A DNA stretch of 64,000 bases. Source: Oscillatoriales cyanobacterium RM2_1_1. GTDB taxonomy: Bacteria; Cyanobacteriota; Cyanobacteriia; Cyanobacteriales; Microcoleaceae. Of this stretch, positions 1 to 64,000 are shown piece by piece. A model generated the notes under the pieces. It did not search any database, had not been told where the DNA came from, and saw only the letters and a list, made by a program, of their open reading frames with translations. The DNA lies in assembly GCA_012033335.1 (NCBI GenBank), contig JAAURB010000001.1, positions 1 to 64,000 of the forward strand. Reading direction: 5' to 3'. Position numbers and translations under genes: made by a program. How positions within the stretch are numbered: the stretch's first letter is position 1; every line of letters starts with the position of its first letter.

Positions 1-82
1 TGGGGCTTTGCCCCAGGAAGGGGGGCAGCGCCCCCTTCAACCCCCTACATGTATCTTCTGATTAATTGTGCCTAGCTACTTA
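1..82 (-). repeat. MITE-like palindromic element, copy A (cut by window start)
   Basis: Read on the minus strand this begins TAAGTAGCTAGGCACAATTA and continues into a GC-rich core with G-run/C-run hairpins. The same sequence recurs at 12897, 15796 and, diverged, near 19260. The distal end lies outside the window. The complete copies B and C end in an imperfect inverted copy of this start, so the element looks like a non-autonomous transposable element. No coding capacity is visible. Confidence 0.75.
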
Positions 83-92
83 TCAACAACGG

Positions 93-614
93 CTAATCAA
101 ACTTGAGGGTTGCTCCCAGCAACTTCGATAGCCAGACCTCGAAGGTACGGGTATGGAACATCAACTGCCCCTCCAGATTTGGATCTGGCATGGGCTCCAC
201 CAGAATCGTAAACATTCCCAGGCGATTGCCCGCTAGCACATCAGTAAACAGGCGATCGCCCACCATCCCCACCTGTTCAGCCGGATAATTAATCGCTTCT
301 ACCGCCCGCCGCAACTTACGGCGAGATGGCTTCCCGGCTCCACTGATGTAGGGTAAATTCAGGGTTCGGGCAATGCTACCAATCCGGAACTGACTGATAT
401 TGTTGCTAACTAACCAAATCGTCGCTACGGGGCGAATCGTCTCCACCCAATCCTGTAAAATCTCGGAGACATTACTTTGGGTAATGGGCACCAGGGTTTC
501 ATCCACATCCAGTACCAATCCCTGAAGCTGATGGGCTTGAAGCACCTCCGGGGTCAGCGCCAGAATCGAGTCACCTAAAATCAAATCAGGTTGTAAAAGC
601 TTCCCCCAAGACAT
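93..614 (-). CDS. YqeG family HAD IIIA-type phosphatase
   Basis: A 173-residue cytoplasmic haloacid-dehalogenase-fold protein. Motif I is DVDETL at about residues 36-41 (nucleophile Asp36, general acid/base Asp38). Motif II is the Ser of VSNN near 70, motif III Lys95 in GAGKPS, and motif IV GDRLFTD at 119-125. This set and the length match the YqeG family, whose Bacillus member is tied to ribosome assembly; the physiological substrate in cyanobacteria is not settled. The gene lies 87 bp downstream of mltG on the same strand, the usual cyanobacterial neighbourhood. The ATG at 614 gives a normal N-terminus. Confidence 0.88.
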   Translation of the reverse strand: MSWGKLLQPDLILGDSILALTPEVLQAHQLQGLVLDVDETLVPITQSNVSEILQDWVETIRPVATIWLVSNNISQFRIGSIARTLNLPYISGAGKPSRRKLRRAVEAINYPAEQVGMVGDRLFTDVLAGNRLGMFTILVEPMPDPNLEGQLMFHTRTFEVWLSKLLGATLKFD

Positions 615-701
615 AATCAGACCAACCTATTCAGCTTTCTGATTCTAGCTGAAATTGGCTTGATCCAGGAAAATTCGGGGATTGATCTACTATTGGATCC
701 C

Positions 702-1775
702 CTATTGGGTAGAGAGTTGCCATTCTACTTCGGCGATCGCAGCTTGATGTTCCGCTTCAGTTTTACTAAAAATATGGGTGCCATCATACCGGGCCATAAA
801 GTACAGGTAATCTGTATCTTCTGGGGTGAGAGTGGCTTGCAAACTGGCCACCCCAGGACTGGCAATGGGGGTAGGAGGAAGTCCAGGATTCAGGTAGGTG
901 TTGTAGGGAGAGGGGGTTTCAACCTGTTTGAAGGTCAGGGGTTGTTCAACGGTTTGACGAATTCCCAAACCATACTCCACCGTCGGGTCAGCCGCTAGGT
1001 TCATACCCTTGTCTAAGCGGTTGTGAAATACCCCAGAAATCCGATTGCGCTCCTGGGACACCACCGACTCCTTCTCGACAATACTCGCCAGGGTGACCCA
1101 CTCCTGAAGGCTGAGATTTTGTTGATTCTGGGCCTGCTGATAAACCGGTAGAGCCACCTGCTCAAATCGTTGCAGCATTTGATTGATCACAGTCTCAGGG
1201 GTGATTTGTTCGGCTTCAACCTGATAGGTATCGGGATAGAGGAAACCCTCGAGGAGCGGCAGATTGGGCGGCAACCAGGAGAACTTGTCCCGGGGAACCT
1301 GGGAGGCCGCAGCGACAAACTTCGCTGCGGGAAAGAAGCCCTGCTGCTCAAAATATTCAGCCATTTGCTTGATTGACCAGCCCTCGGGAATTGTGAAGCT
1401 AAGTTGCATCACCTCTCCATCCCAAACTTTACCTGCTACTTCGCTCAGGGTTTGGGTAGGGGAAAGCTGATAGGTTCCGGCCTTGAAATCCCCTGCTGGA
1501 TCCCGAAACACCAACCAGCGAGCCCAGAGCCTCCAGGCGTTGGAGGATCGAATCAACCCTGCTGCTGCCAGGTTCTCACCGATTTGCTGGCTAGGAGTTC
1601 CAGGGGGAATTGTGATTTGCACCCCAGAGGCCGAAGCATTCTTGGCATCCGCTGAACTCTCTGCCACCGGAGCCGAACTCGCCCAACTCCACCATGACCA
1701 TCCTTGCCATGCGGCAATCATCCAGACCATGGGCAAGAGGGCAAGATAAAAGAATCGTTGGGTTATCCGTTTCAT
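702..1775 (-). CDS. mltG: Endolytic murein transglycosylase MltG
   Basis: A 357-residue YceG/MltG-family lytic transglycosylase that cuts nascent glycan strands and helps set peptidoglycan strand length. A single N-terminal membrane anchor (about residues 8-30) is followed by a small LysM-like subdomain (about 52-115) and the catalytic domain. The IVEKES motif at about 232-237 carries the catalytic Glu, and downstream NRISGVFHNRL and LAADPTVEYG are family hallmarks. The gene lies between the DUF3727 gene (96 bp upstream) and yqeG, all on the minus strand, so the three are probably cotranscribed. Length is typical for cyanobacterial MltG. Confidence 0.93.
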   Translation of the reverse strand: MKRITQRFFYLALLPMVWMIAAWQGWSWWSWASSAPVAESSADAKNASASGVQITIPPGTPSQQIGENLAAAGLIRSSNAWRLWARWLVFRDPAGDFKAGTYQLSPTQTLSEVAGKVWDGEVMQLSFTIPEGWSIKQMAEYFEQQGFFPAAKFVAAASQVPRDKFSWLPPNLPLLEGFLYPDTYQVEAEQITPETVINQMLQRFEQVALPVYQQAQNQQNLSLQEWVTLASIVEKESVVSQERNRISGVFHNRLDKGMNLAADPTVEYGLGIRQTVEQPLTFKQVETPSPYNTYLNPGLPPTPIASPGVASLQATLTPEDTDYLYFMARYDGTHIFSKTEAEHQAAIAEVEWQLSTQ

Positions 1776-1871
1776 ACCTATAAAGTTTGTCTTGAGTATT
1801 GAACAGGGGGCTGTTCAGTTCAGGTTTATGGCCGGAGGAGATTTGCAGAGGGTATCTGCGTCCTGGGAACC

Positions 1872-2453
1872 CTACATATCATCAAACAATTGATCTTCAA
1901 TCTCGGCCAGAAAAGGCTCTAATTTCTCCAGTTCTTCTCCAGAAAGCAGGTAGGGCTTGCCTTCACTATCAATTTTAACCAACAGAAAAAATGGATCTAG
2001 GGGAACATAAATTCCATACTCCCGTTCTTCGTGGTAAAAACTGGCTAACCATAACATTTCCTCAGTTTCAGGGGCCTCGGACTCTTCCCCCAGTTCTAAT
2101 TCAGCTTCTTCTTCAGAGGGTTCGGGCAGTTCTCCTTCGACCGTTAAGGTGATCGCTGTTCGCTTCAAAATCAGGTTTTGTTCCTCTAGCACGGCCTTGG
2201 CAATGGGAAAAATCTCATCTACCTCTGACTCAGAGTCAATAAAGATGGCCTCTTCATCGGTAGCGTCTTCATCGGGCCAGGTCAGCAGCTCTACCGGGGT
2301 ATCTGATGGAATCAGTAGGGCATATTCTTGAGCATCGACCTGAATTGAAGACTGCACCAGACAATCCAGCGATCGCCCTTGCTCATCCGTCAGGGTTAGT
2401 ATGGTTTCTGGGGACTGCTGACTTCCGTTGGCGGAAGAGGATGAATAGGTCAT
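1872..2453 (-). CDS. DUF3727 domain protein
   Basis: A 193-residue acidic soluble protein. The N-terminal third (about residues 15-70) resembles the DUF1292/DUF3727 beta-rich module and has Glu/Asp-rich stretches. A second module (about 130-190) contains SFYHEEREYGIYVPLDPFF-type residues and a leucine/glutamate-rich end. The family is almost confined to cyanobacteria and plastids and usually sits directly upstream of mltG, as here. Its role is unknown. The net charge and position suggest a partner of a nucleic acid or cell-wall enzyme, but nothing in the sequence proves it. Confidence 0.8.
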   Translation of the reverse strand: MTYSSSSANGSQQSPETILTLTDEQGRSLDCLVQSSIQVDAQEYALLIPSDTPVELLTWPDEDATDEEAIFIDSESEVDEIFPIAKAVLEEQNLILKRTAITLTVEGELPEPSEEEAELELGEESEAPETEEMLWLASFYHEEREYGIYVPLDPFFLLVKIDSEGKPYLLSGEELEKLEPFLAEIEDQLFDDM

Positions 2454-2571
2454 AGGAATTTGTTGTGGTGAAGCAATCGCTTTAAACTACACGTTGTAAA
2501 TAGTACATTCTTTAACCTTCAGAATATCACGGTTGGATCAATCCTTTGCGAGAGCACTCTAGGACAGGGAC

Positions 2572-2598
2572 AGGGGCAGGGCAACCCTGCCCCTACTT
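2572..2598 (+). repeat. Small intergenic hairpin ending CCCCTAC
   Basis: A perfect 10-bp stem (AGGGGCAGGG / CCCTGCCCCT) with loop CAA is followed by AC. The same design, a G-rich stem with a 3-nt loop and a right side running into CCCCTAC, recurs at 5473-5494 and on the minus strand at 8798-8821. It lies between DUF3727 and the RDD protein gene. It could act as a processing or termination hairpin; no T-run follows. Confidence 0.5.
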
Positions 2599-2699
2599 GA
2601 ATATTCATCAAAAGATGCAAATCTTATGGCACAGGCATCTTGCTGTTGGGAAACGAGACGGCTGTTCTAGTCTGTTTAATCCATAATCCTTGGGAACCC

Positions 2700-4853
2700 C
2701 TATTTAGAACAGTCTGGATGAATCCCCCCCTGGTTGCAGATATAGGAAATCTGGCTGGGAGTCAGGTTTCTGGCTTTAGTAAAGTTCACCCGTTGCAGGC
2801 GATTGGATTGGGGATTGGTACCCGTCGCCTGAATAAAGCTATCCGTTGCTTCTCCAGGTAAAGTGACTGAAAACTTAGCGCCATTGAAATCCGTATTCTT
2901 CAGGTTCGCCCCCGCCAGGTTAATCAGGCTCAGATCGGCATTTTGTAAATTGGCATCCTGGAGATTGACATTTTTGAAGTCCGCTCCAGTCAACTGAGCA
3001 AAACTCAAGTCAGCTCCAGACAGGTCGGCCCCAGACAGGTCGGCCCCAGCTAGATCGGCTTCCTGCAAACCGGCTTCCTGCAGGTTTGTATTAATAAACT
3101 CTGCCCCTTGAGCCTTCACCTTGATTAACCGGGCAGTTTCCAGATTGGCCTGGGAGAGTTGAGCATTAGTCAAATCAGCCCCAGCCAGCTTGGTTTCTGC
3201 TAATTGAGCGTTTCCCAGATTAGCTCCTATCAACTGAGCGCTGCTCAGGTTAGCCCCGGTTAAGTCGGCATCGGTGAGATCGGCTTTATTCAAGGTGGCC
3301 CGAAGTAAATTCGTTCGCTTCAGATCCACTCGCTGGAGAAATGCCCCAGTCAGATTCGCCTCCGTCAGATCCGCTCCACTCAAATCGGTAATCCAATCAT
3401 CGAACGTTCCAAATCTGCCATCATCCCCCGCGCTATAAAAATTACTATCGGTGAGGTTGGCGTGATCGAGCAGGCTACTTCTCAAGTTCAGTCCAGATAG
3501 GTCGATGTTGCTGAGTACTAGGGTAAACTGAGCGGTTCCTGCTGGGGTTTGACCCAGGTCAATGCGGCTCAGATCAACTCCTTCAATAGAGCCACTATGA
3601 ATGGTTAAAAGCTTGGCGATCGCCCGCTGTACCGACTGTTGCCGCTTGGCCGTTAGTTGTTTGGCCGGGGTATTAGTCCCAAACTCCAGGGATTCCAGTT
3701 CGTTTTTTAAGGACTGGTTTAACTGTCGCAAGTAGGGAAGAGTCTCAGGCCCAGCACTGACCAAAGCCTGCTGAGTGACATCAAGTAAAGCGGGATTAGT
3801 TTCCTGAGCGAGAAAATCCACCAGTAGCGGAATCGCCCGGGAATCATTTAAAGTTCCTAGGGCCAGGATAGCAGCCTGTCGCTGGGCCACATCTTTTGTA
3901 GCATCAGGAGACAGTTTGCTTACCAGGGTGAGAAATACTTCATTGTCCTGGTGTTTGAACTCCCGCCGATTGGCCTGACTCTGAATATAAACCTGGGTTC
4001 CGGCGAAGGTTCCCAGGACGGCTGCCATACTCAAACCGCTTACCGTTACCAGGGTAATCCCTGGGTGCTGGCGCATCCAGGCCCATAGATCCACGGGAAA
4101 ATTACGCCGTTTTGGCGTGAACACTAAAGTTCGTACCGCTTCGGGTTCATTGGCCCAATCGTAGCTGGTAAAGGGGTTATTATTGAACCTCAACCCCGCT
4201 TCTCGTACGGTTGTTCCCGCCAGCAGATCATGACCTGTACGACCTCGGAACCGTCTAGCCACTAGCCCATCTGCCAGGATCATCAACCCAGACAACCCAG
4301 TGAGAATCAATAAACTCGGAAAGGCTCCGGTCAGCCGCCAAATGCCATAGGCTGCCCCCAGGGGGATCCCCCAGCGGCCTATGGATTCCCGATAGAGTCC
4401 CTGTAGCAGGGTCGGTGGAACCCGATAACGGTTCACCACCTGAACTCCAAACCATCGCTTGGGTGAGGTTTGTCCGGTTCGAGACAATAGGAGCAGTTGC
4501 CATCCAGCAACCCCGAGGGGCAGTAACAATGCCCCCGACCAGAAAAAATTAGTCAGTGATGTCACCTGGGGACGGCGATCGCGCACCGGCAATCCCAAGG
4601 CTGCAGCAACCCCATTGGTAGTCGTTCGGAGGATGGGGTTCAGGGGGACTGACTGGGGAGGACGATTCACCATTGACCCCAGGGTGAGGGGAACCAGACC
4701 ACTCACGGCCACCAGGGAAATTTCAACAGCCCAAGCCCCACACCGACGCATCCACAGCGGCAGTTGACGAACTTGAACTTGCCATTGAGAAGGTTGGGAG
4801 GGGTTCACGTCTCTACCAAGGGAGGGGCTTGCCATAGGAATAACTGGAATCAC
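2700..4853 (-). CDS. RDD membrane domain / HEAT-like / pentapeptide-repeat fusion protein
   Basis: A 717-residue modular protein. The N-terminal ~230 residues form an RDD-type membrane domain (starts MRRCGAWAVEISLV, with several hydrophobic segments and RWFGVQVVN typical of RDD; the usual Asp of the first RDD motif is Glu). One further membrane segment lies near 275-295. Residues about 310-400 look like HEAT-type helical repeats, and about 420-690 are pentapeptide repeats (A[DN]Lxx) forming a right-handed quadrilateral helix. The C-terminal end has a short Cys pair (YICNQGGIHPDC). The pentapeptide part probably serves as a binding scaffold on one side of the membrane. The substrate of the RDD part is unknown. 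The gene starts 11 bp after the small membrane protein gene at 4865, suggesting one transcript. Confidence 0.82.
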   Translation of the reverse strand: MIPVIPMASPSLGRDVNPSQPSQWQVQVRQLPLWMRRCGAWAVEISLVAVSGLVPLTLGSMVNRPPQSVPLNPILRTTTNGVAAALGLPVRDRRPQVTSLTNFFWSGALLLPLGVAGWQLLLLSRTGQTSPKRWFGVQVVNRYRVPPTLLQGLYRESIGRWGIPLGAAYGIWRLTGAFPSLLILTGLSGLMILADGLVARRFRGRTGHDLLAGTTVREAGLRFNNNPFTSYDWANEPEAVRTLVFTPKRRNFPVDLWAWMRQHPGITLVTVSGLSMAAVLGTFAGTQVYIQSQANRREFKHQDNEVFLTLVSKLSPDATKDVAQRQAAILALGTLNDSRAIPLLVDFLAQETNPALLDVTQQALVSAGPETLPYLRQLNQSLKNELESLEFGTNTPAKQLTAKRQQSVQRAIAKLLTIHSGSIEGVDLSRIDLGQTPAGTAQFTLVLSNIDLSGLNLRSSLLDHANLTDSNFYSAGDDGRFGTFDDWITDLSGADLTEANLTGAFLQRVDLKRTNLLRATLNKADLTDADLTGANLSSAQLIGANLGNAQLAETKLAGADLTNAQLSQANLETARLIKVKAQGAEFINTNLQEAGLQEADLAGADLSGADLSGADLSFAQLTGADFKNVNLQDANLQNADLSLINLAGANLKNTDFNGAKFSVTLPGEATDSFIQATGTNPQSNRLQRVNFTKARNLTPSQISYICNQGGIHPDCSK

Positions 4854-4864
4854 TACTGAAATGA

Positions 4865-5218
4865 CTAAGATTTGGAGGAACTGAGAGATTTAAAAATTTT
4901 ATATGCAAAGTATCCTACTACGCCGATTACTGCAAGACTCAAGGCTAAAGAAATTAATTGGATCAGAACTTTCACCAGGGCCAACCCTGCTGCCACTCCT
5001 ATTACCCCCACCCCAATCTGGCCCCATTGCGGCAACCCTCTGAACCAGCTACGAAACTGCATAAAGTAAGTTTTCGTCGTTTTTGAGAACTCGGACTTGG
5101 AAGAACTCGAGGAGGTTTCCAGGGATTGAATGGGGTAAAGGTCAGCCTCCATCTCATCAAGCTTGCGTTTTAGCTCTGGATTGTTCTGAATGGGATCATC
5201 TTGAAAGTTCATAGCCAT
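4865..5218 (-). CDS. Small two-segment membrane protein, unknown function
   Basis: A 117-residue protein with a charged N-terminal 50 residues containing a run of serines, then two adjacent hydrophobic segments (about 67-85 and 88-108), then a Ser/Lys tail. I do not recognise a named family. The layout faintly resembles CAAD/CURT1-like thylakoid proteins, but no diagnostic motif is present. It is directly upstream of the RDD/pentapeptide gene (11 bp), so both products probably act at the same membrane. Confidence 0.65.
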   Translation of the reverse strand: MAMNFQDDPIQNNPELKRKLDEMEADLYPIQSLETSSSSSKSEFSKTTKTYFMQFRSWFRGLPQWGQIGVGVIGVAAGLALVKVLIQLISLALSLAVIGVVGYFAYKIFKSLSSSKS

Positions 5219-5607
5219 ACTCCTTGCTGATTTAGTACGGTCTTCCGTACCCTAAAGTTAACCGCAGAATATCCTGCTTTACAGTTCTCCTGGCAGTATT
5301 GTAACTAAGGGCAGTGAGCTACAGTCACTTTTGGGTCGTAGCCATTTCTGAACGAGAAAACCCCTGGCATTTGAGCAGGTCTCAGGGCACTCTTAAATCA
5401 GCCAGATCTATTCTGAAATCTGTAGCGTACTAGAGGAAGGACGGGTGACCTACCTGGGGACGGGCTGGGGATGGGCTGGGTGACCCAGCCCCTACGACGG
5501 TTCTGTGAAAACCTCTGGGTCTCAACCCCAACCACGTGTGAGGGCCAAGATGTCCTGGAACATTACATTTTCATTTCATTATATATTTTGTTAGGAGGAG
5601 AGACATA
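5219..5607. other. Gene-free 389-bp intergenic region
   Basis: Divergent spacer between the minus-strand membrane protein gene and the plus-strand secreted protein gene. It holds one hairpin (GGGCTGGG-TGA-CCCAGCCC at 5473-5491) of the small CCCCTAC-type family and, at its right end, a strong Shine-Dalgarno AGGAGG at 5593-5598. No open reading frame with coding character was seen. Confidence 0.6.
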
Positions 5608-6084
5608 ATGATGAATTTACGAATGAATTTAAGCAATCTCACACTGAATTTAAGCAATCTCACACTGAATTTAAGCAATCTCACACTGAAACGATTAACG
5701 GTAATCGGATTAACTCTGGCGCTGATTTTAGCCCTACCCCAAGGAGCCTGGGCCGATCGGGAAAAGCTATCCGCCGGAACCCCCCTGAGTATCTCCGGAA
5801 CTTCAGGAGGCACCACCAATAGTGGGGATTGTGGTTATATTGCCACCACTCCTAACCATGTGATTGATGTCACTGAAGATTTGACGTTCTGGCAAATTCG
5901 AGTGAAAACCGCTGGCTCCCCCACCCTGTTAATTGATGGGCCTGGAGGTCGATATTGCGTGTTACCTGAGGGAGGTCTGTTGCAGTTTTCTGGCTATGGT
6001 ACCCCTGGCACCTATAAGCTGTTTATTGGCGATCGCGCTCAAGGTAAGCACCCCTATACCCTATCGGTTTCGGGTCGTCAGTAG
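5608..6084 (+). CDS. Secreted protein of unknown function with repeated signal-peptide segment
   Basis: A 158-residue protein with an unusually long export signal. A polar N-region made of three exact copies of NLSNLTL is followed by KRLTVIGLTLALILALPQG and a likely cleavage after AWA (about residue 49). The mature part (~108 residues) has two Cys (GDCGY, RYCVLP), probably a disulfide, and beta-rich segments ending TYKLFIGDR...YTLSVSG, reminiscent of jelly-roll/PPC-like secreted modules, though I cannot assign a family. The strong AGGAGG 9 nt upstream supports the ATG at 5608. The gene appears monocistronic. Confidence 0.72.
   Translation: MMNLRMNLSNLTLNLSNLTLNLSNLTLKRLTVIGLTLALILALPQGAWADREKLSAGTPLSISGTSGGTTNSGDCGYIATTPNHVIDVTEDLTFWQIRVKTAGSPTLLIDGPGGRYCVLPEGGLLQFSGYGTPGTYKLFIGDRAQGKHPYTLSVSGRQ
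5626..5688 (+). repeat. Three perfect tandem copies of a 21-bp unit
   Basis: AATTTAAGCAATCTCACACTG occurs three times head to tail (5626-5646, 5647-5667, 5668-5688). Each copy encodes NLSNLTL inside the N-region of the secreted protein. The unit is a multiple of three, so copy-number change keeps the frame. Confidence 0.95.
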
Positions 6085-6193
6085 GGGATAAATCCCCATC
6101 TGTATCCATCTGTTTCTCCTCAGGAATCTACCTTTAATTCGAGCAAATTGGTATAACTAGAGGGTGATACCCTACGAGATTTTGACCCGGTAC

Positions 6194-8299
6194 ATGAGTG
6201 TAGACACCTCAACGATTAAAAATCCTCTGCTGATTGGCAGAGGGTTACCTCCTTTCACCACGATCAAGCCAGAGCAAGTGGTTCCAGCGATGACGCAACT
6301 GTTAGCTGAGCTGACAGAGGCCCTTGATCAGTTTGAACAAACCCTAGAACCGACCTGGATAGGTCTGGTGGAGCCCCTGCAAACTCTACAGGAGCGTTTG
6401 ACCTGGAGTTGGGGGATTATCAATCATCTGATGGGAGTCAAGAACAGCTCAGAACTGCGGCAAGCCCATGAGACAGTGCAGCCACAGGTGATTCAGTTTG
6501 TCAATCAACTGAGTCAGAGCCAGGCCATTTACAAAGCCTTCAAAACCCTGCAACAAAGCCCTAAGTGGCCAGAGTTAGACGCAGCTCAGCATCGAATTAT
6601 CGAAGCTGCAATTCGGGATGCGGAGTTGTCTGGGGTTGGCTTGGAAGGAGACGCAAAGGCCAGATTTAATCAGATTCAGCTTGAACTGGCGGAGATCTCC
6701 ACCCAATATTCTAATAACGTTCTGGATGCCACCAAGGCGTTTAGTCTAACCCTGACCACCCCGGAAGAGGTGAAAGGATTGCCCCCCAGTCTGCTCAGTC
6801 TGGCGGCTCAATCAGCTCGGGAGGCGGGAGATGAACAGGCCACCCCAGAAAATGGCCCCTGGCGGATTACCCTGGACTTCCCCAGTTTTGGCCCCTTCTT
6901 AAAATACAGCGTTCGCCGAGATCTGCGGGAACAGGTTTATCGGGCTTATATTAGCCGCGCTTCTGATGGAGATCTGAACAACTATCCCCTGATCGAACAA
7001 ATTCTCAAATTGCGCCGGGAAAAAGCACATATTCTGGGGTTTGATAGCTACGCTGAGCTGAGTCTCGCCAGCAAAATGGCCCCCGGAGTTGTGGCGGTAG
7101 AAGCTCTGTTAGAAGAGCTGCGGGTGGTCAGTTATGCAGCGGCAACCCGAGAGTTTGAGGATCTTAAAGCCTTCGCGCGATCGCAACAGGCCCCAGAAGC
7201 CGAGGATCTGAAACATTGGGATATTGGTTTTTGGGCCGAACGACAGCGAGCCGCCAAATTTGCCTTTACCGATGAGGAACTGCGGCCTTATTTCCCTTTG
7301 CCCCAGGTTTTGGCTGGACTATTTGGTCTGGTTCATCGGATTTTTGGGATTGCGATCACGGCGGCAGATGGTCAAGCCCCGATCTGGCATCCTGACGTTC
7401 GCTATTTTCAGGTGGCCAATGAAACTGGGGAGCCGATTGCCTATTTCTACCTCGATCCCTATAGTCGCCCCGCGGAGAAACGGGGCGGGGCCTGGATGGA
7501 TGAATGTGTCAATCGTGCCAAGCTAGTTCAGCAAGGAACATCCCAGGTGCGGCTGCCCGTTGCGTATTTACAGTGCAATCAGACTCCCCCCGTGGATGGC
7601 AAACCCAGCTTGATGACGTTTTCAGAGGTAGAAACCCTCTTCCATGAGTTTGGTCATGGGTTACAGCACATGTTGACGGTGGTGGATTATCCCAGTGCCG
7701 CTGGAATCAATAATGTGGAATGGGATGCGGTGGAATTGCCCAGTCAGTTTATGGAGAATTGGTGCTACGACCAGGCTACATTGTTTGGTATGGCAAAACA
7801 TTATCAAACTGGAGAATCCTTGCCTGAACATTACTATCAGAAGTTACTGGCCGCTCGTACCTACATGAGTGGGACAACCATGCTGCGTCAACTCCATTTT
7901 GGGTTTACTGATATTGAGCTGCATCACCGCTACCAACCCGGAGGTCAGGAAACCCCCAATCAGGTTCGCAGCCGTCTGGCTGAGCAAACAACCATTCTCA
8001 AACCCCTGGCTGAAGATGCTTTCCTGTGTACCTTTGGGCATATTTTTGCTGGGGGCTATGCTGCTGGATACTATGGCTACAAATGGGCAGAAGTCTTGAG
8101 TGCTGATGCTTTTGCGGCTTTTGAGGAAGCGGGTCTGGAAAATGATGCCGCCATTATCAAAATCGGTCAGCATTTCCGGGATACGGTGCTGGCCTTAGGG
8201 GGAAGTATTCATCCGATGGAGGTGTTCAAAGCCTTCCGGGGACGGGAACCCAGTACTCAACCCTTACTAGTGCACAGTGGATTAGTCACAATTAGTTAG
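6194..8299 (+). CDS. M3 family oligopeptidase (oligopeptidase A / PrlC type)
   Basis: A cytoplasmic zinc oligopeptidase of about 701 residues that degrades short peptides, including cleaved signal and transit peptides. The HEFGH zinc motif (HExxH) lies at about 7650-7664, preceded by FSEVETLF and followed by the downstream Glu region with NNVEWDAVELPSQF, as in thimet/OpdA enzymes. The open frame continues upstream to a GTG at 6164, but family members begin at or close to the second Met (MSVDTSTIKNPLL), so I choose 6194. Upstream Shine-Dalgarno signals are weak for both. The gene is alone on its strand; the next plus-strand gene is far away. Confidence 0.9.
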   Translation: MSVDTSTIKNPLLIGRGLPPFTTIKPEQVVPAMTQLLAELTEALDQFEQTLEPTWIGLVEPLQTLQERLTWSWGIINHLMGVKNSSELRQAHETVQPQVIQFVNQLSQSQAIYKAFKTLQQSPKWPELDAAQHRIIEAAIRDAELSGVGLEGDAKARFNQIQLELAEISTQYSNNVLDATKAFSLTLTTPEEVKGLPPSLLSLAAQSAREAGDEQATPENGPWRITLDFPSFGPFLKYSVRRDLREQVYRAYISRASDGDLNNYPLIEQILKLRREKAHILGFDSYAELSLASKMAPGVVAVEALLEELRVVSYAAATREFEDLKAFARSQQAPEAEDLKHWDIGFWAERQRAAKFAFTDEELRPYFPLPQVLAGLFGLVHRIFGIAITAADGQAPIWHPDVRYFQVANETGEPIAYFYLDPYSRPAEKRGGAWMDECVNRAKLVQQGTSQVRLPVAYLQCNQTPPVDGKPSLMTFSEVETLFHEFGHGLQHMLTVVDYPSAAGINNVEWDAVELPSQFMENWCYDQATLFGMAKHYQTGESLPEHYYQKLLAARTYMSGTTMLRQLHFGFTDIELHHRYQPGGQETPNQVRSRLAEQTTILKPLAEDAFLCTFGHIFAGGYAAGYYGYKWAEVLSADAFAAFEEAGLENDAAIIKIGQHFRDTVLALGGSIHPMEVFKAFRGREPSTQPLLVHSGLVTIS

Positions 8300-8307
8300 C
8301 AACAAAT

Positions 8308-8358
8308 TCTCAGCAGGCAAGATGCCTGGCTCCACCAGATTCTCATTTGATTGGATAG
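8308..8358 (+). repeat. Short dispersed repeat, copy 1
   Basis: TCTCAGCAGGCAAGATGCCTGGCTCCAC and the following AGATTCT..TGATT(T/G)GATAG match a segment at 50765-50828 with a few indels. Both copies lie in gene-to-gene spacers and contain a short CAGGCA/TGCCTG inverted repeat. It may be a small structured RNA or REP-like element. Confidence 0.5.
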
Positions 8359-8380
8359 ACTTGAATTTACCCGCTATGTT

Positions 8381-8632
8381 TTACTCTGAACTCAGATTTA
8401 AGTGGGCCAGAAGCTCTGAGAGTCGATTGGGATTGGTGAGGTGTAGATAGCCAATCAGCGCCTCCAGGCTCGTTGCTTGCTGATAGATTCCAGGCTCTAA
8501 ACGTTTCGGCCCCCGGGCGGCGGTGGCATTGCGACCTCGCCGAAGAATATTGCGTTCGGCCTCAGAAAGATAGGGTTCCAAGGATTGCAAATGGCTGGCT
8601 TGAGCCTCCGCCCAAACCTGGGCCACATTCAT
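8381..8632 (-). pseudogene. mrnC: Mini-ribonuclease III, C-terminal half only
   Basis: The 83-residue frame matches the C-terminal half of cyanobacterial Mini-RNase III: VxAEAQASHLQSLEPYLSEAE, then ILRRGRNA, then YQQATSLEALIGYLHLT. These follow the helix-rich part of the RNase III fold after the catalytic LGDAVYE motif. The upstream half (about 50-60 residues with the LGDAVYE acidic residues) is absent: the frame hits a TGA two codons before the ATG, and no other frame of the next 300 bp encodes it. The product would be catalytically dead. The family normally matures 23S rRNA ends. The break sits beside AT-rich near-tandem repeats (8656-8690) and an inverted repeat (8696-8725). Confidence 0.72.
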
Positions 8633-8977
8633 GCTTCACGGGATTGACGATCTCTGTATAAGTAATGGTTATAAGTAATAGTTATAAACAATAAGCACTC
8701 AGCCAGACATTTCGCTGGCTGAGTGATCAGCAAGAACTTGAGCGGGAATTTTGAGAGGGCATTGGGCGACCCAGGCCAACTGAATTCACCTCGAAATGTA
8801 GGGGTTCAAGCTGAACCGCCCAATCTATCAGATAATAAATCCGATATTTCAAACCTCCTACCTCCTTTAACCCCCTCTCATCTGGGACAGAAATTTGAAT
8901 GGGCAAGCTTTTTTACAGAGGTTTGATTCAAAGATAAATGTCTGATCAAACATCTGATGCTCCATCCGTTGCCCAAT
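8633..8977. other. Gene-free region with inverted repeats upstream of the Mini-RNase III fragment
   Basis: No coding frame is supported. It contains two and a half near copies of ATAAGTAAT(G/A)GTT (8656-8690), an 11-bp perfect inverted repeat CACTCAGCCAG / CTGGCTGAGTG with an 8-nt spacer (8696-8706 and 8715-8725), and on the minus strand a CCCCTAC-type hairpin (8798-8821). The missing N-terminal half of Mini-RNase III should have been here, so the segment probably replaced it. Confidence 0.5.
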
Positions 8978-9346
8978 CTATGACTCAGCAATTGCTGCGA
9001 TCGCATCATCTACAGAAGGTTTCAAAGATAAGAACTTCTCCAGACGAACCAGTTTCACAGTTTGAGTCACCCGAGGGTTCGACACGATTTGTAGAGTCCC
9101 CCCCTCAGTTTGGGCTTTCTTCACCAGTTGAACCAGTGCCCCCAAGCCGGAACTATCTACAAAATCAATTTGAGATAAGTCCAGCACAATATTCTTGGGC
9201 CCGGTTTCAAGACAACGACCAACCACTTTACGGAATGGGCCTTCAGAAAAGGCATCTAATAATCCCGTCAAGCGAAACAGTTGATAAGTGTCCTTAACGT
9301 CACGAGTGCCTCTTAAACTAACGGTCAGGCTTAATTGCTCAGGAAT
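8978..9346 (-). CDS. STAS-domain anti-sigma-factor antagonist-like protein, probable ATT start
   Basis: A single STAS domain of about 122 residues. IVLDLSQIDFVDSSGLGALV carries the conserved Ser of the DSSGLG motif, which is phosphorylated in SpoIIAA/RsbV-type partner switches. From the nearest conventional codon (TTG at 9271) the protein lacks the first beta strands. The frame stays open upstream as PEQLSLTVSLRGTRDVKDTY, which supplies them, and contains no ATG, GTG or TTG before the TAG at 9356-9358. A perfect AGGAGG (9352-9357) lies 5 nt before an ATT at 9344-9346, so ATT is the best start. It probably acts in a partner-switching stress or carbon-signalling pathway; its kinase is not in the window. 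Confidence 0.8.
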   Translation of the reverse strand: MPEQLSLTVSLRGTRDVKDTYQLFRLTGLLDAFSEGPFRKVVGRCLETGPKNIVLDLSQIDFVDSSGLGALVQLVKKAQTEGGTLQIVSNPRVTQTVKLVRLEKFLSLKPSVDDAIAAIAES

Positions 9347-9842
9347 GGCGCCCTCCTAATCTTTCGCTAGCGCTTACTTTGCGGATCTAGTGTAGTTGCT
9401 TTTGATCAAACTGTCTACTCTAGCTGCCGACTCTCGACAAAAACTGTAATATCCCTACATGACTACGGCAGTCAATTCTTGAACTCCTTGATTCAGGTTG
9501 GCGCAGGGATCAGCACAGGTAAACCTCTATTTTTCCTGCATTTTTTCTCATATTCATGCACCTTAGCGTATAACTGTAGCAAAATCACATTGGATTCGGC
9601 TGATGGTAGTGATACGGAAATAGTGACAGGGCTCAAACGATTGCTATCTGAGAATTGTCAGGGTGTATAAGCTACCAGACTACAATAACGATTCTCATCA
9701 TTCCAGGGGCAGATGGTTGTTTCACTCACTCCCTTGGATTCTGGATGTTGCCCTCCAGGAAGACCAAGGCGGCTCAATCTCTGGCTACAGGGGTAAGAAT
9801 TTAGCAATCAACTGACCTTTGACGGATGTTTATAACGAATGT
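9347..9842. other. Gene-free 496-bp spacer
   Basis: Lies between the STAS gene and the end of the methionine aminopeptidase gene. Beyond the Shine-Dalgarno of the STAS gene at its left edge I see no coding frame with family similarity, no strong hairpin and no repeat. A weak 63-codon plus-strand frame (9479-9670) was judged noise. Confidence 0.5.
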
Positions 9843-10622
9843 TTAATCCGGTAAAGTCAAAATTTCGACCCCAGTTGTCGTAACAGCAATCGTGTGTTCA
9901 AATTGGGCCGAGAGCTTACCATCGGCGGTAACAGCCGTCCAGCCATCCTCAAGCATTCTGGCTTCCCAGGTTCCTTCATTGATCATGGGTTCAATCGTAA
10001 ACACCATGCCGGGACGGAGCTTTTTGCCCTTGCCCTGTTGGCCGTAGTGGGGCACTTGAGGTTCGGTATGAAATGTAGTTCCGACCCCATGACCCACAAA
10101 ATCTCGCACGACAGAGAATCCCTGAGCCTCAGCATGGGCCTGAATGGCTGACCCAATATCGCCAATTTTCCCCCCAGGTTTCACCGCGTCAATCCCTCGC
10201 ATCAGACACTCATAGGTGACTTCTACCAATTGCTTGGCTATTGGGGAGGGGGTTCCGACCAGAAAGGTTCTGGAGGTGTCGCCGTGATAGCCATCCAGGA
10301 TAGGAGTGACATCAATATTGATAATATCTCCTGACTTCAAGACTTGTCGGGCACTGGGAATCCCATGGCAGATCACATGGTTGACGCTGGTACAAATTGA
10401 CTTGGGAAATGGGTTTTTCCCTGAAGGATCATAGGCCAAGGGGGCGCTGCGAGCCTGATGGGCCTGAGTCCAACGTTCAGCTTCATCATTGAGCTCTAGA
10501 GTGGTCACCCCAGGCTGCACCATGGGCTCTAAGTGATCGAGTAATTGGGCGGCCAGTCGGCCTGCTTGACGCATTTTTTCAACTTCACGGCGCGATAACA
10601 GCACCATTGATTCGCTTCCCAT
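9843..10622 (-). CDS. map: Type I methionine aminopeptidase
   Basis: Removes the initiator Met from nascent proteins in the cytoplasm. The five metal ligands are all present with the spacing of the E. coli enzyme: Asp in NIDVTP, Asp in HGDTSRTF, His in VGHGVG, Glu in FTIEPM and Glu in QFEHT (in the longest frame Asp122, Asp133, His196, Glu229, Glu260). The frame can be extended to an ATG at 10676, but homologues start at MGSESMVLLSRREVEKM, corresponding to 10622. The extra 18 polar residues would be unusual for a type Ia enzyme. The gene appears monocistronic. Confidence 0.94.
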   Translation of the reverse strand: MGSESMVLLSRREVEKMRQAGRLAAQLLDHLEPMVQPGVTTLELNDEAERWTQAHQARSAPLAYDPSGKNPFPKSICTSVNHVICHGIPSARQVLKSGDIINIDVTPILDGYHGDTSRTFLVGTPSPIAKQLVEVTYECLMRGIDAVKPGGKIGDIGSAIQAHAEAQGFSVVRDFVGHGVGTTFHTEPQVPHYGQQGKGKKLRPGMVFTIEPMINEGTWEARMLEDGWTAVTADGKLSAQFEHTIAVTTTGVEILTLPD

Positions 10623-10676
10623 GGTCTCCCGCTTTAGATTGGTTTCTTCTTTCATGTCATGGTTCGTTTTGATCAT

Positions 10677-11133
10677 GCTTTGCCCTGAATTTTTTGTCGT
10701 GGATCTAAGCTTGGGAAAATCGGCTATCTACTGCACAGCAGATCATTTAGCCCATGCTCAATCCCCATGTCTAATAAAAAATATATTCAAAAATTAATCG
10801 CCTTAACCTAAGGTATCACATGAGCCAAAACTCAGAGATTGGTAGCTCCCGTTGTCAGACGGAGAGGGAAATCTGAAAGATTCTCCGGGTCTTCATGGGG
10901 AGTAGTCAACTCATCTGATCGGGTTTTCTCGATTCTAAGCTTGCCCTTGGCATATTCTGCAACTGTTCTGCTCAATTCGCCTTAAACAAAATCTTCTGCG
11001 TCAATCTGATTACTGGCTAGAAAGGGGATGGCTGAGTCATTCCCAATATTCCCATTGAGTACTGCCAGAAGTTGACCCGTCTGCGCTAGTCGAAAATAAC
11101 GTCATCAATAACCTCATCTGAAACGAGTGAAGC
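10677..11133. other. Gene-free 457-bp spacer
   Basis: Upstream of map and downstream of the DUF423 gene, both minus strand, so the map promoter should be here. An AT-rich stretch around 10770-10800 is a candidate. No coding frame or repeat could be supported. Confidence 0.45.
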
Positions 11134-11529
11134 TTAGGTCTTCCATACTGCCAGGGCCAAGCAACCCCAGCCCAGAATTAAAGCGACCCCGCCCACGGGA
11201 GTCATCGCTCCCAACCCATTTAGGCCCGTCAGGCTTAACCCGTAAAGACTCCCTGAAAAAATTAGGGTTCCCAAGACAAACGCCCCCCCAGCGGCTACCA
11301 GCAACGATGGTGGAGATTCAGAATGCAGTAGCAACAACCCGATGAACAACAACCCCAGAGCATGATACATCTGATAGCGGATTCCAGTCTCAAAGATCAC
11401 CAGGGATCCCTGACTCAATTGGGTTTTCAAGCTATGGGTTCCGACTGCACCTAAAGTCACCCCAACTCCCCCTAAAATTGCCGCAATACATAGAAAAATT
11501 CGGCCTATTTGATTATCTACCTTGATCAT
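11134..11529 (-). CDS. DUF423 family small membrane protein
   Basis: A 131-residue integral membrane protein with four hydrophobic segments. Family motifs are GAVGTHSL near residue 28, FETGIRYQMYHALGL near 46-60, SGSLYGLSLTGL near 93, and TPVGGVALILGW near 109. DUF423 (E. coli YgdD type) has no established biochemical role. It is well conserved in bacteria, and the length fits. The gene stands alone between larger spacers. Confidence 0.88.
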   Translation of the reverse strand: MIKVDNQIGRIFLCIAAILGGVGVTLGAVGTHSLKTQLSQGSLVIFETGIRYQMYHALGLLFIGLLLLHSESPPSLLVAAGGAFVLGTLIFSGSLYGLSLTGLNGLGAMTPVGGVALILGWGCLALAVWKT

Positions 11530-11654
11530 TTGCCTTGATTATTTGCTTTTGTGATATCAATCTACAGGGTTTCTGCTGCTAGAGTACGGAAGGTTATGAT
11601 GCACCATGCCCCCAAATTCCAAATTTGTACTTGACGGGATCGAACGCTGGATTT

Positions 11655-12065
11655 CTACTCCATGGGGAACCAGTAGAGCCGTTCTCCGCTAGATTGCACT
11701 TCCACTCTGGCTGCAAATTTCTGGGCTTTTTCGTCCAGAAACCTCTGGGCTTCTTGGGCAGAAATCTGGGTGTAGCTCATGAGCTCAGACGGGGTAATTC
11801 TGCCTTCATACTCCCGCAGCACCCTGAGAAAAATCGAATGCAATTGCCGCTGTTGTTGCTGCCACTGCTGCTGTTTTAATCCACTCCAAACCAAGCCAAT
11901 TCCCAGACCCATCGCTGGAATCCCCAGGAGTAAACTGCCAACCGTTATGCTTAGCTTACTTTCCGGGGTGGCATCGGGATTGCTCATTTCTGTGGCGATC
12001 GCCAACAAAAAAATTAACCCCATGGGAATCAGTAGGCTCGCAGCGATCAGCTTGACCAATGGCAT
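11655..12065 (-). CDS. Membrane protein with C-terminal winged-helix-like region, unknown function
   Basis: A 136-residue protein with two hydrophobic segments (about residues 5-25 and 40-62) and a Gln-rich linker (QQQWQQQQRQ). Its C-terminal ~60 residues (LREYEGRITPSELMSYTQISAQEAQRFLDEKA) look like a small helix-turn-helix or winged-helix fold. Such proteins are common in cyanobacteria, but I cannot name a function. It lies 71 bp downstream of chlM on the same strand and may be read from the chlM promoter. Confidence 0.65.
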   Translation of the reverse strand: MPLVKLIAASLLIPMGLIFLLAIATEMSNPDATPESKLSITVGSLLLGIPAMGLGIGLVWSGLKQQQWQQQQRQLHSIFLRVLREYEGRITPSELMSYTQISAQEAQRFLDEKAQKFAARVEVQSSGERLYWFPME

Positions 12066-12136
12066 AACTCACCTGAGATTGTGATTTCAAGCCGCTGTCT
12101 ATAATCTTAGAGTTTTTTAGAGTTGTTCAGCCCGGA

Positions 12137-12835
12137 TCAGCACCGGATTGCCTCTAGCAAACGCGAGTAATAAAACCGGGTACTGGTCATCGCGGATCGA
12201 CCGACTGAAAAACCATTGTCCTCCAATATTTTAATGATATCTACTTCCCGGTGTTGATAGGCTCGGGTGGTTTTGCTGGGGCCTGGAAAAAATTCTCCGA
12301 CTTTTTTTAAGAGGGTAAGCAATACAGTTTTGGGGGCAAAACTGAGAATTAAGCGACTTTCTGCCAGAGAGGCTAGGTAGCTGATCATTTCAACGGCCTT
12401 GTCTTGGGGATAGTGGATTAGCACATCCAGGCAGACAACGGTATGATACTTTCCCGTTAGCGCTTCTAAGTCCTGGGTTTTAAAGGTGGCATTGGCAGGA
12501 TTGTCGAGCAGTTTTTGGGCTCTGGCTTGCGCTTCGGTTACCATTTTTTCAGAGATATCACTGGCAGAAACCATAGCTCCAGCCTGCGCTAGGGGAATGC
12601 TGAGGCTACCCACCCCACACCCCGCATCACAAATTGACAACCCTGGCAAATTGTTATCTGCCTGGAACCAGCCCAGAACTTGATTAACCGTTTGCTGGTG
12701 GCCGGAGCGAATATCAAGCTGAACTCTATTGACCTCTCCTGTACCGTAGATCCGGCTCCAGCGGTCAAATCCGGTGGAGTTGAAGTAGTCCTGGACGACA
12801 GCTTTATCGTCAATATTTTGACTGGTAACTTTCAT
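12137..12835 (-). CDS. chlM: Magnesium protoporphyrin IX O-methyltransferase
   Basis: A 232-residue SAM-dependent methyltransferase that converts Mg-protoporphyrin IX to its 13-monomethyl ester in chlorophyll synthesis. The family start KAVVQDYFNSTGFDRWSRIYG precedes SAM motif I (ICDAGCGVGSLSIPLA, about residues 67-82), with VCLDVLIHYPQ downstream. The C-terminal EVDIIKILEDNGFSVGRSAMTSTRFYYSRLLE is characteristic of ChlM/BchM rather than generic methyltransferases. Length matches cyanobacterial ChlM. MITE copy B lies 60 bp upstream of the start codon, where it could affect the promoter. Confidence 0.95.
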   Translation of the reverse strand: MKVTSQNIDDKAVVQDYFNSTGFDRWSRIYGTGEVNRVQLDIRSGHQQTVNQVLGWFQADNNLPGLSICDAGCGVGSLSIPLAQAGAMVSASDISEKMVTEAQARAQKLLDNPANATFKTQDLEALTGKYHTVVCLDVLIHYPQDKAVEMISYLASLAESRLILSFAPKTVLLTLLKKVGEFFPGPSKTTRAYQHREVDIIKILEDNGFSVGRSAMTSTRFYYSRLLEAIRC

Positions 12836-12896
12836 TAATAATTATTTGAATCTCAACATCAATCTCAACGTTCCAAGTTAGCATGATTTCGAGTGG

Positions 12897-12997
12897 TAAG
12901 TAGCTAGGCACAATTAATTAGAAGATACATGTAGGGGGTCTGGGGTAGTGCCCCAGACCCCCTTCTGTTTGATCATTAAATTACAACCATCTACTTA
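12897..12997 (+). repeat. MITE-like element, copy B (complete, 101 bp)
   Basis: Starts TAAGTAGCTAGGCACAATTA and ends ...TTACAACCATCTACTTA. The two ends are imperfect inverted repeats over about 24 bp (TAAGTAG and AATTAAT shared). The core is a perfect hairpin GGGGGTCTGGGG / CCCCAGACCCCC. Ends in TA on both sides would fit a TA target duplication as in IS630/Tc1-type elements; this is inference. It lies upstream of chlM. Confidence 0.8.
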
Positions 12998-13162
12998 GAT
13001 AAATTGTGAAACGGGCAAATCCTAAAGAGAGCCGTTAAATCCAGGATTTTAGCAATCCTGATGATGGGTGAACGGGGTTGGAGAGGGCTTGCTCCTTCCT
13101 GGAGATCGCCCCAAACTCCTCTCTAGTTTTTCCAGAGGTGATGGAGAATCGCTATAGACCGT

Positions 13163-13195
13163 AAAAATTAGTGACTCTCTATTGAAAGTCACTAA
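13163..13195 (-). terminator. Rho-independent terminator of the BON lipoprotein gene
   Basis: On the minus strand a 9-bp stem (TTAGTGACT / AGTCACTAA, 10-nt loop, 13168-13195) is followed by TTTTT (13163-13167). It lies 88 bp past the stop codon of the BON gene. Confidence 0.65.
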
Positions 13196-13282
13196 AAAGA
13201 CAAAAGGTTTAGCGGTTTTAAAAACGGCCCCGATGGCGTTTTGTCTGGCAGAATTCCGGAGAGAACCCTGGCAAAACTTGTA

Positions 13283-13822
13283 TTATTGGGCTGGATTCAT
13301 ATTTTCAGGTTCCTGCCCTGCTTCAATGTCCAGATTATTAGTATCACCACTTTCATTCATCCCAGGCTCAACTATCTTGACATCTAGTTTTACCTGCTTA
13401 ACACCCAGAATCTCTTTAGCCAAGGGTTCAATGGTGTCATATTCCTCCTGGTTGGGAACTGTTCCTACAATATCTACTAGTCCCTCATTCGCATCAATTG
13501 TCAGCTTACTTCGGGGAATATTGGCCTCTAGCTTGGCCCGTACCTCGCTTTCGATATCGGCATCCGCCCGCTCAGCCTGATCTCCGACGATATCATTGCG
13601 CTGTTCTCGAGCCCGAATGTCAGAATCAAGTTGGGCCTGACGAATCGGATTGTCCGCATCGTCCTGAGTTGCCTCTACAGTTTGAGCATCTTCAACGGTG
13701 ACTTCTCCAGCGGTAGAACGGGGAGCATCGGCGCTGGTGCGGGCCACATCACAGGCCACTGCACCTGTCAAGGCCACTACACCCAGTAAAATTGGGGTCA
13801 AACTTTTCATGATTAATTTCAT
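13283..13822 (-). CDS. BON-domain lipoprotein
   Basis: An envelope lipoprotein of about 179 residues. From the ATG at 13822 it begins MKLIMKSLTPILLGVVALTG followed by AVAC, a lipobox with the lipidated Cys. An acidic linker rich in Asp, Gln and Arg follows, then one BON domain (SEVRAKLEANIPRSKL...GLVDIVGTVPNQEEY...AKEILGVKQV). BON domains bind membranes, and the E. coli OsmY relatives respond to osmotic shock. The open frame reaches 13912, but the AGGAG at the proper distance favours 13822. It follows the glycine-zipper protein gene on the same strand and is probably cotranscribed with it as a stress pair. Confidence 0.85.
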   Translation of the reverse strand: MKLIMKSLTPILLGVVALTGAVACDVARTSADAPRSTAGEVTVEDAQTVEATQDDADNPIRQAQLDSDIRAREQRNDIVGDQAERADADIESEVRAKLEANIPRSKLTIDANEGLVDIVGTVPNQEEYDTIEPLAKEILGVKQVKLDVKIVEPGMNESGDTNNLDIEAGQEPENMNPAQ

Positions 13823-13921
13823 CGTTAACATTCTCCTGAACTTTCTTAACAAACATTTCTCAACTAAGATTGCTGAGCTAATAACTTGAGCGATCGCTCC
13901 TGAAGCAATCATTAGATCTCT

Positions 13922-14641
13922 CTAAGATCTATAACTATCGTCCCGGTGATCAACAATCACAACTTTCGGATCGGTATCTGCTGTTCCTTGCTTGACCACT
14001 TCTGCCTGCTCAAACTGACGAGAATCCTGAGTTGATACTCTCTGCGGATCATCTACTGCGCTAACTTCAACATTATCTGCCGCATAAACTTCCCATTCCT
14101 GAACGCCTTGATGCTTCAGAATCCGTTCAGCCTGGTCGATAATTTCTGGACTACCAGTAACCACAACCAAGTAATGGCCCTGAGTCAAGCGCTCGTTGTA
14201 AACTTTGGCCCGCTCCTCTGGAATGCCCAAACCGACCAAACCCCCAACAATTCCTCCCGTTGCTGCCCCAATCGCCGTTCCAGCCAGGGTGGTTGCAAGG
14301 GTAGTTGCCCCAGCACCCGCCAATAAAATTGGCCCAATTCCTGGGATTGCCAGAGTTCCAAGCCCCACTAATAGCCCGGCAATTGTTCCCAGGGCACCTC
14401 CCGTAGCGGCTCCTGTAGCGGCCCCTTCATCCGCTTTATTACCATGGGTCTCACCTTGTACTTCAAGCTCAGCGTCCCGAGTCGCCGGATCAGAATCAGG
14501 GGCGATTACGGTGATTTGATCCAGATTAAACCTGTCATCCCGCAGCTTATACAAAGCTGACTCTACTTCATGGCGAGTATTAAATACTCCGATTGCTCGC
14601 CGATAAGAAGTTCTTGTGTCTACATCTGTGTAAGTTGTCAT
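13922..14641 (-). CDS. General stress protein 17M-like (YflT) protein with glycine-zipper membrane region
   Basis: A 239-residue protein. The N-terminal ~60 residues (AIGVFNTRHEVESALYKLRD...DQITVIAPD) match the YflT/GSP17M-type alpha/beta module. A glycine/alanine-rich membrane region (about 72-145, GxxxG repeats) follows, then GIPEERAKVYNERLTQGHYLVVVTGS, the second half of the module. The acidic C-terminal tail ends KVVIVDHRDDSYRS. Such proteins are induced by osmotic, desiccation and oxidative stress in cyanobacteria. It is divergent from the PRC-barrel gene at 14855, so the 213-bp spacer probably holds two stress promoters. The C-terminal end resembles that of the lipid kinase at 16148. 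Confidence 0.82.
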   Translation of the reverse strand: MTTYTDVDTRTSYRRAIGVFNTRHEVESALYKLRDDRFNLDQITVIAPDSDPATRDAELEVQGETHGNKADEGAATGAATGGALGTIAGLLVGLGTLAIPGIGPILLAGAGATTLATTLAGTAIGAATGGIVGGLVGLGIPEERAKVYNERLTQGHYLVVVTGSPEIIDQAERILKHQGVQEWEVYAADNVEVSAVDDPQRVSTQDSRQFEQAEVVKQGTADTDPKVVIVDHRDDSYRS

Positions 14642-14854
14642 CTTTCCTCCGTAGGGGTTACATTGTTACCTCAGTTCAAACAGCCTTACCTTACAGAAAA
14701 ATTCAAAGCCATCTGAACTGAATCATTATTGTCTAAAAAACTGATAGAATTTACGTCTTTCAAAAGACTGATCCGTTAAACATATCCTTAGCAGGATTGA
14801 AATAAACTATTATTTTGGCAAGATATAACTGAACAAGTTGATGGAGTAAAAAAT

Positions 14855-15679
14855 ATGACTTTAGTCAAAATCAAAGAACGTTATCCTGACTATTCCGAAG
14901 AGTTTTTGAATGGTAAGGACTTCAAAGGCTACAGCGTTTATGCAGATACGAGTGATAACAAAGTTGGTACTGTAGAAGATGCTCTGGTAGATGAAGCCGG
15001 ACAAATTCGTTACTTTGTAATTGATACCGGTTTCTGGATCTTTGGTAAAAAAGTTTTGTTGCCCGTAGGTCGAGCTCGATTAGATTTCAACAATGAGAAA
15101 TTGTTTGCCTTGGGATTGAGAAGCAAGGATCAGGTTGAGGCACTACCAAAGTACGACAATGATACCGTGGTTGACTACGACTATGAAGAGCGGGTTCGCA
15201 CCGGCTATCGGACTCAGCAACCAAAAGCCTCCTACGATCGCAACAGTTATCGCTATGAGAATGACCGGGATTTGTACGACATGAATGAGCAAAACCACGG
15301 CATGATGAAGCTTTATGAAGAGCGATTAATTGCAAATAAAGACCGCCATAAGACTGGTGAAGTTGTAGTTAACAAAAGTGTAGAAACTCAAACCGCAACG
15401 GTTTCTGTCCCGGTTGAGACTGAGCGGGTAGTGATCGAAAGAAGAACTCCAAGTGATTCTGGTCAACCCGTAGCACCGGGAAGTGCTACTTTTCAGGGGG
15501 GAGAGGTTGCTCGGATGGAGCTCTATGAAAAGACTGCCGATATTCGTAAAGAGGCATTTGTGCGGGAAGAAGTAGCAATCCGGAAGGAAGTGGATCGTGA
15601 CACAGTCACGGCGGAAGAAACTATTCGTCGAGAAGAGCTAAAAACTGACACAAACGGGGAACCTATCGTCAAACGATAG
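14855..15679 (+). CDS. PRC-barrel and DUF2382 domain stress protein
   Basis: A 274-residue soluble protein. The N-terminal PRC-barrel (about residues 20-95: KDFKGYSVYADTSDNKVGTVEDALVDE...IRYFVIDTG) is followed by a basic linker and a C-terminal DUF2382 region (about 150-270) full of Val/Glu/Arg repeats, such as LYEERLIANKDRHKTGEV and VREEVAIRKEVDRD. Proteins of this architecture are abundant in cyanobacteria and Deinococcus and follow desiccation or salt stress. The molecular role is unknown. It is transcribed away from the YflT-like/BON pair. A MITE copy now separates its stop codon from the first good terminator at 15955. Confidence 0.88.
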   Translation: MTLVKIKERYPDYSEEFLNGKDFKGYSVYADTSDNKVGTVEDALVDEAGQIRYFVIDTGFWIFGKKVLLPVGRARLDFNNEKLFALGLRSKDQVEALPKYDNDTVVDYDYEERVRTGYRTQQPKASYDRNSYRYENDRDLYDMNEQNHGMMKLYEERLIANKDRHKTGEVVVNKSVETQTATVSVPVETERVVIERRTPSDSGQPVAPGSATFQGGEVARMELYEKTADIRKEAFVREEVAIRKEVDRDTVTAEETIRREELKTDTNGEPIVKR

Positions 15680-15795
15680 AGTTCGGTCAGCCTATTTAAT
15701 TGGTAAGCGAGTTACTCAACAAAGCAACCAAATCTAGATAAATGGAGCAGCTCAACTACAACGACAAAGCTCACAGAAATCAACCCGAGAGATGG

Positions 15796-15919
15796 TAAGT
15801 AGCTAGGCACAATTAATTAGAAGATACATGTAGGGGGTTGAAGGGGGCACTGCCCCCCTTCCTGCAAAGCCCCAGACCCCCTTTCCTTGTTTGTATCATT
15901 AATTACAACCATCTACTTA
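15796..15919 (+). repeat. MITE-like element, copy C (complete, 124 bp)
   Basis: Shares the first ~43 bp with copy B almost exactly and the last ~25 bp (ATTAATTACAACCATCTACTTA end). The core differs: AGGGGGCACTGCCCCCT hairpin plus an extra AGCCCCAGACCCCC segment. The conserved ends with variable G/C hairpin cores identify one family. Confidence 0.82.
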
Positions 15920-15954
15920 ACCTGAGCTTGAGAACACAAGCTTAATCACAGATA

Positions 15955-15998
15955 GTCGATGAAAGGAACTCAATGTCAAATTCCTTTCATCGACTTTT
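15955..15998 (+). terminator. Rho-independent terminator (plus strand)
   Basis: A 14-bp perfect stem GTCGATGAAAGGAA / TTCCTTTCATCGAC (12-nt loop) is followed by TTTT. It most likely belonged to the PRC-barrel/DUF2382 gene, whose stop is 276 bp upstream with the MITE in between. Confidence 0.7.
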
Positions 15999-16147
15999 AG
16001 TATTTGGTAATTCAGGATATTTATTAAAAGACTCTGTTATAAAACTAACCTAATCTCTCGATCGACAGAGGAAGCGTCATCCTGATCCAGCCTAATATTT
16101 AGATTGGGGATTAAATCATTCAGTTTAATCTATATTTCAAGGAGTTA

Positions 16148-17221
16148 ATGATTGTGGCCCACTCTGCTACTCTGATTTTTAATCCCGTATCTGGATCAGG
16201 AAACTCTGACGAGGATTTACGAACCATCAAGCATTGCTTGGGATCAAAGATTGCCCTTGAAGTTCTATCAACCACCGAGGAACAGAGCGCTAGGGATTTA
16301 GCAGAAATTGCTATCAATCGAGGGGTAAAGTGTGTGATCGTTTCTGGGGGAGATGGCACGGTTTCCCAGGTAGCGGGTGCATTAATTGGGACAGAGATTC
16401 CTCTGGGTATCATCGCTCGAGGTACTGCTAACGCTTTCGCCAATGCCTTGAATATCCCTACAACAATTGAACAAGCTTGTGAGGCCATTGTACAGGGCTT
16501 AGAGCACGACATCATACAGGTAATAGATGTAGGCCGATGTCGGGATGAGACGATGCTGCTGCTCACTGGCATTGGTTTTGAGGCAGATACGGTAGAAGAT
16601 GCGGATCGGGAAGCAAAAGACCGGTGGGGAATGCTAGCTTACTTTTTTTCAGGATTAAAGCAGCTCCGAAATCTAAAATCCTTTACCGCTGAATTAGAGA
16701 CCGAAGATAAAATAATTAAGGTTGAAGCTGCTGCCATTACCGTTGCCAACACTGCACCTGCTTCTTCTATTTTGGCTCAGGGGCCAGCAGGAATTATCGC
16801 TAATGATGGCTTACTAGACATAACAATCGTTGCTCCTCAAGATCGAATAGGAGCGATCGCTGCGTCATACCATTTATTACAGTCAGCATTTCATGAGGAT
16901 GGAGCCCAGCGAGACGATATTGGCTACCTCAGGACTCGTTGGATTAAAATCACAGCTGACCCTCCTCAAAAGGTTGTTTTGGATGGGGAAATTATCGGAG
17001 AAACGCCGATTGAGATTGAATGTATTCCTCGACAGCTCAGATTAATTGTTCCAGGTCAAGTATCCCACGAGCAAACTGAAAAGTTGAACCATTTACCGGG
17101 TGTCAAAATCTGTCCAAAAACTGACCCAGGTGAAAGTGATGGTGGAAGTTCTGAGAAATCTTCTGATTCAGTCCAGACTAAGCCGGATGTCATCATTATT
17201 GACTATAGAATTCCAGATTGA
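16148..17221 (+). CDS. YegS/DagK-family lipid kinase
   Basis: A 357-residue diacylglycerol-kinase-catalytic-fold protein. ATLIFNPVSGSGN (about 7-19) and the nucleotide motif VSGGDGTVSQVAGAL (about 63-77) are followed by GIIARGTANAFANAL. The C-terminal beta domain ends IECIPRQLRLIVP, as in YegS, BmrU and the bacterial sphingosine-kinase-like enzymes. The lipid substrate cannot be read from sequence. An extra acidic tail of ~45 residues beyond the family end finishes DVIIIDYRIPD, resembling the tail of the YflT-like protein at 13922. AAGGAG just upstream supports the ATG at 16148. Confidence 0.88.
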   Translation: MIVAHSATLIFNPVSGSGNSDEDLRTIKHCLGSKIALEVLSTTEEQSARDLAEIAINRGVKCVIVSGGDGTVSQVAGALIGTEIPLGIIARGTANAFANALNIPTTIEQACEAIVQGLEHDIIQVIDVGRCRDETMLLLTGIGFEADTVEDADREAKDRWGMLAYFFSGLKQLRNLKSFTAELETEDKIIKVEAAAITVANTAPASSILAQGPAGIIANDGLLDITIVAPQDRIGAIAASYHLLQSAFHEDGAQRDDIGYLRTRWIKITADPPQKVVLDGEIIGETPIEIECIPRQLRLIVPGQVSHEQTEKLNHLPGVKICPKTDPGESDGGSSEKSSDSVQTKPDVIIIDYRIPD

Positions 17222-17306
17222 CTGACCTTATATCAGAAAAGTTCTTAATAATATCACTAGAGGAAAATTCGCTAGAATTTACAGGTAAAGTCAGACTCAA
17301 ATCACA

Positions 17307-18404
17307 TCAGTTGAACTCCTCCAGAGCTTTGAGTAGGACTTCTCCCATTTCCTGACATCCTACAGGTTTCATGGCCTCAGACATAATATCTCCCGTGCGG
17401 TATCCCCAATCAAGCACCGTCAGCACCGATTGCTCAACTCGACTCGCTGCTTCGGGTTGATCCAAACCATAACGCAGCATCATCGCCACACTCAAAACCT
17501 GAGCCAGAGGATTGGCTTTGTCCTGTCCGGCAATGTCAGGAGCCGATCCATGAACCGGTTCAAACACCCCGGGCCCCGACTCTCCCAAACTAGCAGACGG
17601 CAACATCCCAATACTTCCAGTCAGCATGGCAGCGGCATCAGACAAGATATCCCCAAACAGGTTCCCCGTCACAATCGTATCAAACTGTCTGGGCCAGCGT
17701 ACCAATTGCATCGCGGCGTTGTCCACATAGAGATGGGAAAGCTCCACATCCGAATAACTCGTTGCCAGGGCGGTGATGCGATCGCGCCACAACTGAGACA
17801 CATCCAAGACATTAGCCTTATCCACCGAGCACAGTCTACCCTGACGTTTTCGAGCGGTCTCAAAGGCAACCCGACCAATCCGGTCAATTTCTGATTCAGT
17901 ATACGCCATGGTATTCACCCCCCGCTTTTCCCCGGTTTCCAGGGCGAATACTCCCTTGGGCTGACCAAAGTAAATTCCTCCCGTCAGTTCCCGCACCACC
18001 ATAATATCTACCCCTTCTACCACCTCCCGCTTGAGGGAAGACGCTTCAATTAGATGGGGCAAAATTGTTGCCGGACGCAAATTGGCAAACAACCCCAATC
18101 CCGCCCTCAATCCGAGCAGTCCTGTTTCCGGACGTTGAGCTCGAGGCAGGTCATCCCACTTGTACCCGCCAATCGCGGCCAGTAAAACGGCATCGCTCTG
18201 AAGGCAAGCCGCCAAGGACTCCCCTGGCAATGGTTCCCCGGTGGCATCAATCGCTATCCCTCCAATTAGTGCTTCCTGAAACTCAAACTGCAGATTATAT
18301 TGCTGACCAATCCGCTGGAGCACTGACACCGCCACCTGCATAATTTCGGGGCCGATCCCATCTCCAGGAAGCAGAGTGATACGGTAGGTTCGGGTAGTAT
18401 TCAT
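17307..18404 (-). CDS. leuB: 3-isopropylmalate dehydrogenase
   Basis: A 365-residue NAD-dependent beta-decarboxylating dehydrogenase of leucine synthesis. [14 protein letters not shown] starts the fold, followed by the [14 protein letters not shown] substrate loop with its arginines, [15 protein letters not shown] and [11 protein letters not shown]. The metal-site Asp residues lie in YVDNAAMQL and [26 protein letters not shown] binds NAD through the adenine pocket, and an Asp/Ile type of residue there fits NAD rather than NADP use. Length is normal, and the gene is monocistronic on the minus strand. Confidence 0.96.
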
Positions 18405-18566
18405 GGTAGAAGCCGGGAGAATATCAAGAACAAGACAACTCTAGTGATCCGCTCTAGTGATCCGCTCTGGTAATCCGGTCTAAGGATACAAGTTAGAGTT
18501 TGCCCAACTTCCAATAGTATCTCAGTTTAATGACGGCTACCTGAGTTTGGCTGAGGCAATCTTCAG

Positions 18567-18603
18567 CAGAATGAGAGGATTTCTTTAGAATTCTCTCATT
18601 CTG
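18567..18603. other. Inverted repeat between leuB and the DM13 gene
   Basis: An 11-bp perfect stem CAGAATGAGAG / CTCTCATTCTG with a 15-nt loop lies in the divergent leuB/DM13 spacer. There is no T-run on either side, so it is more likely an operator or structured leader than a terminator. Confidence 0.45.
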
Positions 18604-18668
18604 GTCTCAACCCTGAACCTGAGAATGCAAAGTGTTGAGTTCCAAACCTATTTGAAGGGATACATTCG

Positions 18669-19147
18669 ATGAAACCAAATCACCTGCTAGTCCTTGGCAC
18701 CACCACCATTTTGTTTTCTACCGTTGGCTAAGAGCCAATGCTGAACTCAATCGGCAGCCATCTGGGTTCCATTCCCCTGAGACTATTCTGGCCCAGAGTT
18801 CAGGGGCGATCGCAGCGGGCAAGTTTGTAGCCGGAGAAGCTCCCACCACCGGAACAGCCCGAATCATCACCGAAGACGGTCATCGCTATCTGGAGTTTGA
18901 CACTGCATTCAGTACTAGCGACCAGGGGCCTGATCTGCATGTTCTGCTAGATACCGCCGCAAAACCAGGTCAGTCCTATCAAAATCTCGGGCAAGTCCTC
19001 AATCTGGGCAAGCTGAGAAATGTTAAAGGGGCCCAGCGCTATCCTCTACCTGATTTTGTCAACCCCTCCCAGTTCAAATCCGTTGTCATCTGGTGCCGTA
19101 TGGCCAACGCTACCTTTGGCTATGCAACCCTGACACCGGGACGTTAG
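18669..19147 (+). pseudogene. DM13-domain secreted protein, frameshifted in the signal peptide
   Basis: The ATG at 18669 opens a signal peptide (MKPNHLLVLGTTTILFSTVG) that ends at TAA 18729-18731. The -1 frame, open from before this point to TAG at 19145-19147, encodes NAELNRQPSG, then a complete DM13 domain: GKFVAGEAPTTGTARII, YLEFDTAFSTSDQGPDLHVL, YQNLGQVLNLGKLRN and VVIWCRMANATFGYA. The second frame has no start codon of its own, so one base has been lost near 18720-18730. DM13 proteins are extracytoplasmic; a redox role with the invariant Cys has been proposed. Either a young pseudogene or a base-calling error. Confidence 0.85.
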
Positions 19148-19170
19148 GACTCTGGATTAGACAGGATCAG

Positions 19171-19260
19171 TAGGGGGTTGTAATTAATTGTTCAATGGAA
19201 GGGGGCACTGCCCCCTTCATCCCCGCATTAATCTTCTAATTAATTGCGTCAAGCTACTTA
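19171..19260 (-). repeat. MITE-like element, copy D (diverged)
   Basis: On the minus strand it starts TAAGTAGCTTGACGCAATTA, continues with GAAGAT and a GGGGGCAGTGCCCCC hairpin, and ends AATTAATTACAACC before diverging. It has the same plan as copies A-C with more substitutions, so it is probably an older insertion. It lies between the DM13 pseudogene and surE. Confidence 0.65.
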
Positions 19261-19439
19261 GAACAGCCGAGACGGTTGTTCGCCAACTTCCCAGTAGATC
19301 AACGCGACAGCCATGACTTACCTGAGGGTTTGAACCTTCGGGCTCGAACGATACCCGCCATAACCCAAAGAATGCCCTACGATCTAAAATCGCAGGGCTT
19401 CTGCGTTGGATCTGAATCACTCTCTTTTGGACAAACGGC

Positions 19440-20192
19440 ATGATTGTGTTGACAAATGATGATGGCATTGATGCCCCAGGAATTCGAGCCCTGCTGGCGG
19501 GGGTGAATTCTCTAACGTTTGGAAGAACCCCTGGAGAGGTCAGGGAAGATAGCAATCTATCTAACAATAAACCGGGCCAGAAACCGGACGAGAAAATTAT
19601 TATTGCTCCCCGAGATCCCCACTCCGGTTGTGGTCATCAGGTTACAACAAAATTCCCCATTCAAGTCCAACAGCTATCCCCTGGAGAATATGCGATCGCC
19701 GGGACTCCAGCAGACTGTACCCGGATTGCGATTCATCATCTCTGTTCCCAGATTAGCTGGGTGCTCTCAGGGATTAACTCTGGGGGAAATCTTGGGGTTG
19801 ATGTCTATATTTCAGGAACCGTAGCAGCGGTGCGAGAGGCCGCATTTCATGGAATTCCAGGGATTGCCATTTCTCAATATCGAGCTGGGGGAAAACCCGT
19901 GAATTGGGAGCGAGCCAGGGATTTGACGGCTCAAGTCCTATTTACCCTGCTCCAGCGCCCCTTGGAACCGGGACATTTTTGGAACGTCAACCTGCCCTAT
20001 CTGGAGCTAGAAGCACCGGAACCGGACTTTATCTTTTGTCAGCCCTCAACCCAACCCTTACCCCTGGACTACCAGATTGAAGGTGATGCTCTCAGCTACA
20101 TTGGCAACTATAGTCAAAGGCAGCGGCAGCCGGGAACTGATGTGGAGGTTTGTTTCGGAGGCGATGTGGCGATTACTCTCCTCAAACTTTAA
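19440..20192 (+). CDS. surE: 5'/3'-nucleotidase SurE
   Basis: A 250-residue survival-protein-E-family phosphatase that removes phosphate from nucleoside monophosphates and short polyphosphate. The metal-site NDDG lies at residues 6-9, with APRDPHSGCGH further on. GTPADC and SGINSGGNLG with VYISGTVAAVREA complete the family signature. There is a longer-than-usual acidic loop at about 25-50. The family is dimeric and cytoplasmic. The start at 19440 places NDDG at the expected position. It is followed after 53 bp by the radical SAM gene on the same strand. Confidence 0.92.
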   Translation: MIVLTNDDGIDAPGIRALLAGVNSLTFGRTPGEVREDSNLSNNKPGQKPDEKIIIAPRDPHSGCGHQVTTKFPIQVQQLSPGEYAIAGTPADCTRIAIHHLCSQISWVLSGINSGGNLGVDVYISGTVAAVREAAFHGIPGIAISQYRAGGKPVNWERARDLTAQVLFTLLQRPLEPGHFWNVNLPYLELEAPEPDFIFCQPSTQPLPLDYQIEGDALSYIGNYSQRQRQPGTDVEVCFGGDVAITLLKL

Positions 20193-20245
20193 GACTCCTG
20201 TTAGAGTAATTTGTACAAACGTTAACCTTTTAAAAAAATAACTAT

Positions 20246-21841
20246 ATGCGGGTACTCCTGCTCTATCCTAAGTTTCCCAAGACTTTTTGGTCATTTGAAA
20301 AGATTTTAGAATTAGTCGATCGCAAAGTTTTGCTACCCCCTCTGGGATTAATTACTGTTGCTGCTATTTTGCCCCAGGAATGGGAATTTAAGCTGGTTGA
20401 CCACAATGTCCGAGGAGTGACAGCGGAGGAGTGGGATTGGGCCGATCTGGTGATCTTGTCTGCCATGATTGTGCAGAAACAGGATTTACTCAGCCTAATT
20501 CGGGATGCCAAGCAGCAGGGAAAACGGGTTGCGGTAGGTGGCCCTTACCCGACTTCGGTGCCGGAGGATTCTCTAGAAGCCGGGGCGGACTTTTTGATTC
20601 TCGATGAGGGGGAAATTACCCTGCCGCTGTTTGTAGATGCGATCCACAGAGGAGAAACCCAGGGAGTTCTGCGGGCTCCTAACGGGGAAAAGCCAGATGT
20701 CACCATCACCCCCGTGCCCCGATTTGACCTATTGGAATTGGGGGCTTATGATTCTATGTCGGTTCAGTTCTCTCGGGGTTGTCCGTTTCAGTGTGAATTT
20801 TGCGACATCATTGTTCTCTATGGTCGTAAACCCCGCACTAAAACCCCAGAACAACTACTCGCCGAGCTTGATTGTCTCTATGACCTGGGATGGCGACGGG
20901 GGGTTTTCATGGTAGATGATAACTTCATTGGCAACAAACGTAATGTCAAGCTGCTCCTCCAGGAATTAAAAGGCTGGATGGCTGACCATCAATATCCCTT
21001 TGCCCTGAATACTGAAGCCTCCATTGACCTAGCTCAAGATCCCGAACTCCTGCAACTAATGGTGGAGTGTAACTTTAATGCCGTATTCCTGGGAATTGAA
21101 ACCCCTGATGCTGAGAGCCTGCAACTGACGAAAAAGTTTCAGAATACTCGAAGCTCTTTGAGTGAGGCGGTTGATACTATCAATCGGGCCGGTTTGCGAA
21201 TCATGGCGGGCTTTATTGTGGGCTTTGATGGGGAGAAGCAAGGAGCGGGGGATCGGATTATTGAGTTTGTTGAGCAGACTGCCATTCCCACGGCGTTGAT
21301 TGGGATTCTTCAAGCCCTACCCAATACCGCTCTGTGGCATCGGTTAGAGCGAGAAGGCCGACTCTTGGGCAATGCGGGAGATGGCAATCAGATGACCCTG
21401 ATGAACTACATTCCGGATCGTCCGGTGGATCAGATTGCTCAGGAATATATTCGGGCCTTCTGTACCTTGTATGAACCCAAGCGATTTCTGGGTCGGGTTT
21501 ATCGCCACTTTCTGAAGATGGCTCCACCCCCCCATCAGGCTCCAGCTCAGAGCCCTGACCCCGTTGAAATCAAGGCTCTGGCCAAAATTATCTGGCGACA
21601 GGGGATCAAACGGGAAACTCGCTGGCAGTTCTGGCGGCAACTCTTAGGGATTCTCAAACACAATCCAGGGGTCTGGGATCACTATCTGACGGTTTGTGCC
21701 CACGCTGAACACTTTATTGAATTTCGTCAGTTGGTTCGGGAGCAAATTGAGGCTCAACTGGCTGAGTTTTACGTTAAAGAGGCAGAAGATCGGCAAAATC
21801 TGGAGGAAGTTCAACCCCTAGAACCTGCCTTGAAGCGTTAG
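20246..21841 (+). CDS. B12-binding-domain radical SAM protein (DUF4070 type)
   Basis: A 531-residue enzyme with an N-terminal cobalamin-binding Rossmann domain (about 1-150; PPLGLITVAAIL and GADFLILDEGE). A radical SAM core follows, whose cluster cysteines are C179, C183 and C186 in RGCPFQCEFCD (CxxxCxxC). The C-terminal ~150 residues resemble DUF4070. Such enzymes often methylate unactivated carbons or rearrange lipids; the hopanoid C-2 methylase HpnP has the same plan, but I cannot show this is HpnP. It is separated by 61 bp from the ABC genes downstream. Confidence 0.88.
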   Translation: MRVLLLYPKFPKTFWSFEKILELVDRKVLLPPLGLITVAAILPQEWEFKLVDHNVRGVTAEEWDWADLVILSAMIVQKQDLLSLIRDAKQQGKRVAVGGPYPTSVPEDSLEAGADFLILDEGEITLPLFVDAIHRGETQGVLRAPNGEKPDVTITPVPRFDLLELGAYDSMSVQFSRGCPFQCEFCDIIVLYGRKPRTKTPEQLLAELDCLYDLGWRRGVFMVDDNFIGNKRNVKLLLQELKGWMADHQYPFALNTEASIDLAQDPELLQLMVECNFNAVFLGIETPDAESLQLTKKFQNTRSSLSEAVDTINRAGLRIMAGFIVGFDGEKQGAGDRIIEFVEQTAIPTALIGILQALPNTALWHRLEREGRLLGNAGDGNQMTLMNYIPDRPVDQIAQEYIRAFCTLYEPKRFLGRVYRHFLKMAPPPHQAPAQSPDPVEIKALAKIIWRQGIKRETRWQFWRQLLGILKHNPGVWDHYLTVCAHAEHFIEFRQLVREQIEAQLAEFYVKEAEDRQNLEEVQPLEPALKR

Positions 21842-21902
21842 AGTCAAACCCTCTGCTGAACTCGCTGCCTCAACCCTTCCATTTAGACTGGCCCATACTC
21901 CT

Positions 21903-22991
21903 ATGATTGAAGTCGAAAATCTCTGTAAAATCTACGGCACAACCTCAGCCCTGAAAGATATCTCCTTTGCGGTCGAACCAGGAGAGATTCTGGGGTTCTT
22001 GGGCCCCAATGGAGCCGGGAAAACAACGACTCTGCGGATTCTATCCGGCTATCTGCCTGCCACCAGTGGCACAGCTCGAATTGCAGGCTACGACGTACAT
22101 GAACAGTCCATGGCCGTTCGCCAGAAAATCGGTTACTTACCGGAATCCCCACCCCTTTACCCGGATATGACGGTGGAGGGGTTTTTGCATTTTGTGGCCC
22201 GACTCAAACAAGTCAATAGCCGCGATCGCCGGTTTCGGGTAGATGCCGCCATCAAGAAATGTGGCCTCCTGGATCGACGCAAGTCCCTGATTCGCAAGTT
22301 GTCCAAGGGCTATCGACAGCGGGTGGGGATTGCCCAGGCGATTGTCCATGATCCTCCGGTCATCGTCCTGGATGAACCTACGGTGGGACTCGATCCCCGG
22401 CAAATTATTGAGGTGCGGAACCTGATCAAAAGTCTGGCGGGGGATCACACCATTATCCTTTCTACCCATATTTTGCCGGAAGTCACCATGACCTGCAGCC
22501 GAGTCACGATTGTCAATCGGGGTCAGGTGGTTGCCACCGGCTCTCCGGAAACCCTGGTGGAAGAGTTGACCGCTGGAACTGGATATGAACTTGAGATCGA
22601 TGCAGGGGTTACTCTGGGGCAATTGCAGGGCATTGCTGAGATTCCAGGCATTAAGTTCCTGGAATACACCGCTGGCAAATTTCCGGAACACCGCCAGGGT
22701 ATCAAGGTGGTGTGCGCGCCGGAGGTTGAGGTGGGGCCCGAATTGGTTTTGGGGTTTGCTGCGTCAGGTTTGAATCTGTATGAGATGCGTCGCACCCGTG
22801 CTAGTTTGGAGGATGTGTTCTTGCAGTTGACTCAACAGGGAAATTCAGAGGTTGAGGAGCCTGACCATGAATCTAGAAACTTGACTCAGCCCCAATCCGG
22901 GGAATCTGGTTCTGCCCCAGAGTCGGAAATTCTAACGGTTGAGATTGAGCCTGTACCTGAGCCGACTCAGGATTTAGAATCTGAATGTTAG
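21903..22991 (+). CDS. ABC exporter ATP-binding protein (GldA/NatA type)
   Basis: A 362-residue ATPase. Walker A GPNGAGKT is near residue 34, the signature LSKGYRQRVG is near 134, Walker B is VIVLDEPTVGLDP, and the switch His lies in STHILPEV. The DUF4162-type C-terminal region (YELEIDAGV...) and an extra acidic tail of ~50 residues follow. With the next three genes (permease, GldG-like auxiliary protein, DUF4340) it forms the conserved ABC set related to Bacteroidetes gldA/F/G. The cargo is unknown. Confidence 0.9.
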   Translation: MIEVENLCKIYGTTSALKDISFAVEPGEILGFLGPNGAGKTTTLRILSGYLPATSGTARIAGYDVHEQSMAVRQKIGYLPESPPLYPDMTVEGFLHFVARLKQVNSRDRRFRVDAAIKKCGLLDRRKSLIRKLSKGYRQRVGIAQAIVHDPPVIVLDEPTVGLDPRQIIEVRNLIKSLAGDHTIILSTHILPEVTMTCSRVTIVNRGQVVATGSPETLVEELTAGTGYELEIDAGVTLGQLQGIAEIPGIKFLEYTAGKFPEHRQGIKVVCAPEVEVGPELVLGFAASGLNLYEMRRTRASLEDVFLQLTQQGNSEVEEPDHESRNLTQPQSGESGSAPESEILTVEIEPVPEPTQDLESEC

Positions 22992-23098
22992 AAGTTGAGG
23001 CTTGAACATTAATTGTTGAAGGTTGAAACCTGAAAGTTAAGACTCAAAAGTCTCCAGGTTCTGACGCTTCTATTTGAACATTATCTGCACTCTTAGAG

Positions 23099-23917
23099 GT
23101 GATTGAATCAATCGTGTTAGTGATTCTAAACAACATCTTAGCTATTTACCGCCGGGAATTTCAGAGCTACTTTACTTCCCCCTTGGCCTATGGCATTGCC
23201 GGAGTATTCTGGCTACTCATGGGATACTTTTTTATTGCGATTTTGTTGGGGCCTCAAGGATTAATTCAACAAGTAGGAAATCTGGATCAAATGGGGGCGA
23301 CTCAGGACTCTCCAATTGACTTACCCTATCAGTTTCTCCAAACTTTTCTCCAAATCCTGGGGTCGATGTCTTTGTTCATTTTGCCCATGTTGTCTATGGG
23401 GCTATACACGGAGGAGCGCAAACGGGGAACCCTGGAATTATTAGCCACTTCTCCGATTACCAATTGGGCCGTTGCCGTCGGGAAATTACTCGGGGTTTTG
23501 ACTTTTTTCCTGACTATGATGATGCCGTTATTTGTTTTGGAAGGGTTGGTCTTAAATGTGGCACAACCCCCTATGTCTCCAGCAATTTTTCTGGTGGCCC
23601 ATGGCGGATTAATCTTACTGGCAGCGGGAGTTCTATCCCTGGGAATGTTCATTTCTTCCCTGACAGATAGCACCATTTTAGCAGCAATCCTAACTTTTAC
23701 TTTAGTCCTATTTCTTTGGGTGATTGACTTGATTGGGACGAGTATTGGAGGACAGATCGGTGAAGTATTTGGGCATCTTTCTTTGATTTCTAACTACTCG
23801 AAATTAGTCCAGGGCACATTAGACACAAGCAGCCTGGTTTTATTTGCCAGCTATATTATTCTGGGGGTATTTTTGACAGCTCAATCCATTGATGCTCTTC
23901 GGTTCCAACGATCTTAA
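23099..23917 (+). CDS. ABC-2 type permease (GldF-like)
   Basis: A 272-residue integral membrane protein with six hydrophobic segments. The start IYRREFQSYFTSPLAYGIAGVFWLL and the GLYTEERKRGTLELLATSP cytoplasmic segment are hallmarks of GldF/NosY-type permeases. It begins at a GTG at 23099 with AGAGG just before it. Internal GTG/ATT codons a few residues on cannot be excluded as the true start. It pairs with the ATPase upstream and the GldG-like protein downstream. Confidence 0.88.
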   Translation: MIESIVLVILNNILAIYRREFQSYFTSPLAYGIAGVFWLLMGYFFIAILLGPQGLIQQVGNLDQMGATQDSPIDLPYQFLQTFLQILGSMSLFILPMLSMGLYTEERKRGTLELLATSPITNWAVAVGKLLGVLTFFLTMMMPLFVLEGLVLNVAQPPMSPAIFLVAHGGLILLAAGVLSLGMFISSLTDSTILAAILTFTLVLFLWVIDLIGTSIGGQIGEVFGHLSLISNYSKLVQGTLDTSSLVLFASYIILGVFLTAQSIDALRFQRS

Positions 23918-23966
23918 TGGTACTTCAAGAGTTAGTCCTGAGAGTTATGAAGATGAAAACTAGAAG

Positions 23967-25703
23967 ATGAAAAAAAGTAATTTTACCCGCTGGGAATTTC
24001 TAAAATATATTTTCTGGTTGGGGCCTGCCTTGATCATTACAGGTTTGACCACTGGATTTGTATCAGGAATCTGGTTTCCAGAGGCACTTTCTTTATTGAT
24101 TTCTGGTCTGGTAATTACCGGCTTATGGTATCTTTTTCAGGCTTATTTTCGCTCGGGCGGCCCTGCAAAAACCCCCTACTGGAGCCGTCGCTCTACCCAG
24201 GCCGGTACTAACGCCCTGGCGGCAACATTGTCGATGTTAGCCATTTTGGGGTTGCTCAACTTTCTTGCGGTTCGGAATACCGTTCAAGTGGACTTGACTG
24301 AAAATCAACAGTTTACCCTCGCCCCTCAAACCCAGAGTTTGATCAAAACCCTGGAACAACCGGTGAAAATTTGGGTGTTTGAGCGCGCTCAAAACCCCCA
24401 GACCCAAGCATTACTCAATCAGTATCGTGACCTAGCCCCAGGATTAGTCAGCTATGAATTTGTCGATCCCCAAACCCAGCCTGGGGTAGCTCAGGATTTT
24501 GGGGTCAAGGATTTTGGGGAAATTTATCTGGAGTCAGGCTCGAAGCGTCAACCTATTCGCAAAGAAGGCATTGAACCTCTGACGGAAGTCCAGCTCACCA
24601 ACGGGATTGATCAACTATTGAGCGATCGCACCCCCAAAGTTTACTTTCTCCAGGGCCATGGAGAACGACCGATTCAGGAGGGTCAGGGGGGAATTCTAGA
24701 GGCCGTAGATACCCTCAAGGAGAGAAATTTCATCACCGAAGAACTCACTCTAGCCCAGGTGACAACGATTCCCCCGGATGCTGATGTGATTGTGGTGGCT
24801 AGCCCCCAGCGTCAGCTATTCACTGGGGAAGTTGCGGCCCTGGAAAACTTCTTGAACCAGGGCAAAGGGGTGATGCTATTGATTGATCCCAAGACCAATA
24901 GCGGCTTGGCTCCTCTCCTGGATAACTGGGGCGTAAAACTTGATGATCAATTGGCCATAGATGGAACAGGCAGTGGTAATCTGGTCGGGCTGGGGCCAAC
25001 GGTGCCTATTGTCCGGGAATATGGCGATCACCCGATTACCCGGGACTTTGGCAATGGGATTTCCTTTTATCCCTATGCCCGTCCCGTTGAGACTCGCCCG
25101 GTGGAAGGCACGACGGAGAGCCCCCTGATCTGGACTGATCCAGAAAGCTGGGCAGAGAGTGATTTATCCGGTGAGAATGTGAAATTTGATCAGGGCCGCG
25201 ATCGCCAGGGGCCTTTATCCTTAGGAGTTGCCCTGAGCCGCATGGTTCAATCCCCCGCCGTTGGTCAGGTAGATGACAAGAATTTAGCAAATGATTCAAC
25301 AGATGACTTAACAACAAATTCAATCGACAATTCAACCGCTCCAACCCCTGATGCTAAACCGGGAGAAGCCCCTGAAACCGAATCAACCTCCCCTGCCTCA
25401 CCCCCACAATCTCAGAATTCAAAGAACCAGACCACTGAGGCTCGGCTCGTTGTGATTGGCAATTCTCAATTTGCGACCAATGGCTGGTTCGGTCAACAGC
25501 TCAACGGTGATGTCTTCCTCAATTCAGTCAATTGGTTGAGTAAGCCGGATCGGGAAAATCTCTCGATTCGGCCTAAACCCATTACCAATCGTCGGATTGC
25601 CATGACCCCGGTATTAGGTCGAACCCTGAGTTGGGTAGCCCTGGTGATTTTGCCATTATTTGGCTTCTTCATGGCCGGATTACTCTGGTGGAGACGGCGA
25701 TAG
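23967..25703 (+). CDS. GldG-like ABC auxiliary protein
   Basis: A 578-residue protein. Two membrane segments lie near the N-terminus (about 15-55), with another at about 85-105 (ALAATLSMLAILGLLNFLAV). A large extracytoplasmic ABC_transp_aux domain follows (DLTENQQFTLAPQTQSLIKTL start; FLQGHGERP and LLIDPKTNSGLAPLL inside). A Thr/Ser/Pro/Asn-rich linker (about 430-480) and a C-terminal membrane helix (about 552-573) complete it. This is the GldG plan. In gliding Bacteroidetes the ABC complex is linked to motility, while in cyanobacteria the same set is widespread and its role is unproven. Confidence 0.87.
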   Translation: MKKSNFTRWEFLKYIFWLGPALIITGLTTGFVSGIWFPEALSLLISGLVITGLWYLFQAYFRSGGPAKTPYWSRRSTQAGTNALAATLSMLAILGLLNFLAVRNTVQVDLTENQQFTLAPQTQSLIKTLEQPVKIWVFERAQNPQTQALLNQYRDLAPGLVSYEFVDPQTQPGVAQDFGVKDFGEIYLESGSKRQPIRKEGIEPLTEVQLTNGIDQLLSDRTPKVYFLQGHGERPIQEGQGGILEAVDTLKERNFITEELTLAQVTTIPPDADVIVVASPQRQLFTGEVAALENFLNQGKGVMLLIDPKTNSGLAPLLDNWGVKLDDQLAIDGTGSGNLVGLGPTVPIVREYGDHPITRDFGNGISFYPYARPVETRPVEGTTESPLIWTDPESWAESDLSGENVKFDQGRDRQGPLSLGVALSRMVQSPAVGQVDDKNLANDSTDDLTTNSIDNSTAPTPDAKPGEAPETESTSPASPPQSQNSKNQTTEARLVVIGNSQFATNGWFGQQLNGDVFLNSVNWLSKPDRENLSIRPKPITNRRIAMTPVLGRTLSWVALVILPLFGFFMAGLLWWRRR

Positions 25704-25724
25704 TAATTGAACCAGGAACGATCA

Positions 25725-26411
25725 ATGATTCAGAATCCAATCATGAAACTGCAACGATCCACTTTGGTTTTAGTAGGATGTGCCTTGGGTTTGGGACTAT
25801 ACGCTTATGTTGGTGAAATCCGCCAGTCTGAACAACAGGCCAAAGTCAGCCAACAGGAGCAGCAAATCTTTGCCTTCTCCCGGGATGATGTCCAATCTTT
25901 TACCGTCACCACCCCAAACCAGACCATTACCGTTGAGCGTGGAGAAACAGGAGCGGCGGCCCAATCCCCCTGGAAAATCACGGCCCCCCAGCAAGTTCCC
26001 GCCAATCAGGCCACTGTAGACGAGCTGCTGAGACAACTGACCACCAATCCAGTGTTGCCCTCTGATGTCACCCCTGGGGCAACTGCTGGGATTCGCAGGT
26101 TCACAGCTAAACCGGAACAACTCCAAGACTATGGTCTAGAGGGCTCCGGCAATCAAGTCGAAGTCAAGCTAAAAAATTCCACAACCCACCGTCTGGTATT
26201 TGGGACATTAGATTTTAGCAATGTCCATCTCTATGCCCAGGCCGATCCCCCTCAAGCCCCCACAGATCCGATTTTTGTCCTGTTGGTTCCGGCCTCCGTG
26301 TTGGCTGCGGCATCGCTTCCCCTCGATGAGTGGAAATTGCCTGCTACCTCCCCGGCAGACCCAGAAACTCCCCCAGAAACTCCATCAGAACCCAGTTCAA
26401 CCTCTAACTGA
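25725..26411 (+). CDS. DUF4340 domain protein
   Basis: About 228 residues. One N-terminal membrane anchor (STLVLVGCALGLGLYAYVG) precedes a periplasmic DUF4340 region (IFAFSRDDVQSFTVTT...ITVERGE...WKITAPQQVPANQATVDELLRQL) and a Pro/Glu/Thr-rich tail. It is the usual last gene of the GldA/F/G-type ABC cluster and presumably works with the GldG-like protein outside the membrane. AGGA 7 nt before the ATG at 25725 decides the start; a TTG at 25707 would add six residues. Confidence 0.82.
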   Translation: MIQNPIMKLQRSTLVLVGCALGLGLYAYVGEIRQSEQQAKVSQQEQQIFAFSRDDVQSFTVTTPNQTITVERGETGAAAQSPWKITAPQQVPANQATVDELLRQLTTNPVLPSDVTPGATAGIRRFTAKPEQLQDYGLEGSGNQVEVKLKNSTTHRLVFGTLDFSNVHLYAQADPPQAPTDPIFVLLVPASVLAAASLPLDEWKLPATSPADPETPPETPSEPSSTSN

Positions 26412-26448
26412 ATTTTGCCTCAGCCTTATTGGTCAGGTCAGGGAATTG

Positions 26449-26482
26449 GATGAACCCAAATTTTAGATGAACCCAAATTTTA
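26449..26482 (+). repeat. Perfect 17-bp tandem duplication
   Basis: GATGAACCCAAATTTTA occurs twice head to tail (26449-26465, 26466-26482) in the spacer between the DUF4340 gene and tilS. Confidence 0.95.
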
Positions 26483-26573
26483 AAAGTTCCCCTGACTCCA
26501 GAGTACAAGCACTTCTCAGCCCCGAGAGTATGTCAAACTGTGGGAGAGTGAATATTGGGTCGATTTTAGCTAA

Positions 26574-27658
26574 ATGTCTGCTCAGCCTCCCTGGACTGAA
26601 CTTCATGCCCAACTCCATCGCACCCTGCGATCTCGTCTGTTGCTTCCTCAGACCGAACGGTTGCTGGTTGCGGTCTCTGGAGGTCAAGATTCCCTATGCT
26701 TGATCAAGCTTTTACGGGACTTACAGCCGAAGTGGGGTTGGGAATTGGCTATGGTTCACTGCGATCATGGTTGGCGATCTGACTCCCGGGCCAATGCCGA
26801 TTACGTTGAATCCCTGGCCCACCATTGGAATCTCCCCTGCCATCAAGCCAGGGCATCTGAAATCGGGAAAAGTGAAGCCTGGGCTCGGCAATGGCGCTAT
26901 CAAGTTTTGGCAGAAACTGCAGGCAAGTTTGGCTACAGTCACATTGTTACAGGCCACACGGCAAGCGATCGCGCTGAAACTCTACTCTACAATTTAATCC
27001 GGGGCAGTGGTGCCGATGGGTTACAAGCCCTAGTCTGGCGACGAGCTTTGCCGCTAGATTCTGGAACTTCTGGATCGCAACCCTCTCAATTATTATCTAA
27101 ACCCCTGTGGTTAGTCCGTCCGCTGCTGGAGATGACTCGGACTCAAACGGAGAAATTTTGCCAGGATCAGGGGTTGAGGATTTGGCAGGATAGCACCAAT
27201 CAGGATCTTCACTATGCCCGCAATCGAATTCGTCAGGAACTCTTACCCTACCTACAGACCCACTTTAATCCCCAAGCTGAACACGCCCTAGCTCAAACCG
27301 CCGAACTCCTACAAGCCGAAGTAGAGTTTCTCGAACAGGCTGCGGCGGAGCTTTACCAAAAGGCTCTGGCATCCGCTCAATGGGGGGAATGCTTGACGGA
27401 GCCTTTGACGTTCCGGTACTTGATCGTCAAATCCTGCGGGAAGCTTCCCTGGCCCTCCAACGGCGAGTGATGCGCCAGATCCTGTATAGGATGTTGCCCC
27501 AGGCTCCCAGTTTCGCTCAGATTGAGAAATTAATTGGACTCATCTCAGCCCCCAACCGTTCCCAAACCGATCCATTTCCGGGGGGACTGATTGCAGTGGT
27601 TGACCATCCCTGGATTAGATTCGAGGGCGGCCACAATGGCCGAAATCATTCCAACTGA
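26574..27658 (+). pseudogene. tilS: tRNA(Ile)-lysidine synthase TilS, frameshifted at a G run
   Basis: The first frame (to 27470) holds the full PP-loop N-type ATPase domain: VAVSGGQDSLCLIKLL (SGGxDS at about 35-40), HCDHGWR, VTGHTASDRAETLLYNLIRGSGADG, and the QDSTNQDLHYARNRIRQELLP motif. TilS makes lysidine in the wobble position of tRNA-Ile(CAU) and is normally essential. After AQWG the frame runs into foreign-looking residues. The natural continuation MLDGAFDVPVLDRQILREAS...RVMRQILYRML...PSFAQIEKLIGLI...NRSQTDPFPGG is in the -1 frame to 27658. One extra G in the GGGGGG run at 27382-27387 would restore a single ~360-residue protein. A sequencing error is a serious alternative. The end overlaps the GerMN gene tail to tail by 13 bp. 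Confidence 0.88.
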
Positions 27659-28374
27659 AATTCCGTGGAAAAATTGGTGCGGGTGGTGGGTTGAGGAACT
27701 TCTAATCCTTCCCCGCCTAAACGCTCCAAGGGCTGCCCGGCCACGGAAATCCAGACCTTGGCCTCAGGGTTTAGGCTGGTTGCGGTATAAACCACCTGCC
27801 CCAAACGGCCCATCATTGAAGCGCTGCCGCCTCCCTGGGTGAATTCTGGGGATAAGTCAACGTACACTTCATTCCCTTGAGTTTTGAGACTGAGTAACCG
27901 GGTATTGGGTGGAATTTCACTGGTTTGGGCTGGAGTGGAAGCATTCGTCAATAAAGCATTGAAAGCCGTTTCTAAGGCGACAGTCGGATCTGTATTGGGC
28001 TTCAGGGGAATCGGCCTGGCAGCCAGTTGCATCTGCCCATTATCATCCTGAAGCCAGTAGATATCAACGGATGGCTGAACCGCTGACGTTTCAGGATCAG
28101 GGGATGGACTTTGGATGACTTCAGGAGGGATGGCTTGCGGTGGTGGGGCTTCCGGAGTAGTCTGCGGAACCGGTGCGGGAATGGATTGAGGACTCTCTGG
28201 AGGAATCGGTTTTAGGAGAAAATCGGCTGGGGATTCCGGAGGGGCAAGCAGGTCGGCAGGGGAATTTTGGGAGGCTGTCCACCAAGCCACTCCGCCACCC
28301 ACCGTGAGAATCACGGCGGCAACCCCTGCGACTGCAACAACGGGACGATTACGTAAATTGTTTGGTTCTTTCAT
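27646..28374 (-). CDS. GerMN-domain membrane protein
   Basis: A 242-residue protein. One N-terminal membrane segment (VVAVAGVAAVILTVGGGVAWW, first half quoted here only as a signal anchor) is followed by a long Pro/Glu/Gln-rich linker (about 40-110) and a C-terminal GerMN domain (about 125-240: ALETAFNALLTN, VYVDLSPEF, GGSASMMGRLGQVVYTATSLNP, VWISVAGQPLE). GerMN domains are found in spore germination protein GerM and LpqB. In cyanobacteria they are probably cell-wall associated. It is downstream of ndk on the same strand, but the ndk terminator separates the two. Confidence 0.85.
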   Translation of the reverse strand: MKEPNNLRNRPVVAVAGVAAVILTVGGGVAWWTASQNSPADLLAPPESPADFLLKPIPPESPQSIPAPVPQTTPEAPPPQAIPPEVIQSPSPDPETSAVQPSVDIYWLQDDNGQMQLAARPIPLKPNTDPTVALETAFNALLTNASTPAQTSEIPPNTRLLSLKTQGNEVYVDLSPEFTQGGGSASMMGRLGQVVYTATSLNPEAKVWISVAGQPLERLGGEGLEVPQPTTRTNFSTEFQLE

Positions 28375-28563
28375 CAGATACCTCTGAAGTTTGAAGCTTA
28401 GAATTTAGAGCGTGAGATTTTAAGGATGAGATTCAAGCTGGAGATCAGTCACTACATTCTATGACTCCAGGAGTCCGGGAGAAGTTCGGACAGGGTTGAT
28501 AGACAACGTACAACAGTTAGGGCAACGTGTTGTGCCGTAGATGATTGACTGAAGCCCATCTCC

Positions 28564-28594
28564 AAAAAGTCAGGCTTCGCCATGGCGAAGCCTG
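28564..28594 (-). terminator. Rho-independent terminator of ndk
   Basis: A 24-nt perfect palindrome (28571-28594; arms CAGGCTTCGCC and its complement) is followed on the minus strand by ACTTTTTGG. It lies 45 bp past the ndk stop codon. Confidence 0.75.
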
Positions 28595-28638
28595 AAGTTC
28601 AAAGTAAAATCCATTTTCAAACAGGCTATTGATCTCAG

Positions 28639-29088
28639 TTACTCAACCAACCAAGCCTTAGCTGTAGACTCCCAACTGACCAGTTCTTCATCCTTGAACC
28701 AGAGGCTAATTTCTTTTTGAGCTGTTTCAGGAGCATCAGAACCATGGATGATATTGCGACCGATACTCACGGCAAAATCTCCCCGAATTGTGCCTGGTTC
28801 GGCATTGAGCGGATTAGTTGCCCCAATCATCTTCCGGGCTGAAGCAATCACCCCATCCCCTTCCCAAACCATCGCCAACAACGGGCCAGAAATAATAAAA
28901 TTGACCAGATCAGCAAAGAAGGGGCGTTCCCGGTGAACGTCGTAGTGACTCTCTGCCAGTTCCCGACTCACCTGAACCAACTTCAGACCCACCAGGGCAA
29001 ATCCCTTGGCTTCAAAGCGACTGATGATTTCTCCGACTAGTCCCCGCTGAACTCCATCAGGTTTAATGGCTAAGAATGTCCGTTCCAA
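28639..29088 (-). CDS. ndk: Nucleoside diphosphate kinase
   Basis: Balances nucleoside triphosphate pools by a phospho-His mechanism. From a TTG at 29088 the protein is 149 residues: (M)[44 protein letters not shown] and the active-site [14 protein letters not shown], where His is the phosphorylated residue. An in-frame ATG at 29157 would add 23 residues that homologues lack. GAGGA 7 nt before the TTG supports the shorter form. It is monocistronic, with its own terminator at 28564-28594. Confidence 0.95.
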
Positions 29089-29329
29089 ACTTTTTTCCTC
29101 AAATTGATCGAAACCTACACCATTCAGATTAACGTGTTCGGGAACCTTAGGAACCACAATTAAAGAACATTGATTTTTGCAGGGGGGTTGAAGTCTGTAG
29201 CAGCTTACCCACAGCTCAATTCAACCTCCAGATATTATTTGACAGGCTATTCAACTGGCTATTCAACCGGCTGTTCAACTGGTAATCCTCAGCCCGACTT
29301 TAGCCCTTTGGGGCACAAGGCAGCCCTTT

Positions 29330-29368
29330 AAAAAAAAGGGCTAAGATGAACTCGGTTCATCTTAGCCC
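29330..29368 (-). terminator. Strong rho-independent terminator of the EF-G gene
   Basis: A 14-bp perfect stem (GGGCTAAGATGAAC with its complement, 3-nt loop, 29338-29368) is followed on the minus strand by eight T (29330-29337). It lies 128 bp past the stop codon of fusA. Confidence 0.9.
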
Positions 29369-29495
29369 CTGAATCTTGCATTTGCGATCGCAAATGACTG
29401 GTGAAATTGTTGATTTGTGAATTGTGCGCCACCATTCTCGTCAGAGCATTTGAGAATGCATTTTAAGGCGCTGGAGGCTCTCTCCGGAAGCAGAA

Positions 29496-31580
29496 TTACT
29501 TCGCCGCTTGACGTTCTTTTGCTTCTTTGATCACTTCCTCCGCCACATTGCTGGGGCAAGGGGCATAGTGGGAGAATTCCATGGAGAACTGACCCCGACC
29601 GGAAGTCATGGTTCTCAAGTCCCCAATGTAGCCAAACATCTCACTCAGGGGAGCGTCTGCTTTGATGCGAGAGCCAATTGGCGTAGAATCCTGGGACTTG
29701 ATCATGCCCCGGCGACGGTTGAGGTCACCAATCACATCTCCCACGTGATCATCGGGGGTAAACACATCCACTTTCATGATTGGTTCCAGGAGTTGGGGTC
29801 CAGCCTTGGGATAACTCTGACGATAGGCCGCTCTGGCCGCAATTTCAAAGGCCAGGGCCGAGGAGTCAACCGCGTGGAAGCCTCCATCTGTGAGAGTCAC
29901 CTTCAAATCCACGCAGGGATAACCCGCCAGTAGACCCTTATCAACGCTGGTTTCAAAACCCTTTTCTACCGCCGGAATATATTCCCTGGGGACATTTCCT
30001 CCCGTTACCTTGGATTCAAACACAAAGCCACTGCCTACTTCACCGGGTTCAACGACATAGTCAATCTTGGCGTATTGACCGGAACCCCCGGATTGTTTCT
30101 TGTGGGTGTAGTTGTCTGGGAGCACTTTGGTGATGGATTCCCGATAGGCAACCTGGGGCTTACCAATTTCTGCATCCACCCCATAAGTACGCCGGAGAAT
30201 ATCCACTTTGATATCTAGGTGCAGTTCTCCCATGCCTTTGATGATCACCTCATTGCTTTCCTGGTCTGTCTCCACGCGAAAGGATGGATCCTCCTGTACC
30301 ATCTTGCTCAAGGCCATGCCCATTTTCTCCATGGAGCCTTTGTCCTTGGGCTTGATCGCAATGGAGATTACTGGGTCGGGGAATACCATCGGTTCGAGGG
30401 TTGCAGGTTGTTTTGGATCGCAGATGGTATGTCCGGTTTGGACGTTTTTCAAGCCAACCACCGCGACAATGTCTCCAGCCTGGGCTGAATCCACTTCTTC
30501 CCGGTTATTGGCGTGCATTTCCACCAAACGACCAATCCGCTCGGTTTTACCCGTTGCCGTATTCAGCACCGTGTCTCCCTTGGATAGGGTTCCAGAATAA
30601 ATCCGGGTAAAGGTGAGGGCTCCATATTTGTCATCCATAATCTTGAATGCCAGGGCCCGCAAAGGCTTTTCTGGATCAACATAGGCAAGGCCGCCGGTAC
30701 TATTACCCTCGAGATCCACCTCTGGCTGAGGTTTGACCTCTGTAGGACTGGGCAGGTAATCAATCACTGCATCCAGAACGAGCTGTACCCCCTTGTTCTT
30801 GAAAGAGGAACCGCCGTAGGTGGGGAAAAATGCCAGGTCAAGGGTGCCTTTGCGAATGCAGCGCTTCAGGGTCTCAATATCAGGCTCCTCCCCTTCCAGA
30901 TATTTCTCCATCACCTCGTCGTCATGTTCGACCGCTAGTTCGATTAGTTGCTCCCGGTATTCTTCTACCAGATCCACCATATCCGCAGGAACATCCTTGA
31001 TTTCGTAATTTTCTGGCAATCCAGAGTCATCCCAGATCCAGGCTTTGCGGGTGAGCAAATCCACAACCCCAACAAACTCAGTTTCAATCCCGATGGGCAA
31101 TACCATCACCAAGGGCTTGGCCCCGAGCATTTTGTCAACCTGCTTCACGACGCGATAAAAGTCAGCTCCGGTACGGTCGAGCTTGTTGATGTAGATAATC
31201 CGAGCTACTTTGGAGTCGTTGGCGTAGCGCCAGTTGGTTTCAGATTGGGGCTCTACCCCCCCTGAACCGCAAAACACTCCAATTCCACCATCCAAAACCT
31301 TAAGAGAACGATAGACCTCAATTGTGAAATCAACGTGACCGGGAGTGTCGATGATGTTGAATTGGTGGTCTCTCCAAAAGCAAGTGGTAGCCGCCGACTG
31401 AATCGTAATGCCCCGCTCTTGCTCCTGCTCCATGAAGTCGGTTGTTGCTGCACCTTCATGAACTTCGCCAATTTTATGGATCTTCCCAGTCAGTTTTAAG
31501 ATTCTTTCTGTAGTCGTAGTTTTACCAGCATCAACGTGAGCGAAGATGCCAATATTCCGATAAAGCGCGAGGTCTTTCAT
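29496..31580 (-). CDS. fusA: Elongation factor G (paralogous, outside the str operon)
   Basis: A 694-residue translational GTPase. G1 is AHVDAGKT, with the switch I TERILKL...EQERGIT and G3 DTPGHVDF. G4 is NKLD with [14 protein letters not shown], and all domains II-V are present (GELHLDI..., [32 protein letters not shown]). It catalyses translocation on the ribosome. The sequence starts [19 protein letters not shown] instead of the MARTxPLERxRNIGI of the canonical cyanobacterial EF-G. It is not flanked by rpsL, rpsG or tufA, so it is likely the second EF-G that cyanobacteria carry. The specialised role of that copy is not known to me. Very strong terminator downstream. Confidence 0.93.
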
Positions 31581-31963
31581 ACTTACTCTCTTGGTTACGT
31601 GAAACGGTGGATAACTGCCTTTAAGTGGGTTAATGGAGAGGGAGAATTGAGCTTCCCTCCCGGAATATCTGAAAAGTAAGTCAGAGACTTCTCAGAGTGC
31701 GTTACCAGGTTCCAACCTCAATCCCTCAAAATCGAAGTTGAAAGGGTTGTTAACGCTTAGATTTATATTGCTGATTTTGACATATTCTCACCGTTAAAGT
31801 ACGGAGGATTTTCCACACCTCCCGGTACTGAATTCCTGACAAAATATGACCTGCACTCTGAATAGAGCCATGGGTATCATTTGCGCCGCCCTGCTCTAGC
31901 TGAACCCCACCGGCCCATAACCCGAGAATAATTGGTATATCTCTGACAAACCTTCTGACAAAC
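31581..31963. other. 383-bp spacer upstream of fusA
   Basis: Contains the presumed fusA promoter/leader and the 3' flank of the RTX remnant. A short G/C-rich inverted segment (GGGAGAATTGAGCTTCCCTCCC, 31640-31661) is visible. No gene is supported; the minus-strand frames here are shadows. Confidence 0.45.
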
Positions 31964-32683
31964 CTAAAGCAAGACAAAATCCTCCGCCGTAATTTGGGCT
32001 GCATCCAATACAAGAACAGTAGGATCGCCCCCAACATTGGCATTTAGGATTGTCAAAACCTGATCGGTGGCGGCTAGCCTGATGGCGATATCCGTTGATT
32101 CCGCTGACCATTCGACCTCAGGTGGCAGGTTCAACAGTGTTGCGTCATTGCCGAGGGGAGCAATTGATAGATCCTCAACTGTCAAACCGGCGGGAAGTCC
32201 AAGTCTATCAATCCCATCCTCAAAGTCTGCTACTAGGTCAAATTCGTTATTGATTTCAACGGCGAAGACATCCTCAACCTCGTCCCCAGTAAACAAGACA
32301 GCCTTAGAACCGCCTGTCAACAGGTCAAATCCCGTACCGCCCCTCAGGGTATCATTGCCGCCGTCCCCCTCAAGATCATCGGTACCAACATCCCCGGAGA
32401 GCAACTCATTTCCTAAACCACCCCGTAGCAGGTCATTGCCCTGACCGCCAAAGAAGAAATTATCTCCTCCAGCTCTTCCTTGTTCATTCAGAAAATCATT
32501 TCCAGGCCCACCCAGTAATGTGTCGTCTCCCAACCCTCCTTCTAGTCCATCATCATCTAAATCTCCCCACAAGAGATCATTCCCATCACCTCCATTACTG
32601 CGGTCAGCCCCAGCCCCACCGTAGAAAATATCGTTGCCCAGTCCGCCAGTGAAGAAATCGGCGTTGCTGAATGATTCATTGCA
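31964..32683 (-). pseudogene. RTX calcium-binding repeat protein, 5'-truncated remnant
   Basis: About 240 codons. The first ~110 are nonapeptide RTX repeats (GGLGNDIFYGG, GGLGDDTLLGGPGNDFL, GGQGNDLLRGG, GGNDTLRGG), which wrap Ca2+ in a parallel beta-roll. The rest is a C-terminal module (VEDVFAVEINNEFDLVADFEDG...GIDRLGLPAGLTVEDLSI...TVLVLDAAQITAEDFVLL) common at the end of cyanobacterial RTX proteins, which leave by type I secretion. There is no start: upstream of a TTG at 32572 the frame stays open to a TGA at 32684-32686, exactly in the loop of a large palindrome. The N-terminal portion was evidently lost there. Confidence 0.8.
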
Positions 32684-32698
32684 TCATTCAGCAACGCC
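32660..32698. other. Perfect 16-bp palindrome at the RTX truncation point
   Basis: GGCGTTGCTGAATGAT (32660-32675), a 7-nt loop, then its exact complement (32683-32698). It marks the boundary where the RTX reading frame begins. No T-run follows on either side at typical distance. It could be the end of a mobile element, a deletion junction or a terminator. Confidence 0.7.
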
Positions 32699-32826
32699 AA
32701 TCAGTTTTCATTGTTGAAACAGGTACTGTTATTCCCCCAGAATTTCAAGCGGACATGGCGGGAGATGAGATCTTTTTTGTACCCGATGGATATTTCAGTG
32801 GTTCGGCATTTGAGAGCCTGATCTAA
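32671..32826 (+). other. Short plus-strand coding-like fragment (51 codons), unknown
   Basis: An ATG inside the palindrome opens a frame that from codon ~11 reads SVFIVETGTVIPPEFQADM, then GDEIFFVPDGYFSGSAFE, ending at TAA 32824-32826. Composition looks like the C-terminal end of a real protein rather than noise. No Shine-Dalgarno is apparent and I recognise no family. It probably is the tail of another gene joined at the same breakpoint. Confidence 0.35.
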
Positions 32827-33094
32827 TTAATTCTTATTAGTCCTGATTAACTCTTATCAAGTTTTTCTAGCCCCATCACGGTGGATCGTTTTCCTGATTG
32901 TGATGGGATATTTTCGTCTCTGGTTTTTCACCCGGGATACGGGGATTTTCAATCCCCTACTCTAGCACCATGAGAAACCCTGAATTGGATTTTAGTTCTG
33001 GCTGATCGGGAATAGAGCCGGATTCCATACATGTTTGTGATTGCTCTAGGGGGATGATGTGTCAGAATCTTGAGAGAGAGTTCATCAGATCAGC

Positions 33095-34054
33095 ATGAAA
33101 AAAGCTTTGATTTGCGGTATTTCGGGGCAGGATGGGGCCTATCTAGCCTCGTTATTGCTGCGAAAAGGTTATGGAGTGTGTGGGACTTCCCGGGATGCTC
33201 AAATGTCCTCATTTCGCAACTTATTGCGGTTGGGCATTCAGGATCAGATCAAGCTCGAATCCATGATTCTGACAGACTTTCGCAGTGTATTACAGATCTT
33301 GACTAAGTTTCAGCCTGACGAGGTTTATAACCTGGCGGCTCAAAGCTCCGTGGGGTTGTCCTTTGATCAACCCGTAGAAACCCTGGAAAGCATTGCCACC
33401 GGCACCCTGAATCTTCTAGAAGTGATCCGGTTTCTGGGGGGAAAGATTAGACTATATAGCGCTGGCTCCAGTGAATGTTTTGGGAACACCGGGGAACTGG
33501 CTGCCGACGAAGAAACTCCCTTTCGCCCCCGCAGTCCCTACGCTGTGGCCAAGGCTACAGCCTTTTGGGAAGTGGCAAACTACCGGGAAGCCTACGGATT
33601 ATTTGCCTGTTCCGGCATCCTGTTCAACCATGAATCTCCCCTGCGCCCGGAACGGTTTGTTACCCAGAAGATCGTGGGGGCCGCCTGCCGTATTGCCGCC
33701 GGGAGTCCGGAAAAGTTGTACCTGGGAAATATTTCGGTGCAACGGGACTGGGGTTGGGCTCCGGAATACGTGGAGGCCATGTATCTGATGTTGCAGCATC
33801 AGGAACCGGATGACTATGTGATCGCCACGGGGGAAACCTATGCCCTGGGGGATTTTGTGGCGATCGCCTTTGACTGTGTGGGGCTCAACTGGCAAGAGCA
33901 TGTTGAAATCGATCAGAGCTTGTTGCGACCCACCGATATTGCCTTCGGTCGGGCCAATCCCGGTAAAGCCAAAAGCAAGCTGGGATGGGAGGCCCAATAC
34001 AAAATGCCCCAGGTGGTACGGATGATGGCCAACGCTCGTCAGGCTGGAACTTGA
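33095..34054 (+). CDS. gmd: GDP-mannose 4,6-dehydratase-type SDR enzyme
   Basis: A 319-residue extended short-chain dehydrogenase. The NAD(P)-binding GISGQDGAYL lies near residues 8-17. Other motifs are DEVYNLAAQSSVGLSFDQP, the catalytic Tyr-Lys in SPYAVAKATAFW, LFNHESPLRPERFVTQKI and RDWGWAPEYVEAM. This set is diagnostic of GDP-mannose 4,6-dehydratase, first step to GDP-fucose, GDP-rhamnose or GDP-perosamine for surface glycans. Length is slightly below the usual 320-370. No epimerase/reductase partner is adjacent. The plus-strand gene 108 bp downstream has an unrelated function. Confidence 0.87.
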   Translation: MKKALICGISGQDGAYLASLLLRKGYGVCGTSRDAQMSSFRNLLRLGIQDQIKLESMILTDFRSVLQILTKFQPDEVYNLAAQSSVGLSFDQPVETLESIATGTLNLLEVIRFLGGKIRLYSAGSSECFGNTGELAADEETPFRPRSPYAVAKATAFWEVANYREAYGLFACSGILFNHESPLRPERFVTQKIVGAACRIAAGSPEKLYLGNISVQRDWGWAPEYVEAMYLMLQHQEPDDYVIATGETYALGDFVAIAFDCVGLNWQEHVEIDQSLLRPTDIAFGRANPGKAKSKLGWEAQYKMPQVVRMMANARQAGT

Positions 34055-34162
34055 TTTTTATAGAAAACTTTATTAAAAAACTCCAACAGAAAACTCCAAT
34101 AAAAAACTTCAATCAACTCCAGTACTCAGAACATCTTGCCCTTCCTATTACTCCTCGAGCTG

Positions 34163-35230
34163 ATGAAACTCCAGATCCAACCCTTCACCGTCAATAAACA
34201 ATTTCCTCTCACTATTAGTCGTGGCACTACCGCCCAGTCCACTAATCTCTGGGTGCGGCTGGAACAGGAAGGAGTTGAAGGTTGGGGAGAGGCCTCGCCA
34301 TTTTCCATTGGAGCTCAACCCCAGACTTCAGCCGCTTTGATCTCAGCCCTGGAACTATTAATCCCCCTGTTAGGTTCCCTGCATCCCCTGGAGCGCCAGC
34401 GGATCGAACAGGTACTCGACCACCATGCCATCCCGTCCGCCGCCCGAGCCGCCATTGATCTAGCCCTCTGGGACTGGATGGGAAAGCGAGTGGGATTACC
34501 CCTGTGGCAGCTCTGGGGATTGAATCATGATCCAATGGTGCCCTTCTCCGTCACCATCGGAATTAATACCCCCGAGCAAGCCGCCCGCCGAACTCAGGCA
34601 TGGCTGGAGTTGATTGACCCTCAGATGCTCAAAATCAAGCTGGGCAGTCCGGCGGGGCTAGCTGCCGATCAGGCTATGTTTACTGCCGTTCAAGCTGTCG
34701 CCCCTCCCCAGACAGGGTTCTGTGTGGATGCCAACGGGGGTTGGCCATTGGCGGCGGCCCTGACCATGGCGGAGTGGCTTGCCGCCGCCAATGTCAAATA
34801 TATCGAACAACCCCTGGCTCCGACGGTTCCATTGGATCAATGGGCTGAACTATCAGCGCGATCGCCCCTGCCGATTTTTGCCGATGAAAGTTGCTTGACC
34901 AGTCCGGACATCCCCCGATTGGCTGCGGTTGTTCAAGGAGTTAATATTAAACTGATGAAATCGGGGGGGCTAGGGGAAGCCCGGCGGATGATTCATACGG
35001 CTAAGGCTCACGGTTTACAGGTGATGTTGGGGTGCTATTCCGACAGTGCCCTAGCCAACACGGCCGCCGCCCATCTCTCTTCCCTGGCGGATTATCTGGA
35101 TCTAGATTCCCATTTAAACCTGGTTGATGATCCATTCCAGGGGGCAAACATACAAAACGGACGGTTGTTACCGCCAGCTTTACCCGGTTTGGGCGTAGGA
35201 CTTCGGGTCGAATCTGAGAAAGCGTTATAA
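34163..35230 (+). CDS. Dipeptide epimerase (L-Ala-D/L-Glu epimerase type), enolase superfamily
   Basis: About 355 residues starting MKLQIQPFTVNKQFPLTISR. Enolase-superfamily residues are in order: KxK in MLKIKLGS, Asp in FCVDANGGW, Glu in IEQPL, Asp-Glu in FADES and Lys in VNIKLMKSGGL. Close to the C-terminus DYLDLDSH supplies the DxD pair that in Ala-Glu epimerases binds the dipeptide amino group, so I prefer this over o-succinylbenzoate synthase (MenC), which has the same fold. Likely role: recycling of murein peptides. The frame extends to 34136, but the internal ATG matches homologous starts. The next gene begins 42 bp later. Confidence 0.8.
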   Translation: MKLQIQPFTVNKQFPLTISRGTTAQSTNLWVRLEQEGVEGWGEASPFSIGAQPQTSAALISALELLIPLLGSLHPLERQRIEQVLDHHAIPSAARAAIDLALWDWMGKRVGLPLWQLWGLNHDPMVPFSVTIGINTPEQAARRTQAWLELIDPQMLKIKLGSPAGLAADQAMFTAVQAVAPPQTGFCVDANGGWPLAAALTMAEWLAAANVKYIEQPLAPTVPLDQWAELSARSPLPIFADESCLTSPDIPRLAAVVQGVNIKLMKSGGLGEARRMIHTAKAHGLQVMLGCYSDSALANTAAAHLSSLADYLDLDSHLNLVDDPFQGANIQNGRLLPPALPGLGVGLRVESEKAL

Positions 35231-35272
35231 GCTTTAAGGGTAAGCAAAAGGGAATCCGGAACTTGGGAGCGG

Positions 35273-37878
35273 GTGGTTGTGAATACTCTCTATTGGTTCC
35301 ATCAAATTCACCCTGCGGATCGGGAGCAGGTCGGAGAAACGGCCCTGCACCTTAGTCGTCTACAGCAGCAGAATTGTCCGGTGCTGTCTGGATTTGTCTT
35401 GAGCGCCCCGTGTTTTTGGGAATTTCTCGAGTCGATTCAATGGTCAGATCCCCTATTTGTAGACTTTCCTCAAACTCCCCTTTATCTGGATCCGCAGAAT
35501 TTTCAACAGTTGCAGGCGATCTCCCGTCAGATCCGTCAGCAAATTTTAATCACTCCCCTCTCAGGGGCCTTGCTCCAGGAACTCAGAGTGGCCCTGGAGG
35601 TGCTCAACTCAGCCGCGTTGCGCCTGGAGCTGGATCTGGTCAGCGGTGACAGTCCCCAGGGATTGTTTGATTTGTCGATCTGTTGGACTGATTTAGACGC
35701 TGTGGCCCTGGCCGTAAAACAAACCTGGGCCGAGTTGTTTCGGGCCAGAAGCTTATTTTACTGGAATCACCATCGGCGGTTGATTCGTCACCTGCAACCG
35801 ATTGTGATTGTCCAACCCTTACCCCAGACTAGGGCCTCGGGCTCAATTCATATTAGCGAAAACCTGTGGAGAATCCAGACGGTTTGGGGATTGGGTTCTA
35901 TGGTAGAACAGCTCAGAGATGCCGTTAGAGATGCCGTTGAGGAAATTCATATCCATCCTCAAACCCATGAGGTGCAAGTTCAGGCCGCTGGTGAGCAAAC
36001 CCTGCTGCATCAATTGCGCCAGTCTGAACATTCTCAGACCCATTCTCTGACAATGTCTGCAAGTTCTGCAAGTTCTGCAAGTCCTGCAAATCCTGTACAT
36101 CTTTTAAACCTTTCAAACCTTTCAGATCTTTCAACGCCGGGGATCTTTCCCAGTCTCCATTCTCCGATCCAGGCTGAGGTGATGCCGGGTTCTCGGATCC
36201 AGTCCCCCATTTTGAGCCAGACCGAACTGCAATCCTTGATTCACCTAATCCATAGGATTGTGCTGTCAACCCCAGGGCAATGGGCCATAGACTGGATACA
36301 ATGCTGGGCGACTCCAGGGTTTAACCCCAGATCTGCTCTAGAAGATGAAGCTGAAACCCAACTCTACCTGACCCGCATCCTCCCTACTGCCCTTGTTGAA
36401 ATCCTGGCTGACTCCCATTCCAGCCCTCAGCTAGGGCCAGAGCCCCTGCAACTCAAGGGTCTAGGAGCGGCGGCAGGTCGGGCGATCGCCCGGGCCCATG
36501 TGGTCAACTCTGAGGCTGATGCTACCCAGCCCTTCGTGTCAGGTTCAATATTGGTGTTGCCAGAGTTGACCGGAACTTGGCTACCCCTGCTGAAGTTTGC
36601 AGCGGGTTTGGTGACAGAGCAGGGAGGAATGACCGGTCATGGAGCGATCCTGGCCCGTGAACTGGGAATTCCCGCCGTCTTGCAGGTCTCTCAAGCCACC
36701 CAACAGATTAGATTCGGCAGCCGGATTTTAGTGGATGGGGATCAGGGGGAGGTGCAGCTTCGACCCCTGCTCCAGGTGGGATCCCAGGCTGCCCCCGATC
36801 AGAGTCCCAAGGCTACCGCCGCCTCTCCTCCAGCGGTTCCTCTAGTGGCCCTGGATCAGACTGAATTCCCGCCGATCAATACTCATCTGATGGTGAATTT
36901 GAGTCAGATCAGCTCCCTGCAATCCTTACAAACCTTACCGATTGATGGAGTTGGGTTATTGCGCTCGGAGCTGATGGCTTTTGATATTCTCTATGATCAC
37001 CTGACCCTGGATCGAGTTCAGGCCAAACAGACCGCCATCCCCATCCAACTCGACCCACCCTCTGGGATTTTAGCCAGTGGCTCCAGCCTGGGAGTCAACT
37101 GGAGTTTATCGAGAGAATGGTGAGGGGATTGGGGCAGGTAATAGGGGGTTTACAGGGAAGACCCGTGTTTTATCGAGCCCTGGATTTGAGGGAGTTCCAT
37201 CAGCAGGTGCGACCGTTCTGGGGCGAGACCACAATTGAACTGGAAATTCTCAGCCGCCATGGTGCAACGGCGGCGGATATCCCAGTGACGCTACTCGATC
37301 TGGAGTTGGCTGTACTATCCCGACTCTATCAGTTGGGGGAAGCCAACGTGCATTTGATTTTGCCGTTTATCCGCTCGGTGGAGGAATTTACGATTTATCG
37401 TCGTCGGATTGCACAGGCTGGACTGATGACAAATTCCCAATTTCAGCTCTGGATTATGGCCGAAGTCCCTTCTGTATTGTTTTTGTTGCCGGAGTATGTC
37501 GAGGCGGGAGTTCAAGGAATTGCCATTGGCACCAATGATTTAACCCATTTGCTCCTGGGAACGGATCGGAATCAACGCTCGCTGACTAACCCCTTAGCCC
37601 ACACTTTAAATGAAATTCATCCTGCCTGTTTGCGGGCCTGGCAACACTTAATTGAGGGGGCTAGAGCCTTAAATATTCCTTGCTCGATTTGTGGAGATGC
37701 ACCGGTACTCTATCCCAACCTGATCCCATCCCTGATTCGCTGGGGAATTCGCTCAATCTCTGTTAGTCCCGATGCCGTCAATCAGACTTATCAGGCGATC
37801 GCCGAGGCTGAACAAGCTCTGCGGATAGAACCGCTGCGCGGCGATCAAGCTAGCGATAAATTCAGGAATCAATTCTAG
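35273..37878 (+). pseudogene. PEP-synthase-like PEP-utilising enzyme, frameshifted in the C-terminal domain
   Basis: Three parts are visible. First comes a degenerate N-terminal region (about 1-230), related to the PPDK/PEP-synthase ATP-binding domain but lacking clear motifs. A PEP-utiliser swivelling domain follows, with the phospho-His motif GGMTGHGAILARELGIPAV. Last is the TIM-barrel PEP/pyruvate domain (GVGLLRSELMAFDI...). The first frame stops at 37121-37123, and the barrel continues in the -1 frame (LEFIERMVRGLGQV, RPVFYRALDLREF, IMAEVPS, IGTNDLTHLLLG, CSICGDAP) to 37878. One base was lost between about 37045 and 37085. A Ser/Ala/Asn-rich insertion from 9-bp repeats (about 36055-36135) separates the first two domains. 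It overlaps the YbjN gene tail to tail by 4 bp. Confidence 0.82.
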
Positions 37879-38399
37879 GGATCAATTCTTGAGATGGCTT
37901 CTTCCGCAGACAGGCTACCGTAGATCACCGACATGATCCCCGGCAAAAACTTGTCCATGGTGGTGACATTGATGTAGATCAAATGCTGAGTCAGGGCAGA
38001 AGTCAGGCGATCGCCCTCCACATCCAGACTGGTCTTGTAGCGAATTTCACCATCATAGAAATTCAACTCAAAATTGCCGATGATAATTCCATAGTTGACC
38101 ATCATCAGGAACGTCGAAATTGTTGGGCGTTTGTGGTCAGGAACCCGCACCGGAAAAACAGAATAAATCGTTACCTGCTGTTCTACCTCCCGGGCCACTG
38201 CATAGCAATCAAATCGCCCATTGTTTCCCTCAATGCCCAGGGCTAGAACCTGGCGATGTTCAATTTCTTTATAGACCCAGCCATCTTCCTCCAGGAATTT
38301 TACCAGGACATCAAATAGCGGCTGTTGTTCAGCCGTAGAGCTTGCTTCCATTTCCACTTGTTGATCGTGTTGGGCAGCCACCATGTTCAATCTCCTCAC
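37875..38399 (-). CDS. YbjN-domain protein
   Basis: A 174-residue soluble protein. The YbjN domain spans about residues 25-165: LVKFLEEDGWVYKEIE, QVTIYSVFPVRVP, STFLMMVNYGIIIGNFELNFYDGEIRYKTSLDVEG, LIYINVTTMDKFLPGIMSVIYG. The family is a sensory or chaperone-like fold distantly related to type III secretion chaperones, often linked to stress and motility in E. coli. No partner is evident. The first six residues (MRRLNM) leave some doubt whether the second Met is the start. Tail-to-tail overlap of 4 bp with the PEP-utilising gene. Confidence 0.85.
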   Translation of the reverse strand: MRRLNMVAAQHDQQVEMEASSTAEQQPLFDVLVKFLEEDGWVYKEIEHRQVLALGIEGNNGRFDCYAVAREVEQQVTIYSVFPVRVPDHKRPTISTFLMMVNYGIIIGNFELNFYDGEIRYKTSLDVEGDRLTSALTQHLIYINVTTMDKFLPGIMSVIYGSLSAEEAISRIDP

Positions 38400-38518
38400 T
38401 CATCCAATACCTTAAGTACATACTCTAATACTAAGGTGCAATGCCAGCACTTTGAACTGGACTGATTATTAGCATCTTTCACTCCTCTTTCATTGCTAAA
38501 AACCCAACTCCTGAAGTC

Positions 38519-39115
38519 CTAGCACTTGGCATTCTCAGCAACAAAACCCCCATAGGTAGCTCGATTGGGTTTCTGGGAAATCTGCATCAGATTGGCAACT
38601 TCGTAGTAAAACGGGAACCACAGACTAACCTGACTGTAAGTCAAACGATTTTTCTTCTGGATGGGTTGATGGACAAAGGATTTGCGAGTGCCCGAAAAAA
38701 TCCGGGGGTTGTATTCTAGCTCCGGGGTACTATCTTCAAGTTGTTGCTGAATTGTCTCCCTCGAATTACCCTGCTGAATTTGACTCAAACACAAATTAAT
38801 GGCTTTGCGAATGGATTCACGGTGTTGAGATTCGTACCGGACGAAAATGTCTCCATCTGCTGGCCCCAGGGTCAAGCGATAGTGCCCCTGGGGATCCCCC
38901 TGGGGATACCAACCTAAACTGATTTGATCCCCCTGGGGATCAATGGTCAAGTCATTAGCCTGGGGGGACAGAGCCTGGATTAAGAGCAGATCCTCACCGT
39001 AGCTCTGGACGTTAACAATCCATCCATTCTGCAGAATCGGATCCTCATCGGCAAAGGTGTTGCGAAGGACAACCCAGCCACCTGGAATATTTAAAGGAAC
39101 TAACTTTGCAGCCAT
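38519..39115 (-). CDS. Conserved hypothetical protein, unknown function
   Basis: A 198-residue soluble protein without membrane segments or recognised domain. It starts MAAKLVPLNIPGGWVVLRNTF and has a beta-rich N-terminal half and a helical middle (YESQHRESIRKAINLCLSQIQQGNSRETIQQQ). A basic tail follows. The DNA around 38880-38945 repeats CCCCTGGGGAT three times within the frame, encoding the Pro/Gly/Asp/Gln turns YPQGDPQGHY. I cannot assign a function. It is monocistronic. Confidence 0.65.
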   Translation of the reverse strand: MAAKLVPLNIPGGWVVLRNTFADEDPILQNGWIVNVQSYGEDLLLIQALSPQANDLTIDPQGDQISLGWYPQGDPQGHYRLTLGPADGDIFVRYESQHRESIRKAINLCLSQIQQGNSRETIQQQLEDSTPELEYNPRIFSGTRKSFVHQPIQKKNRLTYSQVSLWFPFYYEVANLMQISQKPNRATYGGFVAENAKC

Positions 39116-39445
39116 GAAGAAAGTCTGTCAAATGATGGCAAGTAATAGGTGAAGCCTGAACAGGCCATTGCTTCTAAGGAGTAAATCCTGGTACAAATTA
39201 TTATCGGGGAAGCTAAATTTGGTAGCCCATAACTCTGCACCTTCATAGATACCATGTTTTGTCAACCCTAGCAAGGCAATCAGCGCTGATTTTCTTCAGG
39301 ACTGCACCCCATCAACCCGAAATCCACTCCCCAACCCAGGCTCAGATTTTGAGCTGGTTCTGATTGAGGAATTCCTATCGTCGCTGCTAAACTAGGATTA
39401 ATCTCGCAGATCAGTTCAAATATTCAAATCACCCACGGTCATCCA
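39116..39445. other. Gene-free 330-bp divergent spacer
   Basis: Divergent promoter region for the hypothetical gene (minus) and the PspA-like gene (plus). No repeat, hairpin or coding frame was recognised. Confidence 0.45.
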
Positions 39446-40138
39446 ATGAAGTCATTTGTTTACTGGTTGATGGGGGAGCAGGCTGGTAAAGCTACTGTCA
39501 ATAGTTGGAACTGGCTTGTGGGAGCGCCACCGGACTCCTCTAGTCCGCCGACTAATTCCCTTGAGGTTGCCGAGGCGGCTCTAGAACCCCTCAAGGCTTC
39601 GGTTCAAAAGCTCTCCCAGGCTGTATCCACTCAGCGCGCGGCCTACGCTCGGATCAAGCAGAAGTCTGAAGCTAAGCAGCGAGAGCTAGAAAAGCTAGAA
39701 CAAGAGGCGGCGATCGCCCAAGATCGCGGCGATGAATCAACTGCCCGATTGACCATGGCGCGGATGATTCAGCTAGAAGAGGTGTTACCCCAATTTCAGG
39801 AGCAGACCTACCGGGCCCAGGAATACCTGCGAATGTTCCAGGAAAAACTCTCCCAGGAACAGATCAAGCTAGAAGCCTATGAAGCCAATCTGACCAATCT
39901 CAAAGACATGCAAGATGTGAATGAAGCCTTGGCGTTGATTAGCCAGGTGAACCAGCAGTTTGAGCCCACCCGACTCAATGTCGAGCAGCAGAATCTAGAA
40001 CAGCAGGCTCTAGCGGAGCTGACGTTGGGGACTGAGGGCCAATTGGAAATGGAGATTGATCCGACTCAGAGCGTTGACGCGATCGCCGAGCGCCTGCAAC
40101 AGTTAAAATCCCGCCCTGCTTCAGGCCCTCCTGAGTAA
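39446..40138 (+). CDS. PspA/IM30-like coiled-coil protein
   Basis: A 230-residue, almost wholly helical protein. The short N-terminal hydrophobic helix (KSFVYWLMGEQAGKATVNSWNWLVG) could dip into a membrane. A long coiled coil follows (about 45-190) rich in Gln, Glu, Lys and Arg with Leu heptads. The acidic end finishes with IDAIAERLQQL-type helices. The layout resembles PspA/Vipp1 (IM30), but the first helix differs from the canonical MGIFSR...A-type amphipathic helix, so I call it a relative only. A membrane-maintenance role is inferred. Confidence 0.6.
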   Translation: MKSFVYWLMGEQAGKATVNSWNWLVGAPPDSSSPPTNSLEVAEAALEPLKASVQKLSQAVSTQRAAYARIKQKSEAKQRELEKLEQEAAIAQDRGDESTARLTMARMIQLEEVLPQFQEQTYRAQEYLRMFQEKLSQEQIKLEAYEANLTNLKDMQDVNEALALISQVNQQFEPTRLNVEQQNLEQQALAELTLGTEGQLEMEIDPTQSVDAIAERLQQLKSRPASGPPE

Positions 40139-40194
40139 AAACTGACTACCCAGACGTTGGTTGGAGGGAGTTTTTGTGGGAGTTTAAGCCATGT

Positions 40195-41418
40195 TTAATT
40201 TCTAGTCTGACTACGAATCCTGACCCAGAGAGATTGATACTGATCCAAAGCTGATTCAGACAGGGGATAGAGAAACTCGCTCTGATCTATAATTTGCGGG
40301 TCAGGCATTAATACGGGATCGCGACTCAGACCGACTGGCAAGTCCTGGGGATTCATCTGAAGAGCAATTGGAGAACTAGCCCCCGTCAATCCGCCCAATT
40401 GAGCGGCCACTTCAGGTTGCCAGCAAAAATCAATCCATGCCGCCGCAAGTTTAGCTTCGGAGGCAGGCAAGGCTGATTTAGGTCTGACCCAAAGGTCTGT
40501 CCACAGCCTCGTACCGGAACGGGGAACCACCACCTTGAGCCCATACTGATGTTGGACTTCTGGGGAAAGATCCGTTGACCAGCCTACAGCCAGCCAGGTA
40601 TCCCCCAAGGTCAGGGGTTTTAGATAAGTAGTAGAATCGTACAGTTTGACATTTTGATGGAGCTGCTGGAGCTCGGTTTCCAGACGATCAATGGCAGTCA
40701 AATCCGCTGTATTGTAGGAATGCCCCAATTTCCTCAGGGTGAGACCAATCACCTCCCGGGGCTGATCCAGTAGAGAAATGCGATCGCGCAATTCCATGCG
40801 CCACAAATCACTCCAATCCTGGGGTTCCCAACCCATCCGCTCGAACTGATCAGTCCGATAGGCGATCACCGTGGTACCCCAACGATAGGGCGCTCCCCAG
40901 ATAGCCCCATTGGAGTCTAGTTGTCCCTGATTGTTGCGCTGAACCAACGCCTGCCACTGGGCTGGTAGGCGACTCCACTGACTCAGAAGCGCTAGATCTA
41001 GGGATTGGATCAAGCCCTGCTGAATAGCTACGGTCAACCAGTAATCCCCAATCATCACTAGGTCAGCCACTGGGGCAGTTGTAGCGTTAGAGCCACGATT
41101 AAATGGATTGAACCTGAGCCAACTGGAGTCGGATTGTCCCGAGTTCTTGCCGTTACTGGCTGAAGAATTACGAGAATTACCCGGGGACTGGGGCTGAAAC
41201 CCCTGAAGAACCCTGTACAAATCCTGTAGTTGAGACTGAGGAATAAACTCCAGGACGGACTTATCAGATAAACTGCGACGGAACTGGTTCAGCATTTGCA
41301 CTGGAACGGAGTTTTTCAATAACTCCACCCTTAGATCGCTCAAGGATCTCGTACATCCGGTTAATGCATTACCCAAAGTCAGGGCGCTCGCCCCCAGTAA
41401 AATGTCCCGACGCTTCAC
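40195..41418 (-). CDS. Extracellular solute-binding lipoprotein (PotD/spermidine type), Tat-like signal
   Basis: A 407-residue periplasmic binding protein. The N-terminus has KRRDILLG (twin-Arg-like) then ASALTLGNALTGC, so both Tat export and lipidation at Cys22 are possible. The mature part fits the iron/polyamine PBP II fold: GDYWLTVAIQQGLIQSLD, WGAPYRWGTTVIAYRTDQ, LWRMELRDRISLLDQPREVIGLTLRKLG, LGDTWLAVGWSTD and VVPRSGTRLWTDLWV. A Ser/Asn/Gly-rich insertion occurs at about 75-110. No permease or ATPase gene is adjacent, so it is an orphan binding protein here. The substrate is uncertain. Confidence 0.82.
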   Translation of the reverse strand: MKRRDILLGASALTLGNALTGCTRSLSDLRVELLKNSVPVQMLNQFRRSLSDKSVLEFIPQSQLQDLYRVLQGFQPQSPGNSRNSSASNGKNSGQSDSSWLRFNPFNRGSNATTAPVADLVMIGDYWLTVAIQQGLIQSLDLALLSQWSRLPAQWQALVQRNNQGQLDSNGAIWGAPYRWGTTVIAYRTDQFERMGWEPQDWSDLWRMELRDRISLLDQPREVIGLTLRKLGHSYNTADLTAIDRLETELQQLHQNVKLYDSTTYLKPLTLGDTWLAVGWSTDLSPEVQHQYGLKVVVPRSGTRLWTDLWVRPKSALPASEAKLAAAWIDFCWQPEVAAQLGGLTGASSPIALQMNPQDLPVGLSRDPVLMPDPQIIDQSEFLYPLSESALDQYQSLWVRIRSQTRN

Positions 41419-41506
41419 AATAAATTCAACTTGAAATTCAATTCGAAATCAAACTCCCCAGGAAATCTGCTAGTTTTAACGGCTTGACCTGACAATCAAT
41501 AACAGC

Positions 41507-42046
41507 CTAATCTAGCCGCTTCTCCAGATATTGCCCAATCATTTGCTGCTCACCCGCTCTGGAAATAATGGACTGGCGAGTGCGATACTTTTGACCAATG
41601 TGCTTAATTTCTTCTTCAAACACAGAATCATTGTACTCGGTTCTCAAGCAAAGTGTATTGGGATCAGAGAGGTAATACTCAGCTATAACGGGTTTGGGGG
41701 TGGCGAAACCGCGATCGCGGTACAGGCTTTGACCCAGGACACCAAATACAGTGGATCCCCTGGACTGACGATGACCGGAGATAGAGTCATGACTTTCCCA
41801 GGTGACTTCAGATCCACACCGAAGAGCTCTCAGATCTTCCATATTATGTTTTTCAGCTAATTTCACCAGTTCAGCACAGCCTTGGATTAAAAATCGAACC
41901 GTGAGACGACTAACCATTTCCTGAGTTTTGCCCTCGGGTAGGGTATAGTAACGCCGCTCGGAGCGCCAGATTCCCGTTGACTGTTGGAAAAAGTTAGCAG
42001 CAAGGTCAGTTGCGTTGAGATCAGTCGATTGAGCAAGCTGGGTCAT
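41507..42046 (-). CDS. Phycobiliprotein lyase, CpcS/CpeS family
   Basis: A 179-residue lipocalin-like bilin lyase that attaches bilins to phycobiliprotein cysteines. Family motifs are FFQQSTGIWRSERRYYTLPEG near residues 19-39, CGSEVTWESHD near 77, TVFGVLGQSLYRDRGFATPKPVIAEYYL (glycine-rich barrel strands) and LRTEYNDSVFEEEI. The length and RSERRYYT version suggest a CpcS/CpcU-type protein, but I will not choose a single symbol. It lies alone on the minus strand downstream of a gene-poor region. Confidence 0.83.
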   Translation of the reverse strand: MTQLAQSTDLNATDLAANFFQQSTGIWRSERRYYTLPEGKTQEMVSRLTVRFLIQGCAELVKLAEKHNMEDLRALRCGSEVTWESHDSISGHRQSRGSTVFGVLGQSLYRDRGFATPKPVIAEYYLSDPNTLCLRTEYNDSVFEEEIKHIGQKYRTRQSIISRAGEQQMIGQYLEKRLD

Positions 42047-42535
42047 TTGGAAAAATCCTCATTGTATTTGAACAAAGCTACGGGTTTCTCCCGATCAAGT
42101 AACCCCCAAGTCTAAAAAAAGAGCTGAGTTTTACCCGGAAGCTGAATCTCATTATCCTGGGACTCCCCTGATACCAATCATAAAGTTCTCTTTGTCAAGT
42201 TATAGTTATAATTTGTTACGTTAACCCATCATAGCGATACATCCTGGAGATTGACAACCAGATTGGCTTTTGACAGTAGATAATTTGCCCGCCAGTCTAA
42301 TTGACTGGTAGACAAGCAGAATAGGGGCAAAATTTAGCAGGAACAGTTGCTCTTGCTACAAACCCAACAGGCAATATTTACATCAATACATATCAATACT
42401 TTGGCTCAGCATGGCTTACCATCCAGGGTCGTCCACCTTGATGACTTTGATGGCGGGGTGGATCTAGTTCGCGATCGCGCTTCACCCGTTGGGGCTCTTT
42501 CACTTCTTGCTGATTCAATCGGATACAACCTGAGT
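42047..42535. other. Gene-poor 489-bp region (part of a 1.1-kb scar)
   Basis: Upstream of the phycobiliprotein lyase gene. A weak plus-strand frame (42347-42580) overlaps the remnant on the other strand and is not convincing. The lyase promoter should be near 42050-42200. There is no repeat. Confidence 0.4.
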
Positions 42536-42736
42536 TTAAATTCTAAAACCATATTTCTTCAAATACTCAATCGCATTTAGACAGGCTCGACGGTAAACAA
42601 CATGAGCATTTAGATAATATTGTTCTCCAGAAAATTCATCAACAGAGAACCCCTGAACGGATTCAGCGGGGCTTTGATCAGGTGCGGCAGCTTTTGCAAT
42701 CGACGTTGCTCGAGGCAGGCGATTGAGGATATTGAT
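42536..42736 (-). pseudogene. Acetamidase/formamidase-like fragment
   Basis: A minus-strand frame bounded by stops, without a start codon, reads INILNRLPRATSIAKAAA then SVQGFSVDEFSGEQYYLNA and VVYRRACLNAIEYLKKYGF before stopping. The last segment closely resembles the conserved stretch of FmdA-type acetamidase/formamidase (SVDE..., YLDA, YRxACLNAIEYL.KFGY), where the protein should continue for another ~60 residues. The remainder is not found on either side. It is therefore a decayed internal fragment. Recognition is from memory of the family motif. Confidence 0.5.
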
Positions 42737-43183
42737 TCAGAGGATGTCTAAAGCGTCGGATTTGTCCCCGATGGCTTAGGCGGCGTGGCTTAAAACTTCT
42801 ACATTTTTGTTGTGAGTTCAGCTTGCCTTCACACCTAATACCTTTTCTAAACACCCTATCAGAATGTCGATGCAAACATTACATAAAGTTCCCCAATAAA
42901 ACTCCAACTTGTAGTCCACAACACTTTTTAAAATTCCCAGGTTGTTTTTAATCAAATAGAACATTCTATTTGTAGAATTGCTCCAGCATTTATGCAGAGT
43001 ATCCTATGTAGAGTGGTTCATTTCTAACCTTTTGGGACGGTGAATTTTCAGTGGGGTTGAAGCCGCTTTCAGCCCCTTTTTATAAATAACTGATACCCAT
43101 CTGCTTGATCAAGCGTTTATAAAAAGTTTCAAAAATTTTATAGAAAGTTTGTCAAAAGTTTCCCAAAAGTCTATAAAAACTCG
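42737..43183. other. Gene-free AT-rich region with reiterated 3' flank
   Basis: Right half of the scar. 43115-43200 is AT-rich with recurring AAAAGTTT(C/G) and TATA(G/A)AAA motifs just after the ArsH-phosphatase gene. A plus-strand terminator-like hairpin is at 43053-43081. A minus-strand 65-codon frame (42678-42875) lacks any family similarity. Confidence 0.4.
43053..43081 (+). terminator. Orphan terminator-like hairpin
   Basis: GGGGTTGAA / TTCAGCCCC stem (one G-T pair, 6-nt loop) is followed by TTTTT on the plus strand. There is no intact plus-strand gene upstream within 2.9 kb, so it probably belonged to a lost gene. Confidence 0.55.
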
Positions 43184-44425
43184 TTAAAAGCTTTTGAATT
43201 CTTTACATTTGAGATAATCTTCAAGGTTGAATGCCTTCAGGATATGGGCAGCTCGATTCCTAAATTCTTCTTGCTGAGCCAACCCTTTCAAAAAAGCAAT
43301 TTGAGCATCCCGCAGTTCGACCTGAGGGTTAGCAGCTAGGACTTTTTGGACTGCTGTTTCGTAGGATTCCCCGACATGAATTAACACTGCTGCAATAGCG
43401 GTTCCGGTGCGCCGTCGTCCTGTACTGCAATGAATAGCAACGCCTTTGCCCGCAGCTACTTGAGTCTGAATAAAACCCTGCAATTGCTGAACTTGTTCTA
43501 AACTTGGGGCCGTTCCTCCCGTAATTGGAACCCAGAGATGGGGGAGTTGGGCTTGTTGGTAAATATCCAGATTAGAAGGGTCATCCATGACGGAGACAAT
43601 TGCCCCAATTCCTGATGCTTTTAATTCAGAAATTTCCTCAAGGGTAGGCTGACGAACTCCAGCCAATTGACCGGGAATCACCCACCAGAGATTTTCATGA
43701 ATCGGTTGGGGATTATGGGGTTCTGTTTGTAGTGTCATTTTTAATTTATTCTTTATTAATTTATTCTTTTTAATTTGATTTTTCAGGGCAGTTTGAGCCA
43801 CTTGAATCACCGGTTGATTGGTTTTTTCCTGGCGTTCGCTATGGCGATCTGTTAAATAATCAACCTGATTTCTTAACAGCATAGTAAATTTATACAACTC
43901 CTCCATCACGTCAATCAGGCGATCGCGGTAAGGTGAGTCTTTCATCGTGCCATCTTCATGAAACTCTTGATAAGCTTTGGCAACGGAAGACTGATTGGGA
44001 ATGGTAAACATCCGCATCCAACGGCCCAGGACTCGCATGGTGTTCACGGTATTAAACGACTGGGAGCCTCCACTGACCTGCATCAATGCCAGGGTTTTTC
44101 CTTGAGTCGGTCGGATTGCCCCAATACCGAGAGGAATCCAGTCAATTTGATTTTTGAGAATGCCGGTCATATTGCCGTGCATTTCCGGGGAAGACCAGAC
44201 CTGTCCCTCTGACCATTGGACAAGTTCCCGTAAAGCTTGAACTTGAGGATGGGATTCTTCAACTTGGCCTCGCAGGGGCAAATGATGGGGATGAAAAAAC
44301 CGGACTTCTGCCCCCATTTCAGCAATAATCCGGGCAGCTTCCTCCGCGAGTAGACGACTGTAGGATCGCTCCCGCAAAGAACCATACAAAAACAAAATTC
44401 TGGGAGGATGTTGAAATTGGATCAT
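43184..44425 (-). CDS. ArsH-type flavin reductase fused to a dual-specificity/tyrosine phosphatase domain
   Basis: A 413-residue fusion. Residues 1-200 are Ars[79 protein letters not shown]. ArsH is an NADPH:FMN oxidoreductase that detoxifies organoarsenicals and other oxidants. Residues ~201-229 are a Lys/Asn-rich linker encoded by a tandem 15-bp repeat (43741-43770). Residues ~240-385 are a phosphatase domain with [10 protein letters not shown] (Cys333, Arg339; HCxxGxxRT). The usual general-acid Asp in the preceding [10 protein letters not shown] loop is replaced. An internal Met230 could start a separate phosphatase. 14 bp downstream of the aquaporin gene, so cotranscribed. The phosphatase could act as an arsenate reductase (inference). 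Confidence 0.85.
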
Positions 44426-44439
44426 GGCCGTTTGAATAT

Positions 44440-45114
44440 TTATTTCACGTCTTGAAAGTTACAAGACAGGATTCGATAGACGATCACCGCCAATTGTGCC
44501 CCAACAATGGGGGCAATCCAATACACCCAATGGAAGTCCCAAGTGCCAGAAACCAGGGCTGGACCAAACGACCGGGCCGGATTCATACTTGCTCCTGTAA
44601 TCGGCCCCATAAAAGCCGCCTCTAACCCCACCGTTAGACCAATCGCCAATCCTGCAAAACCAGCAGGGGCGCGCCGATCCAAGCCTGATCCTAAAATCAC
44701 AAACATCAAAATAAATGTCAGGACAGTTTCCAGCACAAACGCCTGGGATCCGTTCCCATCTAGAGGGAGGGTGGCTCCCAAGTTCCCCACCGATCCGAGA
44801 GTCCCTAAAAGTAAGCCAGAAGCCAGAACAGCGCCCGTACATTGGGCAACAATATAGGGCAATACCTTAGAACGGGGAAAAAACCCCCCCAACCAGAAGG
44901 CTAGAGTCACCGCTGGATTGATGTGAGCCTGACTGATGTGTCCAGTGGCATAGATCAGCGCCGCAACTACAGCCCCAAACACGAAGCTGATTCCCAGATG
45001 GGTAATGCTGCCATCGGTTAACTGGTTCACCATAACCGCCCCCGTACCGGCAAATACCAGGATAAATGTACTAACTCCTTCAACCAGGGCCTCTCGCCAG
45101 CAATAAGTCATCAT
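44440..45114 (-). CDS. MIP-family aquaporin/glycerol facilitator, arsenic-operon type
   Basis: About 224 residues with six transmembrane segments and the two channel signatures [10 protein letters not shown] and [12 protein letters not shown]. The start [21 protein letters not shown] matches aquaporins of arsenic operons (AqpS-like) and generic cyanobacterial MIPs. The frame can be extended to 45273, but those 53 residues are hydrophilic and lack homology. CCAGGAG lies 10 nt before the tandem ATG ATG at 45114. Its operon with ArsH and the two ArsR-like operators upstream suggest it exports arsenite, as AqpS does in Sinorhizobium. Confidence 0.85.
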
Positions 45115-45309
45115 CGGCCAGAATCTCCTGGAAATATGACTCTGGCTGAGGGTGAGGTCTCGGCGCGGGGATACAGATTTATTGTGGAAACATTTATTGT
45201 TGAAGGATACCATGGCGATATGGATAGACTGTTCTGATGACTCTTTTTGGTGAACTTTATAATCAACCTCCAAGGGTCATTTATGGCCATTGAGTAACTA
45301 AACTGCTCA

Positions 45310-45327
45310 TATCAAAAAAAATTGATA
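45310..45327 (-). promoter_or_regulatory. Candidate ArsR/SmtB operator 1
   Basis: TATCAA-AAAAAA-TTGATA contains a perfect ATCAA-N6-TTGAT, the operator form described for the arsenic repressor ArsR of Synechocystis. It lies about 195 bp upstream of the aquaporin start. A possible -10 TAAGAT lies just upstream of it on the minus strand, which would place the operator near +10 to +30. Confidence 0.6.
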
Positions 45328-45370
45328 CGTTCTCATCTTAACTTCAAAATCTCTGATGCAGCAAGTATTA

Positions 45371-45386
45371 ATCAAGAAATCTTGTT
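45371..45386 (-). promoter_or_regulatory. Candidate ArsR/SmtB operator 2
   Basis: ATCAA-GAAATC-TTGTT differs from the ATCAA-N6-TTGAT form by one base and starts exactly 60 bp from operator 1. A possible -35 TTGCTG lies between the two sites on the minus strand. Paired operators fit cooperative repression. Confidence 0.5.
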
Positions 45387-45618
45387 ATGTCGGCTCGGAT
45401 CGAGAACCTGTATCCGTTATTCTGGAATATTTGTAGCTTTCGTTACCTTTAGAGTTGTTTCTGGTAATTTACGGGCTTGAAATGTAGCCGACCAGTTGGA
45501 ATAGATAGGGTTGGGTTGTTGGGGGATAACCCCTAATTTTTAGCTGATTGTTTAGGAGTATGGGGGCAAGAGGGTAACTCCACACTGATCATGTAAGTCA
45601 GATTGTTATGGTTCCTGC

Positions 45619-47192
45619 CTAACGATTCTCCAAATATCTTTTCAAGTCCGTAATCGAACTAATATTCAATCGTTCAGCATCCTCTTTTCTCATCATCAAG
45701 GCATAGGTATTATTAAAGCCAAAGGGTTCTAGCCAGCTCAGATCGTAGATCTTGTTTGACTGTTGGCGAACATAATCAAGAACCTGATCCTTGTCAGAAA
45801 TAATCGCTTTTTGGGTTTTCTCATCAGGCTTTAAAATCACCAAAAATCCCGTTCCCGTGTACTCCGGGTACAGATCGATTTCTCCCTTGATCAAGGCTTC
45901 AAACGCAATTTTGGTTCCGCCCAACCCTGTCTTTGATTCCACATTCAGGCCAGTATAATTTTCAATCAAAATTGTGATTAACTCCGCCAGAATATATTGC
46001 TCAGTGAATTTTTTCCCACCGATCAGAATATCAGGTTTGCCTTGACGGGCCGTTGAAGTTTTCAAGCCCAATTGCGTAAGAAAGGTTTGAGCCACCTGGT
46101 TGGGAGATTGTTGGAGTTGATCAACTGATAGTTCAGATCCGCCATTTCCTGGTCTGAAATTTTGCCCACCAGTTTTGCCAGAATCGGTTGAATTTCTGGA
46201 TATTTTCTCAGGGTTTGATTGCGAATTAGGGGAGCGGCATAGTAGGGCGGAAAGTAATTTTGATCATCTTTGAGAATGACTAAATCATAGGCTTGGATGC
46301 GTCCATCCGTAGAATCTCCACTGATTAAGTCTACTTTTTTCTCTTTCAATGCCTGGAAAGCTAGGCCCGATTCTAGCTCAACGGTGTCAAAGGCGGGCAA
46401 ATTGTAGCGAGTCACCAGACCCCGATAGCCATCCGCTCGCTCGACAAATTCTGCCGGGAATCCTGCTGTAAAGCCAGGACTGGAAAACACCACAGACATT
46501 ACAAACCACCCCGAAAGCACCACCAATCCCAAGGCCCCGATTAAGATTGGCTTGAATAGAGTCTGAATATTGTGTTGCAGTTTTCCCAGGAGAAAATCTA
46601 GTAACAACGCCAGTCCAGCGGCAGGAATGGCCCCAGCCAAAAGCATCTCAGGATTATTCAGGGAAATTCCCCGAAAAATGAATTCTCCTAATCCCCCCGC
46701 TGCCACCAGGGCACACAGGGTTGCCACCCCAACGGTAGTCACCGTAGCCGTGCGAATTCCAGCAAAGATCACCGGTACCGCTAGGGGCAACTCAATCTTG
46801 AACAACACCTGACCATCGGGCATCCCCAACCCTTTGGCGGCTTCCTTGACGGTCGGATTGACCCCATCTATGCCGGTAAATGTATTCTGGACAATGGGCA
46901 ACAGAGCATACAGAAATAGAGCCACAATCGCTGGAACCACCCCAATTCCCAGGACAGGCAATAAAAATCCCAACAGGGCGATACTGGGAATTGTTTGAAT
47001 GGCGCTGACAATCCCGATCACATTTCCAGACATTTGCCGATAGCGGGTCAGCCCAATTCCAATCACCAGGCCCACCAGAGTGGCCAGGGTCAGGGCCACC
47101 AGGGTCAACCCCAGATGTTCCAGGGTTTGGGTGGCAATTTCTTGACGATGGCTGACGAAAAATCCCCAAAGTGATCCGAGAAATTCACCCAT
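45619..47192 (-). pseudogene. OpuC/ProW-type ABC permease fused to a circularly permuted osmolyte-binding domain, frameshifted
   Basis: The first frame (47192 to 46062) has a binding-protein-dependent permease (about 1-212, with the GLGMPDGQVLFKIELPLAVPVIFAGI coupling loop). Directly after it comes the second half of a class-F betaine/choline-binding domain (FTAGFPAEFVERADGYRGLV, LISGDSTDGRIQAYDLVIL, YFPPYYAAPLIRN, MADLNYQ). The first half (ILIGGKKFTEQYILAELI, DLYPEYTGTGFLVILK, LSWLEPFGFNNTYALMMR) follows instead of preceding it, in a second frame (46095 to 45619). One base missing near 46125 (CAG-TT for CAGGTT) separates the frames. Rejoined, the protein is about 525 residues. It overlaps the ATPase gene by 8 bp. 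It imports osmoprotectants if functional. Confidence 0.82.
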
Positions 47193-48231
47193 GATTAGAG
47201 ACCTGACTCGATACTTTTGCCTTGAATTTATCCTGCTTGAAGTGATGAAATGCGGGTAACAACGCTTCCCAAGCAGTAATCAAGCAGTTTCCCTGGGCAT
47301 CGGTAATTCCGATCAGCGGTGATTGTCCAGGAGCCTGGGTTTTATTCTCGGGATTCTCTAGCACTTCTAGATTCTCTAGCACCTCCAACAAACTGGAAGT
47401 CCCTGGATAGTTGCGGATGGAAACGTCCTCAGCCTCTTGTACTGGCAGCCACGGGATCACGTCTTGCAATGGGGTGACTTTGAGCTCCAGTTGGAAGCGA
47501 TTGGCTTGAAAGAAACGGCGAACAAATTCATTTTGGGGCTCGAAGATCAATTCCTGGGGGGATCCCAATTGCTGGACAATGCCGCCATCCATCAAACATA
47601 GGCGATCGCACAATTCCACCGCTTCAAAGACATCGTGGGTCACCAACACCATGGTTTTATTCAGTAAACTTTCCAGATGCTTGAACTCCTGCTGAATTTC
47701 CCGTCGAGTAATCTGATCCAAAGCCCCAAAGGGTTCATCCAGTAGGATAATTGGCGGATCGGCAGCTAAGGCCCGGGCCAATCCTACCCGTTGCTGTTGG
47801 CCCCCGCTAAGCTCCTGGGGATGGCGCTGGGCAAACTGGTCGGGGTCAAGTTTGATCAACTGCATCAATTCCCTGATTCGGGCCTGAATTCGGGTCTCCT
47901 GCCATTTTAGCAACCGGGGAACCACGGCGATATTCTCCGCCACAGTGTAGTGGGGAAACAAGCCCGAATTCTGCACGACATAGCCAATTCCCTGGCGCAG
48001 ACGCTCCGGGGGCGGACGGCGAATATCTTCTCCCTGAATCAGAATATAACCGGCGGTGGGTTCCACCAGACGATTCAGCATTTTCAAGGTGGTAGTTTTG
48101 CCACAGCCGCTAGTACCAATCAGTCCAAAGGTCTCTCCCGGGGCAATCTGAAACGAAACGTTTTGAACAGCGGCGGTCTCTCCATAGGTTTTGGTCAGGG
48201 CGATCACTTCAATCATCGCTTCAATCATCAA
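47185..48231 (-). CDS. Osmoprotectant ABC transporter ATP-binding protein (OpuCA/ProV type)
   Basis: A 348-residue ATPase. Walker A is [10 protein letters not shown] near residue 37, the signature [15 protein letters not shown], Walker [13 protein letters not shown] and the switch His in LVTHDVFEA. The [21 protein letters not shown]-loop is typical of OpuCA. The C-terminal ~100 residues replace the usual CBS pair with a shorter, poorly conserved region and Leu/Glu repeats ([13 protein letters not shown]). The gene overlaps the permease gene by 8 bp, indicating translational coupling. MIEAMIEV at the start comes from a 12-bp duplication, so either Met may be used. Confidence 0.88.
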
Positions 48232-48702
48232 TCAAAAAAATAGTGACATCCTCCCGACTGTAAAGATGGTTTGCGCCTGGTCGCAAAGCTTGTGAGCCGT
48301 TTTCAGGTAAAAGTCTTCACGACGGTTCGCCATCCGATGGTGCATTCTGGCAACTTCGATTTGTGCCTTTTCCCAGTTTTGAGAACTCTTTTGTTTTCGT
48401 GCCGCTCTGCGTTGCAGCAATTTCAGCTTGGGTTGCACCGACTTGAAAAACTTGGGGCGCTCCTGAAAACTACCATCCGCAGCCGTCAAGAATCGATCCA
48501 ATCCCAGATCAATCCCAATTGCTCGACCCTGAACTGGGGCATTGGGAACCGACACATCCGATTCGATGGTGACAACCACATACCATTGAGTCTCCCGTAC
48601 TTTGGACAATACCCTGACCTGCTTCACTTTGAACCCCTCTGGGACAGGACGATACCGGTTGCTGGGCACTTCTCTAATCTTCGGCAGATCGACAAGTACC
48701 AA
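48232..48702 (-). pseudogene. TnpB (IS200/IS605 OrfB) fragment
   Basis: Central part of a TnpB RNA-guided nuclease. RuvC-I is IGIDLGLDRFLTAADG with its Asp, followed by the Lys/Arg-rich bridge (PKLKLLQRRAARKQKSSQNWEKA) and MHHRMANRREDFYLKTAHKLC. The N-terminal wedge/REC part is missing or altered. The protein stops right after DQAQTIF, where EDL (RuvC-II), the zinc finger and RuvC-III should follow. No TnpA is adjacent. It abuts the OpuCA-type gene by one base, so an insertion and deletion at this site separated that ATPase from whatever lay upstream. Confidence 0.85.
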
Positions 48703-48963
48703 GAGTCCATGTACCCCGACGCTGATGCTTCACATACAGCGCGGGACTTATAGCTCCCCGAACCCCTCATTAGTAAAATTTGGAACTAAAATCTGGAACT
48801 GTGATTCAGCTTTGTTGGCTTTGATCTCTATACTAGTCCGTAACTGGAGTGTGTTGATCCGATAAACTGATCAATCTGAATCTGATCAATCTGAATCGAG
48901 CAATCCGCAACCTGAAGCTTGATCACTCAGGCGACTACCACTGGCTAAGACGGGAAAAAAATT

Positions 48964-50715
48964 ATGGAAGCTATTAATTTAATTTTGATCGTAGGGACGG
49001 CCCTAGCTGCAGGGTTTGGTTTTGGGTATTGGCTATGGGAGCGGCGGGGATTTCGCCAACGGCGAGCCTATGAAGCCAAAATTCGCAGTCAGGCGGAGGA
49101 GCTTGAAAGGGGTCACCAGTCACGAATTCAGGAGACAGTTCAGTCTTTGAGACAGGAGTATGAACTGCAACTTCAGCAAAAAACCCGAGAAACCACCCAA
49201 TTTTATGAAGAGCGGCTGGACTCGACTAGCCGCTCTCTCCGCCAGGAATTCACCACGGAACGCCAGGATTTGACCAGTCAGCTCGCAACCCGGGAGTTGG
49301 AATTGGAACAGGCTAGTCATACCTTGAGTATTTATGAGAATCGACTGATTCAGGTGACGGAACAACTGGTCGTCAGTGAAGCTAAAATCCAGGAAATGAA
49401 CCAATCTCTAGCCCAGTATGAAATTGATCTAGGTGAGGTTAAGCAGGATGTACAGGTTAGCAAATCCCGGGTCGTCCAACTCAACCAGGAACTCGGGCGC
49501 TATGATTCCCGCATCCAAGAACTGACGGAAACCACTGCCGCTAGTCAAGCCGAACTTCAGGAGCGCCTAGGGGCTCTGGAGCAGCAGAGTACTAGCCAGA
49601 TTCAGGATATTCGCTCCGATCTAACTGCCAAGTCCCAGGCCCAGATCCAGGGAGCCGTTGCTGATCTAGAACAGGACTACTATCAACAGATTCGCCAGGG
49701 CACAACTCAGCTAGTCCAGTTCATGCAGGATCCTACGGCAGCTGATGCCAATTTTTCAGCGTCTGATAGTAACCCGATGTCAGAGGCAATTCAAGCTGAA
49801 GTGCCCGAACTGAAAGCCACTGAACTGAAAACCACTGAACTGAAAGCCACTGAAGTTGAAACGCTCAAATTGGAAACAACTGAACTCAAAGCGCCTGAAC
49901 CTGAAACCCCTAACCTTGAAACACCTGAATTTAAAGCATTCGAGCTGAAAATGCCTGCCCAGGAATTGAGCCCAACACTGCCAGAATTCAGGACTAGCCC
50001 AAAAGAATTACCAAAAGAATCAATTGACGGTGGTTTCTTCCCGACCGGCAGCCAGGATTCTTCAGCATCAGAACCAGCACCAGAACCAGAACGGGTCATG
50101 CCGGGGGTTTATGAGCGGCCTGAGTCCCTGTATGAACCGGCGGTTGTGCAGGAATTTTCGGCGGCAGATCCAGAAGTAGATCCAGAAATAGAGCTATTGC
50201 CATCCCCTTCAGAAACGACTCAAACAGAAACCCCGATAATTCTCAGTTTTCAAGCCGGAATCGACTCCCAGGTGACTCAGATTATTGATAAAATCGCCGC
50301 TTGGGGTAATCGGGGTCAGGCTGCTGCTATTCCAGAGCTGATTCGCTATGTTCATGATTCAGAAGATCCAGTTCGAGCTCAGGTGGCGACCGCACTGGGT
50401 CAAATTGCTACTGTCCAGGGGTCAAAGGTCAGTCAGCAATTAATTCCACCCCTGACCAACTTGAGTCGCGATCGCAATCGGCAAGTTCGTCAACAAGCCG
50501 TTATGGCTCTGGGTCGAATCCAGGCTGATGAGGTGATTTCCCTGCTGCAACAGGCTCTGCGGGATAGCAATCCCGGGGTTGTCCAAGCGGCAAGTACTGC
50601 TCTCAGTCGCTTCAAAACCCATCCAGCAAAACCCAAACCCCAATCTAAAAATCTAACGTTGCAGCCGCCAGACTCTCTCAAAGCAAAGACCGGAATGCGT
50701 GAAGAAACTCGTTAA
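48964..50715 (+). CDS. Membrane-anchored coiled-coil protein with C-terminal HEAT repeats
   Basis: A 583-residue protein. One N-terminal membrane helix (INLILIVGTALAAGFGFGYWL) is followed by a long coiled coil (about 35-255, Gln/Glu/Arg-rich) and a disordered acidic stretch built from imperfect 15-bp repeats (ELKATELKTTELKATEVE, about 275-335). A Pro/Glu linker leads to two or three HEAT repeats at the end (IPELIRYVHDSEDPVRAQVATALGQI, LTNLSRDRNRQVRQQAVMALGRI, LLQQALRDSNPGVVQAASTAL). It looks like a cytoplasmic scaffold tethered to the membrane. No specific function can be claimed. Confidence 0.75.
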   Translation: MEAINLILIVGTALAAGFGFGYWLWERRGFRQRRAYEAKIRSQAEELERGHQSRIQETVQSLRQEYELQLQQKTRETTQFYEERLDSTSRSLRQEFTTERQDLTSQLATRELELEQASHTLSIYENRLIQVTEQLVVSEAKIQEMNQSLAQYEIDLGEVKQDVQVSKSRVVQLNQELGRYDSRIQELTETTAASQAELQERLGALEQQSTSQIQDIRSDLTAKSQAQIQGAVADLEQDYYQQIRQGTTQLVQFMQDPTAADANFSASDSNPMSEAIQAEVPELKATELKTTELKATEVETLKLETTELKAPEPETPNLETPEFKAFELKMPAQELSPTLPEFRTSPKELPKESIDGGFFPTGSQDSSASEPAPEPERVMPGVYERPESLYEPAVVQEFSAADPEVDPEIELLPSPSETTQTETPIILSFQAGIDSQVTQIIDKIAAWGNRGQAAAIPELIRYVHDSEDPVRAQVATALGQIATVQGSKVSQQLIPPLTNLSRDRNRQVRQQAVMALGRIQADEVISLLQQALRDSNPGVVQAASTALSRFKTHPAKPKPQSKNLTLQPPDSLKAKTGMREETR

Positions 50716-50764
50716 AGTCCCAGAGATTGTAAATCAAACTAAGTAGAACAGCTATCTCGGCGTT

Positions 50765-50828
50765 TCTCAGCAGGCATCTTGCCTGCTCCACAGAGATTCT
50801 GATCAGAATCTCCGTCTGATTTGATAGC
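50765..50828 (+). repeat. Short dispersed repeat, copy 2
   Basis: TCTCAGCAGGCATCTTGCCTGCTCCAC followed by AGATTCTGATCAGAATCT and TGATTTGATAG. Related to 8308-8358. Here both a GCAGGC/GCCTGC and an AGATTCTGATCAGAATCT palindrome are intact. It lies in the 144-bp convergent spacer before tgt. Confidence 0.5.
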
Positions 50829-50859
50829 CATTCCTACAAGGCAGAATATCTACCAACTC

Positions 50860-52011
<1,152 letters not shown>

Positions 52012-52037
52012 CTAACGAACTCAGCTTGCCAAAATTC

Positions 52038-52475
52038 TCACTCGTCATCAAGCTGACTATCCCAGTTTCCGGATAAAACCTGATCCATCACTGCGTCTAG
52101 GGCTGCGGCATTAAAACCCCGAACCACCGGATCCTGTAAAGGATTAGACAGGGGAATCAACCTCAATAATCGACCCTCTTGCACTAGATCAAAACAAGCT
52201 TGCTGCTCGGGGGATTGTTTGAGCTCCAGATAGTCAAAGCTACAAACATTCAGGTAAAGGGCATGATTGGCCACCAGAGTCCCCTGGGACTGATCCGCAA
52301 ATACCTCCAGGACATAACCTTCATTCTCACTCTGCACCTGCCCATCCTGAATATACAGATAACGAACGCGACCCAGGTCGGCAAGTAATCTTTGAATATC
52401 CTGCTTATTGATCACAATCCCGTCATCAACAATACAAGGAGCAGAAACCTGATAATTTATCTGGTCATAATTCAT
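52038..52475 (-). CDS. Conserved cyanobacterial hypothetical protein
   Basis: A 145-residue acidic protein without signal or membrane segments. Segments such as DIQRLLADLGRVRYLYIQDGQVQSENEGYVLEVFAD (alternating strands and helix) and LVANHALYLNVCSFDYLEL suggest an alpha/beta fold. I know of no characterised homologue. It is immediately upstream of tgt (32 bp) on the same strand, so it may serve with TGT, but nothing in the sequence proves this. Confidence 0.7.
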   Translation of the reverse strand: MNYDQINYQVSAPCIVDDGIVINKQDIQRLLADLGRVRYLYIQDGQVQSENEGYVLEVFADQSQGTLVANHALYLNVCSFDYLELKQSPEQQACFDLVQEGRLLRLIPLSNPLQDPVVRGFNAAALDAVMDQVLSGNWDSQLDDE

Positions 52476-52975
52476 GAAACTAAAGCCTTTGGTGCAATCA
52501 AACCCTGCCTAGAATCTTTACAGACTGAGGACAGTTACCCCAGAGCTTATCCCCGCTGAAGCCCTTTCACAACTAGTGTATACGAATTCAAAAAAAAGTT
52601 GCCAGGCTTGGAGAATTAGACCCATTAAATCTTCAGGGACAAATCGAATAGACCATTTAATTCAAGTAAACTTTAGAACACAGAGAATCTCCGTAAATTA
52701 ATTATCAAAAGTGCTTTAACTTCTGAATAACAGCCCTCGAGAACCTCTATTCTTCAACCCAAGACTGAGTGTAATTGTTACCGGATCAATCTGTTTCAAG
52801 CCATTTTGATGTTTAACTTTAAGGGCCTTGATTTTATAGGATTTTATCAGGATTGCTAGGAAAAGCTGTCAACCCTTAACACCTAGGGGCTAAGTAGCGT
52901 TAAAATCTCCCCTAGACGTTCAATCAGCCTAGCTGCAATTCGGAGATCCGAACCCAGATCATCGATACTATATCT
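52476..52975. other. Gene-free 500-bp divergent spacer
   Basis: Between the hypothetical/tgt pair (minus) and cobS (plus). Checked for psbK, which often neighbours tgt, and for a cobalamin riboswitch before cobS; neither is recognisable. A partial inverted motif TTAACACCTAGGGGCTAAGTAGCGTTAA occurs near 52878-52904. No repeat of the MITE family. Confidence 0.45.
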
Positions 52976-53776
52976 ATGACCGATCAAATACTGCAAACCC
53001 TGAGGTCATTCCTACACAAGCAAGGCAGCGCCTTCACTGCGGCGATCGCCTTTTACACCTGTTTGCCCGTACCCTCGGCCTGGACATTAGAATTTCGCGG
53101 CATGGCTCGACTGGCCCCCGTTATTGGGTTAATAATTGGGGGAATTCTGGGGGGAATTGATGCCGGATTAGAGCTTTTAGGATGTCCATTACTGACTCGC
53201 TCGGCCCTGATTACGATTGGGGGAGTCGCCATCACCGGAGGACTCCATCTTGATGGGGCTATAGATACCGCCGATGGTCTGGCGGTGACGGATCCCCAGC
53301 GGCGATTGGAGGTGATGGCGGACAGTTTGACTGGAGCCTTTGGGAGCATGGCTGCGGTGGCGATCTTACTCCTGAAAACCGCAGCCCTGAGCGATTTAAA
53401 TCAGGGTCGCTGGCTGGCTTTGATGGCGGTGGCGGGCTGGGGTCGTTGGGGGCAACTGGTCGCTATTGCCCGCTATCCCTATCTCAAACCCCAGGGGAAG
53501 GGAGCATTTCACAAAGATCAGACCTACACGGCAGTTGATTTGTTGCCTGGAATTTTTTTGCTGCTGGGGCTGAGTGGTTTACAGGTGATTCTCAATCCCA
53601 ATCGCTGGCTGGTGGCCGTTGGCATGGCCCTGGGGGGAAGTGCGATCGCAATTCTTTCGGGAGCCTGGGTCAACCGTAGACTGGGGGGGCATACGGGAGA
53701 TACCTATGGGGCTGTGGTCGAGTGGACAGAGGCCCTGATGCTGTGTCTTCTGGCTTCCCTGGAAGGGGCTGAATAG
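52976..53776 (+). CDS. cobS: Adenosylcobinamide-GDP ribazoletransferase
   Basis: A 266-residue integral membrane enzyme that joins alpha-ribazole to adenosylcobinamide-GDP in the last steps of cobalamin synthesis. CobS signatures are [11 protein letters not shown] near the start, [17 protein letters not shown] with the conserved Asp residues, [15 protein letters not shown] and [15 protein letters not shown]. It has about seven hydrophobic segments. The start with [17 protein letters not shown] fits cyanobacterial homologues. Other cob genes are not adjacent. Confidence 0.95.
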
Positions 53777-53831
53777 GATATTTAGTTGGGTTTTTAATTG
53801 GGGTTCAGTTGAAATTTTAATCAAATGTCAA

Positions 53832-55091
53832 TTACTGCTTCGGCTGAATCCACACCTTGATCCCTTCAATCCGCAAACCCTGGCCACGAGTCCCACAATA
53901 CTGTCCGTTGGTACAGACCGGAACATCCCCTTTGTTTTGAATGTGGGCCAAGTAAAAGACATCATACTGAGTAGCTTGGGGGCCAGTCAGCTCAATGACC
54001 AATCCTTCAAGCTGTCGCCCCTTGTCCCGTTCCCCTGCCAGTTGCCCCTCTGGAATCATAGGGGTATCTCCAATTCCTGAAAGATGGGCCTGGTATTGCA
54101 GACTCAACCCTGGCACTGGGGGAGCAATATTGATCTGAAAGGCTTCTACTCGCCGACCCTGACCCCGAGTTCCGGCATAGTCCTGAGCCCCAAACATGCG
54201 ATCTCCTAATCCCTGCAAATGCACCAAAACCTTTAGACCAACCGGGGTAGTTTTAGCCTGAAGAGGCAGGTTACCAAAGACGATGTTTTTACCATCAAGG
54301 GTCGGGGGGTTTTGAGGAAGCTCTACACTGGGGACAATGATCACATCCTGGGGAGCTGCTGCCGTGGGTTCCTCCAGGATTACGATATCGGCTGAAGCGG
54401 TTACCATTGGGGCCACGGGGATAGCCGGAGTCTGACTTTGCTGGACTGGGGCAGGGAAATTGTTCTGAGCCACCGAGACGATTTTACCCCGCGAAACGGC
54501 GATCGCCAGGGTTTTGCCAAAGGCTGTCTCGATTTTTTCTTCTAATAAGGCCCATTGTGCATCGTCTAGGTCATCCTGGCGATCCACCAGAGTCACTAGG
54601 GCATGGAGAGGATGACTCCCAGCCATTAAAGCGGTTAAATCTCCTGACAGAGCGGTTGAAGTCGTGGTTGAGGTTGCCGTTGTCAATTGACTCTGTAGTC
54701 CTGCCGCTTTAACCTGGACTGATTGCAGGGCTGGAAATTCCTCTGTTTCTCGATGACGGAAGCTGAGAACTCGTTCCAGGGTGCTTGAGGCTTGCTGATG
54801 ATCCGTCAGGCTGGCTGAGGACTGTAGCATAGCTTTGACCTCTTGCTCTAAATCCTTCAGGGAGACTAGTCTGGTAGCTGCCCCGGGAAAATCAGTCAGA
54901 ATTTGTTGTTGCAGCTGATTGAAGTCTCGACTGTACTTGACCAATTCTTCCAGAAGATCTTCTGATAAGGGTGTTCCTGTGCCTTGCAACTGCTGGGCAG
55001 CCTCACCCAGGCGATTCCCCAGGCCAAGATAACGGCTTGAGAGGGTGTTAACTTGTTGCAGCAGGTTCTCTTGAGCAGGTTCCACAGTCAT
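53832..55091 (-). CDS. Protein with helical N-terminal part and three ChW-like repeats
   Basis: About 419 residues from the ATG at 55091 (MTVEPAQENLLQQVN), preceded by AAGGAGG; the frame extends to 55181 without support. Helical segments occupy about 1-190, then a Pro/Ala/Val-rich linker. The last ~135 residues hold three related units ending (A)GTRGQG.R.E: VHLQGLGDRMFGAQDYAG, AHLSGIGDTPMIPEG and AHIQNKGDVPVCTNGQYCG. They match the clostridial hydrophobic-W (ChW) repeat except that the Trp after the IG/KG glycine is Asp in all three. There is no signal peptide. Function unknown; ChW repeats elsewhere bind surfaces or partners. Confidence 0.72.
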   Translation of the reverse strand: MTVEPAQENLLQQVNTLSSRYLGLGNRLGEAAQQLQGTGTPLSEDLLEELVKYSRDFNQLQQQILTDFPGAATRLVSLKDLEQEVKAMLQSSASLTDHQQASSTLERVLSFRHRETEEFPALQSVQVKAAGLQSQLTTATSTTTSTALSGDLTALMAGSHPLHALVTLVDRQDDLDDAQWALLEEKIETAFGKTLAIAVSRGKIVSVAQNNFPAPVQQSQTPAIPVAPMVTASADIVILEEPTAAAPQDVIIVPSVELPQNPPTLDGKNIVFGNLPLQAKTTPVGLKVLVHLQGLGDRMFGAQDYAGTRGQGRRVEAFQINIAPPVPGLSLQYQAHLSGIGDTPMIPEGQLAGERDKGRQLEGLVIELTGPQATQYDVFYLAHIQNKGDVPVCTNGQYCGTRGQGLRIEGIKVWIQPKQ

Positions 55092-55280
55092 TATCCTCCT
55101 TACATCCCAGGAATTGAACAACGTTTTAAGCAACGTTTTAAACCGATGTTCCCTGACGTTTCTAGTTTTATTCTCGGTCACAACCGGTTCAAAATTCTAG
55201 TCCACCGTAAGACTTGGGCATTAGATCCCGTGACGAAATCCAATGCCCAAGTCTCATAATGTACGTTCTTTGGCTTTATT

Positions 55281-55435
55281 CTAGTCTTGACCTAGTCTTG
55301 ACCCAGTCTTAACCTGGTTTTTGCCCAGTTTTTTTTAAAAGTGGAGTCTTTATATAAGCTGACTCCGGTTTAAAAGTAGAGGGACTTAATAATTTAAGGT
55401 CTTTATCTAAGCCGACCCCAATTCATGCCTCCTAT
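55281..55435. repeat. Imperfect tandem and direct repeats in the intergenic spacer
   Basis: 11-bp units CTAGTCTTGAC, CTAGTCTTGAC, CCAGTCTTAAC and degenerate copies run from about 55282 to 55330. Then GTCTTTATATAAGCTGACTCCGG (about 55345-55369) recurs as GTCTTTATCTAAGCCGACCCC at about 55400-55422. No gene lies here. Confidence 0.65.
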
Positions 55436-55455
55436 AGATATATTCATATCAGGGA

Positions 55456-55818
55456 TCAATTGGGGGATCGGAATTTCGTAATGTTTTCTTTATTTTCATT
55501 TGTTTTCAATTCAACTTGTTGACCTTTATTTCTAGACATGAACTTTTGTTTCTCCCGCTCCACGATTTTCTCATTGGCCCGTCGCTCCAAACGGAACAGC
55601 CAGACCATCAGGGCCACTAGACCACTCTGTAAAGCAAAGTTGGGCAACGCCGCCGCCACCTGACGACCCGCCATTAACTGAGTCAGGAATACCACGGCCC
55701 CAATCAACCCGGAAATCCCGAAGGAAACGTAAATAAACTGGCGTAGGGGCCGAAAAGGTGCTTTAAGCTCTGTCTGGAGACGAGCGTACTTTTCACGGTC
55801 AAGTTCGGGATTGGGCAT
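55456..55818 (-). CDS. DUF3493 family (LPA3-like) membrane protein
   Basis: A 120-residue protein with two membrane segments (IYVSFGISGLIGAVVFLTQL and FALQSGLVALMVWLF). It has the DUF3493 pattern REKYARLQTELKAPFRPLRQF near residues 8-28 and a basic C-terminal tail. The plant homologue LPA3 takes part in photosystem II assembly, so a role in PSII assembly is plausible here. The tail (QQVELKTNENKENITKFRSPN) is poorly conserved. The gene lies 79 bp past lpxB on the same strand. Confidence 0.8.
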   Translation of the reverse strand: MPNPELDREKYARLQTELKAPFRPLRQFIYVSFGISGLIGAVVFLTQLMAGRQVAAALPNFALQSGLVALMVWLFRLERRANEKIVEREKQKFMSRNKGQQVELKTNENKENITKFRSPN

Positions 55819-55897
55819 TTAACTTAAGGTTTAACTTAAACAAACGAGGATTAGACGGGAAGAACCAGGGATCAGAGAAATCTTACTTGCTATGCTA

Positions 55898-57098
55898 TCA
55901 GACCTGGGAAGTCTCCCCAGGAATTGATTTGTTGAACGTCAGGATTTCCTGGGCTGCGCGATCGCACACCCCTGCTGATCCTAAAGCCTGCCCCATGGTC
56001 TGATAGTCCCGCAGCATTTGCTGGTGGCGTTGTGGATTTTGCAGTAGATCCAAAGCTGTAGCAGCGATATTGGCCCCATTAGCCTGATCCTGTAACAGTT
56101 CTGGGACAATGGGCTTCATTTCTACCAGATTGGGAGGAGCAATGAACGGAACTGAGAAATTGAGCAGGTTTCGAGCTAACCAGGCCGTCAGGGGGCTGAC
56201 TCGATAGGCCACCACCTGGGGGGACATTGAGTAGAGCCAGTTCCAGATTAACGGTGCCGGATTTGGTAATTGCCAGATCCGCTGCGGCTAAAACCGCAAG
56301 ACTGGAATGGTTCTGATTTGCCGGGGGCCAGAGGGTAACCGTCAAGTCCCACTGTTCAATGGCTTGTTGCATGGGTTGGCGAAAAGCTTCCAGGGACAAG
56401 GGCAACCAGAAGCGTGCTTGGGGCAGTTGGGTTTGAAGTTGATGGGCTGCCGCAAAGATAGCGGGTAAAAGATAGCGAATTTCTTGCCAGCGAGAAGCGG
56501 GAAGCAAAACAATCATTTGCTCCTGGGGTGAAATCCCCAATAACTGACGGGCCTGGGCTCGACTAGGGGCAGACTGGATGCGGTCAATCAGGGGATGGCC
56601 GACCCAGGACACATTCACTCCCTGGGCCTGAAAATACCGGGCTTCCTCGGGGAAAATAGCCAGGAGGAGATCGGTAAACCGGGCAATCTGGGCCACTCCT
56701 CCCAGCCCCGATGACCAAACCCATTCCTGGGGAGCGATGTAGTAAAAGATTGGAACCGTAGGAAACTGACGGCGGACAAATTCGCCAATACTCAGATTTG
56801 GCCCCATGTAGTCGATCAGGATCACCCGATCTGGAGGACTTGCTTGCAAGCAGCGTTTAACCCGGTGCTGAATCTTTAAGGTAGGAAATACATGGGGCAG
56901 AGATTCCAAAATTCCTACGGATCCAATAGCGGCGGTATTCGCCCACAGGGTAGCTCCCGCTGCCGCCATCTGAGATCCTCCCAAGGCCGTAATCTCGAGT
57001 TCTAAACCCAACTGAGCCGCCTGTTGCTTCAGGGCCAAAATCAGTAGGGATCCCTGCAAGTCTCCCGAGACCTCTCCAGTGCTGATGAAAATTCTCAT
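55898..57098 (-). pseudogene. lpxB: Lipid-A-disaccharide synthase LpxB, frameshifted at a C run
   Basis: A GT19 glycosyltransferase that joins UDP-2,3-diacylglucosamine and lipid X in lipid A synthesis. The first frame from MRIFISTGEVSGDLQGS includes ALGGSQMAAAGA, VILIDYMGPNLSIGEF, PIFYYIAPQEWVW, VSWVGHPLID and LLPASRWQEIRYLLP, and runs to LAITKSGTVNLELALLNVP. After the C run (plus-strand G run 56218-56223) it becomes nonsense. The proper end, QVVAYRVSPLTAWLARNLL then FIAPPNLVEMKPIVPELLQ, is in the shifted frame to 55898. Five C instead of six would restore about 400 residues. LpxB is usually essential, so a sequencing error is likely. A frame extension to 57131 lacks support. Confidence 0.88.
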
Positions 57099-57131
57099 GC
57101 AATTGTCCCTATGCTTTGACAGATGATCCAT

Positions 57132-57695
57132 AGATGGCGTTGCTCAACTCAGGAATGAGTCTACCCTGACTTCGCCAGTACTCCGCCTATACTGAAGGTT
57201 AGAGGGGAGGTTGACAAAGCCTGCTAAAGGCATGAGGCAGACTCCACAGATGGCATCATAAAATTAATCTGTAGAAGGTCTCTAACGCCTGGGAGTCTGC
57301 TTGCCACTACTGTTCGCTACTGTCGCCATGGGGAGAGAAACCGGGGAGGGGTGGTTCTCCAATGACTGGATAGGGGTTCCCTGATGGATTTTGCAAATTC
57401 GATCTCCTCTAATTGAGGGGACTTCACTAGAAATCGTTCATCCTGGGTAAAGGCAGAATCATCTTGTTGTTCAGCCAATTGAAGACTCTCTCAAGATCAA
57501 GGGACAGAAGAAGACTCCAGAATTTCTCCAGGGGTGACTCACCCACCCTGATCCTAACTCAAAGCAATTTGACCCCTCACCATGATCATCCAAGGCCATC
57601 ACCCAAAGCCATTTAAAAACCCTGCCTAAAGACGCTATGCTTAGGATATTTAATTTGAGTCTTTTCATTCTCTAGCCTCTCAAGCCCTTAAAGCA
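57132..57695. other. Gene-free 564-bp divergent spacer with a possible structured RNA
   Basis: Between lpxB (minus) and the kinase gene (plus). An imperfect inverted pair AGGCAGACTCC (57235-57245) and GGAGTCTGCTT (57292-57302) could form a long hairpin. No convincing coding frame; a 65-codon minus-strand frame (57471-57668) has no family similarity. Confidence 0.4.
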
Positions 57696-59738
57696 ATGCG
57701 GTTGCAGCGTCAGTTTAATGGCCAGCAAATTTCCCTTGATTTGAGCCGCCTGATTGGTGGGGGTGGTCAGGGTCGGATCTATCCAGTGAGAGAGGATAGT
57801 GCTCTGGTGGCCAAAATCTACCACAAGCTGATCGACGAAGATGCGGACAAGTTGACTGTGATGTACAATCATCCTCCCACCTCAGTCAATGCCATTCCGG
57901 GATTTTCTGCCATTGCCTGGCCCGTCGATCTAGTCCGAACTATTGATCGGCGACAGATTGTCGGATTTCTCATGCCTAGGGTGACTCAGGCCGTTCCGAT
58001 TCATACGTTTTATACTCCCAAGACCCGCCGGGAACAGAAGCCTTTATTCAACTATCTCTATCTGCATCGCACGGCCCGAAACCTGGTAGCCTCTGTGGCT
58101 GACTTACATCACAGTGGCTATGTGATTGGAGATGTCAACGAGTCAAACATTCTGGTGACTGATACAGCCCTGGTGACCCTGGTCGATACGGATTCTTTTC
58201 AAGTCCGAGATCCAGATTCTGGCACTGTTTATCGTTGCCCCGTGGGCAAACCGGAATTCACCCCTCCTGAGCTTCAGGGCTATGCCTTTCGAGATTTGGA
58301 TCGGACTCCGGAGCAGGACTGTTTTGGTCTGGCGGTGCTGATCTTTCAACTGTTGATGGAAGGAACCCATCCGTTTTCTGGAGTCTATCAAGGTCACGGT
58401 GATCCCCCCGCCATTGAGTCCCGGATTCGGGCCGGGCATTTTCTCTACGGAAAGCATCGGGTTCCCTATGAACCAATGCCCTTTGCTCCTGCTTTTGAGC
58501 TGTTGGCCCCAGCCCTGCAACAGCTCTTTGTGCAGTGTTTCGAGGGAGGATACCAGGATCCGGCTACCCGTCCCACAGCCCGCCATTGGCTGGGGGCTCT
58601 GAAGGAAGCCGAAGCCAATCTGATCACCTGCGATCAGTTCAGTCAACATCGCTATGGCAGCCACCTCGATACCTGTCCCTGGTGCGATCGCACCCGAAAA
58701 CTGGCAGGGCGCGATCCGTTTCCATCCAGGGAAGCCATCCAGCAGGGTCACCATCTCCAACCCCTACAACGGAAAAACCGTCGCAAAACCTTAACGGCTC
58801 GGGATCTACGCCAAACCCTAGGCCCGGGCAAGCTGCCCGTGAACCCTTCACAACGGGGGAGAATCCGCCCTCCAGCTTTATTCAACTCCCCAAGACTCAG
58901 ACCCAAAGCTGGGTCTCCCCTGAATTGGTTTCCGCTCAAGTTGCCGATTTCCCTGATCACGGATCTGGGTTCTGGGGCGATTTTAGGGGGGGTTTGGGGG
59001 GTTGCCTGTTGTTCGGCCATGATTGCCTTGTTTTACGGGATTGTCAATCGGGAGCGAGAGGCCATTATTGGCGGCATTCTCATGGGGACAGCCTGGGGCG
59101 GGTTTTTTGGTAATATTGCCAATTTATTTGTGCCGACCACAGGGGTGAGAAAACCTCTGGCTTTGATCATTGGGGGACTATGGGGAACCTTCATTGCCGC
59201 CGCTATTTCAGGGATTATTTTTGCCGCGATCGCCGGTCTGGAGGATGGTCAGGAAATTGAGATTCAAATTATTGGTCGGCTTCTGGGGCTGGGTACCCTG
59301 GTTAGTATGGCCTGGGGGGCCCTGTGGTCAGTCATAGAACCCCCCCTCTCCCTCCCTACCCCAGGGGGGATCAAGGGTCGGATCGGGGCTTTATTGGGCA
59401 GTGTTTGGGGGGCCTTTTTGGGGCCTCTTTTTGGAGCGGTGGTGGTAACAGCCTTAATGATCTGGGGCAATGTTCAGGGAACCCTGGATTTAAACCAAGC
59501 TTCAACGTCACTTTTCCCTGCCGCGATCCAGTTTATTATTGCTGCCATGGGGCTGGGAGTTTTTGGCGGGATCCTGGCGGGGGCGGTATTTGGTCTCCTG
59601 GGGGGGGGCTCCAGCTTTGCCAGTGGCCATGCGGTTGTCTGGCAAGCAGGGGGCTTTGTTGGGAGGGATTTGGGGCAATTTTCTCGGGGCCATTGCTGGG
59701 GCAAGCCTGGGGGCGATCGCGGGTCTGATATTTCCTGA
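57696..59738 (+). CDS. TerY-P-type protein kinase fused to a glycine-zipper membrane region (3' end frameshifted)
   Basis: The kinase domain spans residues ~15-300. The glycine loop GGGGQGRIYPV, Lys40 in LVAKIYH, catalytic loop GDVNESNIL (Asp146, Asn151), DTDSF in place of DFG and CPVGKPEFTPPELQG are typical of the kinases of TerY-P/helix-hairpin-helix stress systems. A small zinc-ribbon-like CPWC motif follows near 323. Residues ~425-680 are a chain of Gly/Ala-rich membrane segments with GxWG motifs (GGVWG, GTAWGG, GGLWG, SVWGAFLG). The frame ends at 59738 in nonsense after the nine-G run 59600-59608. The partner TerY and PP2C genes are not adjacent here. Kinase part confident, tail altered. 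Confidence 0.85.
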   Translation: MRLQRQFNGQQISLDLSRLIGGGGQGRIYPVREDSALVAKIYHKLIDEDADKLTVMYNHPPTSVNAIPGFSAIAWPVDLVRTIDRRQIVGFLMPRVTQAVPIHTFYTPKTRREQKPLFNYLYLHRTARNLVASVADLHHSGYVIGDVNESNILVTDTALVTLVDTDSFQVRDPDSGTVYRCPVGKPEFTPPELQGYAFRDLDRTPEQDCFGLAVLIFQLLMEGTHPFSGVYQGHGDPPAIESRIRAGHFLYGKHRVPYEPMPFAPAFELLAPALQQLFVQCFEGGYQDPATRPTARHWLGALKEAEANLITCDQFSQHRYGSHLDTCPWCDRTRKLAGRDPFPSREAIQQGHHLQPLQRKNRRKTLTARDLRQTLGPGKLPVNPSQRGRIRPPALFNSPRLRPKAGSPLNWFPLKLPISLITDLGSGAILGGVWGVACCSAMIALFYGIVNREREAIIGGILMGTAWGGFFGNIANLFVPTTGVRKPLALIIGGLWGTFIAAAISGIIFAAIAGLEDGQEIEIQIIGRLLGLGTLVSMAWGALWSVIEPPLSLPTPGGIKGRIGALLGSVWGAFLGPLFGAVVVTALMIWGNVQGTLDLNQASTSLFPAAIQFIIAAMGLGVFGGILAGAVFGLLGGGSSFASGHAVVWQAGGFVGRDLGQFSRGHCWGKPGGDRGSDIS

Positions 59739-59856
59739 TGCCCTGGCGGTGGGATCGTCGAGTAGCATTCTGGCCCTGGCAATTTTGACAACGGCCCTTG
59801 GCGCAGTATGGGGTTTGATTTCGGGGATGGTTTGGGGATCCCTGGGGCAGTTCTAG
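59539..59856 (+). pseudogene. Displaced C-terminal segment of the kinase/glycine-zipper protein
   Basis: In the +1 frame the Gly-zipper pattern goes on as GALLGGIWGNFLGAIAGASL and then ALAVGSSSSILALAILTTALGAVWGL, ending at 59856. It is clearly the continuation of the kinase protein and resembles its earlier GALLGSVWGAFLG repeat. Eight instead of nine G at 59600-59608 would join the two. It is not an independent gene; the apparent start inside it has no ribosome site. Confidence 0.75.
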
Positions 59857-59947
59857 AGCCATTTTAGAAAAGCTAGCACTCCCCGCCAGAGTATGGCAAA
59901 CTGGTAGGTTATCTGGCTGTGGTGTGTAGTGAGCGAGGACACGGGCA

Positions 59948-60790
59948 TTGTTGAGATTAACCAAGGGGACTGTCCTGAAGCGGCGGTTTCGCGACAGTCA
60001 ACGGGCAATTAAATTCAACCTTCTGATAACGCTGGTTCGGCGAGACTTAGAGGCACGCTACAAAGGTTCAGTGCTGGGAAACCTCTGGCCCTTGCTCAAT
60101 CAGCTCTCACAGCTTTTGATCTATACCTACGTTTTCTCCGTTGTGCTGGAGGTGAAGCTTGATATCAAAGGAATGCCGGAGGATAGTCGGATTGCATTTG
60201 GGTTATGGTTGTTTGCAGGATTGCTACCCTGGCTGGCCTTTACCACTGGGTTAATGCAGTCTGCTACCGTCGTGGTGACTCAGCCTAATCTGGTGAAGAA
60301 AGTGGTGTTTCCCCTGGGACTGCTGCCGATTGTACCAATCTGTTCGGCGTTTATTGAGAGTTTGTTTGGGTTGGTTGCCCTAGTGGGACTGATTCTCCTG
60401 TCAACTCAAACCCTGCCCAGTAACCTGTGGTTGATGCCAGTAGTGTGGCTGCCTCAGCTATTATTGACGGCGGGGTTGGGATACTTTTCAGCGGGGTTGA
60501 CTGTGTTTTTGCGAGATGTACCCCAGAGTTTGGGGGTGATTCTCAATCTCTGGTTTTATGTAACTCCGATTGTTTATCCGATCTCTAAAATTCCGGAGAA
60601 TTGGCAGCTTTGGGTATTCTGGTTGAATCCAATGACGGCGATCGCCGAAACCTACCGGGATATTATTCTAGGGGGGGAGATCCAGCACTGGGGAGAGTGG
60701 GCCATGGCAACGATGGTGGCCCTAGTCGTCTTCAGTGGTGGCCTCTGGGTTTATCGGCAGTTGCGTCCTGCTTTTGCAGATGTGTTGTAG
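59948..60790 (+). CDS. ABC-2 polysaccharide export permease (Wzm type)
   Basis: A 280-residue membrane protein. The start YxRDL-like LLITLVRRDLEARYKGSVLGNLWPLLNQLSQLLIYTYVF is the signature of O-antigen/capsule permeases. Six hydrophobic segments are present, with LRDVPQSLGVILNLWFYVTPIVYP and NPMTAIAETYRDIILGG near the end. A TTG at 59948 (or 59951) starts it, just after an in-frame TGA. It is followed after 18 bp by the ATPase, so the two form one export complex for a lipid-linked glycan. Confidence 0.9.
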   Translation: MLRLTKGTVLKRRFRDSQRAIKFNLLITLVRRDLEARYKGSVLGNLWPLLNQLSQLLIYTYVFSVVLEVKLDIKGMPEDSRIAFGLWLFAGLLPWLAFTTGLMQSATVVVTQPNLVKKVVFPLGLLPIVPICSAFIESLFGLVALVGLILLSTQTLPSNLWLMPVVWLPQLLLTAGLGYFSAGLTVFLRDVPQSLGVILNLWFYVTPIVYPISKIPENWQLWVFWLNPMTAIAETYRDIILGGEIQHWGEWAMATMVALVVFSGGLWVYRQLRPAFADVL

Positions 60791-60808
60791 GGGAACGCGG
60801 GTAAAAGC

Positions 60809-62242
60809 ATGACTGACCTGGCAATTACGGTCAATGAGGTTTCCAAATGTTTCAAGCGGTACCGTCATCCAGTTGACCGACTCAAGGAAATTTTTTGGCC
60901 CCATCAACAGCGGGCAGAAACATTTTGGGCTTTGCAAGACATTAACCTGCAAATTTTTCGGGGACAAACTCTGGGAATAGTCGGGCGCAATGGTTCGGGG
61001 AAAAGTACCCTGCTGCAAATTATTGCGGGAACCTTGACCCCGACCTCAGGATATGTGAGAACCAATGGGCGAATTTCAGCCCTGTTGGAGTTGGGCAGTG
61101 GGTTTAACCCAGAATTTACCGGACGGCAGAATGTATTTTTTAATGGTCAGCTTTTGGGACTGACTCAGGCTGAAATTGAAGCCAGATATGATGATATTGC
61201 GGCGTTTGCTGACATTGGAGATTTTATCAATCAACCGGTCAAAACCTATTCCAGCGGGATGTATGTCCGTTTGGGATTTGCGGTGGCCACCAGTATTGAC
61301 CCGGATATTTTGATTGTGGATGAGGCGTTATCTGTGGGGGATGAGGCCTTTCAGCGCAAATGTTTTAGCCGGATTCATGACATTCAAGATCGGGGAGGTA
61401 CAATTTTATTCGTGTCCCATGCAGCCACTTCAGTTACTCAGCTCTGTGACAGCGCCATCTTAATGGATCGAGGGGAGATTTTATTGGAACACACCCCCAA
61501 AATGATCATTTCAAAGTATCAAAAAATGATCTATGCCGAGGCAGAGAATGCCGAACGATTGCGAGGGGAAATTCGGCAGATGCAGTCTTCGTTTAATTCT
61601 CAGGCAGTCTTGCAGGAAATTTACTCTCGTCATCCCATTAATGGGGCCACTAATGATGGGACAGCTAATGGAGCGACATTGACTGTAACATCGCCCCTTG
61701 AGACCCCGAGAAATAATATTTACCATGATCATTATGATCCCAATCTGGAGCCTGATCATCCCATTCGTTATCCGGGTAAGGGGGCAGAAATTTTAGATCC
61801 CCATCTCACGACTCCCAATGGGCAACGGGTGAATCATCTGATCGCTCGAAAAATATATGTCTACACCTATGGGGTGAAGTTTACCAAACCCGCCTCTCAC
61901 GTGCGGTTTGGGATGTTGGTCAAAACAATTAGTGGCTTTGAGTTGGCGGGGGCTTCTTTGCAGGCAAAATCTCGGGAATTAAAACAAATTGAGGGGGGCA
62001 CAGAACTCATTGTAGAATTCAAGTTTAAGTGTTTGCTATCCCCTGATGTCTATTTCCTCAATGCTGGCGTTTCGGGGATTGTTGAAGGAGATTTTACCTA
62101 TTTGGATCGCTGGATTGATGTAGCAATGTTTCGAGTCCAGCCCTGTGAGGTTTCCTGCAGCACCGCCGTGGTGGATTTACTGGTGGAACCCAAATTGACG
62201 GTAACATCGGGTTCTGCCGCTGTTTTGCCTGAGTATTTGTAG
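60809..62242 (+). CDS. ABC polysaccharide export ATP-binding protein (Wzt type)
   Basis: A 477-residue protein. The ATPase domain has Walker A GRNGSGKST near residue 60, the signature YSSGMYVRLGFAVAT, Walker B ILIVDEALSVGDEAF and the SHAATSVTQLC switch. After a linker (about 250-320) comes a C-terminal Wzt-type carbohydrate-binding jelly roll (about 325-465: GAEILDPHLTTPNG, FGMLVKTISGFELAG, VYFLNAGVSG, LDRWIDVAMFRV). In Escherichia and Klebsiella that domain recognises the modified non-reducing end of the finished glycan, so this transporter probably requires such a cap. It is followed by a methyltransferase that could make it. Confidence 0.92.
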   Translation: MTDLAITVNEVSKCFKRYRHPVDRLKEIFWPHQQRAETFWALQDINLQIFRGQTLGIVGRNGSGKSTLLQIIAGTLTPTSGYVRTNGRISALLELGSGFNPEFTGRQNVFFNGQLLGLTQAEIEARYDDIAAFADIGDFINQPVKTYSSGMYVRLGFAVATSIDPDILIVDEALSVGDEAFQRKCFSRIHDIQDRGGTILFVSHAATSVTQLCDSAILMDRGEILLEHTPKMIISKYQKMIYAEAENAERLRGEIRQMQSSFNSQAVLQEIYSRHPINGATNDGTANGATLTVTSPLETPRNNIYHDHYDPNLEPDHPIRYPGKGAEILDPHLTTPNGQRVNHLIARKIYVYTYGVKFTKPASHVRFGMLVKTISGFELAGASLQAKSRELKQIEGGTELIVEFKFKCLLSPDVYFLNAGVSGIVEGDFTYLDRWIDVAMFRVQPCEVSCSTAVVDLLVEPKLTVTSGSAAVLPEYL

Positions 62243-62301
62243 GGGTCGGCGGAGGGGTGTTAGGGGAGTCGGAATAATTGGTCGTGATCAGAGGAGGTGC
62301 C

Positions 62302-63780
62302 ATGAAAGTCAATCTGAATCCATTTGTTGAACATAATCCTATCGTCGCCGCGTTAATCCAGGATCTAGCCCTTTCTCCCACCAACTTCAAATCGGCGATC
62401 GCCGCCTCGGATGAGATGTTTCTGTATCCCTGGCAGGAATTGGAGGATCAAAATAGCGATCGCACCCTGTTAAATTATTTCACCCTGGGCAGAGCTATTT
62501 TTAATGGCCTGGAGCAAATTGTCCGGTGGCATTTTGGGGAGTTTAGTCAGATTGATAGGTTTCTCGACTTTGCCTGTGGCTATGGGCGCTTGACCCGGTT
62601 TTTGATTCAAGCCCTTTCCCCAGAAAAGATTTGGGTTTCGGATATTTATAGGGAAGCCGTTGAGTTCCAGGCTGCATACTTTGGGGTGCAGGGATTCCAC
62701 TCCGCCTCTCAACCGGAAAACTATCATTTAAATCAGACATTTGACTGTATTCTGGCGGGGTCATTCTTCAGCCACATGCCGGAACGAACCTTCACACCCT
62801 GGATGCAAACCTTATATGAATTGCTGACTCCAGGGGGGATTTTGATTTTTAGTGTATTGGGGGAGGAAATTCTTCCTGCCCATGTGTCAATGCCCTCTAC
62901 TGGAATTTTATTCAGTTCTGACACCAGCGAAAGTCAGTCTTTGGACAAGGAAGACTATGGCACAACCTATGTCACCGAAGCCTTTGTTCGACGGGTGGTG
63001 GAGCAAGTTAGTCAGGGTCAAGCCTCGGTAGTGAAAATTCCTCGGGGTATGTGCCACTATCAGGATTTTTATGTGATTTCTCCGTCCTACTTACAAGGGG
63101 CTCAAACCCTCAACTTTCACCATCAGCCAGAGGGCTATCTCGATAGCTGCACCGTAGATCTGACAGGAACAATTCACCTCAGGGGTTGGGCTGTAGATTT
63201 TAACCCCCAAGGCCAGATTGAACAAGTTGAAATCTGGTCACAGGGTCAACAGATGACTCAAACTCACCCCACTGAACCCCGGCCTGATTTACGAGAACAC
63301 TTTGGCAACCCCAACTTACCCTTGGATGCGGGATGGTCATGTATAATTTCCCTCAAGCGGCTCTCTCCGGAAGCTATCGTTCTGATCCGGATCGTGAATA
63401 CAGCGGGTTTAGCCTCTATCATTGCCGCCATGCCGATCAAAACCCTGATGGCTCGACAGCGGATCTTGAATGAACTGTCTCGATCTCAAAACAACGTTCA
63501 ACAAACTCAAGCCCAATTATCCGCAACCCATGAAAAGCTAGCTTATCTCCAGGGACACCTGGATCATGCTCAACAAACTCTGGAACAGTCCCGCCACAAA
63601 CTCTTAACCACCGAACAGAGATTGGGAGCAACCCAGGCCCAACTATTGGCCACCGAGGCAGCCCTAGCCCAAACCCAAAACCAGGTTCAAGCCATGGCCA
63701 GCAGTAAGTTTTGGAAATTGCGGACAAAATGGTTTAAACTGAGGCGTGCTATGGGGTTGTCCGATAACGAGCCAATATAG
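62302..63780 (+). CDS. SAM methyltransferase with C-terminal coiled coil
   Basis: About 492 residues. The methyltransferase domain (about 60-230) has motif I FLDFACGYGRLTRFLI, then IWVSDIYREAVEFQA and FDCILAGSFFSHM. A beta-rich domain (about 265-385) includes IHLRGWAVDF and GWSCIISL. A long coiled coil (about 390-465, Gln/Leu/His) leads to the SKFWKLRTKWFKLRRAMGL tail seen in many cyanobacterial glycan enzymes. The start at 62302 follows AGGAGGTGCC; an upstream TTG at 62278 is less likely. Placed right after Wzm-Wzt, the plan recalls the chain terminator WbdD (modifying domain plus coiled-coil ruler). Confidence 0.83.
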   Translation: MKVNLNPFVEHNPIVAALIQDLALSPTNFKSAIAASDEMFLYPWQELEDQNSDRTLLNYFTLGRAIFNGLEQIVRWHFGEFSQIDRFLDFACGYGRLTRFLIQALSPEKIWVSDIYREAVEFQAAYFGVQGFHSASQPENYHLNQTFDCILAGSFFSHMPERTFTPWMQTLYELLTPGGILIFSVLGEEILPAHVSMPSTGILFSSDTSESQSLDKEDYGTTYVTEAFVRRVVEQVSQGQASVVKIPRGMCHYQDFYVISPSYLQGAQTLNFHHQPEGYLDSCTVDLTGTIHLRGWAVDFNPQGQIEQVEIWSQGQQMTQTHPTEPRPDLREHFGNPNLPLDAGWSCIISLKRLSPEAIVLIRIVNTAGLASIIAAMPIKTLMARQRILNELSRSQNNVQQTQAQLSATHEKLAYLQGHLDHAQQTLEQSRHKLLTTEQRLGATQAQLLATEAALAQTQNQVQAMASSKFWKLRTKWFKLRRAMGLSDNEPI

Positions 63781-63833
63781 CAGGAAGAATGTAGGAAAAA
63801 TGGGGCAGTTTGGCAGAGAAGAGGTGAGGCACG

Positions 63834-64000
63834 ATGAAGCAGGTTGAGAGCCCTATAGTGATTATTGCTGGGATGCATCGTTCTGGAACATCCCTGACGG
63901 CCTCATTGATGCAGCGATTAGGCGTTTACATTGGTAGACGATTGGTGGAGGCAGACGAGGGGAATATTCGCGGACATTTTGAGAATATTGACTTTGTCAG
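63834..64000 (+). CDS. Sulfotransferase, N-terminal part (cut by the window end)
   Basis: 55 codons remain. MKQVESPIVIIAGMHRSGTS carries the PAPS 5'-phosphosulfate-binding loop (AGMHRSGTS), followed by LTASLMQRLGVYIGRRLVEA and GHFENIDF, typical of cyanobacterial P-loop sulfotransferases in exopolysaccharide loci. It begins 53 bp after the methyltransferase gene on the same strand, so the exported glycan may be sulfated. The true length is unknown. Confidence 0.85.
   Translation, partial: MKQVESPIVIIAGMHRSGTSLTASLMQRLGVYIGRRLVEADEGNIRGHFENIDFV

Follow-up and report, generated by a model that had tools for sequence, protein, structure and literature searches.

In Synechocystis sp. PCC 6803, the arsR gene is unlinked to the arsBHC operon that its product represses (PMC4010505). 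DNase I footprinting is reported to have located Synechocystis ArsR on ATCAA(N)6TTGAT repeats (PMC4585019, citing a 2003 paper), and ATCAA-N6-TTGAT has been named the ArsR core consensus (PMC9137774). In Sinorhizobium, ArsC makes arsenite, which exits via a channel (PMC6205960). The locus described here shares features with these systems. Like Synechocystis sp. PCC 6803 arsBHC, it has ATCAA-N6-TTGAT in two copies, an unlinked repressor gene and arsH in the controlled operon; unlike arsBHC, it has an aquaporin instead of Acr3 as the presumed export gene, arsC in a second operon and a degenerate -35 element. As with the ars operon of Sinorhizobium meliloti, where the aquaporin AqpS takes the place of ArsB, an aquaporin gene stands with arsH and neither ArsB nor Acr3 was found, arsC being in an operon on contig C78 alongside an aquaporin remnant; unlike in S. 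meliloti, the genes are spread over at least three loci, a phosphatase is fused to ArsH and the operator is of the cyanobacterial form. The locus also resembles cyanobacterial PstS-MIP-ArsH-ArsC operons (such as L067, L082 and L090), whose aquaporins are 73-79% identical to this one and which have the same box before the first gene. In those operons the genes are together, whereas MIP-arsH and pstS-arsC are apart here and only the remnant is left of an aquaporin at C78.

We consider it highly probable that the two boxes upstream of the aquaporin gene are operators for the unlinked ArsR of this genome, which As(III) would release, that they are shared with pstS-arsC, and that the aquaporin serves as the exit. 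The features lie as follows in the window, the whole 64-kb stretch of DNA that was analysed.

45310 to 45327, no strand assigned: predicted proximal operator, an 18-bp perfect palindrome (TATCAA-AAAAAA-TTGATA) with the core ATCAAAAAAAATTGAT at 45311-45326
45371 to 45386, no strand assigned: predicted distal operator, ATCAAGAAATCTTGTT, with one mismatch; it reads AACAAGATTTCTTGAT on the minus strand
45306 to 45311, minus strand: TATGAG, a weak -10-like hexamer that starts at the final T of the proximal box, where relatives have TATRAT
45335 to 45364, minus strand: promoter proposed in an earlier note, TTGCTG at 45364-45359, 18 nt, TAAGAT at 45340-45335
44440 to 45114, minus strand: aquaporin of the MIP family (PF00230, 204.8 bits), with AGGAG upstream of the ATG at 45114 or 45111
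43820 to 44425, minus strand: ArsH domain, residues 1-202 (TIGR02690, 375.7 bits, cut-off 292.25; PF03358)
43730 to 43819, minus strand: fusion linker, A/T-rich low-complexity DNA and then an internal Met resembling the start of a free DSP
43184 to 43729, minus strand: DSP-type phosphatase domain (PF22785, 64 bits; PF22784, 51.6 bits) with an intact HCx5R loop

The earlier note, which was made from the letters of this DNA, had placed ATCAA-N6-TTGAT exactly at 45311-45326 and with one mismatch at 45371-45386, 60 bp apart, and the sequence bears this out in every detail. The distal box lies upstream of the proximal one, with a start-to-start spacing of 60 bp compared with 29 bp in Synechocystis salina, where two exact boxes stand directly before arsB of arsBHC. 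The proximal box is found about 200 bp upstream of the aquaporin start codon, which is likely the ATG at 45114 or 45111, where relatives start; the TTG listed as the start, at 45273, probably lies too far upstream. A search of 42000-48800 against Rfam gave no match, and the folding of the leader RNA, with z -2.1, is in part owed to the palindrome itself. Both boxes are almost certainly docking sites for ArsR.

Within the window alone, the bare pattern occurs no more often than chance allows. ATCAA-N6-TTGAT with at most one mismatch gave 6 matches in 64 kb against 3.87 expected, and 6 or more were reached in 21 of 100 shuffles of the window, so support must come from comparison. Genome-wide, where the earlier note had advised looking for further copies, 40 exact ones were counted (4 for the reversed control pattern); they include two before the pstS-arsC operon, and many are distant from ars genes. 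Both counts speak for taking the two matches as chance palindromes in A/T-rich intergenic DNA. We fetched 110 loci with ArsH relatives, mapped ArsH, DSP, MIP, PstS, ArsC, ArsR and Acr3 on them, and took as leader the 320 bp that precede an operon's first gene. The exact box was present in 50 of the 92 ArsH-operon leaders that were long enough, the window's own among them; dinucleotide shuffles of these leaders gave 0.09 (maximum 1), and the reversed pattern gave 0. Where an aquaporin is the first gene, 12 of 16 leaders had it. A scoring matrix of 36 columns was built from 89 distinct boxes in ars leaders of other species, with the window excluded. Scanned over the 64 kb, it put both sites on top: 45311(-) ranked first with 27.8 bits and 45371(-) second with 17.6 bits, the only other high score was that of the 45311 site on the opposite strand, and the next site reached 12.5 bits. 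With the same matrix, the boxes on C78 scored 31.7 and 30.8 bits; there the 16-mer of the proximal box stands twice before the pstS-arsC operon, which likewise speaks against chance. Leader enrichment and matrix ranking refute chance in practice, and we give this explanation hardly any credence.

The boxes of relatives have a recurrent setting. Of the 89 boxes, 47 have TTGACA, with one mismatch at most, ending just 1 nt ahead of them (other offsets, 0 to 3); in 39 a hexamer like TATAAT, with the same tolerance, starts at the final T of the box, and 27 show both elements. The proximal box of relatives thereby fills the -35/-10 spacer (TTGACA-box-TATRAT), a direct way of excluding RNA polymerase, and the comparison gives a sharper picture of the promoter in cyanobacterial ars operons by putting the operator within that spacer. 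In many leaders of relatives a further, distal box stands 53-54 bp upstream, and TAAT often comes next. The distal box in the window looks like these and also has TAAT after it, at a spacing of 60 bp. The position of the window's proximal box itself fits the spacer; the -35 place reads AGAACG, 4/6 mismatched to TTGACA, and the -10 place TATGAG, so the promoter of this operon would be weaker or shifted. In the earlier note, a -35/-10 pair between the two boxes had been held plausible. The hexamers TTGCTG and TAAGAT are indeed present, with 3/6 and 4/6 consensus matches, and form a possible but poor promoter. A consensus promoter scan did not return TTGCTG-N18-TAAGAT, the conserved arrangement of relatives is a different one, and the promoter probably does not lie between the boxes.

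As that note had also stated, the 64-kb window holds no arsR, arsB/acr3 or arsC; arsR and arsC were found elsewhere in the genome. The ArsR/SmtB homologue on which the note had made its reading depend is encoded on contig C154, unlinked to the window (PF01022, 71 bits), and has the arsenite-binding Cys trio in ELCVCDLC as well as a C-terminal PCCD. ELCVCDLC recurs in most of the ArsR genes linked to such operons, and a Cys-trio ArsR is often linked to operons with such boxes across cyanobacteria. The sequence ATCAATTTTTTTTGAT accounts for 3 of the 40 exact genome boxes, namely the proximal box of the window and two on C78, which are 52 bp apart and stand directly before the gene for a PstS-type protein. 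Behind this pstS gene lies the single C78-type ArsC of the genome (TIGR02689, 201.8 bits). Between the two genes is the aquaporin remnant (L019:1917-2020), in which 18 of 32 residues are identical (E 5e-8) and stop codons occur; it suggests that the channel was lost from an ancestral pstS-aquaporin-(arsH)-arsC operon. In another genome (G090, L138), MIP, ArsC, ArsH, DSP, ArsR and PstS are encoded in one cluster, and here they are scattered over three contigs. One operator sequence would tie together this scattered arsenic regulon of arsR, pstS-arsC and aquaporin-arsH. The link that the earlier note drew from the aquaporin and the ArsH-phosphatase to arsenite sensing is supported by the conservation of the operator, by the Cys-trio ArsR and by the sharing of the box with arsC.

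Boxes were seen near other genes as well. A glycosyltransferase gene, a possible further ArsR target, has a box of 29 bits (L135:6406-6421; C88:22405) at a distance of 172 bp on its upstream side. An exact A/T-core box of 23 bits (L136:4287-4302; C102:7286) lies about 270 bp upstream of a gene for an arsM-like methyltransferase. In 29 relatives arsM was found to have no exact box upstream, and the repeats are missing at the Synechocystis arsM gene (PMC4585019); as a conserved arsM operator the C102 box was rejected, and it is kept as a lead.

Several features run against the operator reading, since TTGACA is missing at the window's proximal box, the spacing is 60 bp against 53-54 bp in relatives, and no box was found near the arsR gene itself. 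It is conceivable, though improbable, that the boxes are ArsR sites by descent, that the promoter has decayed and that the operon is weak or no longer arsenite-responsive. AGAACG in place of TTGACA, TATGAG as the -10 element and the one mismatch in the distal box fit such a decay, and the aquaporin remnant in the sister operon on C78 may be read as a sign of regulon erosion. On the other hand, both ORFs are intact, the 18-bp palindrome is perfect and scores 27.8 bits, and an alternative -35/-10 pair is available between the boxes. Still far less probable is binding of the boxes by another ArsR/SmtB protein in response to Zn/Cd or some other signal. A second metalloregulator is present in the genome, an SmtB/ZiaR-like protein (L002) on C88 without the Cys trio; however, SmtB-type operators have a form different from ATCAA-N6-TTGAT, and ars genes across cyanobacteria have the box in front of them, in many cases together with a linked Cys-trio ArsR. 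The window's pattern is moreover the one reported as footprinted for Synechocystis ArsR (PMC4585019), and the operator form was correctly named by the earlier note.

With the boxes as operators for the unlinked ArsR, the switch would work in the following way. In the absence of arsenite, ArsR dimers would occupy the proximal box, which shares DNA with the aquaporin-arsH core promoter, as well as the auxiliary distal box, and would keep the operon silent. Once As(III) or Sb(III) is bound to the ELCVCDLC cysteines, ArsR would be released, and the aquaporin-arsH operon would be made together with the pstS-arsC operon, before which the same box stands twice on C78. ArsC would then reduce arsenate, and arsenite would leave down its gradient via the aquaporin. 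The substrates of ArsH would be trivalent organoarsenicals, or the enzyme would serve as a quinone/flavin reductase, and arsenate reduction is a candidate role of the DSP domain. ArsR binding, the transcription start and induction are what we infer in this scheme.

The genome has no known arsenite pump in its assembly. Acr3 was found neither by protein query nor with TIGR00832 in this draft of 178 contigs, in which an unassembled acr3 is possible, and a family search of the same draft found no ArsB; the Acr3 and ArsB family searches gave matches in control genomes. Because neither Acr3 nor ArsB was found, the window's aquaporin is likely the arsenite exit, as in Sinorhizobium, and would conduct arsenite. 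This MIP channel is encoded with arsH and has the predicted ArsR operator upstream, as neighbourhood and operator sequence indicate, with ArsR presumed to bind there. There are two aquaporins in the genome, which are 39% identical: that of the window has the filter F-A-A-R, and an AqpZ-like one has F-H-T-R. By alignment, the ar/R filter of the former is the wider and more open one, and the ars-linked aquaporins of other cyanobacteria share F-A-A-R almost without exception. The best matches among solved structures were archaeal AqpM and rice NIP2-1 (Lsi1), the latter a silicic acid and arsenite channel. The ar/R filter is G-S-G-R in Lsi1 and F-I-S-R in AqpM, but F-A-A-R here. The organism, with no recognisable arsenite pump in its genome, is a candidate for passive arsenite export via an aquaporin. 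In similar ars operons (L072:936-1589, L119:3236-3889) a second type of aquaporin was observed, 39% identical and with the filter S-V-G-R, apparently an independent recruitment.

Starting 14 bp past the aquaporin stop, the ORF at 43184-44425(-) encodes 413 residues, with ArsH followed by the DSP-type phosphatase domain. At the place of the linker, relatives have a stop codon and a separate DSP gene. No second case of ArsH-DSP in one ORF was found among the fetched loci, in which the genes are separate where adjacent (L022 included), and elsewhere in the class sample a match spanning both parts came from G090 and G175 alone, which have two ORFs each. The fusion as a recurrent protein type was rejected, the same architecture being found in no other genome sampled. 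The A/T-rich linker precedes what appears to be the original DSP start, so stop-loss or an assembly indel error would explain the fusion. The compact three-activity module of the earlier note depends on this fusion, which is unique among the sampled genomes, whereas cyanobacteria commonly have ArsH next to an aquaporin or next to DSP.

The phosphatase domain is like DSP/PTP-type phosphatases (PF22785, PF22784) in its HCx5R loop with invariant catalytic Cys and Arg, and unlike others of them this subfamily adjoins ArsH/ArsC/Acr3 in cyanobacteria. Among 35 DSP homologues, H332, C333, G336 and R339 are invariant, D282 is kept in 34 and the catalytic Cys is the sole conserved Cys. DSP genes at least 50% identical were found in 33 examined loci, and 34 of the 35 copies lie at most 700 bp from a same-strand ars gene, both in a set biased by a query that contained the DSP domain. 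Seven ArsH-DSP genomes (G012, G018, G019, G023 and those of L091, L105 and L121) have no C78-type ArsC match anywhere; in most of them PF03960 matches weakly, to a protein that could be an arsenate reductase but need not be one. As an arsenate reductase, DSP is a candidate lead. Among additional genes of ars operons, the available part of the review PMC4284471 gives those for PstS, Gap3, a glyoxalase and an MFS transporter and does not name a phosphatase, and a literature search on ArsH with dual specificity phosphatase found no paper. We propose, tentatively and with considerable doubt, that this DSP subfamily recurs in cyanobacterial ArsR-controlled operons, is apparently undescribed, and either reduces arsenate or acts on a different arsenic or phosphate ester, replacing ArsC in some species. 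If true, the fusion would combine arsenate reduction with the redox chemistry of organoarsenicals in a single polypeptide, next to a channel for arsenite. The operator switch itself is of a known kind, and the phosphatase family is the new lead for arsenic chemistry.

At 45619-47192(-), the window encodes a glycine-betaine type ABC permease fused to a binding domain whose two halves are in swapped order. This gene is in two ORFs in different frames, which overlap at 46062-46095; the split looks like a frameshift, by gene decay or sequencing error. A fragment of an IS605-type OrfB transposase (PF01385, 71 bits) at 48232-48702(-) adjoins the ABC transporter genes.
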